From assembly GCA_947459155.1 (NCBI GenBank), contig CANHCM010000003.1, forward strand, positions 1 to 37,575: a stretch of 37,575 nucleotides of DNA, written 5' to 3'. Numbering within the stretch: position 1 is the stretch's first letter; each line of letters starts with the position of its first letter. Positions 1-37,575 of the stretch are shown piece after piece. The notes under the pieces were generated by a model, which saw only the letters and a list, made by a program, of their open reading frames with translations, was not told where the DNA came from and did not search any database. The stretch comes from Bacteroidota bacterium (GTDB lineage: Bacteria > Bacteroidota > Bacteroidia > M30B66). Made by a program: the position numbers and the translations under genes.

Positions 1-1302
1 GGTCAAATGTCCTTTCTGCATGTAAGCCGGCAAGCCGAGATGATTCCAGGTGGCGCTTTTTTGCATGGCTTTGAGCGCCAATGTAGAATCGAAATCGCGG
101 ATGCCCTTAAACCACGAATCGGCAATTACCGAAACGCTGTGGTAGCCAATCATGCAATCGGTTTCGTTGGCTGCAAGTTCCCACACGGGCAATCGGCCGC
201 CTTGCTCGTACATCAGCAAAAAGGTCTTGATGAAATCGGCTTGTCGTTTCGGGTATAAAATGGCATACAACGGGTGCGCAGCGCGGAAGGTGTCCCAAAG
301 CGAAAATACGGAGTACACATTATGTTCGGCATAGTGAATTCGATTGTCCATGCCACGGTACTTGCCATCGTTGTCGCTCACCACATTGGGCTGCAACAGG
401 GTGTGATACAAGGCCGTGTAAAACACGCGCTTTTGCGCTTCCGTTCCGCCCTCCACCTGAATTCGGCCAAGGGCGTCGACCCAAAAATTCTTTGCCGTGT
501 TTTTGACTGCTTCGAAACTTCGGTAGTCATTTTCGGCTTCTAGGTTTTGATAGGCACCATCCATCGAGGTGAAGGAGATGCCTACACGCACTTCGAGTTT
601 TCGGTCGATGAGTTTATCGAAATTGAGCAATACGTAATCTTTGGTAAGCACTGCACCATTCGCTTGGCCTTGTGGCACAAAGGGTTCGCTAAATTCCATG
701 GCAAAGTACACGTGTTGTTCTTTCGCCCAGGCGTTGCTGATGCGGTAACCGCGGATTACCCGGTCGCTGATCCATTCAACACCGCTTCGGATGGTTTGGT
801 CGCGGTGACGAAGATCGAGCACCACGGCACCTTTGTTTTCGGCGAAAGTGTAGCGGTGAAAACCCACTTTGGGCAAGGCTGTGAGTTCGGCCTTCACGCG
901 GTGTTTGTCGAGAAACACCTCATACCAGCCGGCCCCGGCCTTTTCGCGGGAATGAGAAAATTTCGAGGCATAATCGCTTCGCTTTTCGGAGGCTTTTCCA
1001 AAAGGCATCGGCATGAGGAGAATGTCGCCATAGTCGGAAACGCCGGTTCCGCTGAGGTGGGTGTGCGAAAACCCATAAATCACCGAATCGCTGTAATGAT
1101 AGCCGCTGCAGCCGTCCCATGAGCCATCGATGCGCGTGTCGGGGCTCAGTTGTACCATTCCGAAAGGCACCGTAGCGCCCGGAAAAGTATGTCCATGTCC
1201 ACCGGTACCCACAAACGGATTCACATAGGCCGTAAAGTCGGGTTGAGCATGGGCCACTATGGAAATGGCAGCCAGAAAGAGGAGTGCAGCAAAGCGAATC
1301 AT
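1..1302 (-). CDS. GH92 family alpha-mannosidase, secreted (3' end cut by window edge)
   Basis: A 434-codon frame is open from an ATG at 1302 to the left edge, so only the N-terminal part is visible. It begins with a signal peptide (MIRFAALLFLAAISIVAHAQ), so the enzyme is exported. The segment around residues 23-50 reads YVNPFVGTGGHGHTFPGATV followed by PFGMVQLSPD, and then come SGYHYSDS and GFSHTHLSGTG. These are hallmark N-terminal motifs of glycoside hydrolase family 92, calcium-dependent exo-alpha-mannosidases. Near the cut end, NETDCMIGYHSV matches the family block that carries the catalytic acid glutamate. GH92 enzymes usually exceed 700 residues, so about 40% is missing. Known members trim alpha-mannose from N-glycans or yeast mannan; the linkage used here cannot be told. 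It is transcribed away from porW. A poor -7-like box (TACTTTCG, 1314-1307) lies 4 nt before the ATG. Confidence 0.93.
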   Translation of the reverse strand, partial: MIRFAALLFLAAISIVAHAQPDFTAYVNPFVGTGGHGHTFPGATVPFGMVQLSPDTRIDGSWDGCSGYHYSDSVIYGFSHTHLSGTGVSDYGDILLMPMPFGKASEKRSDYASKFSHSREKAGAGWYEVFLDKHRVKAELTALPKVGFHRYTFAENKGAVVLDLRHRDQTIRSGVEWISDRVIRGYRISNAWAKEQHVYFAMEFSEPFVPQGQANGAVLTKDYVLLNFDKLIDRKLEVRVGISFTSMDGAYQNLEAENDYRSFEAVKNTAKNFWVDALGRIQVEGGTEAQKRVFYTALYHTLLQPNVVSDNDGKYRGMDNRIHYAEHNVYSVFSLWDTFRAAHPLYAILYPKRQADFIKTFLLMYEQGGRLPVWELAANETDCMIGYHSVSVIADSWFKGIRDFDSTLALKAMQKSATWNHLGLPAYMQKGHLT

Positions 1303-1350
1303 GCTTCGAAAGTACAGCAGATTTTCGCTTTTTAAGCTGGGGCGGCTGAA

Positions 1351-1437
1351 CCGGGCTTTACGCTGCTACTCCTCGCCCCGCCCTTTGGCTGCGCTCAGGG
1401 CGCCGGGCTGCGGGGTATTCGCTGCAATCCCTGCCGC
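1351..1437. repeat. Composite intergenic repeat element, copy 1
   Basis: This GC-rich stretch has two related half-units in direct orientation. The first (1352-1375) starts CGGGCTTT and ends TCCTCG. The second (1411-1432) starts CGGGG and ends CAATCCCT. Between them is self-complementary DNA: CGCCCT (1379-1384) can pair with AGGGCG (1397-1402), or CCCCGC (1376-1381) with GCGGGG (1410-1415). The same order of half-unit, hairpin, half-unit recurs at 24251-24334. It lies in the 234-bp gap between the divergent GH92 and porW genes, upstream of the porW -7 box, and I see no credible coding potential in the gap. Confidence 0.6.
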
Positions 1438-1506
1438 CATTTCGTTCGCCCGGGGCTTGGTGTACAACTCATTTCGACTTGAAGAAAAAAATTCCGAAAA
1501 ACGCAC

Positions 1507-1514
1507 TATTTTTG
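1507..1514 (+). promoter_or_regulatory. Bacteroidota -7 element for porW
   Basis: TATTTTTG fits the TAnnTTTG consensus of the Bacteroidota primary sigma factor and ends 22 nt before the GTG start at 1537. I find no TTTG -33 box at good spacing; the nearest TTG (1479-1481) is about 25 nt upstream. Confidence 0.45.
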
Positions 1515-1536
1515 GCTCCGTCTCGTTAAAACCCGC

Positions 1537-4203
1537 GTGCTCAATTTTCGCTACACCCTTTTCAGCAATTCGCTGTTTGCGCTCCTGGCCGCTATTGGGC
1601 TCCTGGTTAGTGGTTGTTCCACGAAAAAAAACAAGTGGACCAATCGCGCTTACCACAACACCACCTCAAAGTACAATGCCTGGTTTAATGGCAATGAGGT
1701 CATCAAAGAAATTGAGCTCAACCTCAGTACCGCGCACGTCGATAATTTTTACAAGGTCATCCCGGTTTACCGGATAGGCACTTTAGAAGACTCCAAGGCC
1801 GTTGTTCCGCTTTGCGACAAAGCCATCAAAAAAGGCTCGATGGTGATTGCCAAGCACAACATGCTGATTCGGGGCAAGCAGGCCAACCGATACATCGACG
1901 ATGCCTACATGCTTCTCGGAAAAGGGCTGTATTACAAGCGTGAATACTACGCGGCGCTCGAGATGTTTACCTACGTAACCCGCGACGCTGTAAAGAACAA
2001 CAAACGCGACCCTATCCAGCATCTGGCCAACATCTGGCAGGCCCGCGCTTATATCGACATTGGAATGGTTAGCGATGCCCAAATGGCGCTCGACCGTTCG
2101 CTAAACGACAAAGCCCTCCCGCAAAAGGCGAAAACGCCGCTTTACATGGCGCTTACCGATTTTTACCTTCGTCAAAACAACTTTCCCAAGGCACTGGAGG
2201 CCATCAGCGAAGCGGTAAAACACACCAAAAAGAAAAAACTTAAGGCTCGCCTGTTGTTCATTCAGGCACAGCTGCTTCAAAAAACCGAAGATTTGAAAGC
2301 CGCCGGGCTCTTGTATGATCAGGTTTTGAAGATGAATCCGGCCTACGACATGGCGTTTTACTGCCAAATCAACAAGGCCCGTTGTTACAACAGCGAATCG
2401 GGAAACAGCACGGCTATCAGGGCATTGCTGGCCTCCATGCTAAAAGACCCAAAAAACATAGATCTGGCCGATCAGATTTATTATGTGCTGGGCGAAATTG
2501 AAGAGAAGGAAGAGCGCATCGACAAAGCCATCGAGCAGTATAACAAATCGCTGCGCGCCAACACCACCAATACCGCTCAAAAGGGCTTGTCGTACCTGGC
2601 CATTGCAAAAATTCACTTCGCCGATAAGGAATACCGCACCGCAGCGGCATATTACGACAGCTGCATGGCTTCGCTGCCTCAGGACTACCCAGACTACAAG
2701 AAAGTGGAGAACCTGAAGAACGCCTTAGCCGCGTTGGTTAAGCGTTACGAAACCATTGAGCGTTACGACAGCTTACTTCGGATGTCGAATTTAACCGACG
2801 ATCAGCTCGAAAAGAAGCTCGAGGAAATCATCGCCAAACAAGAAGAAGAGGAGCGTAAGCGTCGCCAGCGCGAAGCCGAATTACAAGCCAAAGCCGATGC
2901 CGCCGCAGCAGCCGGGGGTAGCGGTTTGGGTTCGTCGGGCGGTGGCAATGCGCCCGGCGGCAACGGACAGTGGTACTTCTACAACCCCAGTGCTTTGGGC
3001 TTCGGTTTTTCGGAGTTTCGAAAAATTTGGGGCGAACGCAAGCTCGAAGACAACTGGCGACGGTCGAACAAGCAGATGGTTGCTCCGGTTGTGAACGACG
3101 ATCCCGATTCCCCCGGTGGAACGGTTAAAGGACAAGATCCGGACTCGATTGCCAAGCCGAAGACCCGAGCCGATAGTATAGCGGAAGCCAAGAAAAACCT
3201 AAAAAAAGCGCTGCCGGGAACCCCTGAAATGAAGAAGGCTTACGCTGATTCTGTGCGTGAGGCTTTTTATGAGCTGGGTATGATTTACCGAGAGCGGCTT
3301 TCTGACTTAAAAAAGGCCGCCGAAACCTTCGAAGATTTTCTCAAGAAGTACCCCGGAGATCAATCGGAGGCCGCTATTTATTATCAGCTTTACCGCATTT
3401 TTCTGAAGTTGCCCGATGGCGTGAAGGCAGAGCGATACAAAAACCTGTTGTTAAGTAAGTTTCCCGACACCGAATACGCTCAGCTCATCAAAGACCCCAA
3501 TTTCTTCGCCAACGAGAATCGCAGCAAGAAAGAGGCAGAGCTCTTTTACGAAGAAACGTATCGTTTGTATAAGGCGCGCGATTACAAAACGGTGCTTGAC
3601 CGCTGTCGCAGTGCTGAAATGCGTTTTGCCGGGAATGAGTTATTGCCCAAGTTTGGCCTTCTCAAAGCCTTAGCCATTGGTCAAATGCGCGATGTGAACG
3701 CCTTTAGAGCAGCCCTCCAGGAAACGGCTAAAAACCACCCGGGAGACACCGTTGAGGTGAAGGCCAAAGAGCTTCTGAAAAGTTTGGATAAAGCCCAAGG
3801 CATTGGATCGAGAGATTCGGCAACAGTGGCTAAGCCATCGTTCCGCTACAAGCCCGACACCTTGCACTACTTCGTGATTATGTTTGAAGACGTTAAGCTG
3901 AATCTGAACGACTTCAAGATCAAACTGAGCAACTTTAACAACAAGTACTTCTCACTGAAGAATTTGCAGGTGCAATCCCGATTGCAGGGAACCAACTATC
4001 AGGTTGTCATGGTGCAGTCGTTCGAAAACAAGAAAGCAGGGTTCGATTTTACCCAAACCCTCGATAGCGACGATGAGGTATTTGTTGACATTAGTTTAGA
4101 CATTGCCGATATGTTTCTCATTACCCCCAGCAACTTTCAACTGTTGATGAAAGAGGGCAATGTGAAAGACTATGTAAAATTCTATAAGCAGGTTTACGAA
4201 TAA
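1537..4203 (+). CDS. porW: Type IX secretion system lipoprotein PorW/SprE, TPR-rich
   Basis: This 888-residue protein starts at a GTG. Its lipoprotein signal ends LLVSGC (lipid-bearing Cys27), and CSTKKNKWTNRAYHNTTSKY with AWFNGNE follows, the start typical of the PorW/SprE family. Residues 60-400 are helical tetratricopeptide-like repeats, with more around 570-720. A charged coiled stretch (about 425-455) and a Gly-rich linker (about 455-485) separate the halves. The last 100 residues (HYFVIMFEDVKLNLNDFKIK onward) form a globular tail shared by family members. PorW/SprE is an inner-face outer-membrane lipoprotein needed for type IX secretion and gliding; it links the ring and trans-envelope parts of the machine to the translocon. 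Length is close to the F. johnsoniae protein as I recall it. It stands first in a + strand series with a bactofilin 90 bp downstream. Confidence 0.88.
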   Translation: MLNFRYTLFSNSLFALLAAIGLLVSGCSTKKNKWTNRAYHNTTSKYNAWFNGNEVIKEIELNLSTAHVDNFYKVIPVYRIGTLEDSKAVVPLCDKAIKKGSMVIAKHNMLIRGKQANRYIDDAYMLLGKGLYYKREYYAALEMFTYVTRDAVKNNKRDPIQHLANIWQARAYIDIGMVSDAQMALDRSLNDKALPQKAKTPLYMALTDFYLRQNNFPKALEAISEAVKHTKKKKLKARLLFIQAQLLQKTEDLKAAGLLYDQVLKMNPAYDMAFYCQINKARCYNSESGNSTAIRALLASMLKDPKNIDLADQIYYVLGEIEEKEERIDKAIEQYNKSLRANTTNTAQKGLSYLAIAKIHFADKEYRTAAAYYDSCMASLPQDYPDYKKVENLKNALAALVKRYETIERYDSLLRMSNLTDDQLEKKLEEIIAKQEEEERKRRQREAELQAKADAAAAAGGSGLGSSGGGNAPGGNGQWYFYNPSALGFGFSEFRKIWGERKLEDNWRRSNKQMVAPVVNDDPDSPGGTVKGQDPDSIAKPKTRADSIAEAKKNLKKALPGTPEMKKAYADSVREAFYELGMIYRERLSDLKKAAETFEDFLKKYPGDQSEAAIYYQLYRIFLKLPDGVKAERYKNLLLSKFPDTEYAQLIKDPNFFANENRSKKEAELFYEETYRLYKARDYKTVLDRCRSAEMRFAGNELLPKFGLLKALAIGQMRDVNAFRAALQETAKNHPGDTVEVKAKELLKSLDKAQGIGSRDSATVAKPSFRYKPDTLHYFVIMFEDVKLNLNDFKIKLSNFNNKYFSLKNLQVQSRLQGTNYQVVMVQSFENKKAGFDFTQTLDSDDEVFVDISLDIADMFLITPSNFQLLMKEGNVKDYVKFYKQVYE

Positions 4204-4245
4204 AATTCTCCTGCAAAAATTCACCGTACATTTCACTAAGCCCGT

Positions 4246-4253
4246 TATATTTG
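4246..4253 (+). promoter_or_regulatory. Bacteroidota -7 element before the bactofilin gene
   Basis: TATATTTG matches TAnnTTTG and is followed by C, as in many Bacteroidota promoters. It lies 40 nt before the ATG at 4294. No convincing TTTG partner is present, so the bactofilin may have its own promoter besides read-through from porW. Confidence 0.45.
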
Positions 4254-4293
4254 CGAGCTGCAATTTTTGCTAACCCTTTCTCTGTCTACGCTT

Positions 4294-4719
4294 ATGTTTA
4301 ACGCCAAGTCTTCTCAGAATCAGTCTTCCAACGAGGTTGCCGGAACCAATCAAATTATGTCGGGAACAACCCTTACCGGTGATGTTGTGTGCGACGGAAA
4401 CATTCGGATTGATGGAAATCTGAAAGGAAACTTGGTGGCCAAAGGCAAGGTTGTAATCGGACCGAACGGGAATATCGATGGTGAGTTGAACTGCCAGAAC
4501 GCCGACATTTCGGGTACCGTTAAAGGGCGTGTTACCGTTCAGGAGTTGCTCACGTTAAAAGCTACCGCAAAGCTCAACGGCGACATTTCGGCCAACAAGC
4601 TTGCCATCGAACCGGGAGCTAATTTCTCCGGAGCCTGCAGCATGGGCGGAATCGTGAAAGATTTTGCGAAACACGGCTCAGGAAACGAGAAACGCGCGGC
4701 TCAGGAAAAACTGGCTTAA
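4294..4719 (+). CDS. Bactofilin family polymer-forming cytoskeletal protein
   Basis: I start this 141-residue protein at the ATG at 4294 (MFNAKSSQNQ), because the upstream in-frame TTG at 4267 adds a segment unlike the family. A short disordered N-terminus precedes the bactofilin domain. The domain is a right-handed beta-helix of short repeats rich in G-D and I-x-G turns: TTLTGDVVCDGNIRIDG, LKGNLVAKGKVVIGPNG, IDGELNCQNADISGTVKG and so on. It ends in a short charged tail. Bactofilins polymerise without nucleotide into membrane-associated filaments that position envelope enzymes or determine shape. The gene lies between porW and a class A penicillin-binding protein gene. A scaffold role for cell-wall synthesis would fit that position but is inference. 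Confidence 0.9.
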   Translation: MFNAKSSQNQSSNEVAGTNQIMSGTTLTGDVVCDGNIRIDGNLKGNLVAKGKVVIGPNGNIDGELNCQNADISGTVKGRVTVQELLTLKATAKLNGDISANKLAIEPGANFSGACSMGGIVKDFAKHGSGNEKRAAQEKLA

Positions 4720-4945
4720 TCTATTCTCCTCAGGTTTCTTAATCGGCTTGGATTAATTTGCGCAAACGCAACAGTATATTTAGTTGCCCGTAAAACCGGA
4801 ATCACCTGAACGGCTCCCGAGAAAAGCTTTCAGCGACAAGAGAACCCCCAGTCAAATAAGATTTTTAGTGGGCTACCGTTCATTGTACATTCAGTATGTT
4901 TTTCGTGCTGAATTCTCAAGGCAATAAATCCTACCTTTGGCCTGT
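4720..4945. other. 226-bp intergenic region, no gene seen
   Basis: The gap between the bactofilin and PBP genes is richer in A+T than its flanks. I find no ORF, tRNA or clear terminator. It contains a near-match box TATATTTA (4775-4782) and, at its end, the exact -7 match listed separately. Confidence 0.4.
4932..4939 (+). promoter_or_regulatory. -7 element exactly 6 nt before the PBP1A ATG
   Basis: TACCTTTG fits TAnnTTTG. Only six bases separate it from the ATG at 4946. Transcription in Bacteroidota starts about 6-8 nt after this box, so the A of the ATG would be at or near +1 and the mRNA would be leaderless. No -33 TTTG is seen at the usual spacing. Confidence 0.5.
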
Positions 4946-7210
4946 ATGAAAGGTAAAAAACCGGGAAAGGCAGCCAATGCCAGTGGCACGAACCGATTCA
5001 TCAAATGGGTTTGGCTAATCGTAGCCGGACCGGTACTGTTTCTCTTTTTGCTGGTTATGCTCACTTCGGTGGGGCTCTTTGGTAAACTTCCTACCATTGA
5101 AGACTTAGCCAATCCACGATCGAACCTGGCCTCGGAGATTATCTCCGCAGATCAGGAAATTCTCGGAAAGTTTTACGTCGAAAACCGCAGCAACAGCACC
5201 TTTCAGGAGCTTTCACCACAGCTTGTTGATGCCCTCATTTCGACAGAAGACGCCCGCTTTCATGAGCACGCCGGAATTGATATTCGCGCCTTGTTCCGGG
5301 TTGTCATCCGCACCATCATCGGAGGCGACTCCGATTCGGGCGGAGGCTCCACCTTAACCCAGCAGCTGGCCAAGAACATGTTCCCCAGGGAAGACCTGAG
5401 TAAAATCGGGGTGATTTTCCGTAAGCTTAAGGAATGGATTATTGCCGCCAAGCTTGAGCGGAATTACACCAAGAACGAAATCCTCGCGATGTACCTCAAC
5501 ACAGTAGATTTCGGAAATCAGGCTTTCGGAATCAAAAGTGCGGCAAGGGTTTATTTCGACACCACACCCGACTCGCTGAAGATTCAGGAAGCCGCAACGC
5601 TGGTGGGATTACTCAAAGGGCCATCGTTTTACAACCCGCGCCGAAACTACGAACGCTCCGTTACGCGCCGAAATGTGGTACTCAACCAAATGGTGAAATA
5701 CGGTAAGCTGAGCGAACAGGCGTACGACTCGCTTAAGGGTTTACCGATCGACCTGAGTAAGTTCCAGGCCGAAAGTCACAACGCCGGTACCGCCACGTAT
5801 TTCCGCGAGTTTCTGAGAGAATACATGACCGACTGGTGCAAGAAGAACAAGAAGCCAGACGGCAGCTCCTACAATCTCTATAAAGACGGCCTTCGTATTT
5901 ACACGACCATCAACTCTCGGATGCAAAGCCACGCTGAAGCAGCGGTTCGCGAGCACATGAAAAGCCTTCAAAAGGAGTTTTTCGCCCACTGGAAGGGACA
6001 GAAAAATGCGCCCTTCGCCTACATTCCCGAAAGTAAGATTAAGCAAATCATGCGGCAGTCGATGCTCCGAAGCGATCGCTACAAGCGCATGAAAGAAGAA
6101 GGCGCCACAGAGGCCGAAATTGAGAAAGCCTTCCGCACCAAAATCAAAATGAAGGTGTTCACCTGGAACGGCGATAGCACCGTGGTGATGAGCCCGATGG
6201 ACTCTATTCGCTACAGTAAATTCTTTTTACGCACCGGCGTGATGGCCATGGAGCCGCAAACAGGATACGTTCGCGCCTGGGTTGGCGGCATCAACCAGAA
6301 GTACTTTAAATACGATCACGTTTACACCGGGAAGCGACAGGTTGGCTCCACGTTTAAGCCTTTTGTTTATGCCATCGCCATGCGCGAAGGATGGTCGCCT
6401 TGTACACAAGTTCCAAACATTAACATTTGCATTCCAACACCTTCAGGAGCCTGGTGCCCGTCGAATTCCTCCAAAGCCTACGAAGGAGCCATGGTGCCCT
6501 TGCACGCAGCATTGGCGCACTCCATCAACAAAGTTTCGGCGTACCTGATTAAGCAGTTTGGGGTTCAGCCGGTTATCGACATGGTTCGGCACATGGGAAT
6601 CAAAGGACATATAGATCCGGTTCCTTCAATTTGTTTGGGAACCGCCGACCTTTCGGTGTTTGAGATGACCGGCGCCATGAGCACCTTTGCCAACAAGGGC
6701 GTGTATCTCGAGCCCACGTTCATCACCCGCATCGAAGATAAAAACGGCAACGTTCTGGCCGACTTTGTGCCCCGCACCGACGAAGCCATGGACGAGCAAA
6801 CCGCTTATCTCGTTATTGAATTGATGAAAGGCGTTGTTGAAGGCGGAACCGCAACCCGTTTGCGTGGAAAGTACGGTCTCACCATGCCCATCGCCGGAAA
6901 AACCGGAACCACACAAAACAACTCCGACGGTTGGTTTATGGGCTTAACACCCGAATTGGTTACCGGTGTTTGGGTTGGATGTGAAGACCGCGCCGCCCAT
7001 TTTAGATCAACGGCCCTCGGACAGGGCGCCAATACGGCCCTTCCAATCTGGGGGCTGTTCATGAAAAAGGTGTATTCCGACAATAAGCTTAAGGTTTCTC
7101 GGGCCGACTTTGAACGCCCCAAGACCCTTAGTGTAGAGACCAATTGCAGTCAATACAATCAAACCATCAGTTCGCCCAACAATGGCGAAAACTTCGACGA
7201 TATACCATGA
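4946..7210 (+). CDS. mrcA: Class A penicillin-binding protein (PBP1A), bifunctional transglycosylase/transpeptidase
   Basis: This 754-residue membrane-anchored enzyme polymerises lipid II and cross-links the glycan strands. A basic N-terminus and one membrane helix (about 19-42) precede a GT51 domain: [14 protein letters not shown] carries catalytic Glu101, [15 protein letters not shown] follows at 132-146, and [20 protein letters not shown] at 171-190. The transpeptidase domain has S468-T-F-K471 (nucleophile serine in GSTFKPF), S526-I-N528 and K652-T-G654, so all three penicillin-binding motifs are intact. A linker of about 100 residues (330-430) divides the domains. I start at the ATG at 4946, since the upstream TTG at 4937 lies inside the -7 box. 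Its stop overlaps the scoA ATG (ATGA), which implies translational coupling to an unrelated metabolic gene. Confidence 0.95.
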
Positions 7211-7905
7211 ACAAAGTAGTACACAGTGCCGATGAGGCCATCCACGACATTCCCGACAATGCGGTTTTGGGATTGGGTGGTTTTGGACTCTGCGGAATTC
7301 CGGAAAACAGCATTTCTGCACTCATCCGCAAGGGAACAAAAGGGCTTACCTGCATTTCAAACAATGCGGGGGTTGATGACTTTGGCATTGGCCTCATGTT
7401 GCAAACCCGACAGGTGAAGAAGATGATTTCTTCCTACGTCGGTGAAAATGCAGAGTTTGAGCGGCAGCTGCTCAGCGGTGAGCTGGAAGTGAGTCTCATC
7501 CCGCAGGGAACCCTCGCCACACGACTCCTTGCGGCCGGATACGGCATGCCAGCCATTTTTACACCGGCCGGAGTAGGAACCGAAGTGGCCGAAGGCAAGG
7601 AGGTGCGCCGGTTTAACGACAAAGACTATTTGTTGGAGATGGCCTTCGACATTGATTTTTCGATTGTCAAGGCCTGGAAAGGCGACACCCACGGCAATTT
7701 GATCTTTCGAAAAACATCCCGAAACTTCAATCCACTCATTGCTATGGCCGGAAAAATCACCATTGCCGAAGTGGAAGAACTCGTTCCCGCCGGTGAGCTC
7801 GACCCCGACCACATTCACCTACCGGGCATTTACGTGCACCGGATTTTCAAAGGCTCCGGCTACGAGAAACGAATCGAACAACGCACCATCCGCCCGCGGC
7901 AGTAA
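7207..7905 (+). CDS. scoA: 3-oxoacid CoA-transferase subunit A
   Basis: This 232-residue subunit belongs to the class I CoA-transferases, which move CoA from succinyl-CoA to acetoacetate or another 3-oxoacid. [13 protein letters not shown] near the N-terminus is the family's glycine-rich loop. [53 protein letters not shown] and FTPAGVGTE follow in the usual order, and length is normal. The ATG at 7207 overlaps the PBP1A stop by four bases; a longer in-frame reading from 7144 lies inside the PBP gene and is rejected. The beta subunit begins 23 bp downstream, so the pair forms the usual heterotetramer. Likely roles are ketone body use or branched-chain and fatty acid breakdown; the sequence does not fix the acyl substrate. 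Confidence 0.94.
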
Positions 7906-7928
7906 TCACCCCATAACGACAGAAAATC

Positions 7929-8585
7929 ATGCTCGATAAAAACGGCATTGCCAAACGCATCGCAAAGGAAGTAAAGCAAGGTATGTATGTGAATTTGGGG
8001 ATTGGCATTCCCACCCTGGTGGCCAATTACATTCCTGCTGGTATGGACGTGGTTTTACAATCAGAAAACGGGCTGTTGGGCATTGGGCCTTTTCCGTTTG
8101 ATGGCGACGAAGACCCGGATTTGATTAACGCCGGAAAGCAAACCATTACAACCGTTCCGGGCTCTTCATTTTTCGACTCGGCTATGAGTTTCGGAATGAT
8201 TCGGGCCGGAAAGGTTGACCTTACGATTCTCGGAGCCATGGAGGTTTCGGAGACCGGCGACATCGCCAACTGGAAAATTCCCGGCAAAATGGTTAAAGGC
8301 ATGGGCGGCGCAATGGATCTTGTGGCTTCGGCGCGGAACATCATTGTGGCCATGCAGCATGTGAACAAAGCCGGAGAATCGAAGCTGCTTCCTCAGTGCG
8401 AATTGCCGCTTACCGGAATTCGTTGCGTGAAGAAAATCGTAACCGAGTTGGCCGTGCTCGATGTGTTGCCAGAAGGCGGCTTCAGACTGCTCGAACGAGC
8501 TCCCGGAATTTCAACCGAGCAAATTCGAAATGCCACCAAAGGGAAACTGATCGTAGAAGGCGAAATTCCCGAGATGGTCTTGTAA
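7929..8585 (+). CDS. scoB: 3-oxoacid CoA-transferase subunit B
   Basis: The 218-residue partner of the preceding gene. It carries the catalytic glutamate in VVLQSENGLLGIGPFP (Glu46), the residue that forms the gamma-glutamyl-CoA thioester intermediate. The upstream NLGIGIPTLVANYIP and the downstream SFGMIRAGKVDLTILGAMEV and KMVKGMGGAMDLV blocks are conserved in ScoB/AtoA. It begins 23 bp after scoA and ends 9 bp from the oppositely oriented DUF4403 gene. That is too little space for a private terminator, so the two converging transcripts probably overlap. Confidence 0.94.
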   Translation: MLDKNGIAKRIAKEVKQGMYVNLGIGIPTLVANYIPAGMDVVLQSENGLLGIGPFPFDGDEDPDLINAGKQTITTVPGSSFFDSAMSFGMIRAGKVDLTILGAMEVSETGDIANWKIPGKMVKGMGGAMDLVASARNIIVAMQHVNKAGESKLLPQCELPLTGIRCVKKIVTELAVLDVLPEGGFRLLERAPGISTEQIRNATKGKLIVEGEIPEMVL

Positions 8586-8594
8586 TCGAGCCCA

Positions 8595-9986
8595 TTACAT
8601 ATCCAGTCCCAACAAAGTCAACTTGGCATTGCCCAGCAGATTGAGGGCAATGTCGAATTGGTTTTCGCCCACATAGATATCCTGCACCTCCATTTTCTGG
8701 AGATTGCCATTCAAGCGCATCACGTTCTTGTATTGGTATTGGCGCAACGACTCCGACAGGCTCTTTCGGATGGCATTCATTTCGGGCGCAAAAGAAAACC
8801 GGAGTTTTTCCTGGAGCAAATTTCGGAAGGTGCTGCTAAGCAACCAGCTGCCGGCCTTCACCAGCACGTTTCGCGTTTGAATGTCGTAGTCGAGCTCCTC
8901 CAGACTTAACTCATCGGTTGCCGTGTTGTAAACCGGCTTGCCCGACAAATAAAACTCACCCTTCAACGAGCCCGACACCACCAGGTGGACAATGGCGCGT
9001 TCGCCTTTTCCATACACGCGAATGCCTTCCACCTTTAATTTACGCTTTCCATACGAAAATTCCTGTCCAAGCATTTGGCGGGAGGCAATGTCGCTGGCTT
9101 CGTTGAAACCCAGAACGGCCCGCACCTGAACGGTAAACCCGGGGCTGCTTTTTGCGCTTTGACGCAATTCCGGAAGCAGCTTCTTCTCCAGCAACTCCGG
9201 CTTTCGTCCAATGTGGCCTTCGATATACGACTCCAATCCAAATTGCATGAGAATCGATTCCTTGTTGCTGCTAACCGGCGCCATCACCAAAGCGCTGGGG
9301 TTGATTTGAAGCCAGGTTTGTGTGCTATCGTCGAGTAGTACTGGTTCCTGCGCGAGTGCCCAAAGCTTCTCGATTTCCGAGCGGAGGTTAATGGCAGAAT
9401 TCACCTGCCGGTCAACATCGCGGGAGACCGCCTCGAGCTGATCTTCAATAACATCTTCCAACAATCGGTCAATGGGAACATTGATTGGCCCCAACGAAAT
9501 TACCGGCTTGGTTTTCCACTCGAAACCACCCGAGCGAGCGCCTAATGCGAAAGAGTAATCTTTTCGAATTTCAGGTCTTGCCCTCAAAAAAACATCGAGA
9601 TCGAAGCGCGTTTCCTTTTCAACGGCCGGACAAAACGAACAAGGATCCCAACGCCCCAAGGCCCAAATATTTACCGGTACGGTGAACAACAAGTCGCCGC
9701 CCGAAATGCTCAATCGGATGGGCTTCTTGCGCAATACAATCATCTTTAGATTATCGGCTGCCGGACTCGTAAAACTGTTGTCTTCGTAAAGCAAGGTTCC
9801 CACTTTCTTGTTCACCTGGTCCTCAATAAGCTTAATAGGCAGCTCTATCGGGAGGTTAACCGTACTCAAAACACTGCGGAATCGCTTGGTACTCACCGCA
9901 AACTCAGGTTCGGGGGCTTTTACCGTTTTGCAGGAGAAAATCAGGCTAAGCCATAGAAAACAGAGTGCAGACCAATACCTTCGCAT
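8595..9986 (-). CDS. DUF4403 family lipoprotein
   Basis: This 463-residue protein starts at the ATG at 9986 (MRRYWSALCF); a TTG six codons upstream lies within the promoter box. A short signal ends in LIFSC (Cys19), so the mature protein is probably lipid-anchored. Residues 40-75 (LSTVNLPIELPIKLIEDQVN and VGTLLYED) match the start of DUF4403, a Bacteroidota and proteobacterial family of unknown function. The rest is beta-rich with amphipathic repeats and no cysteine pairs or obvious catalytic motif. I recall proposals linking the family to lipid-binding folds but cannot support that here. It is transcribed divergently from the CvpA-like gene across a 27-bp gap. Confidence 0.78.
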   Translation of the reverse strand: MRRYWSALCFLWLSLIFSCKTVKAPEPEFAVSTKRFRSVLSTVNLPIELPIKLIEDQVNKKVGTLLYEDNSFTSPAADNLKMIVLRKKPIRLSISGGDLLFTVPVNIWALGRWDPCSFCPAVEKETRFDLDVFLRARPEIRKDYSFALGARSGGFEWKTKPVISLGPINVPIDRLLEDVIEDQLEAVSRDVDRQVNSAINLRSEIEKLWALAQEPVLLDDSTQTWLQINPSALVMAPVSSNKESILMQFGLESYIEGHIGRKPELLEKKLLPELRQSAKSSPGFTVQVRAVLGFNEASDIASRQMLGQEFSYGKRKLKVEGIRVYGKGERAIVHLVVSGSLKGEFYLSGKPVYNTATDELSLEELDYDIQTRNVLVKAGSWLLSSTFRNLLQEKLRFSFAPEMNAIRKSLSESLRQYQYKNVMRLNGNLQKMEVQDIYVGENQFDIALNLLGNAKLTLLGLDM

Positions 9987-10001
9987 GCCGAAATATTTGC
10001 A

Positions 10002-10009
10002 CAAAACTA
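10002..10009 (-). promoter_or_regulatory. -7 element for the DUF4403 lipoprotein gene
   Basis: On the minus strand the bases read TAGTTTTG, an exact TAnnTTTG match, ending 15 nt before the ATG at 9986. Its position inside the 27-bp divergent gap supports the ATG start over the upstream TTG. The 5' leader would be about 9 nt. Confidence 0.55.
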
Positions 10010-10013
10010 CACT

Positions 10014-10562
10014 TTGGATTTCAACCTGCTCGATTATCTCATTTTGGCCTGGCTGATTTGGGGCTTTATTGCCGGCTTTCGTCGTGGTTTAGTCATGGAG
10101 CTGGCTCTTTTGGCCGGCGTTTTTTTAGGTATTTGGATGGCCATGCGTGGTTCAGGCTGGCTTGCCCAATGGCTTGAAAAAGAGCAAGACCTTAGTGGTC
10201 CGTGGATTTCACATCTGGCGTTTGTGCTGGTTTTTGCCGGGGTTTATGTGCTGGCCTGGATGGCCGGAAAATCGCTCTCCTTAGCCCTCAATCTGATGAT
10301 GCTGGGCTTGTTCAACAAGCTGGCCGGCGGTGTTTTTGGGCTGGGCAAAGCCCTGATGTTATGTGCCGTTCTTCTGGGTGTTTTTCGCTCCTTTCAGCTT
10401 TCCGCGCTCAGCAAAAATCAGGAACAGGGTTCACAGCTTTATTCCTCACTCAGTGGCCTTGTTCCAGCACTGTACCCCGATCTGAAAAAACGCTGGGAAA
10501 GCTTTGACGATCAACCCTCAATAAAAGCCGACGATTCCGACCGCGCCGAAAGCAATCAGTAA
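10014..10562 (+). CDS. CvpA family inner-membrane protein
   Basis: A 182-residue protein with four hydrophobic segments, at roughly residues 5-30, 32-52, 64-85 and 95-125. The opening MDFNLLDYLILAWLIWGFIA then GFRRGLVMELALLAG is typical of the CvpA (colicin V production) family: a first helix, then a G-x-R-G loop. CvpA proteins are inner-membrane proteins tied to envelope homeostasis and bile or stress tolerance. The start is a TTG at 10014; the first ATG (10095) would delete helix one, so TTG is preferred. The last 40 residues are hydrophilic. The gene is divergent from the DUF4403 lipoprotein and followed by a 143-bp gap before mrp. Confidence 0.82.
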   Translation: MDFNLLDYLILAWLIWGFIAGFRRGLVMELALLAGVFLGIWMAMRGSGWLAQWLEKEQDLSGPWISHLAFVLVFAGVYVLAWMAGKSLSLALNLMMLGLFNKLAGGVFGLGKALMLCAVLLGVFRSFQLSALSKNQEQGSQLYSSLSGLVPALYPDLKKRWESFDDQPSIKADDSDRAESNQ

Positions 10563-10662
10563 CGCGCTTTTTGGGGTAGAATGGTTCTTGTTGCCGGAAA
10601 TGAATTGAACACTCGTCCGCAATTGGGTGTTTTGATTAAACAGGTCTCTGGAAAAGCGAACC

Positions 10663-10689
10663 TTGACGACCCGAATTGAATTAGTTTTG
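10663..10689 (+). promoter_or_regulatory. Promoter for the mrp operon (-33 TTG, -7 TAGTTTTG)
   Basis: TTG at 10663-10665 and TAGTTTTG at 10682-10689 are 16 nt apart, which resembles a complete Bacteroidota promoter. The expected start site near 10696 leaves a leader of about 10 nt before the ATG at 10706. The rest of the gap after cvpA holds nothing else I recognise. Confidence 0.55.
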
Positions 10690-10705
10690 CCAAAATTCTG
10701 AACGA

Positions 10706-11785
10706 ATGATCACTCCCGATAAAGTAAAAGAAGCCCTCAGTAATGTAATTGAGCCCGATTTAGGGAAAGACCTCGTTACCCTAAACATGGTAAAAGACAT
10801 TGCAGTGGATGGCCGCAAAGTGTCGTTCACCGTTGTGTTAACAACCCCGGCCTGTCCGCTGAAAGAACTCATCCACAATGCCTGTGTAAATGCCGTTAAG
10901 CACTATGTGAGCCAGGAGGCCGAAGTGGAGATTACCATGACGGCTAATACTTCCTCCGGAAAAGCTGGAAAATCGGGTATTCCGGGAGTAAAGAATATCA
11001 TTGCAGTGGCATCGGGCAAGGGTGGCGTAGGTAAGTCGACCGTTGCCGCGAACCTGGCAGCCGCCTTAAGTCAGTTGGGGGCTCGCGTAGGCCTGGTTGA
11101 TGCCGACATTTATGGTCCTTCCATGCCAATCATGTTCGACGTTGAAGAAGAAAAGCCCGGTGTGCGCATGATTGATGGGAAACAGATGATGATTCCGGTT
11201 GAGAGCTACGGCGTTAAAATCATGTCGATTGGTTTCTTTGCCGAAACCTCTCAGGCCATCGTGTGGCGTGGGCCGATGGCTTCCAAGGCTTTAACACAGC
11301 TGTTTAATGATGCCCATTGGGGCGAACTCGACTATCTCATCGTCGATCTTCCGCCCGGAACCGGCGATATCCACTTGACTTTGGTGTCGGGCATTCCGCT
11401 TACCGGAGCCATTGTGGTAAGTACACCGCAGAAAATTGCACTCGCTGATGCCGAAAAAGGGGTGGCGATGTTCCGCTTGCCCAACATCAATGTTCCGGTA
11501 TTAGGCATTGTTGAAAACATGGCCTGGTTCACGCCTGAGGAGCTGCCGGAAAACAAATACTACATCTTCGGAAAAGACGGCGCCAAAGAGCTGGCCGCTC
11601 GATTGGGGGTTCCCGTTTTAGGCCAAATTCCACTCGTTCAAAGCATCCGCGAAGGCGGAGATGTGGGTCACCCGGTAGGCCTTCAACAAAGTGGAGCCCT
11701 TTCGGATTTGTTTATTCGGCTTGCCGGTGCGGTTGCTCAGCAGGTGGCCATTCGAAACGCCCAGCCGCAAACCGCCGAAGTCTGA
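10706..11785 (+). CDS. mrp: Mrp/NBP35-type ATPase (Fe-S cluster carrier family) with N-terminal MIP18-like domain
   Basis: A 359-residue cytoplasmic P-loop ATPase. Residues 1-85 form a MIP18/DUF59-like domain (KVKEALSNVIEPDLGKDLVT, TTPACPLKELI). The ParA/MinD-like domain follows with the deviant Walker A SGKGGVGKST (103-112), the segment VDADIYGPSMPIMF, and Walker B-like LIVDLPPGTGD. The family binds and transfers Fe-S clusters to apoproteins. The usual bridging CxxC of the ATPase domain is not visible: where other members carry it, this protein reads VENMAWFTPEELPENKYYIF. The only cysteines I see are Cys50 and Cys60 in the N-terminal domain. As I recall, this is a lineage habit in Bacteroidota rather than damage. 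A NifU-domain gene starts 34 bp downstream, which supports a role in Fe-S maturation. Confidence 0.93.
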   Translation: MITPDKVKEALSNVIEPDLGKDLVTLNMVKDIAVDGRKVSFTVVLTTPACPLKELIHNACVNAVKHYVSQEAEVEITMTANTSSGKAGKSGIPGVKNIIAVASGKGGVGKSTVAANLAAALSQLGARVGLVDADIYGPSMPIMFDVEEEKPGVRMIDGKQMMIPVESYGVKIMSIGFFAETSQAIVWRGPMASKALTQLFNDAHWGELDYLIVDLPPGTGDIHLTLVSGIPLTGAIVVSTPQKIALADAEKGVAMFRLPNINVPVLGIVENMAWFTPEELPENKYYIFGKDGAKELAARLGVPVLGQIPLVQSIREGGDVGHPVGLQQSGALSDLFIRLAGAVAQQVAIRNAQPQTAEV

Positions 11786-11819
11786 ACATTTATATTTACT
11801 TTCACCACGGCAAGACACC

Positions 11820-12086
11820 ATGACAACGGAAGAAAAAGCACTGCTGATTGCGCGAGTTGAGCAAGCCATTGAAACCCTGCGCCCTTATTTGGAAGCAGAT
11901 GGAGGCAATATTACGGTTGATGACATTCAGGACGACCTCACCGCTGTTGTGAGGCTTCATGGAGCCTGTAGCAGTTGCAATATGAGTGTGATGACACTCA
12001 AGGCCGGTGTGGCAGAAGCAATCCGCCATGCCGTTCCCGAAATCCGCGACGTGGTTGCCGTGAACATGCCCGTTTTTGAACCCTAA
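11820..12086 (+). CDS. NifU C-terminal domain Fe-S scaffold protein
   Basis: An 88-residue protein that is essentially one NifU-like domain. The core ETLRPYLEADGGNITVDDIQ then VRLHGACSSCNMSVMTLKAG contains the CxxC pair (Cys50, Cys53), which holds a labile 4Fe-4S cluster in a homodimer. I chose the ATG at 11820 because family members start a few residues before the first helix; the longer in-frame reading from 11691 lies within mrp. Scaffold (this protein) and carrier (Mrp) adjacent on one transcript is a coherent Fe-S delivery unit. The esterase gene follows after 4 bp. Confidence 0.92.
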   Translation: MTTEEKALLIARVEQAIETLRPYLEADGGNITVDDIQDDLTAVVRLHGACSSCNMSVMTLKAGVAEAIRHAVPEIRDVVAVNMPVFEP

Positions 12087-12090
12087 GCCT

Positions 12091-13311
12091 ATGATAACAA
12101 ACCGATTCTCCGCACTGCTTTTTTTACTCCTTTTCAAGGGCTCGTTGATGGCCCAATTTAGCTGCGAAGGAGGCCGGTTTTGGGAAGAAATTTTTAGTGA
12201 AGTAACCTTAAGCTCCGACATTACCTATGGATCGGCAGTAAATGTTACCGGAGCAAATCAAAGTCTGCAGCTCGACATTTACGAGCCGGCCGGTGATACC
12301 GCAACGCGGCGACCACTGCTCATTCTGGCCCATGGAGGCTCTTTTGTTTTTGGGAACAAGACCGGTCCCGATGTGGTTCCGATTTGCGCCAAATATGCCA
12401 AAATGGGTTACGTGGTGGCTTCAATTAGCTACCGACTCGGTTATGAGAACTTTTTTCCCAATCCGGTAACGGCCGTACAAACCGTTTACCGCGCTTCGAG
12501 CGACATGAAGGCCGCCATACGTTACTTCAGGGCTCAGGTAGACGCCGGAAACAACACCTTCCGAATTGATCCGGATTACATTTTTTCGGGAGGCGTTTCG
12601 GCCGGAGCCTTCACCGCTTTGCACGCAGCCTATCTGAATGAGGCGTCAGAAATTCCGGCTGAAATTAATCCGGCTGAATATGGAGGCATCGAGGGAAATA
12701 GCGGAAACCCCGGATTTTCTTCTGCGGTAAGAGGCGTGGTGAATTTGTGTGGCGCCATTGGCGATACCAGCTGGATTGTTGCCGGAGATCCGCCCTGCGT
12801 TTCTGCCCACGGCACCGCCGATAATACCGTTCCTTACGGTACTGCTGTAATCAATGTGCTGGGACAAAACCTGCTCACCGTGGATGGCAGTGCATCGATT
12901 GTTGCCCGACTCGAAAATCTGGGTATCGACAACCCCTTTGCTTCGTGGCCGGGCGTTGGACACACGCCTTTTGTTACAGATGACATTTACCGCGATTCGG
13001 TGTATCAGATTGTAACGCCTTTTTTGGCCCGGCTGGTAGGGTGCGAAACCCCATCGGGAATTCAAAGCGCGCAAAGCCCTCCGGCTGTTTTCCCCAATCC
13101 GTTTGAAAGCAATGGGTTTACGGTGCGTAGCTCAGTGCATTGGACAAAAGGCCGGATTACCGACCTTTCTGGGAGAACAGTGATTTGCTTGGAGAACCCC
13201 AACCGTTCGAAATCCTTCCTCGTTGTAGAGTCTCTGAACTCCGGAGTGTATCTACTTCAGTTAGAGCAGGAAGATGGCCGAACGGCTTGGTGTAAAGTCA
13301 TCCGGCGTTAG
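12091..13311 (+). CDS. Secreted alpha/beta-hydrolase (esterase/lipase-like) with type IX type A sorting domain
   Basis: A 406-residue exported enzyme. A signal peptide (about 1-21, ending SLMAQ) precedes an alpha/beta-hydrolase domain of the carboxylesterase/BD-FAE type. His81-Gly-Gly-Ser-Phe forms the oxyanion loop, Gly168-Val-Ser170-Ala-Gly172 the nucleophile elbow, Asp244 (HGTAD) and His291 (PGVGHTPF) complete the likely triad. After a linker, residues 332-406 (VFPNPFESNGF, then SGVYLLQLEQEDG and KVIRR) match the type A C-terminal sorting domain that sends cargo through the type IX system to the cell surface. The substrate is unknown; short acyl or feruloyl/acetyl esters on polysaccharides are plausible. 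I start at the ATG at 12091, 4 bp after the NifU-domain stop; the in-frame TTG at 12076 overlaps that gene. Confidence 0.87.
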   Translation: MITNRFSALLFLLLFKGSLMAQFSCEGGRFWEEIFSEVTLSSDITYGSAVNVTGANQSLQLDIYEPAGDTATRRPLLILAHGGSFVFGNKTGPDVVPICAKYAKMGYVVASISYRLGYENFFPNPVTAVQTVYRASSDMKAAIRYFRAQVDAGNNTFRIDPDYIFSGGVSAGAFTALHAAYLNEASEIPAEINPAEYGGIEGNSGNPGFSSAVRGVVNLCGAIGDTSWIVAGDPPCVSAHGTADNTVPYGTAVINVLGQNLLTVDGSASIVARLENLGIDNPFASWPGVGHTPFVTDDIYRDSVYQIVTPFLARLVGCETPSGIQSAQSPPAVFPNPFESNGFTVRSSVHWTKGRITDLSGRTVICLENPNRSKSFLVVESLNSGVYLLQLEQEDGRTAWCKVIRR

Positions 13312-13313
13312 CC

Positions 13314-14408
13314 TTACTTTTTAGCGCCTGCTTTACTTACCGGACTGTTCACAGAAACATCGGTGTAGTACTCAATGATGGTTCTCGACTTGATCAACTT
13401 TTCAGGTTCTGAAGCCTTAACCGTTAATACTTCGGTGGTGCGTCCAAAGTCATCGTAACGCCAGGTGGTGACTTCGATTTGAGTGCCTGCAGCATCGCGT
13501 TTAACCTCCTTAATAATTTCGCCAAAACTGTTGTAAACCCGCTCGGCGCTGCCTTTGTTTTCAAGCTTTTTTTCGGGGCATGCGCAAACCTTGAAATAGG
13601 TTGAGGTGATGGATGAATCGGTGTACAAAAGTTCTACCCGTTCTGTTTCCTGCTGATCTTCGTTGTAGCCGTGGCGGCGGATGATTCGGTAGTCGTTGTC
13701 GAGCTGGTATTTGAAATACACCCAGCTTAGCATTTTACGACGCTCCTTATTGTTGTAAACGGTGGTTTGAAGGATGGTTCCCTGATCGTCGAACTCGTTC
13801 ACAGTAAGCGGATATTGCCCGGGCACGCGCGCTCCGGTCGAATCCAAAGCATAGTGGCAGGTCTCAATCAAATCGCCGCGTGAGGAACGCTTGTCTTCAA
13901 AAAGCCGCTTTCCAAGCGATTTTTCACCGCGGAAATCTTCTTCCGAAACCGGATAAGCCTGATCATCATAGGTGTAAACCGTATATGTAAGAAGTGTGTC
14001 GCCTTTGGTGCGCATCTCTCGTTTTTCTGCTTGCCCCGAGGCACTGTACAGCATCACTTCCTTCAGGTTTTTACCAATGTATTTGGTTTCTCGTTTTTGC
14101 AGTTTGCCACTTGGATCAACCGTATATCGGATGTCGGCCGACTTGTTTCCATCTTCGGAAAACCGCCCTGAGCTTTTCGGATTGCCTTTATTGTCGAACA
14201 GGTCTTGCTGCATCAAGTACTCCCGGCCGGAGGTTTGTCCCACACCGAATTGATATCGGGTTTTCATCACCGGCGAAGGTTTGCGTTCCTGCTTTTTGAA
14301 CAACTTTCCGGCATCTTTTAAGATGCAGGCATCCTGAGCGATGCTAAATGTGCTCAAGGCCAGAGCCAGAGCGGAAAGTAAGACGCTTTTAGTGTGAAGA
14401 TGTTTCAT
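13314..14408 (-). CDS. Secreted protein of unknown function, YD/RHS-like repeats
   Basis: A 364-residue protein with a classical signal peptide (MKHLHTKSVLLSALALALST, then FSIAQ). I do not recognise a named family. Most of the mature chain is hydrophilic beta-strand repeats of about 20-40 residues with motifs such as YDDQAYPVSEEDF, VNEFDDQGTILQTTVYNN, VYNSFGEIIKEVKRDAAG and WRYDDFGRTTEVLTV. These resemble the YD strands of RHS-like and MORN-like beta-solenoid proteins. A C-A-C pair occurs near residue 280. It is probably periplasmic or surface-exposed, with no lipobox or type IX domain visible. Its stop is 2 bp from that of the converging esterase gene. Confidence 0.75.
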   Translation of the reverse strand: MKHLHTKSVLLSALALALSTFSIAQDACILKDAGKLFKKQERKPSPVMKTRYQFGVGQTSGREYLMQQDLFDNKGNPKSSGRFSEDGNKSADIRYTVDPSGKLQKRETKYIGKNLKEVMLYSASGQAEKREMRTKGDTLLTYTVYTYDDQAYPVSEEDFRGEKSLGKRLFEDKRSSRGDLIETCHYALDSTGARVPGQYPLTVNEFDDQGTILQTTVYNNKERRKMLSWVYFKYQLDNDYRIIRRHGYNEDQQETERVELLYTDSSITSTYFKVCACPEKKLENKGSAERVYNSFGEIIKEVKRDAAGTQIEVTTWRYDDFGRTTEVLTVKASEPEKLIKSRTIIEYYTDVSVNSPVSKAGAKK

Positions 14409-14469
14409 GGTTCAGCGCTTTTTAGTCGAGTAAAAGTAATTCCCACAAGTGTGAAAAACAAGCAATTAA

Positions 14470-14477
14470 CAAAGTTA
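14470..14477 (-). promoter_or_regulatory. -7 element for the YD-repeat protein gene
   Basis: The minus strand reads TAACTTTG, matching TAnnTTTG, 61 nt upstream of the ATG at 14408. It sits in an A+T-rich divergent gap (14409-14557), inside the near-symmetrical stretch TTAACAAAGTTATTAAC, which might also be an operator. Confidence 0.4.
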
Positions 14478-14511
14478 TTAACAAACCATACGAATAAACC
14501 TTGATTGAGGT

Positions 14512-14544
14512 TTTGTTTCGGTGTTGTGTTGCGATGTAATTTTG
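14512..14544 (+). promoter_or_regulatory. Complete Bacteroidota promoter (-33 TTTG, -7 TAATTTTG)
   Basis: TTTG at 14512-14515 and TAATTTTG at 14537-14544 are 21 nt apart, the best two-part promoter in the window. The start site should fall near 14551, just before the ATG at 14558, giving a leader of about 7 nt. Confidence 0.6.
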
Positions 14545-14557
14545 AATCTCAGTTCGG

Positions 14558-14959
14558 ATGAAAAAAGATATTGAATACCCCACAGTAACTGATGTTGCCA
14601 TTGCCGTGGTAAAGGAAGAAGTGGATGGGGAAGAAGGCTGGGCAGTGTATCTGCTCAATCTAAAGGAAATCGAGATTACCGGTGTATTGGTAAGCTCAAA
14701 GGGTTATGGAAAGGTAGATGGTGAAGACGTCAAAACTTCGGTGCTTCGTCATTTCATCGACACCGTTCCGGCCAAAAGTGCTGCTCGGGTGGAGCCGATT
14801 ATGGAGAACGTTTTCCACCTGAACAACGAATACTGGGTGAGCTTTTATGTTGGGGAGTTGATTCACGACAAGAAGTTCATCTTCTTACCCGGAACCATTG
14901 ATGAAGCCTTTTTTTCGACAGTTCCGGTGCTTCAAAAACGCGGTGTCTTAATCGCCTGA
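14558..14959 (+). CDS. Conserved Bacteroidota protein of unknown function (133 aa)
   Basis: A small cytoplasmic protein without signal, membrane helix or cysteine. I recognise it as a conserved Bacteroidota family with no experimental role. Some databases, as I recall, carry it under a misplaced phenylalanyl-tRNA synthetase name, but nothing here resembles a synthetase. Conserved-looking features include DVAIAVVKEEVDGEEGWAVY, LVSSKGYGKVDGEDVKTSVL, RHFIDTVPAKSAARVEPIM, NNEYWVSFYVGELIHDKKF and LPGTIDEAFFSTVP. The alternating hydrophobic pattern suggests a single beta-sandwich domain. It has its own strong promoter and is followed 43 bp later by the exonuclease gene. Confidence 0.85.
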   Translation: MKKDIEYPTVTDVAIAVVKEEVDGEEGWAVYLLNLKEIEITGVLVSSKGYGKVDGEDVKTSVLRHFIDTVPAKSAARVEPIMENVFHLNNEYWVSFYVGELIHDKKFIFLPGTIDEAFFSTVPVLQKRGVLIA

Positions 14960-14976
14960 GCTGAGTTCCGATGTTG

Positions 14977-15001
14977 TTCCGGTAATCTAAACAAACCGGA
15001 A
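14977..15001 (+). promoter_or_regulatory. 7-bp inverted repeat ending 1 nt before the exonuclease start codon
   Basis: TTCCGGT (14977-14983) and ACCGGAA (14995-15001) are perfect inverted repeats with an 11-nt loop, directly before the ATG at 15003. In RNA this hairpin would hide the start region; in DNA it could be an operator. There is no T-run after it, so an intrinsic terminator is unlikely. Confidence 0.45.
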
Positions 15002-15002
15002 T

Positions 15003-15692
15003 ATGATACACCACATTGCAAAAGAGTCGGTTATTTTTATCGACATTGAAACAGTACCTGCAGCCCCGGAGTTTGCCCAACTCCGTCCGCTCTGGCAATC
15101 GCTGTGGGCCGTCAAGCACCATAGCCTTGGTCGCACCGATTCTCCTGAAGAATCTTATGAAAGAGCCGGCATTTATGCAGAATTTGGAAAGATTATCTGC
15201 ATCTCTCTCGGCTACTACACCCGAAAGGGAAACACCCGTAGGCTCATCTCATTTTATGGTCACGAAGAGCAGGAGTTGCTGAATGGCTTTTTGCGTTGGT
15301 TAAAGAAAAACTACACCGGACATCATCGTTTTTGTGCCCACAACGGGAAGGAATTCGACTACCCCTGGCTTTGTCGACGGATGCTCATTTTAGGTGTCGA
15401 GCTTCCGGAATGTCTTCAACTGATGGGCAAGAAACCTTGGGAAATCAATCATCTCGACACTTTGGAGCTTTGGAAATTTGGCGATTTCAAGCATTATACT
15501 CCTCTGCGGTTGCTTGCAGCTGTATTCGGCGCCGACGATCCCAAGCAAGGCATGGATGGCAGTGCGGTTTACTCGAAATACTGGCTCGAAAGCGATCTTG
15601 AAAGCATTCGTGAATACTGCGAAGCGGATGTTCTCACACTCATGTCGATTTTTGAAGCCATGCAGGGTAGAAACATCCCAAGCGAAACCTAA
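15003..15692 (+). CDS. Predicted 3'-5' exonuclease, PolB-like DnaQ superfamily
   Basis: A 229-residue cytoplasmic protein of the family described as predicted 3'-5' exonuclease related to the PolB proofreading domain. Exo I is Asp14-Ile-Glu16 in VIFIDIETVP; Exo II lies around Asn114 to Asp119 (AHNGKEFDYPWL); Exo III ends in Tyr205-Cys-Glu-Ala-Asp209. The acidic residues that bind two metals are therefore present. The middle INHLDTLELWKFGDFKHYTP then LRLLAAVFG is also typical. No polymerase domain is attached, so it probably acts alone in DNA or RNA end trimming. The flanking genes give no clear functional hint, and the start codon is preceded by the hairpin noted separately. Confidence 0.85.
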   Translation: MIHHIAKESVIFIDIETVPAAPEFAQLRPLWQSLWAVKHHSLGRTDSPEESYERAGIYAEFGKIICISLGYYTRKGNTRRLISFYGHEEQELLNGFLRWLKKNYTGHHRFCAHNGKEFDYPWLCRRMLILGVELPECLQLMGKKPWEINHLDTLELWKFGDFKHYTPLRLLAAVFGADDPKQGMDGSAVYSKYWLESDLESIREYCEADVLTLMSIFEAMQGRNIPSET

Positions 15693-15712
15693 CAAGGTTT
15701 GCCGCTTTCTCG

Positions 15713-15720
15713 TAAATTGC
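15713..15720 (+). promoter_or_regulatory. Possible -7 element for the lipoprotein/ABC/engB operon
   Basis: TAAATTGC resembles the TAnnTTTG(C) box with one T missing and lies 18 nt before the ATG at 15739. The same variant (TAnnTTGC) occurs at the dprA divergent promoter, which is the only reason to credit it. Confidence 0.3.
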
Positions 15721-15738
15721 GAGCTTCGTAACAACACC

Positions 15739-16269
15739 ATGAACCGAAACGCCCAATTGATTCTTCCCGTTGTTTTACTGCTTTTGTGGTCGTGCAAAGG
15801 AAATCTGGAAAAGTACGGTGAAGATTTTGCCAATCTCATGCGCAGCAATCACGGCCTGTTCAGGGATTGTGAACTGGGCGACACTCCCGATAGAGTGAGG
15901 CAAAACGAAGGCACGGCACCCTCTTCATTTACCGACAATAGCCTCAGCTACGAGGGCCGATTGAACGAAAACGCCGATTATCTGATTCAGTACGGCTTCG
16001 AAAACGAAAGGCTCTACGAAATACTCGTAGAAGTGAGCTTTCAAAATCCGGCCGAGGGACAAGCGTTGCTCAATGGTTTCAAAGCCTTCTTCAACCAAAA
16101 GTATGGCGCATACACTCCCGGAAATGGCTTTCTGGTTTGGTCTACCATTTCAGGAAACACCCGCGCTCGCATCGAAATGGTCGATGAAAGTCAGCTTTCT
16201 GACTTTGGTCAATTCTCCTTGAGCTTTTACAAAGAAAATCCCGAGTCGGGCGAAACCCCAGCACTGTGA
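15739..16269 (+). CDS. Lipoprotein of unknown function
   Basis: A 176-residue protein starting at the ATG at 15739; the long in-frame extension upstream overlaps the exonuclease gene and is discarded. A hydrophobic signal ends LLLWSC (Cys19), so it is probably lipid-anchored. The mature part looks like one alpha/beta domain: YEGRLNENADYLIQYGFENE, LYEILVEVSFQNPAEGQALL and FFNQKYGAYTPGNGFLVWST. I recognise no named family. Its stop overlaps the start of the double ABC ATPase (GTGA), so the two are translationally coupled. It does not look like a solute-binding protein, being too small and lacking their fold motifs. Confidence 0.78.
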   Translation: MNRNAQLILPVVLLLLWSCKGNLEKYGEDFANLMRSNHGLFRDCELGDTPDRVRQNEGTAPSSFTDNSLSYEGRLNENADYLIQYGFENERLYEILVEVSFQNPAEGQALLNGFKAFFNQKYGAYTPGNGFLVWSTISGNTRARIEMVDESQLSDFGQFSLSFYKENPESGETPAL

Positions 16270-18011
16270 AAACTCCAGTTTTAGCGGTATCGGCACTGTC
16301 TGTTCACTTCAAGAATAAGCAGGGCAATGTTGTGCCGGCCGTGAATAAACTGTCGTTCACCTTGAATCGGGGCGAGATTCTGGGAATTGCCGGAGAATCG
16401 GGGTCGGGAAAAAGTGTTACAGCTCTGGCTCTGATGAATCTCTTGTCGCCCGAGCTGGCCATTGTACAAAGCGAAAAAATTAGCTTTTTCGATGCGAATA
16501 ACAAGGAGACCGCACTCAATCGCCTCAACCAAAAGCAATATGCCCGCTTTCGCGGCGAGCACCTCTCCATGATCTTTCAGGAACCAGGGTCTGCTTTAAA
16601 CCCTGTAATGCGCTGCGGAGAGCAGATAGCAGAAATGTTCCTCACCCACCGGAGACACACCCGGCACATGGCCAAAAACGAGGCCTTGAAACTGATTGCC
16701 GAGGTATTGCCCGACAATCCCGATAGGATTTACTCCTCTTATCCACATCAACTTTCGGGTGGACAAAAGCAACGGGTGATGATTGCCATGGCCATGGCCT
16801 GTAAACCAGAAGTGCTGATTGCCGACGAGCCCACCACGGCTTTGGATGTGAGTACTCAAAAGAACATCCTGATGCTGATGAAAAAACTGCGCGATCAGCA
16901 TGGAACCGCAATTCTGTTCATCTCACACGATTTAAATCTATTGTCTGGCTTCGCCGATAGCGCCCTCATTCTTCAAAATGGCGCGTTGGTAGAATCTGGC
17001 CCGGTTGATCATGTGTTTATGCATCCGTCGGCGTCGTACACCCGCGGATTAATCAATTGTCGTCCGCCTTTGGAAAAAAGACTGTTTCGACTGCCAACCC
17101 TACAGGATTATCTTTCTGAAGAAGCGGTCGAAAGTCGCTTTAACCCGAATCACCCATCGAATATTATTGACCCGGCCGAGCGCGTGGCAAATCACGCCAA
17201 GCTTTACAGCCAAGAGGCTTTACTCGAGGTGAAGAATATCCATATTGGCTACACACAACGAAAAACGATATTCTCCAGAAGCGTCGAAGAAATTCGCGCG
17301 GTTAACAACGTTTCTCTCAAGGTTTTTCCCGGCGAAACGCTTGGTTTGGTGGGCGAGTCGGGCTCTGGGAAAAGCAGCCTCGGCAGGGCCATCCTTAAAT
17401 TGGAAGAGCCGCTCAGTGGAGAGCTTTGGTTTGATGGCCAAAACATCACTAAACTAAGTCAGGCGCAATTCAGGCCACTCAGAAAACGGATGCAAATGGT
17501 TTTTCAGGATCCTTATCAGTCGCTGAATCCTTCGCTTACCGTGGAAGAAATGTTGGCAGAACCACTGTTGGTGCATCGTTTATGTCCCGATAAAGAGAGT
17601 CTCAAAAGGCGCGTACAGGAGTTGCTTGATCGGGTGCATTTGCCCCGGAATTTCAAACGTCGCTTTCCTTCTGAGATGTCGGGAGGGCAACGTCAGCGAC
17701 TTTGCATTGCCCGAGCGCTTTCGGTACAGCCCGATTTTTTAGTCTGCGACGAGGCCGTTAGCGCACTCGACGTATCTGTCCAAGCCCAGATTATCAATCT
17801 AATCAACGAGTTGAAGCGGGAAATGGGCTTCACCTGCCTGTTCATCTCCCACGACATTGGCGTTGTGCGCTTTGTTTCAGACCGTATTGTGGTTTTGCAA
17901 AAAGGGGAGGTTGTAGAAGAAGGCGAAGCCGACAAGATTTGCCAAACACCCGAGCACCCTTATACACGCAGCCTGTTGGATGCTATACCCCAAGGAAATT
18001 TCTCATTATGA
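16266..18011 (+). CDS. Fused double ABC ATPase, oligopeptide/dipeptide (Opp/Dpp, YejF-like) type
   Basis: A 581-residue cytoplasmic protein that joins two OppD/OppF-like nucleotide-binding domains. Domain 1 has Walker A GESGSGKS (43-50), signature LSGGQKQR, Walker [13 protein letters not shown] and a switch histidine in FISHDLN. Domain 2 has Walker [10 protein letters not shown] (about 361-369), [20 protein letters not shown] and FISHDIG. Both C-terminal oligopeptide-type extensions are present ([13 protein letters not shown] and [13 protein letters not shown]). Both sites look competent for ATP. The fused layout matches YejF and GsiA-type proteins that power peptide or glutathione import. 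No permease or binding-protein gene is in the window, so its partners must be encoded elsewhere. The start is GTG, overlapping the lipoprotein stop; the stop overlaps the engB ATG. Confidence 0.92.
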
Positions 18012-18610
18012 TCATCCGTTCTGCCAGTTTTGTCATCAGCAACAGCTCCGTGAAAGGTTGCCCCGCTCCCAAGCTCCCGGAGTACGCATTTATCGGTCGG
18101 TCGAATGTGGGAAAAAGCTCACTGATCAATATGCTCACGAGGCAGAAAGGCCTGGCCAAAACATCAGGACGGCCGGGAAAGACACAATTGATCAATCACT
18201 TTCTAATCAACAACGCCTGGTATCTTGTCGACCTTCCAGGTTATGGATATGCCCGCACCAGTAAGGCTTTGCGAAGCGGTTTTGCCCAAATCATCTTCGA
18301 TTACATTGCCGGTCGCAGCAACCTCATGTGTTTGTTTGTTTTGATTGATGTACGGCTCGAGATGCAAGAAATCGATCGCAAGTTTTTTCATTGGCTCGGC
18401 GAAAATGGAGTGCCGTTCCACATCGTATTTACGAAGGCCGACAAACTGGGAACCACCGCCCTGCAGTCGAATTTGGCTGCTTATAAGCGCGAAATGTTAA
18501 AAGAATGGGCCGAAATGCCCCCTCATTTTGTGAGCTCAGCAGAGTCGGGCCTGGGTCGCGATGAATTGTTACAGTTTATCGATCAGACGAACCCTTTGTT
18601 CAAAGGCTAA
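18008..18610 (+). CDS. engB: Ribosome biogenesis GTPase EngB (YsxC/YihA)
   Basis: A 200-residue GTPase of the TrmE-Era-EngA-EngB-Septin class. G1 is GRSNVGKSSLI (30-40), the G2 threonine is in the KTSGRPGKTQLIN segment, G3 is VDLPGYGYA, G4 is FTKADK, and G5 is SSAESGLG. The opening [19 protein letters not shown] is usual. EngB is needed for late assembly of the large ribosomal subunit and is generally essential. The start at 18008 overlaps the ABC ATPase stop (ATGA); a longer in-frame reading from 17939 lies inside that gene. Coupling to a transport ATPase seems accidental or a matter of expression level. Confidence 0.96.
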   Translation: MIIRSASFVISNSSVKGCPAPKLPEYAFIGRSNVGKSSLINMLTRQKGLAKTSGRPGKTQLINHFLINNAWYLVDLPGYGYARTSKALRSGFAQIIFDYIAGRSNLMCLFVLIDVRLEMQEIDRKFFHWLGENGVPFHIVFTKADKLGTTALQSNLAAYKREMLKEWAEMPPHFVSSAESGLGRDELLQFIDQTNPLFKG

Positions 18611-18648
18611 GCCCTGCATTTTTGGCCCCTTCGCCAGAAGAGTGATTT

Positions 18649-20337
18649 TTAATAAAACACCGAAATGCTGCCTCGCTTTTCATAGCTTGTACCGTCGCCG
18701 GCCGCACGCAGCAGTAAGAAGTAAGTGCCTGCCGGAACAAGTTCACCGCCCGGACTTTTCCCATCCCAAAACGTTTGAGCCTGGTTGCTTTCAAAAACCA
18801 GATTTCCCCAGCGGTCGAAAATGCGAACTTCAATTTCCTTAAGCCCTCCATTTTTCAACAGAAATACATCATTAACCCCATCGCCATTGGGTGAAAAGGC
18901 ATCGGGAATTTCCAAGCCTTCCAGCACGGTAATCTTGGCCTGTGCCGTGTCGCGGCAACCGGCTTCCGACTCGCCCACAAGGCTTACTATATAACCGCCC
19001 TGACCGTCGTAAGTAGCACTAAATGACGGCCCCAAACCGGTTAATCCACCACCCGACTCCCAGTAGAAGACCGTAGCGCCGCTAAATTCGGCTGTAAACG
19101 ACCAAATTTCGCCGGGGAAAGGATATTCAGGAGCAATAACATTGATATCAACAGAGGGCAATGGGTGCAGCGTTACGGGTAAGCTTCCTCCCAATGAGCT
19201 GCATCCATTGCCGGCAGTAGACACAACCGACACAACACCGGGTGGTTGATCGCCCCAGTTGATTTCCACTTCCGGGCCATCCTGGAAGACCAGGGCGCCG
19301 CCTGTGATGTTCCACAAGTAGTTTACCCCAGTTTGTGGATTGCTAACCGAGTAGGCCACAGAAGCGCTAAGCGAACAAAGACTGTCGGGACCCACTACTA
19401 AAGGGGTTTCAGGACGAAGCGCATAAAGCGAAAGCGCTGCCGGGCCCTGAAGCACATCGCTGAATGCAAGTTCCAGCGAGTCGCCGGGAGGCACAAGGCT
19501 TGAGTTCAGGCGCGACCAGCCATCGCCCGCGTTCAATCCACGAAGGGCCCATCCGGCTTGGCCGTTGAAAAAAGAGGGCGGAAATGTGGTGTTGAACGAG
19601 ACCTCTCCCGACTCCGGATAAATGCGATAATTAAACTGAGGATCGATGGAGCAAATCAGGGGGTCGCTGAGGAAAACCGGCAAGCCCTCCGAAACGGCTG
19701 AAGCTTCCGAATAACGCAATCCAATTACCGAAGCGCTTGGGGTCTCCAACAGAATCGGGCGGTATCTCAAACTATCACCAACCGGAAAGAGAAAAGCGTC
19801 AGATGCCGAAAGGCTTCGAAAAAAGGCGCCATTCAAGCCACTGATTACCCAGCCTTCCGACCGGCTCAGGCTGTTTGGGGTGTTTCCCTGCAAACGCAAG
19901 GCAAAGTTGCCGGTAAACAGCTTCACGCTGTCGAGGAGGAGCTGCTGAACAGATACCTCTCTCAGAATCCGACGTATGCCCGACCCTGAATTTTCCCAAA
20001 TACCCAGCGCGATTGAAGAGTCGCCACTCAGTATATGAATATCGCCGGCAGTTACGAGCCTGGATGAGCCAGCCGCATTCATCACTCCCGATTGAACAAG
20101 ATTTTCGCCGAGAATAAGGTCACCCGTCAATTCGAAAAGGCCCTTGTTAAAAACCGATTTACCTACCCTGATTTCTCCGCTGAGTATAAGTTCGGCCAAG
20201 GGTTCTATTTTCAGGCTGTCGTTGATCAACAATTGGGCATCGCTCTGAACATGAAGCAAGCAGCCTGGTGTTAGAACCAGTTGAGTCATCCCCCGAAAGG
20301 GGAAAACCAGCAACAAAGCCAGAACGAACCGATGCAT
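18649..20337 (-). CDS. Type IX-secreted surface protein with gliding-associated (type B, CHU_C) C-terminal domain
   Basis: A 562-residue exported protein. The signal peptide (MHRFVLALLLVFPFRGMTQ) is followed by a beta-helix-like region (about 20-150) with repeated short strands such as LINDSLKIEPLAELILSGEI. The middle part (about 290-470) contains PKD/Ig-like modules (WNITGGALVFQDG, FTAEFSGATVFYWESGGGLT, GGYIVSLVGESEAGCRDTAQ). The end is the type B sorting domain: EIPDAFSPNGDGVNDVFLLK, EVRIFDRWGNLVFES, FWDGKSPGGELVPAGTYFLL and a final ISVFY. Such proteins travel through the type IX system to the surface and often act as adhesins. The ATG follows the gldC stop with no gap (TAAATG), so it is co-transcribed with gldB and gldC. 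Ligand and role are unknown. Confidence 0.88.
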   Translation of the reverse strand: MHRFVLALLLVFPFRGMTQLVLTPGCLLHVQSDAQLLINDSLKIEPLAELILSGEIRVGKSVFNKGLFELTGDLILGENLVQSGVMNAAGSSRLVTAGDIHILSGDSSIALGIWENSGSGIRRILREVSVQQLLLDSVKLFTGNFALRLQGNTPNSLSRSEGWVISGLNGAFFRSLSASDAFLFPVGDSLRYRPILLETPSASVIGLRYSEASAVSEGLPVFLSDPLICSIDPQFNYRIYPESGEVSFNTTFPPSFFNGQAGWALRGLNAGDGWSRLNSSLVPPGDSLELAFSDVLQGPAALSLYALRPETPLVVGPDSLCSLSASVAYSVSNPQTGVNYLWNITGGALVFQDGPEVEINWGDQPPGVVSVVSTAGNGCSSLGGSLPVTLHPLPSVDINVIAPEYPFPGEIWSFTAEFSGATVFYWESGGGLTGLGPSFSATYDGQGGYIVSLVGESEAGCRDTAQAKITVLEGLEIPDAFSPNGDGVNDVFLLKNGGLKEIEVRIFDRWGNLVFESNQAQTFWDGKSPGGELVPAGTYFLLLRAAGDGTSYEKRGSISVFY

Positions 20338-20676
20338 TTATGGTTGGGCTGGAGGGTCGAGTAAATCGAGTTTTTCGGCGTAATACTGACCAAAGTCGCG
20401 CATGGTTTCGGCCATGATTTTTTCGCCCGTAGCGCGTTCCAGGGTGTCGGCCATCATCAGCAGGCTTTGATGGATGAACTTTTTCATCTCATCGACCGTC
20501 ATTTCTTTCGTCCACAAATCAACCCGCAACGCGTTTTGTTCGGCGGGGTCCCAAACAGAAAGCATAACCGCGTTGGCTGGCCTGTTTTTCACATTGTTGT
20601 CGGTGGCGTCCCAGTGGATTTGCTCGGGCACCTTATGCTGGTCGAGCTTAACTTTAAAGAGAATGTCGGAGGTCAT
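20338..20676 (-). CDS. gldC: Gliding motility protein GldC
   Basis: A 112-residue soluble protein matching GldC, found only in Bacteroidota. Diagnostic segments are ILFKVKLDQHKVPEQIHWDA, LSVWDPAEQNALRVDLWTKE and MTVDEMKKFIHQSLLMMADT, with ATGEKIMAETMRDFGQYYAE near the end. In F. johnsoniae, as I recall, loss of GldC reduces but does not abolish colony spreading, and it is thought to stabilise GldB function. It overlaps gldB by four bases (ATGA) and abuts the type IX cargo gene. Confidence 0.93.
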   Translation of the reverse strand: MTSDILFKVKLDQHKVPEQIHWDATDNNVKNRPANAVMLSVWDPAEQNALRVDLWTKEMTVDEMKKFIHQSLLMMADTLERATGEKIMAETMRDFGQYYAEKLDLLDPPAQP

Positions 20677-21716
20677 AGTTTTGCAGGCTTGTAGCCCGAT
20701 GATTTAAACAGTTGGTGGGCATCGGTGTTCGCCATTAATTCGGCAAGGCCCATTTTTGGATTTCTATCCATGTAGCTTTTCACGATTTGCCATCCCAGCC
20801 AAACACCGATTTTCGGAGGCGAATCTTTAGGGAATCCCGGCGTGAAAGGTCCATCGTTGATAAAGCTTACCTGATCGTTGAAGTCGGTAGAGTAAAACAG
20901 CTTTTTATCAATAAAGAGCGACCAAATGCGCCCTTCGTTGGCCTTACACCAATCGAGCTGAGCTTTGTCGTAGCCCAAAAAGTGCTCGGGTGGCGTATCC
21001 GGCAAAAGCTGAGTACAGAAGTACTGCACTTTACCATGGTATACCATGTACGAAATCAGGTCTTCCTGTTTTTGGCTAAAGGGATGACTTGCCGTTACAA
21101 AGCCACGAATCGCATCGGCTACGATCATCTCGCGGTGCATGTTTTTTACCTTGTATGATGGCATCGCCAACCACTCATAGAATTGACTCTTCTGGCCGAG
21201 GTACATATCAAGGCCGATGGCCAACACAGAGTCGGTTGCCGCAACAGAGTAATTAAAACCCGAAACCATCGTCACAACCCGGGGAATCAACGAATCAGGA
21301 AACACCCTGTGATAACGGTTAAGCCCCTCGCTGATGGGCTTTTCCATAAACCCGATGTCGGGGTATTGCTTTTGAACCTCTGCGTAAACTGTTTTTATGT
21401 CGGGATCGTTGATGAACCCCAGCACATTTTCCCGAAACAAAGGCTGATCCGGGCTTCCGGTGCGGAGAATTTTTGCGGAGAACAGTGCGGGGAAGTCTCC
21501 GTAGCGCTTAAACAACTTCTGCGTATCGGCCGTAAATGTCTCCTTCCTCAACGCAAACCAGTCGCGATCGAACCGATCGAACCGGATGCGAATGTCGGGT
21601 GTTTCGACTTCTGTAGCCTCCGGAATACGGGTGGCCGTAGAGGAATCGCCGCCTCCTGCACAGGCTGAAAACACTGTTAAAAAAATGAAGAATAGGCCTT
21701 TGGTGAACTCCGTCAT
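20673..21716 (-). CDS. gldB: Gliding motility lipoprotein GldB
   Basis: A 347-residue lipoprotein. The signal ends VFSAC (Cys19), followed by a Thr/Glu-rich linker and the GldB domain: DIRIRFDRFDRDWFALRKET, KLFKRYGDFPALFSAKILR, YPDIGFMEKPISEGLNRYHRV and WLAMPSYKVKNMHREMIVAD. The C-terminus PPKIGVWLGWQIVKSYMDRN then ANTDAHQLFKSSGYKPAKL is characteristic. GldB resembles DUF2268-type zincins in fold, but no HExxH zinc site is seen, so it is presumably non-enzymatic. It is required for gliding in F. johnsoniae. Here it leads a tight operon with gldC and a type IX cargo gene. Confidence 0.93.
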   Translation of the reverse strand: MTEFTKGLFFIFLTVFSACAGGGDSSTATRIPEATEVETPDIRIRFDRFDRDWFALRKETFTADTQKLFKRYGDFPALFSAKILRTGSPDQPLFRENVLGFINDPDIKTVYAEVQKQYPDIGFMEKPISEGLNRYHRVFPDSLIPRVVTMVSGFNYSVAATDSVLAIGLDMYLGQKSQFYEWLAMPSYKVKNMHREMIVADAIRGFVTASHPFSQKQEDLISYMVYHGKVQYFCTQLLPDTPPEHFLGYDKAQLDWCKANEGRIWSLFIDKKLFYSTDFNDQVSFINDGPFTPGFPKDSPPKIGVWLGWQIVKSYMDRNPKMGLAELMANTDAHQLFKSSGYKPAKL

Positions 21717-21732
21717 ACTTTGCCCAGATAGC

Positions 21733-21740
21733 TATCTTTG
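21733..21740 (+). promoter_or_regulatory. -7 element for the beta-barrel/nadE transcript
   Basis: TATCTTTG matches TAnnTTTG and lies 58 nt before the ATG at 21799. It sits in the 82-bp gap divergent from gldB; no -33 box at ideal spacing is seen. Confidence 0.45.
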
Positions 21741-21752
21741 TGCAATAACGGC

Positions 21753-21760
21753 CAAAATTA
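21753..21760 (-). promoter_or_regulatory. -7 element for the gldB operon
   Basis: The minus strand reads TAATTTTG, an exact TAnnTTTG match, 36 nt before the gldB ATG at 21716. It lies only 12 bp from the opposing box, so the two promoters probably interfere with each other. Confidence 0.45.
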
Positions 21761-21798
21761 GTAAACAATACTTCCCATCTGGCATTTCATCAAAACCT

Positions 21799-22563
21799 AT
21801 GAAAAAGCTCCTTCTTTTATCGCTCCTACTTCCGGCATTCGTTTTCGCTCAAGAATCCGGCGGGCGCCGTGTTCGCTTCGGACTTAAAATCGCCCCAATG
21901 GGTTCATGGATGAAGCCTGATTTTGATACTCAAGGCGCTTCTTCTCAATACCAGGCCGAAGGCGGAGGGCTCCGCTTCGGGTTTAGCTGGGGCCCGACTG
22001 TAGAATTTCGCCTTGATGAAAACTTCCTCGTAGGAACAGGTATCGACATCAACTACTTCAACGGTCGGCTCCAAGGGCGCTCATCGCTAAACCCAGCCTC
22101 AGGAAGTGTGTTGCCCCCTATCGTGTATGACTGGGAAAACACCTACAAGGCCCGCTATGTAGAAGTTCCCCTCATGATTAAAGGCCGCACCAAGGAAATC
22201 GGCGCCCTTCGTTACTTTCTCAACTTTGGACTCAGCGCGGGCTTCCGCTATAAGTCAAGCGCCGAATTCACCGATGTAATCGGAAACCAAAGTAGCGTTA
22301 TCTCCTACAACGATGCTTCCAGCTTCATGAATAGCTTTCGTGGAGCACTGCTCGTAGGTGGCGGTGTAGAATATAACCTCAGTGGTAACACTTCGCTGGT
22401 GGCCGGAATCCAATTCAACAATGGCCTTACGAACCAGCTGAAAAACCAGGTAAGATTGGTAGATCCGGAACTGGCCACCAATGGATACACCGACGATTTC
22501 AACACCGTGAAAGAAAGCGCCATCCTCAACTACCTGCAACTGAACGTAGGCATCCTGTTCTAA
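21799..22563 (+). CDS. Outer-membrane beta-barrel protein (PorT-like barrel family)
   Basis: A 254-residue protein with signal peptide MKKLLLLSLLLPAFVFAQ. The mature chain alternates hydrophobic and polar residues in strands with turns typical of the small outer-membrane barrel family that includes PorT: RVRFGLKIAPMGSWMKPDFD, GLRFGFSWGPTVEFRLDENF, YVEVPLMIKGRTKEIG, YFLNFGLSAGFRYK and LVGGGVEYNLSGNTSLVAGI, ending in ...LNVGILF. It is not close enough to SprT/PorT for me to call it that. The in-frame extension upstream overlaps gldB on the other strand and is dropped. nadE begins 3 bp after its stop, so they share a transcript. Confidence 0.82.
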   Translation: MKKLLLLSLLLPAFVFAQESGGRRVRFGLKIAPMGSWMKPDFDTQGASSQYQAEGGGLRFGFSWGPTVEFRLDENFLVGTGIDINYFNGRLQGRSSLNPASGSVLPPIVYDWENTYKARYVEVPLMIKGRTKEIGALRYFLNFGLSAGFRYKSSAEFTDVIGNQSSVISYNDASSFMNSFRGALLVGGGVEYNLSGNTSLVAGIQFNNGLTNQLKNQVRLVDPELATNGYTDDFNTVKESAILNYLQLNVGILF

Positions 22564-22566
22564 CCC

Positions 22567-24222
22567 ATGAAAATTGCCCTCGCCCAGATCAATTGCCTGA
22601 TCGGCGATTTTGAAGGCAATACCGCACAAATCCTTTCTGCCATTCGCCGCGCCGAAAGCGATGGAGCAAACCTCGTGGTCTTCCCCGAACTCGCCGTTTG
22701 TGGTTACCCACCCCTCGATTTTCTCGAATTCAACGATTTTATCACCCGCTGCCAGGAGGCCATCAATACCATTGCCCAAGCCTGTACAAGCGTTGCTGCC
22801 ATCGTTGGGGCCCCATCCGTCAACCCAAACATCGAGGGAAAAAACCTCTTTAACTCCGCATTTTTCCTTCAGAATGGGAAAATTGCCCAGGTAGTCCACA
22901 AAACACTGCTGCCCAATTACGACGTGTTCGACGAGTACCGGTACTTTGAACCCAACACCCAGTTCAAATGCATCTCGTTTATGGGTAAGAAAATCGCCCT
23001 CACCATTTGTGAAGACCTTTGGGACGTCGACGAAGACAAAATGTACGTTCGTTGGCCAATGGACGAACTCATCAAGGAAGCGCCACAGCTGATGATCAAC
23101 ATCGCGGCCTCACCGTTCAACTATCGCCACGCCGAAAGCCGCAAGCGCATCCTTCATCAAACCTGCCTCAAATATGCGCTCCCGGTTTTCTACGTGAACC
23201 ACGCCGGAGCGCAAACAGAACTCATCTTCGACGGAGGCTCGCTCGTGATGAACAAAGAAGGCAACGTAGTGAGCGAAATGGCTTATTTCCGCCCCGACTA
23301 TCTGCTATACGACCTCGACTGGGTAAAAACCGCACGCAGCGTGCCTTTCGGCGCCGAGCTTAACCTCTCGCACCCCGACATTGAAATCGAACGCATCTAT
23401 CAGGCGTTACTGCTTGGCATCCGCGACTATTTCCGCAAGCTGGGCTTCTCCAAAGCTATTCTGGGTCTCAGTGGTGGCATCGACTCGGCAGTGGTTTACG
23501 CCCTCGCCATCGAAGCCCTCGGCCCCGAAAACGTACTCGGCGTAATGATGCCCTCGGCCTACTCTTCCGACCATTCGCTCAGCGACTCCATAGAGCTGGC
23601 CAGAAACCTCAACGGAAAAACCGAGAAAATCCCTATCGAATCGGCATTCTCCGCCTTCGAATCAAGCCTCAGTACGCAGTTTGCCGGCAAAAGCCCCGAC
23701 CTCACCGAAGAAAACCTTCAGGCCCGAATTCGCGGCGTTCTCCTCATGGCCATGAGCAATAAATTCGGCTACATTCTGCTCAACACCTCCAATAAAAGCG
23801 AAGCCGCCGTTGGCTACGGCACCCTCTACGGCGACATGTGCGGAGGGCTTTCCGTCATTGGCGACCTTTACAAAACACAGGTTTACGCGCTCGCCCGTTA
23901 CATCAACCGCGACCGCGAAATCATCCCGAAAAACATCCTCACCAAAGCGCCAAGCGCCGAGCTCCGCCCCGGACAAAAAGACTCCGACTCCTTGCCCGAG
24001 TACGATCAGCTCGACCCCATTCTCTATCAATACATCGAACTTCGAAAAGGCCCACGCGAACTTATCGCCGCCGGTCATTCCGAGGCCCTTGTCAATCGCA
24101 TCCTAAAACTCGTCAACACCAACGAGTACAAGCGTTACCAAACGCCTCCCGTATTGCGGGTTTCTCCAAAAGCCTTTGGCTCCGGTCGCCGCATGCCCAT
24201 CGTTGGGCGCTATTTGAGCTGA
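22567..24222 (+). CDS. nadE: Glutamine-dependent NAD+ synthetase
   Basis: A 551-residue cytoplasmic enzyme for the last step of NAD synthesis: deamido-NAD + ATP + glutamine give NAD. The N-terminal nitrilase-type glutaminase (1-255) has its triad at Glu41 (VVFPELAVCGYPPLDF), Lys112 (HKTLLPNYDVFDEYRYF) and Cys148 (LTICEDLWDVD). The C-terminal synthetase has the PP-loop LSGGIDSA (301-308), with NTSNKSEAAVGYGTLYGDMC and KAPSAELRPGQKDSDSLPEY. Length matches the two-domain bacterial form, so it can use glutamine directly. In F. johnsoniae, as I recall, nadE lies beside gldB-gldC; here a barrel gene sits between them and the pair is divergent. Confidence 0.96.
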   Translation: MKIALAQINCLIGDFEGNTAQILSAIRRAESDGANLVVFPELAVCGYPPLDFLEFNDFITRCQEAINTIAQACTSVAAIVGAPSVNPNIEGKNLFNSAFFLQNGKIAQVVHKTLLPNYDVFDEYRYFEPNTQFKCISFMGKKIALTICEDLWDVDEDKMYVRWPMDELIKEAPQLMINIAASPFNYRHAESRKRILHQTCLKYALPVFYVNHAGAQTELIFDGGSLVMNKEGNVVSEMAYFRPDYLLYDLDWVKTARSVPFGAELNLSHPDIEIERIYQALLLGIRDYFRKLGFSKAILGLSGGIDSAVVYALAIEALGPENVLGVMMPSAYSSDHSLSDSIELARNLNGKTEKIPIESAFSAFESSLSTQFAGKSPDLTEENLQARIRGVLLMAMSNKFGYILLNTSNKSEAAVGYGTLYGDMCGGLSVIGDLYKTQVYALARYINRDREIIPKNILTKAPSAELRPGQKDSDSLPEYDQLDPILYQYIELRKGPRELIAAGHSEALVNRILKLVNTNEYKRYQTPPVLRVSPKAFGSGRRMPIVGRYLS

Positions 24223-24250
24223 GTCTTTTTTTGGGGCTTTGCCTACGGCA

Positions 24251-24334
24251 CCGGGCTTTCCATTACAAGTCCTCGTAGCGGACGGCAAAAAAGCCGCCTC
24301 TACTGCGGGCTTTTCATTTCAATCCCTAAGCCGC
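24251..24334. repeat. Composite intergenic repeat element, copy 2
   Basis: The element sits in the 118-bp gap between the converging nadE and TonB-receptor genes. Half-unit one (24252-24273) starts CGGGCTTT and ends AAGTCCT; half-unit two (24306-24327) starts CGGGCTTT and ends CAATCCCT. They agree at about 18 of 22 positions. A hairpin lies between them: GTAG (24275-24278), GG and CGGC pair with GCCG, CC and CTAC (24300-24303) across a six-A loop. Order and spacing match the element at 1351-1437. The hairpin could also serve as a bidirectional terminator, although no clean T-tract follows it. Confidence 0.6.
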
Positions 24335-24340
24335 GCCCGC

Positions 24341-26809
24341 CTAGAACTTCACGTTCAACTGAATTGCCGTGGTACGCGGCGACTCTATCGACATCGGCCG
24401 TAAGGCATACTCCTTATTCATCAGGTTGTTCACCACGAAAACAAGGCTCACCGTTTCGGAGGCGTTAAACACCAGCCGCGCATCGAGCACCCAAACACCT
24501 TCGTTGTTCTCGCGCCGGTAAGCCTTCAGCCCTGGCTGTGGTTGCCCCAACAGTCCGAGAAAGTCATCCAAATCCTCAAAAATCTTATCCACATTCCGCA
24601 TAAAGCTATTGTACCGGGCACTGAAACCAATGGCCCACTTGCCGCGGCTCAGTTCTATGTCGGTTTTGAACAAATGCTGAAAACGGTATTTCAGAATGTT
24701 ATCGGTCGAATCAGAAGACGAGGTCGCATAAGTAACCGGCTTTCCACTCAGCTGTACCGGGTAGCCAAGCTGCGGCTCAAGGGCGATCGGTAAAGTGTAC
24801 GTGTAGCCACTCAGGAGGGCGATTCCGGTTTTGCCAATTTTTCCCTGGCCAACCAGAGAGGCATCCCATCCACTTACCCGCGTGCGGCCAATATTGAGCG
24901 AGGCAAAGCCCAAACCGAAGAACTGCGCCGGGTCGAGCGGACCAAACAAGCCAAAGTTGAATTCGATGTTGTCTTCAAATTGCTGTAAAAAGTAAACCAC
25001 GTCGAGATACCCCTGGAAATTCCCGATTTTAAACCCTTGTTTAATGCCCGCCTCCGCATTAAACGAGCTCTCTGAGCGAATGCTGTCGTTGGGGTAAATC
25101 TGTATCGGCCCTACCTGCGTACGAATAAACTTCTCGGCAATGGTCGGGAAACGGTAACCCTGACCAAACGAGGCCCTGAAGAACGTAGCCTTGTGCAGCT
25201 TTAGGTTCATTCCCGCCCTGAACACAGGCCGGCCCTCGCGGGTGTAGGTTGCGCTGTCGTTTTGGTTGTACCGCGGACTGCTAATGCTAAAATGTTCATA
25301 CCGCGCTCCGGCCGATAGGGTTAATCGTTCCCAGAAGGTGCGCTCAAGCTGCAGGTAGGCCGCAATATTTCGGTTGTCGGAAAAGGCCTGCTGGTTAAGG
25401 GTGTCAGACAAGTTTCCTTTGTAAAGCTCCGAAACACCTCTGGTGTAGGAATGCAGTGCTCCGGCAGTGAGTATTAAGCCTTTGAGCGGGCCGTTTTCAT
25501 AACGCTTCTGCAGCTGGTACTCACTAAAAAACAGATTGCTTTTGTTGCTTTGATTGTTGTCGTTGTTGTTGTCGAGGTGAAACCAGCGGTTGCGGAGCAC
25601 GTGTCGGTAGCCTTTTTTACCTAAGTATTGTACAAAGGGATCCACATAGGCCGCCGTTTGCAAGGTTAAGGTAAGCGATCCTGGGTAGGCGCGGTACATG
25701 CCCGAGTCGGCATTCAGCCACAACAAGGCGCCAGTCGAGCGAGAAAGCATCGCGTTGGCATTCAGCCCAACACTCAATCCTTCTACCTTTTTAAAGCGAT
25801 ACCTGAGGTTCATATTCAGCCTTCCCCGGTTCTCGAATTCGCCACGCTGCTCTGCCAATGGGTTAAACGTGGTGTCGCTAATATCAATCGGTGCTGGGCC
25901 TTTGAACCCGTTGTCGTTGAAGAAGTTGCCGCCAACCACCAAATCGAGGTTCCCCACTTTTCGGGAGTGAAAAAAGTTAAGCCCGGTATACGTCGGGTTG
26001 TTATCGCCCCAGTAAATCGCCTCCCGATTGCGCGGGTTGTTGTAGACGCCCGAAAAAAGGCTGATTTTCGTTTGAGGTACATCCCGTGGATACGCTGTAC
26101 GGATGTTCAACACTCCGCTTAAAGCGGCCGATCCGTACAACACCGAGGAGGCTCCTTTGATGACTTCAACCTGTTCGATATTTTCTACCGGAATAAAACC
26201 CCAGCTCGGCCTGCCGGCATCGCCCGACAGAATGGGTAAGTCATCCACCAAAATCATTACACGGCTTCCGGCCCCGAATGAATAACCACTGCCGCTTCTA
26301 ATCTGTGGTTCACTGTCAACAATGGTCATTCCGGGTACCTGCTGCAGCGCATCATCAATCGAGGTGGTGTTTTTGTTTTCAATGATGTTGGGTTTTAAAA
26401 CCTCCATACTCACAGTGAGTTGCTCAATGTTTTGCTCATATTTCCCGGCCGTTGTCACGAAGGTCTTCAGCTCTGTCGAGCTCGATCTGAGCACAATGTC
26501 TACCCTTCGCTCTTCTCCGGGATTGATCGAAAGTTCCAGCTCCCGGGTAACAAAGCCAATTTGCTGAAATACCACCGTGCGGCTGCCAGGCATGAGCATA
26601 AGTAGATACTCGCCCTCAACCGAACTCACCACTCCAGCCGTTTCACTGCCCCTTGCAAACACCGCTACCGAAACCAATGGCTCGCCCTTCTCATCGGTAA
26701 TTTTACCCCTAAGCTTTGCCCGCTCTACCTGCGCACTGACAATTACAGTGCTGAAGGCAAAAAAAATGGCGAATAACGACAGGGTTCGGCGATTTGTAAA
26801 CAGTTGCAT
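24341..26809 (-). CDS. TonB-dependent outer-membrane receptor
   Basis: An 822-residue receptor starting at the ATG at 26809 (MQLFTNRRTL); the longer in-frame reading to 26851 would overlap dprA. After the signal peptide (ending VIVSAQ), a carboxypeptidase-like regulatory domain spans about 28-110 (LRGKITDEKGEPLVSVAVFA). The plug follows: TSIDDALQQVPGMTIVD, RVMILVDDLPILSGDAG and IEQVEVIKGASSVLYGSAAL then SGVLNIRT. The barrel ends in STAIQLNVKF with the terminal phenylalanine needed for outer-membrane insertion. No SusD-like partner is adjacent, so it is more likely a metallophore, cobalamin or small-molecule receptor than a glycan SusC; the substrate is not evident. It is divergent from dprA across 34 bp. 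Confidence 0.92.
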   Translation of the reverse strand: MQLFTNRRTLSLFAIFFAFSTVIVSAQVERAKLRGKITDEKGEPLVSVAVFARGSETAGVVSSVEGEYLLMLMPGSRTVVFQQIGFVTRELELSINPGEERRVDIVLRSSSTELKTFVTTAGKYEQNIEQLTVSMEVLKPNIIENKNTTSIDDALQQVPGMTIVDSEPQIRSGSGYSFGAGSRVMILVDDLPILSGDAGRPSWGFIPVENIEQVEVIKGASSVLYGSAALSGVLNIRTAYPRDVPQTKISLFSGVYNNPRNREAIYWGDNNPTYTGLNFFHSRKVGNLDLVVGGNFFNDNGFKGPAPIDISDTTFNPLAEQRGEFENRGRLNMNLRYRFKKVEGLSVGLNANAMLSRSTGALLWLNADSGMYRAYPGSLTLTLQTAAYVDPFVQYLGKKGYRHVLRNRWFHLDNNNDNNQSNKSNLFFSEYQLQKRYENGPLKGLILTAGALHSYTRGVSELYKGNLSDTLNQQAFSDNRNIAAYLQLERTFWERLTLSAGARYEHFSISSPRYNQNDSATYTREGRPVFRAGMNLKLHKATFFRASFGQGYRFPTIAEKFIRTQVGPIQIYPNDSIRSESSFNAEAGIKQGFKIGNFQGYLDVVYFLQQFEDNIEFNFGLFGPLDPAQFFGLGFASLNIGRTRVSGWDASLVGQGKIGKTGIALLSGYTYTLPIALEPQLGYPVQLSGKPVTYATSSSDSTDNILKYRFQHLFKTDIELSRGKWAIGFSARYNSFMRNVDKIFEDLDDFLGLLGQPQPGLKAYRRENNEGVWVLDARLVFNASETVSLVFVVNNLMNKEYALRPMSIESPRTTAIQLNVKF

Positions 26810-26829
26810 AGACAAGCGTGGTCGATTAG

Positions 26830-26843
26830 TAATTTGCAATGTA
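26830..26843. promoter_or_regulatory. Palindromic divergent promoter between the TonB receptor and dprA
   Basis: TAATTTGCAATGTA reads TAnnTTGC from either strand around a TTGCAA core. On the + strand the box ends 6 nt before the dprA ATG (26844), implying a leaderless message. On the - strand it ends 26 nt before the receptor ATG (26809). TAnnTTGC is a one-base variant of the TAnnTTTG box, so strength is uncertain, but no other candidate exists in a 34-bp gap. Confidence 0.45.
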
Positions 26844-27971
26844 ATGTACAATTCTTCAACTACACAAGACGAGTCCGAAATTCAGTGCCTTCTGGCCCTT
26901 TCTCTCATTGCGGGTATTGGTCCGGTTACAGCGCGCAAAATACTGATGGAATTTGAAACGGCTACCGCCTTTTTCTCAGCCTGGAAAAGAGCCCGCGAGG
27001 GAGTGCTCAGGAAGGGGCCGTTGCTCGAAGCCAATGTTTGGCCGGCTATTCGACACGCCGAGCAGGAGGTGAAACGGGCCGAAAAACACAACATCAGTTT
27101 GTTGGGCATACACGAAGCCGATTACCCGCGAAGGCTCAAGGCCTGCGAAGACAGTCCGCTCGTTCTCTTCGCTAAAGGCCGGCTTCAACTCAATGCGCCA
27201 CGGGTGGTTTCGGTCGTAGGCACGCGAAACGCCACTCACTATGGCGTTGAGGTAACTGAGGCTCTGGTGTCGGAGATTCATGCCCTGGGAGGCTCATTGG
27301 TAAGTGGTTTGGCCTACGGCATCGACACCGCCGCACACCGCGCTGGTCTGCAAGTTGGAGTGCAAAACATTGGTGTTCTGGCCCATGGGCTCGACCGCGT
27401 GTATCCAACTTCCAACCAAAATCTCGCATCTCGAATGGAAGAAAACGGAGGGCTCGTATCAGATTTTCCAACCCAAACCCGCCCCGACCGCGGTAACTTT
27501 CCCATGCGAAACCGCATCATTGCCGGGCTTTGCGATGCGCTCGTTGTGGTTGAAGCTGCCGAAAGTGGCGGGGCGCTCATTACTGCCGGCTTCGCATTAG
27601 GCTACAACCGCGATGTGTTTGCCGTTCCCGGCAGAATTGGCGACGCGTATGCCGCCGGTTGCAATAAGCTGATTCGCAACAACAAAGCAGCAATACTCAC
27701 CACCGTGTCTGATTTGGCCTGGCACCTGGGTTGGAAAACCTCCGACGACACCAAAAAGCTTAGTACACAGCTGAGTTTACCCATCGCCGCAAGCGAACCG
27801 GAAGAAACCCTGCTCAACATCATTCGGAAGGGTACGCACGAGCTCGACTTGATCGCCTTTCAGGCGGAGATGGCCGTAGGCGCGGCATCGGCACTACTGC
27901 TTTCGATGGAGTTTAAAGGTATGGTAAAGAGCTTGCCGGGGAAGCGATTCGAATTAACCGGCTCCTTCTAA
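26844..27971 (+). CDS. dprA: DNA processing protein DprA (Smf)
   Basis: A 375-residue cytoplasmic protein that loads RecA onto incoming single-stranded DNA during transformation. The start is the ATG at 26844 (MYNSSTTQDESE); longer in-frame readings overlap the divergent receptor gene. An N-terminal helix-hairpin-helix region (LSLIAGIGPVTARKILMEF) precedes the Rossmann-like core: VVSVVGTRNATHYGVEVTEA, SLVSGLAYGIDTAAHRAGL, VLAHGLDRVYPTSNQNLA, RNRIIAGLCDALVVVEAAES and GYNRDVFAVPGRIGD then AAGCNKLI. The C-terminal 70 residues form the small winged-helix (DML1-like) domain. Its last 18 bp overlap the 3' end of the converging ABC-F gene. It suggests natural competence, but no other competence gene is in view. 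Confidence 0.95.
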   Translation: MYNSSTTQDESEIQCLLALSLIAGIGPVTARKILMEFETATAFFSAWKRAREGVLRKGPLLEANVWPAIRHAEQEVKRAEKHNISLLGIHEADYPRRLKACEDSPLVLFAKGRLQLNAPRVVSVVGTRNATHYGVEVTEALVSEIHALGGSLVSGLAYGIDTAAHRAGLQVGVQNIGVLAHGLDRVYPTSNQNLASRMEENGGLVSDFPTQTRPDRGNFPMRNRIIAGLCDALVVVEAAESGGALITAGFALGYNRDVFAVPGRIGDAYAAGCNKLIRNNKAAILTTVSDLAWHLGWKTSDDTKKLSTQLSLPIAASEPEETLLNIIRKGTHELDLIAFQAEMAVGAASALLLSMEFKGMVKSLPGKRFELTGSF

Positions 27972-29891
27972 AGCCTCACGTCGCGAAACAGCCTCTTCCC
28001 ATTCAGTCATCAAGGTATCGAGGTTCGCCTTTGCCTTCGCATGCTCTGCCAATAAGGTAGCAGATGCCGAGCGGTCGGCATACACTTCCGGATCGGCCAG
28101 CTTTTCTTCAAGCCCCGAAACCTCGGCCTCGGCCCCCGAAATGCGCTCTTCCAAATTGCGTATTCGCGTATCGAGCTGCTTCCTTTCCTTGTCGCTTTGC
28201 TGCTGGGCTTGACGATTCTGGCGGGGCTCCTCCTTTACCTTTACGGGAGCTTGTTTTACGGCAACTTCCAGCGCTTTCAGGCTCTCGAGCTTTCTACTTT
28301 GCAAAAACTCAAAAATACCACCCGGAAACTCCTTGATATTGCCACCGGAAAACTCGAAAACCTTGTTGCACAGGCCATCCAGAAACTCCCGGTCGTGAGA
28401 AACCAAAATCAAAGTGCCGTCATATTGCTTCAGGGCCTCTTTGAGAATGTCTTTCGAGCGCATGTCGAGGTGATTCGTAGGCTCATCGAGCACCAGGAAA
28501 TTCACAGGCTCCAGCAATAGACGGGCAATGGCCAAACGCCCTTTTTCTCCTCCCGATAAAACCTTAACCTTCTTATCTACTGCATCGCCACCAAAGAGGA
28601 AAGCCCCCAGCAAATTCCGAATCTGCTGAGTAGTGGTGTTTCCGGCCACTTGCTCAAGGGTTTGCATCACGGTGATGTCGGGATTGAGCATATCGGCCTG
28701 ATTTTGAGCAAAATAACCCAGCTTTACGTTGTGCCCCGGCTCCAGTGTTCCTGTTGAGTCGAGCTGACCTGTAATAATGCGCGACAACGTTGTTTTTCCC
28801 TCTCCATTCTTTCCCACAAAAGCGATTTTTTCGCCTCGTTCTACAAGAAAATCCAAGGGTTTGAGAACGGGTTTTTCGCCAAACGTTTTGCTAATCCCGC
28901 TTGCGGTTAATACCACTTTGCCCGAACGAGGGGCGGGTGGAAATCTAAAGTGGATGGCTGAGGTGTCTTCGTCTTCAACCTCAATCCGGTCAACTTTATC
29001 CAACTGCTTGATGCGCGATTGAACCTGTACGGCTTTGCTGGCCTTGTACCGAAAGCGTTCGATGAACTTCTCAGTATCCTCGATCATTTTCTTTTGGTTC
29101 AGATAGGCCGCCATTTGTTGCTCGCGGCGCTCCTTTCTTAATTCCACATATTTGGAATACGAGGCCTTGTAATCTTCAATTTTGCCCAGGGTAATTTCTA
29201 TGGTTCGGTTGGTAACCGCATCCAAAAATGCACGGTCGTGCGAAACCAACACAACGGCTCCGGGGTAATCGCTCAGGAACGACTCCAACCACTGGATCGA
29301 CTCAATGTCGAGGTGGTTCGTGGGCTCATCGAGCAGCACCGCATCGGGCATTTGCAAAAGGATTTTCGCCAATTCAACACGCATTTTCCATCCACCCGAA
29401 AACTCATCCATCTGCCGGTCCATGTCTTCCTGCTTAAACCCGAGCCCACTAAGCACTTTCTCCGTTTCCCCATCGATGGTTCCCGAACCCAGCAACGAAA
29501 GTCTTTGGCTGGCTTCACTAATGCGATCGATGATTTTATGGTAAGCCTCGCTTTCGTAATCGGTCCGTACTTCCAGCTCTTTCCCCAATCGGTTGAGTTC
29601 CTCCTCCAACGAAAGCACTTCGGCAAAGGCGGTTTTGGCTTCCTCAAAAATGGTCTTACCCGAATTGTGCTTCATTTCCTGAGGCAAATAACCAATCCGA
29701 TAACCCTGCGGAACAGACACCGTTCCACTGCTCGGCTCTTGCTTCCGGGCAATGATTTTCAATAGGGTCGACTTGCCGGCCCCATTCTTTCCGGTTAAAC
29801 CCACTCGGTCGCGGGCTTGAATCATAAACGAGATCTCCTCAAACAAAGGAACCCCTCCAAACAACACCGATAAATTGCCAACCGTTATCAT
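27954..29891 (-). CDS. ABC-F family ATP-binding protein
   Basis: A 645-residue cytoplasmic protein with two ABC domains and no membrane segment, the ABC-F type that acts on ribosomes. Domain 1 has Walker A GKNGAGKSTLLKI, signature FSGGWKMRVELA and Walker B AVLLDEPTNHLD. The interdomain linker (about 250-320) is a charged helix pair, KASYSKYVELRKERREQQMA with YLNQKKMIEDTEKFIERFRY. Domain 2 has GKNGEGKTTLSRI, LSGGEKGRLAIA and FLVLDEPTNHLD. A coiled-coil tail of about 100 residues rich in E, K and Q follows, as in Uup/YdiF-like members. Such proteins rescue stalled ribosomes or tune translation. I start at the ATG at 29891; a TTG three codons upstream lies within the promoter box. Confidence 0.94.
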   Translation of the reverse strand: MITVGNLSVLFGGVPLFEEISFMIQARDRVGLTGKNGAGKSTLLKIIARKQEPSSGTVSVPQGYRIGYLPQEMKHNSGKTIFEEAKTAFAEVLSLEEELNRLGKELEVRTDYESEAYHKIIDRISEASQRLSLLGSGTIDGETEKVLSGLGFKQEDMDRQMDEFSGGWKMRVELAKILLQMPDAVLLDEPTNHLDIESIQWLESFLSDYPGAVVLVSHDRAFLDAVTNRTIEITLGKIEDYKASYSKYVELRKERREQQMAAYLNQKKMIEDTEKFIERFRYKASKAVQVQSRIKQLDKVDRIEVEDEDTSAIHFRFPPAPRSGKVVLTASGISKTFGEKPVLKPLDFLVERGEKIAFVGKNGEGKTTLSRIITGQLDSTGTLEPGHNVKLGYFAQNQADMLNPDITVMQTLEQVAGNTTTQQIRNLLGAFLFGGDAVDKKVKVLSGGEKGRLAIARLLLEPVNFLVLDEPTNHLDMRSKDILKEALKQYDGTLILVSHDREFLDGLCNKVFEFSGGNIKEFPGGIFEFLQSRKLESLKALEVAVKQAPVKVKEEPRQNRQAQQQSDKERKQLDTRIRNLEERISGAEAEVSGLEEKLADPEVYADRSASATLLAEHAKAKANLDTLMTEWEEAVSRREALEGAG

Positions 29892-29897
29892 AAGCGG

Positions 29898-29905
29898 CAA
29901 AGGTA
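29898..29905 (-). promoter_or_regulatory. -7 element exactly 6 nt before the ABC-F ATG
   Basis: The minus strand reads TACCTTTG, then six bases, then ATG. Sequence and spacing are identical to the PBP1A promoter at 4932-4939. A leaderless or nearly leaderless transcript is expected. A TTTG 25 nt further upstream (29934-29931) is rather far for a -33 box. Confidence 0.5.
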
Positions 29906-29954
29906 ATCCGATACTCCGTGAGAATGGTCACAAACTACACCTCGGCCTATTCCG

Positions 29955-29962
29955 TAACTTTG
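29955..29962 (+). promoter_or_regulatory. -7 element for the DUF983 gene
   Basis: TAACTTTG, followed by C, matches the consensus and ends 21 nt before the ATG at 29984. The gap between the divergent ABC-F and DUF983 genes is only 92 bp and holds both promoters. Confidence 0.5.
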
Positions 29963-29983
29963 CCCCAATCAAACATCGAAACT

Positions 29984-30403
29984 ATGAATGCCCTGGGAAT
30001 GAAACTGCGCTCCGTTCTTGGCCAATCCTGTCCACGCTGCCATCAGGGAGACTTGTTCATCAACAAGAACCCCTATAAAGTCGAAAACTGGGATAAAATG
30101 CACGCCGACTGCAGCCATTGCGGTCTCCACTTCGAAATGGAGCCCGGTTTTTTTCAGGGCGCTATGTACGTAAGCTATGCCTTAGGCGTGGCCTTTAGTG
30201 TAGCGGTAGTCATCGTTAATGTGTTGGTTGGATTTAACCCTCTGGTATATTTCGTAGCCAATACCGTAGTGCTGATTCTTTTGGCACCATTCATCTTCCG
30301 CTGGTCGCGTGCGCTGTATATGAACTTCTTTATTGGCTATGATGCCAGCCTGGCTAAGTCGGCCAAGTCTTCGGATTCCTTAATCCAAACGCCCGGAGTC
30401 TGA
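29984..30403 (+). CDS. DUF983 family membrane protein with zinc ribbon
   Basis: A 139-residue protein. An N-terminal zinc ribbon with two CxxC pairs (Cys16-P-R-Cys19 and Cys43-S-H-Cys46) is followed by two membrane helices (about 58-84 and 90-112). SCPRCHQGDLFINKNPY and HCGLHFEMEPGFFQGAMYVS are typical of DUF983, a family of unknown function common in Bacteroidota and Alphaproteobacteria. I start at the ATG at 29984; a second ATG at 29999 is possible. The last 22 codons lie antisense to the end of the SDR gene on the other strand, a 67-bp overlap. The tail after the second helix may therefore be poorly conserved. Confidence 0.85.
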   Translation: MNALGMKLRSVLGQSCPRCHQGDLFINKNPYKVENWDKMHADCSHCGLHFEMEPGFFQGAMYVSYALGVAFSVAVVIVNVLVGFNPLVYFVANTVVLILLAPFIFRWSRALYMNFFIGYDASLAKSAKSSDSLIQTPGV

Positions 30404-30981
30404 CTCAATCCAAGGCCAACCATAGCGCTTGCTACAGTTGAGGCCTCCACTACACGATAGCGTTTGGGAATTAAGCCATTCATCGCTCGCATCAGCGCCA
30501 AACCTATCCGTTCTCCGAAACGAAATTCGGAGCGTCGTCCACCCAAAATAGACGGCCGCACTATGTAAACGCCTTCGAACCCGAGCGAAGCACAAAGCTT
30601 TTCCGCTTCGGCCTTGCAGCTTAGGTAAAAGTTGCCGCGGGGCTTATCGGCGCCAACCGACGATTGCAAAACAAAATACCGGGCTCCGCACTGTCGGGCA
30701 AAGTGAGCAAAATCAGAAACAAGTCTTACATCAACATCTTTAAAGGCTTCCCGGCTTCCTGCCTTTCGAATGGTTGTTCCGAGTGTGCAAAACGCAATTG
30801 ATACAGAAGGAATTTGAGGGTTACTACCCTCCATAAACCCGAGATGCACAAGTTTTTCAGTTTGGCGCTCCAACGGCCGCCGCCCCCAGGTTAACACACG
30901 GGTAATTTTAGGGTTTTCAAGGAGCTGATCAACAAGGAACGCTCCGGTTAAACCGGTGTGACCTGCCACAAGGACATTCAT
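30337..30981 (-). CDS. NAD(P)-binding atypical SDR (HTATIP2/NmrA-like)
   Basis: A 214-residue Rossmann-fold protein. The nucleotide-binding loop is VLVAGHTGLTGAFLVDQLL, with GxxGxxG at 7-13. The central FCTLGTTIRKAGSREAFKDV, DFAHFARQCGARYFVLQSS and NFYLSCKAEAEKLCASLGF segments match the HTATIP2-like atypical SDR group; YLSCK supplies the Tyr-x-x-x-Lys pair. RPSILGGRRSEFRFGERIG is also usual. Bacterial members are mostly uncharacterised, and the substrate is unknown. Its ATG overlaps the stop of the beta-barrel gene upstream (ATGA), so they form an operon. The 3' end overlaps the converging DUF983 gene. Confidence 0.83.
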   Translation of the reverse strand: MNVLVAGHTGLTGAFLVDQLLENPKITRVLTWGRRPLERQTEKLVHLGFMEGSNPQIPSVSIAFCTLGTTIRKAGSREAFKDVDVRLVSDFAHFARQCGARYFVLQSSVGADKPRGNFYLSCKAEAEKLCASLGFEGVYIVRPSILGGRRSEFRFGERIGLALMRAMNGLIPKRYRVVEASTVASAMVGLGLSQTPGVWIKESEDLADLARLAS

Positions 30982-31742
30982 CGCTTTTTTAATTTCTTCA
31001 CGTAATACTTGTAGCCCCTGTTGCGATCAGAATAGTACTTGTTGAATTTATACACAGCACTTAGTGTGGCGTGTGCCCACGCCCGATGTGTAGGCGCGTA
31101 GTGTTGTATTTGATCTGAATTAAGCATTACGTCTGAAAATGAATACCCCATCCGAAAAGTACTCACCATGGCGAAGCGCTCTGTAAAATTGTAAAAGCAT
31201 CCGATTCCTAAAACAGCAGAAAATATGGTGCTCCTAAAATCAGATTTGTCGAGGTTGGGGTAGAGCGGGTTGCTTACTCTCGACTCCTCAGGAACCATCA
31301 TGGCATTGCGCAAGAACGAAACCTGTGGACCAACATCCAAGGTGAATCCTTGATGGTGGGTTGGACAGAAATTAAACAGCAAAGGCACGTCGATGTAGGA
31401 GAGTCGTGCTTTATACTGGTAAAAAACATTAGGGTTGGCCGGACCTCCGCCCGGAAATACCTTGTAGGCCTGGTTCACGGTTGAGAAGTTCAACTCCGTC
31501 TTAACGCCGTACATCTTACGGTAGTAATAGCCTCCAAAGTCGAAGTAAAAGGCGGCCGATAAGCCCGCAGAACGACCTGTTGAAAAAACATACACGGTGT
31601 CCTGGCCTTCAAAGTCGATGTTCGCGTTCAGCAAGTAATTAATCCCATACGATCCATTTGCCCCAAAATGAAAGGTTTGAGCCTCCGCACGAAAGCTCAA
31701 AAGCCCAATAATGAAAAGCAAAAAGAGTAGAGTTTTTTTCAC
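30978..31742 (-). CDS. Outer-membrane beta-barrel protein (PorT-like barrel family)
   Basis: A 254-residue protein with GTG start and signal peptide MKKTLLFLLFIIGLLSFRAE then AQ. Amphipathic strands fill the rest: FHFGANGSYGINYLLNANID, SAAFYFDFGGYYYRKMYGVK, RLSYIDVPLLFNFCPTHHQ, FTLDVGPQVSFLRNAMM and RFAMVSTFRMGYSFSDV. The pattern YIDVPLLFNF is a hallmark of the PorT-like small barrel family. Unusually, the C-terminus is basic (NRGYKYYVKKLKKR), so the last strand may end before it. Function is unknown. It lies downstream of groEL but is separated by a terminator, so it probably has its own promoter in the A+T-rich stretch 31743-31813, where I find no exact TAnnTTTG box. Confidence 0.8.
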   Translation of the reverse strand: MKKTLLFLLFIIGLLSFRAEAQTFHFGANGSYGINYLLNANIDFEGQDTVYVFSTGRSAGLSAAFYFDFGGYYYRKMYGVKTELNFSTVNQAYKVFPGGGPANPNVFYQYKARLSYIDVPLLFNFCPTHHQGFTLDVGPQVSFLRNAMMVPEESRVSNPLYPNLDKSDFRSTIFSAVLGIGCFYNFTERFAMVSTFRMGYSFSDVMLNSDQIQHYAPTHRAWAHATLSAVYKFNKYYSDRNRGYKYYVKKLKKR

Positions 31743-31813
31743 GTCCTTGATACAATTGGCAACTTACCAAAAGATATTCACAAGGTCATGATTGTTTAAT
31801 TTGATTTTAAACG

Positions 31814-31846
31814 AAAAAGCCCCGAAAACTTACTTCCGGGGCTTTT
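31814..31846 (-). terminator. Rho-independent terminator after groEL
   Basis: AAAAGCCCCG (31815-31824) pairs with CGGGGCTTTT (31837-31846) across a 12-nt loop. Read on the minus strand, the G+C stem ends in five T residues, 27 nt beyond the groEL stop. It separates groEL from the beta-barrel gene. Confidence 0.8.
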
Positions 31847-31872
31847 GGTGAATGAAGATCAATATTTAGCTG

Positions 31873-33806
<1,934 letters not shown>

Positions 33807-33894
33807 ATTACAAGTGTTTTGGGTTAGAATTGAAGATTTCGCCCGCCGCTTGCGAAGGATGTGCCAAGTGGCCAGGGCAAGGAGAAGTTGGAAA

Positions 33895-33954
33895 TTTTGA
33901 CAGCGGTTCTGCCAAAAAACAGCAAAACGCGCCGGGCTGTCTGTCAGCCTGACA
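33895..33954. promoter_or_regulatory. Two inverted repeats upstream of groES, candidate stress operators
   Basis: Site 1 is TTTTGACAG (33895-33903) facing CTGCCAAAA (33909-33917), 8 of 9 pairs matching with a 5-nt spacer. Site 2 is TGTCAG-C-CTGACA (33942-33954), a perfect palindrome around one base. Both share the TGACAG/CTGACA core, about 90-150 bp before the groES ATG. Two further TTGAC cores follow at about 33968 and 33983. No CIRCE sequence is present, so HrcA control is unlikely. Confidence 0.5.
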
Positions 33955-33986
33955 CGTTTTGAATACTTTGACGGTTTTGTATTGAC

Positions 33987-34340
33987 TTATTGCGCAGGAG
34001 CCGCAGGAGCCGGAGCTGGTGCTGGCGTTGGAGCAGGCTTGGCCGCTGGTGCCGGAGCTGCAGTGCCTCCTTCCTCCGCTTTACGCGTAGAAATGGTTTC
34101 GCGGCTGGAATCTTCGGGTGTCATTGTGCTGGCCGTTGAAGCCAAACACAACACAATGAGGGCTGCCGCTAAAACCCAGGTTGACTTTTCCAAAAAGTCA
34201 GCAGTCTTTCTCACACCCATCACTTGGTTGGAGGAAGCAAAGGTGGATGACAAGCCGCCACCCTTTGAGTTCTGTACCAGAACAATCAAGATCAGTAGCG
34301 CACAAACAACTAAAATGAGAATCGAAAAGATTAAAGACAT
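33987..34340 (-). CDS. secG: Preprotein translocase subunit SecG
   Basis: A 117-residue inner-membrane protein. Two helices (about 1-23 and 52-72) flank the conserved cytoplasmic loop VLVQNSKGGGLSSTFASSNQ with VMGVRKTADFLEKSTW, the SecG hallmark. SecG assists the SecYEG channel during export. The C-terminal tail (after residue about 85) is almost all Ala and Pro, low in complexity and encoded by GCN/CCN repeats. It lies 5 bp after the TPR-tailed protein gene and upstream of groES. Confidence 0.93.
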   Translation of the reverse strand: MSLIFSILILVVCALLILIVLVQNSKGGGLSSTFASSNQVMGVRKTADFLEKSTWVLAAALIVLCLASTASTMTPEDSSRETISTRKAEEGGTAAPAPAAKPAPTPAPAPAPAAPAQ

Positions 34341-34345
34341 GGGAC

Positions 34346-35395
34346 TTAGCTCGGTTTTACAATTTTTTCAACAAGGGCGGCAAAGTAAGCACTTTTTTCA
34401 GGATATAACAAACTTAATTTATGATAGATGCGTATCGCACGGGCAGTATCGCCCTGACTTAAATACACTTTAGCCAAAGTTTCTGTAACAAGATCGTCGC
34501 GGTCTTCAACGCTTTTCCGAGCCATTTCAATCGGATTGAAAAAGCTGGCTTTTGGCGCAGTTCGCTCCTCCATTTGTACGTTCAACAATCCCTTTTCCAC
34601 AGAAGGCTTGGTTTGGCCTGTTTGAGCCGTCCCGGCTTGAGTCGCCTTTAACCATTCTGTAAAGCGTCGTGGTTCTTCAGCAGGCTTTTTTTCTACAAAC
34701 TCAGTGAGCGCAGGGGCTTTGTTTTCGGGGCTTTCGGCGCTCTCTTTTTCCGTTTCACTTTTCCCCAGTTCGGGGTAGGCCAAAATTTGCGATAGAATAT
34801 CATTCGGAGCCTCGATGGCCTGATCGGGATTCCAGTTAATTCGAGGCTTTCGCTGGGTAGGAGCGTTTGTTAATGGTGTTTGTTCAGCTTGAGCAGGCTT
34901 TGCGTTTTCAGGGTATGCCACACTCGGTGCCGACAATGCCACAGGCGCTTCATTGGTGGCCAGCGCTTCAGGGCTTTGTGGTGATGACATTACGGTTTCC
35001 TGAAGCTCCGGCTTTATCTGCTCTACTACGATATCTTCAGATTTGTGCCGGTCTGCCGACGTTTGCACCGAATCGGTTTCGGGTACGCTCTGGTCATCCG
35101 CCGTTGAGGCGGCCAAAGGCTCTTCGATAACCAATGAAGACGTGGCTTTTTGCATTTCGCCGGCCTCGCGTTCCACAAAAAGATAAAGCGCCTTTCGGTC
35201 TGAGCAATGAACCGCGGCTTGTTTCAATTGCTCCTGGAAGCGATAATCGCCGTGCTCACGAAGCTTCCGAAGCAGGGCAAAACGGCCGGCCTCAAAATAT
35301 GGGTAGCGCAACAATACAGCTTCGCCATCTTCGGGTTTTAAAGCCGATTCGTGGTTTAAATCCAGCAACATGGCCACGATGGAGTCCGCGTTCAT
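34346..35395 (-). CDS. Uncharacterised protein with C-terminal TPR-like helices
   Basis: A 349-residue protein with no signal or membrane segment. The N-terminal 90 residues (LLRYPYFEAGRFALLRKLRE, YRFQEQLKQAAVHCSDRKAL) form a helical domain. Residues about 95-270 are low-complexity and rich in E, P, S, T and A. The last 60 residues (DDLVTETLAKVYLSQGDTAR then AIRIYHKLSLLYPEKSAYFA) form at least one TPR-like hairpin. As I recall, a gene of this shape lies between lptE and secG in many Bacteroidota, but its role is unknown. Its ATG overlaps the lptE stop by one base (TAATG), so translation is coupled. The disordered middle suggests a tethered adaptor, which is inference. Confidence 0.82.
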   Translation of the reverse strand: MNADSIVAMLLDLNHESALKPEDGEAVLLRYPYFEAGRFALLRKLREHGDYRFQEQLKQAAVHCSDRKALYLFVEREAGEMQKATSSLVIEEPLAASTADDQSVPETDSVQTSADRHKSEDIVVEQIKPELQETVMSSPQSPEALATNEAPVALSAPSVAYPENAKPAQAEQTPLTNAPTQRKPRINWNPDQAIEAPNDILSQILAYPELGKSETEKESAESPENKAPALTEFVEKKPAEEPRRFTEWLKATQAGTAQTGQTKPSVEKGLLNVQMEERTAPKASFFNPIEMARKSVEDRDDLVTETLAKVYLSQGDTARAIRIYHKLSLLYPEKSAYFAALVEKIVKPS

Positions 35396-35901
35396 TACCA
35401 GTTAATCAAGGCCTTGTTAAAAATATCCTGCGAAAGCTGTTGGTTGATCTCCCGAATCAATTCGGTTTCTACCGATGTGAGGTTGCTCGAGGACGGAAAG
35501 TCAGCAAATCGGCTAAAGCTGGTTTCGAAGTCTTTTTCCGCATCCAAAGTATTGGTAAACTGAACCATTACCGTGATGGTTAGGCGGTTCGATTGTGCCC
35601 CTCCGGTGCTTACGCCTACCGGATTTACCCGATAATCGGTAATGGAGCCCTCAATGCGCAAATCGCCACCCTGAGGCACTAAGGTTAACCGACTTTGGGT
35701 TTGAAAAAAGTTTCGCAAATCTTCGGTAAACGCCTGGCTGAGTGTTGGTTGCACAAGGCTTGAGTTGTTCTGAAAAAAAGCAATGCTGATGGTTTTGGCA
35801 TTTCCGGCATCTCCGGCATTCAATGAAATACGGCAGGCTCCCAGCAATAAAAGCATGCAGAGCATTAGAATACCAGGCCATTGTCGGAGAAGAAATGCCA
35901 T
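35395..35901 (-). CDS. lptE: LPS assembly lipoprotein LptE
   Basis: A 168-residue outer-membrane lipoprotein that would plug LptD and help place lipopolysaccharide at the surface. The signal ends LLLLGAC (Cys23). The mature part has the LptE-like pattern TISIAFFQNNSSLVQPTLSQ, FTEDLRNFFQTQSRLTLVPQ and GGDLRIEGSITDYRVNPVGV, typical of the Bacteroidota LptE group. I prefer the ATG at 35901; the TTG one codon earlier is also possible. It begins 4 bp after the sigma-54 activator stop and overlaps the next gene by one base. Confidence 0.87.
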   Translation of the reverse strand: MAFLLRQWPGILMLCMLLLLGACRISLNAGDAGNAKTISIAFFQNNSSLVQPTLSQAFTEDLRNFFQTQSRLTLVPQGGDLRIEGSITDYRVNPVGVSTGGAQSNRLTITVMVQFTNTLDAEKDFETSFSRFADFPSSSNLTSVETELIREINQQLSQDIFNKALINW

Positions 35902-35905
35902 CAAC

Positions 35906-37150
35906 CTACAAGTTTATACCGTATTCTTTGATTTTGCGATACAATGTGCGCTCAGAAATGCCCAATTCGCGGGAAGCATTTTTCCGGCGCCCCCGATATT
36001 TTTCAAGGGCCTTAATAATGAGCTCTTTTTCCCGGTCCTCTAAAGAAAGACTCTCTTCTTCCAGTTCCTCGTGCTCGGTGATTGGCGAAGAAACAGGGCT
36101 CACAAATGAAACGGGCTGCGATACGGGACTTACCACCGGCTGAGCGACGAAAGAACTAGGCTGCACTTCTTGCTGAAGCTGAGAAAAAAACTGTGCGTGA
36201 TTCTCCCGGATGTGCATGTCGGAGCTTTGTCCGCCAATGACCTCGGCCAAAATTTTCTTCACTTCTACCATGTCGCGCTTCATGTCGAACAACACTTTGT
36301 AAAGGATTTCCCGTTCCGAAAGTTCCGATTGCTGATCGGGTCGGCTGAGGGCCGGCACCATACTGCTTCCGTGTCCGGGCAGGTAACGGCTAAGCACTTC
36401 AGCTCCAATCATTCGTTCGTTTTCTATGATGGAAATCTGTTCGGTAACGTTTTTAAGTTGACGTACATTGCCCGGCCAGCGGTAGCTCAACAACAACTGA
36501 GTCGCCGATTCATCCAGTCGGATGGCCGGCATGCGGTATTTTTCAGCAAAGTCGGAGGCGAATTTCCGAAACAGCAGCAAGATGTCGTTGCCCCGTTCTC
36601 TCAAAGCCGGGATTTGAATCGGTACGGTGTTGAGTCGGTAATAGAGGTCCTCGCGAAATTTCCCTTTTTCGATGGCATTCGGAATATTCACATTGGTGGC
36701 CGCCACGATGCGCACATCGGTTTTTTGTTGTTTCGATGACCCTACACGAAGGAATTCTCCGGTTTCTAAAACCCGAAGCAGGCGCACCTGTGTTTGCAAA
36801 GGCAGTTCGGCGACCTCATCTAAAAAGATGGTTCCCCCGTTTACCACTTCGAAATATCCTTTTCGGGCCTCATTGGCCCCCGTAAACGAGCCTTTTTCGT
36901 GTCCGAAAAGCTCAGAATCAATTGTTCCTTCGGGGATGGCCCCACAGTTAACCGCGATAAAGCTTCCATGCTTGCGGGCCGAATAGCTGTGGATGAGCTT
37001 AGAAAACACCTCTTTTCCGGTTCCGCTTTCACCGGTGATGAGCACGCTCAAATCGGTTCCGGCCACTCTCCACGCGGTATCGATGGCTCGGTCGAGCAAT
37101 GGCGCATTACCAATGATGCCGAATCTGTTTTTGACTTCGTTCAGGTTCAT
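35906..37150 (-). CDS. Sigma-54-dependent transcriptional activator, AAA+ and Fis-type HTH, no receiver domain
   Basis: A 414-residue regulator. The AAA+ domain (about 10-255) has Walker A GESGTGKE (40-47), the sigma-54 contact loop GSFTGA (87-92), Walker B GGTIFLDEVAELP (105-117) and the R-finger region FREDLYYRLNTVPIQIPALR. A Ser/Val/Pro-rich linker follows, and a Fis-type helix-turn-helix ends the protein (IIKALEKYRGRRKNASRELG then ISERTLYRKIKEYGINL). No receiver, GAF or PAS domain is attached, so activation must come from a partner or from expression level. The contact loop has Ser instead of Ala in the second place. Its ATG overlaps the miaB stop (ATGA) and lptE follows, a conserved arrangement in Bacteroidota as I recall. 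Targets are unknown. Confidence 0.92.
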   Translation of the reverse strand: MNLNEVKNRFGIIGNAPLLDRAIDTAWRVAGTDLSVLITGESGTGKEVFSKLIHSYSARKHGSFIAVNCGAIPEGTIDSELFGHEKGSFTGANEARKGYFEVVNGGTIFLDEVAELPLQTQVRLLRVLETGEFLRVGSSKQQKTDVRIVAATNVNIPNAIEKGKFREDLYYRLNTVPIQIPALRERGNDILLLFRKFASDFAEKYRMPAIRLDESATQLLLSYRWPGNVRQLKNVTEQISIIENERMIGAEVLSRYLPGHGSSMVPALSRPDQQSELSEREILYKVLFDMKRDMVEVKKILAEVIGGQSSDMHIRENHAQFFSQLQQEVQPSSFVAQPVVSPVSQPVSFVSPVSSPITEHEELEEESLSLEDREKELIIKALEKYRGRRKNASRELGISERTLYRKIKEYGINL

Positions 37151-37575
37151 GACTGATTGCCGGTGTAAGTAGTGATGCGTTCAACCGCTTTCCCCAGAAG
37201 AGTAGCAGCCGTGCAGCTTTCCACCATAACATCCACCACATCGCCGGCCTGAAAGTGCTCCTTAGGGAAAACCACCACCTTGTTTTGTGTATTCCGACCG
37301 GAGAGAAAATCCTCAGATCGCTTTGAACGCCCTTCAACCAACACCCGGTGAACTTTTCCAACATCCCGTTGATTGCTTTCCAGCGAAAGACGGTTTTGTA
37401 ATTCTATCACCTCATTTAAGCGGCGTAGCTTTACTTCTTCCGGAATGTCATCCTTGTATTTACGCTCTGCCAGGGTTTTGGGGCGCTCAGAGTATCTAAA
37501 CATGTAGGCAAAGTCGTAAGCCGACAGTTCCATCATGCTCAGCGTTTCGGCATGCTCTTCTTCGGTTTCCGAGCA
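37147..37575 (-). CDS. miaB: tRNA-2-methylthio-N6-dimethylallyladenosine synthase MiaB (5' part cut by window edge)
   Basis: The last 142 codons of miaB are visible; the frame stays open to the right edge (..CSETEEEHAETLSMMELSAY). The segment CSETEEEH, with FAYMFRYSERPKTLAERKYK, matches the end of the radical-SAM domain. A TRAM domain (RVLVEGRSKRSEDFLSGRNT then QNKVVVF) closes the protein. MiaB adds a methylthio group to i6A37 of tRNAs that read codons beginning with U. The catalytic clusters lie in the missing part. It is upstream of, and overlaps by four bases, the sigma-54 activator, so the modification gene probably heads this operon. Confidence 0.93.
   Translation of the reverse strand, partial: CSETEEEHAETLSMMELSAYDFAYMFRYSERPKTLAERKYKDDIPEEVKLRRLNEVIELQNRLSLESNQRDVGKVHRVLVEGRSKRSEDFLSGRNTQNKVVVFPKEHFQAGDVVDVMVESCTAATLLGKAVERITTYTGNQS

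What the first reader, a model, noticed from the sequence alone, without database searches (positions are those of the whole stretch)
1351..1437. Composite repeat element with paired half-units, in a divergent gap and again in a convergent gap
Direct comparison shows two elements of about 85 bp (here and at 24251-24334) with the same plan: a half-unit starting CGGGCTTT and ending TCCT, then self-complementary DNA that differs between copies, then a second half-unit ending CAATCCCT. One lies between divergent gene starts and the other between convergent gene ends, so neither a promoter nor a terminator role explains both. Conserved arms with a changing but still base-paired middle suggest a spreading intergenic element or a structured RNA. 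I recall similar sequences in other Bacteroidota genomes, but not a described function.
Basis: partly seen in the sequence, partly recalled or inferred. Interest (0 to 1): 0.62.

Follow-up and report, generated by a model that had tools for sequence, protein, structure and literature searches.

The report
Repeated DNA hairpin with swapped tips
This is one of more than 50 copies of a short folded DNA repeat, a distant relative of an annotated but unexplained 'RNA' motif (Flavo-1), whose stem stays at the same chromosomal sites in related species while its tip is replaced by unrelated hairpins, which suggests it works as folded DNA rather than as an RNA.

Summary
Both window copies (1341-1438 and 24235-24332) belong to a family with 54 strong copies in this draft genome and about 109 in its closest relative. 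The two half-units pair with each other on the minus strand, through short Watson-Crick helices joined by G.A mismatches and two GNA/GNA internal loops. Pairing in these helices is 99-100% and covaries strongly. Rfam shows a sub-threshold match to Flavo-1 (RF01705), which Rfam types as an sRNA. Bona fide Flavo-1 copies in Flavobacterium have the same architecture.

Three results point to DNA rather than RNA: G.U pairs are almost absent (under 0.5% against 6.9% in tRNAs from the same genomes), a strand-specific d(GCGNAGC) mini-hairpin often caps the tip, and copies lie in every gene arrangement.

At 23 orthologous sites compared with the relative, all are occupied in the same orientation. The arms are 94% identical, against 63-69% for adjacent noncoding DNA. 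In 13 of the 23 the central hairpin has been replaced by an unrelated module, and which module dominates differs by genome. I read it as an old, vertically inherited hairpin platform whose cap is replaced by copying between dispersed copies. A link to Y1 transposases is suggestive but unproven.

The parts
1341..1438 (-). Element copy 1 with outer foot (GGCGGC 1341-1346 pairs with GCCGCC 1433-1438)
   Evidence: sequence; model R1 hit 1346-1438 minus, 78.8 bits, E 2.4e-13
1352..1373 (+). Half-unit A of copy 1 (3' arm of the folded minus strand)
   Evidence: pairs with half-unit B
1374..1409 (.). Variable cap of copy 1 (contains CCTGAGCGCAGCCAAAGG-type hairpin on the minus strand); the orthologue in relative G004 has a different cap
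1410..1432 (+). Half-unit B of copy 1 (5' arm of the folded minus strand)
24235..24332 (-). Element copy 2 with outer foot (GGCTT 24235-24239 pairs with AAGCC 24328-24332) and small side hairpin TGCC/GGCA 24240-24250
   Evidence: sequence; R1 hit 24246-24333 minus, 73.9 bits, E 2.8e-12; Flavo-1 sub-threshold hit 24252-24326 minus, E 5e-4
24252..24273 (+). Half-unit A of copy 2
24274..24305 (.). Variable cap of copy 2, type II (GTAG-GGCGGC..GCCG-CTAC hairpin on the minus strand); type I (GCGNAGC) at the orthologous site in G004
24306..24327 (+). Half-unit B of copy 2
1..1302 (-). Flanking gene of copy 1: glycosyl hydrolase family 92
   Evidence: Pfam PF17678/PF07971
1537..4203 (+). Flanking gene of copy 1: TPR-repeat protein
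   Evidence: Pfam
22567..24222 (+). Flanking gene of copy 2: NAD synthase
   Evidence: Pfam PF02540/PF00795
24341..26851 (-). Flanking gene of copy 2: TonB-dependent receptor
   Evidence: Pfam PF00593/PF07715

Best explanation
The element is a dispersed, vertically inherited intergenic DNA hairpin, a divergent branch of the Flavo-1 motif. When the minus strand is single-stranded (for example behind a replication fork or after cruciform extrusion), half-unit B folds back on half-unit A. They form a stem of short Watson-Crick helices separated by an A.G/G.A mismatch and two GNA/GNA loops, topped by a separate cap hairpin. Shown: this fold, its strand, its covariation, the fixed sites and the in-place replacement of caps by other modules. 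Inferred: (a) the active form is DNA rather than RNA; (b) caps are replaced by ectopic copying between copies (gene conversion or template switching primed in the shared arms), because replaced caps belong to genome-wide module families and the change sometimes reaches the inner 3' arm; (c) the conserved stem is kept because a protein recognises it, in the manner of REP/BIME elements. The protein and its purpose are not identified.
For: Fold and strand: helices 1-3 pair in about 98-100% of cells, with 10-15 of 16 pairs covarying and no shuffle of 500 reaching the observed covariation score. The single mismatch is G.A in 98 copies and A.G in 49 of about 149, a coordinated swap that is T.C/C.T on the other strand. 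DNA-parameter folding favours this strand in 151 of 158 copies. GCGNAGC occurs in 51 of 162 caps and its complement in 4. DNA rather than RNA: about 5 G.U among ~1,280 cells in G004 and 1 among ~620 in the own genome, against 21 of 306 pairs in tRNAs from the same genomes; in Flavobacterium and Pedobacter Flavo-1 it is 1 of 260. d(GCGAAGC) is a known extraordinarily stable DNA mini-hairpin (Hirao 1994, cited in PMC6582339). In F. [quoted passage not shown] Fixed sites with swapped caps: 23 of 23 orthologous sites occupied in the same orientation; arms 94% identical (random copies 76%), caps 57% (random 43%), 13 of 23 below 0.60; adjacent noncoding DNA 63-69%. Type II caps 20 of 52 here against 2 of 109 in G004, P about 1e-9.
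Against: No RNA or protein data exist for this organism. Low G.U could also come from inherited subfamilies, since counts are of copies and not of independent events. GNA loops and G.A pairs also form in RNA. G004 stretches were fetched around its own elements, so the 23 of 23 figure under-samples empty sites. Cap exchange was seen clearly in only one species pair; four Flavobacterium orthologue pairs kept the same kind of cap. No recognising protein or phenotype is known.
Confidence: 0.58

Rival explanations
1. It is a structured non-coding RNA (the current Rfam view of Flavo-1: sRNA), transcribed from the minus strand, with G.A internal loops as a protein- or ligand-binding core.
For: Strong covariation; Rfam curates the related motif as RNA; Weinberg et al. 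2010 judged Flavo-1 'probably' an RNA (PMC2864571).
Against: Almost no G.U pairs; copies in convergent, tandem and divergent gaps with no promoter logic, and in tandem gaps the structured strand is antisense to the genes more often than sense (46 to 24); F. psychrophilum transcriptome shows no consistent transcription (PMC9723704); more than 50 to 100 copies per genome.
Confidence: 0.2
2. It is a REP-like non-autonomous mobile element moved as single-stranded DNA by a Y1 HUH transposase (the Y---Q--HH subclass 1.2 proteins), analogous to REP/RAYT systems.
For: Elements lie 180-300 bp from Y1 genes in six genomes, antisense when upstream and sense when downstream; in G022 the only detected element is next to its only Y1 gene; about 0.5 such cases expected by a rough count, P about 2e-4 to 2e-2 depending on gap-size bias. 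In G004 the structured strand tends to be the G-rich strand (72 of 109).
Against: The window genome, G004 (100% complete, about 109 copies), G005, G017 and G023 have many elements and no detectable Y1 gene; of 80 Y1 loci from other genomes only one, already counted, has an adjacent element; seven Flavobacterium/Pedobacter Y1 loci have no adjacent Flavo-1; sites are stable between species. Two of the six cases are orthologous. GC skew is weak and flips within contigs.
Confidence: 0.17
3. It is a bidirectional transcription terminator or mRNA 3'-end stabiliser.
For: Over-represented between convergent genes (12 of 44 and 32 of 87 against about 20% of gaps) and under-represented between divergent genes.
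Against: No T-run follows the hairpin on either strand in most copies (1 and 14 of 161); copies occur between divergent genes, including window copy 1; in tandem gaps the sense RNA would more often carry the weaker, pyrimidine-mismatch version.
Confidence: 0.05

Closest known systems
Flavo-1 RNA motif (Rfam RF01705; Weinberg et al. 2010)
   Same: Same strand, same order of helices, A/G mismatch and two 3x3 internal loops; found in Bacteroidota; 50-122 copies per genome in the Flavobacterium-type genomes and the Pedobacter searched; variable terminal hairpin; almost no G.U pairs.
   Different: Copies here score 19-32 bits, below the 42-bit gathering score; GC-rich arms instead of the AAUC/GAUU core, longer and more varied caps, and caps exchanged between species, which was not seen in four Flavobacterium orthologue pairs.
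REP / REPIN / BIME elements with RAYT (TnpA-REP) transposases
   Same: Short intergenic palindromic repeats in high copy, mostly at 3' ends and between convergent genes; type II caps carry GTAG at the foot of a GC-rich hairpin; some lie beside Y1 genes.
   Different: The arms carry no GTAG guide, the cores are direct repeats that pair through G.A mismatches, sites are stable, and the window genome has no Y1 gene.
REP dimers nested in larger palindromes (Anabaena variabilis GTAG-15, H. neapolitanus CGTC-1; PMC3733652)
   Same: A REP-like hairpin sits inside another palindrome.
   Different: No exchange of the inner hairpin at orthologous sites is described in that section, and the outer palindromes differ in sequence.
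Integron attC sites (from general knowledge, not tested)
   Same: Folded single strand with mismatches that mark the strand and a variable terminal structure.
   Different: No integrase boxes, cassettes or arrays were seen here.

Membership tests
Flavo-1 (RF01705) | Score at or above Rfam gathering cut-off (42 bits) | tested here: not met
   Best own-genome score 31.8 bits, E 8.4e-5
Flavo-1 (RF01705) | Consensus secondary structure with two GNA/GNA internal loops around 2-bp helices | tested here: met
   Alignments; pair counts; parsed Flavobacterium copies
Flavo-1 (RF01705) | Found mainly in Bacteroidota | tested here: met
   28 of 60 genomes (this one and relatives) carry R1 elements; 8 of 9 genomes searched with the Rfam model carry Flavo-1
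Flavo-1 (RF01705) | Acts as an RNA | not testable with these tools
   No expression data; near absence of G.U pairs argues against
REP/RAYT (REPtron) | GTAG/GTGG guide 5' of the hairpin foot | tested here: not met
   Not part of the conserved arms; GTAG only inside type II caps, 14 strict cases in the own genome
REP/RAYT (REPtron) | Cognate Y1 transposase gene in the genome | tested here: not met
   No PF01797 match in the window genome (86.6% complete) or in G004 (100% complete)
REP/RAYT (REPtron) | Transposase gene flanked by the repeat | tested here: inconclusive
   Six cases in relatives, one of 80 elsewhere
Intrinsic terminator | GC-rich hairpin followed by a T-run | tested here: not met
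   1 of 161 and 14 of 161 on the two strands
MITE of a DDE transposon | Target-site duplication and precise empty sites | tested here: inconclusive
   Gap B is empty in G002, G005, G007, but the junctions do not align precisely

The most novel reading that the evidence does not exclude
Flavo-1 and its relatives are not RNAs but a phylum-wide class of folded-DNA platforms: a fixed, selected stem of sheared G.A pairs at conserved chromosomal sites, whose hairpin cap is a replaceable cassette homogenised genome-wide by ectopic copying, so that each species re-caps the same sites with its own hairpin.
Probability: 0.42. Interest if true: 0.78.

Novelty: new variant of a known kind. Interest (0 to 1): 0.6.

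Why it matters
Flavo-1 is a high-copy Rfam motif, typed as an sRNA, with no assigned function; only three papers in the searched library name it. If it is a DNA element, many annotations are wrong and a common kind of Bacteroidota repeat lacks its binding protein. In-place exchange of unrelated hairpin caps between species, with the stem conserved, is a mode of repeat evolution I did not find described in the papers searched, and it can be tested directly with strain collections and with single-stranded DNA binding assays.

Tried and rejected
Rfam at gathering threshold: no match; only a permissive search showed Flavo-1. Attaching the element to TnpA-REP subclass 2.6 (PMC6006769): the nearby Y1 proteins carry the subclass 1.2 signature instead, and the further Y1/RAYT-type loci fetched from element-bearing genomes gave only one weak distant element hit. 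A general Y1 association across 80 loci: rejected. Intrinsic terminator: rejected. Plasmid spread: no match. Virus spread: 5 hits in 2.9 million contigs, so essentially chromosomal. GC-skew strand bias: significant in G004 but the skew flips within contigs, so not used as evidence for replication strand. Three region requests failed on a length limit and were repeated.

Full report
OBSERVATION. The two elements are at the stated places. The half-unit consensus CGGGCTTT...TCCT occurs once without mismatch in each, and in this 2.81 Mb, 320-contig draft genome (86.6% complete; the window is contig C3) many further copies share the plan. Copy 1 lies between divergent ORFs (a GH92 glycosyl hydrolase and a TPR protein) and copy 2 between convergent ORFs (NAD synthase and a TonB-dependent receptor). 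Reading outward, each has a paired foot: GGCGGC/GCCGCC in copy 1 and GGCTT/AAGCC in copy 2. Across copies an exact foot complement is present in 28 of 161 against 2 with altered bases.

STRUCTURE. A permissive Rfam search places Flavo-1 (RF01705) on the minus strand of copy 2 (24252-24326, 26.5 bits, E 5e-4) and on other copies (22-32 bits, gathering score 42). On that strand half B and half A pair: helix 1 (GCG/CGC type), one A.G or G.A mismatch, two further pairs, a GNA/GNA loop, two pairs, a second GNA/GNA loop, three pairs (AAG/CTT or TAC/GTA), a C.A mismatch, CC/GG, then the cap. On 17 copies helices 1-3 are 100% paired and 10 of 16 pairs of the whole structure change on both sides; slid controls fall to 31-43% paired. 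On 53 own and 109 G004 copies the result holds (97.4% and 94.8% of all cells paired, covariation score 0.50 and 0.46 against 0.13-0.14 in shuffles); those alignments are fitted to the model and lean towards it. The mismatch swaps G.A and A.G together (98 and 49 copies; only 2 others).

DNA OR RNA. In helices 1-3 I count 5 G.U pairs among about 1,280 cells in G004 and 1 among about 620 in the own genome, while double changes number about 184 and 85. tRNAs from the same loci have 21 G.U among 306 pairs, and 26 Flavo-1 copies from Flavobacterium-type genomes and Pedobacter have 1 in 260. These are copies, not independent events, so the contrast is indicative. Caps on this strand contain GCGNAGC in 51 of 162 copies and its complement in 4; d(GCGAAGC) is an extraordinarily stable DNA mini-hairpin (Hirao et al. 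1994, quoted in PMC6582339; PMC10527192). Flavo-1 hits in the F. psychrophilum transcriptome showed no consistent relation to transcripts (PMC9723704). The authors of PMC3733652 took frequent G-T pairing as a sign that many GTAG REPs are transcribed and act as RNA; by the same logic its absence here points to DNA.

COPY NUMBER AND RANGE. Model R1 finds 54 copies at E < 1e-5 here, 105 in G004 by whole-genome search and 109 in the fetched G004 stretches. Of 60 genomes searched (this one and 59 relatives), 28 have at least one, and G045 and G050 also reach the scoring cap. Virus and plasmid collections are almost empty. Flavobacterium-type genomes carry 50-101 Flavo-1 copies at E <= 0.001 and Pedobacter cryotolerans 122.

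SITES AND CAPS. For own elements whose two flanks both align to a G004 stretch (about 74-94% nucleotide identity, mostly about 85%), all 23 sites are occupied in the same orientation; the reverse comparison gives 23 of 23 after two hits that duplicate the window are recognised. Arms are 94% identical, noncoding DNA just outside 63-69%, and random pairs of copies 76%. Caps average 57% (random 43%), and in 13 of 23 pairs fall below 0.60. They fall into modules: I, about 30 nt with GCGNAGC; II, GTAGGGGCGGC...GCCGCCCTAC; III, AACAGAG-purine-rich loop-CTCTGTT and relatives. Type II is 20 of 52 here and 2 of 109 in G004 by manual reading (P about 1e-9), whereas type III and relatives dominate G004. 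Window copy 2 carries type II; the same site in G004 carries type I between near-identical arms. In several swapped pairs the inner loop of the 3' arm changes as well (for example L324, L327 and L022), which suits copying tracts that end inside the arms better than precise excision; this step is inferred. Four Flavobacterium-type orthologue pairs also share sites, with caps of the same kind that differ mainly by compensated pairs or not at all.

EMPTY SITES. At the NAD synthase gap the element is present in the own genome, G004 and G006, present as a shortened relative in G001 and G003, and absent in G002, G005 and G007, where the converging genes nearly touch. At the first gap it is present in own and G004 only, but the left neighbour differs elsewhere. 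Gain or loss therefore occurs on genus-level time.

TRANSPOSASE. Y1_Tnp (PF01797) is absent from this genome and from G004, G005, G017 and G023, which all carry several to many elements. In six relatives an element lies 180-300 bp from a Y1 gene, antisense upstream or sense downstream; two of the six are orthologous. A rough expectation is 0.5. The proteins carry the Y---Q--HH signature of subclass 1.2 or a close variant, a subclass that Quentin et al. 2018 describe as generally lacking IS200-like end structures (PMC6006769). An independent set of 80 Y1 loci gave only one, already counted, case. I keep this as a rival.

CONTEXT. By crude ORF calls copies are intergenic, enriched between convergent genes and depleted between divergent ones; in tandem gaps the folded strand is antisense 46 to 24. 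T-runs do not follow the hairpin, so it is not an intrinsic terminator.

CONCLUSION. The best-supported reading is a selected, vertically inherited folded-DNA element of the Flavo-1 kind with an exchangeable cap. Fold, strand, sites and cap replacement are shown; DNA as the active form, ectopic copying as the route and protein recognition as the reason for conservation are inferred. It fails the Rfam cut-off, so I do not file it as Flavo-1 but as a divergent variant.

Noticed in passing
window 1374-1409; also L388, L406, L361 (G004) and L433, L441 (Pedobacter): The hairpin CCTGAGCGNAGYCGAAGG (or a close variant) serves as cap in several lineages; it looks like a widely dispersed short palindrome in its own right.
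   Followed up: no
L134, L138, L139, L147, L148, L155: Y1 transposases of the Y---Q--HH signature (subclass 1.2) with an R1 element 180-300 bp away in inverted orientation; this subclass was reported to lack associated structures generally.
   Followed up: partly
L206:19569-19980: Two elements in inverted orientation about 250 bp apart, a REPIN/BIME-like doublet.
   Followed up: no
L318:1412-4169 (G014:C86): Two elements in the same orientation 2.7 kb apart, the only two detected in that genome.
   Followed up: no
L291 and L292, gap after NAD synthase: Shortened relative of the element lacking the GNA core but keeping the foot and CGGGCTTT/TCAATCCCT ends, a possible decay form.
   Followed up: no
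G004 stretches of up to 20 kb (L339-L413): The folded strand coincides with the locally G-rich strand in 72 of 109 copies, more so where skew is stronger; cause unclear because skew flips within contigs.
   Followed up: partly
L168 and L174 (Flavobacterium denitrificans contig NZ_AUDL01000004.1): Two subclass 1.2-like Y1 genes about 16 kb apart in opposite orientation.
   Followed up: no
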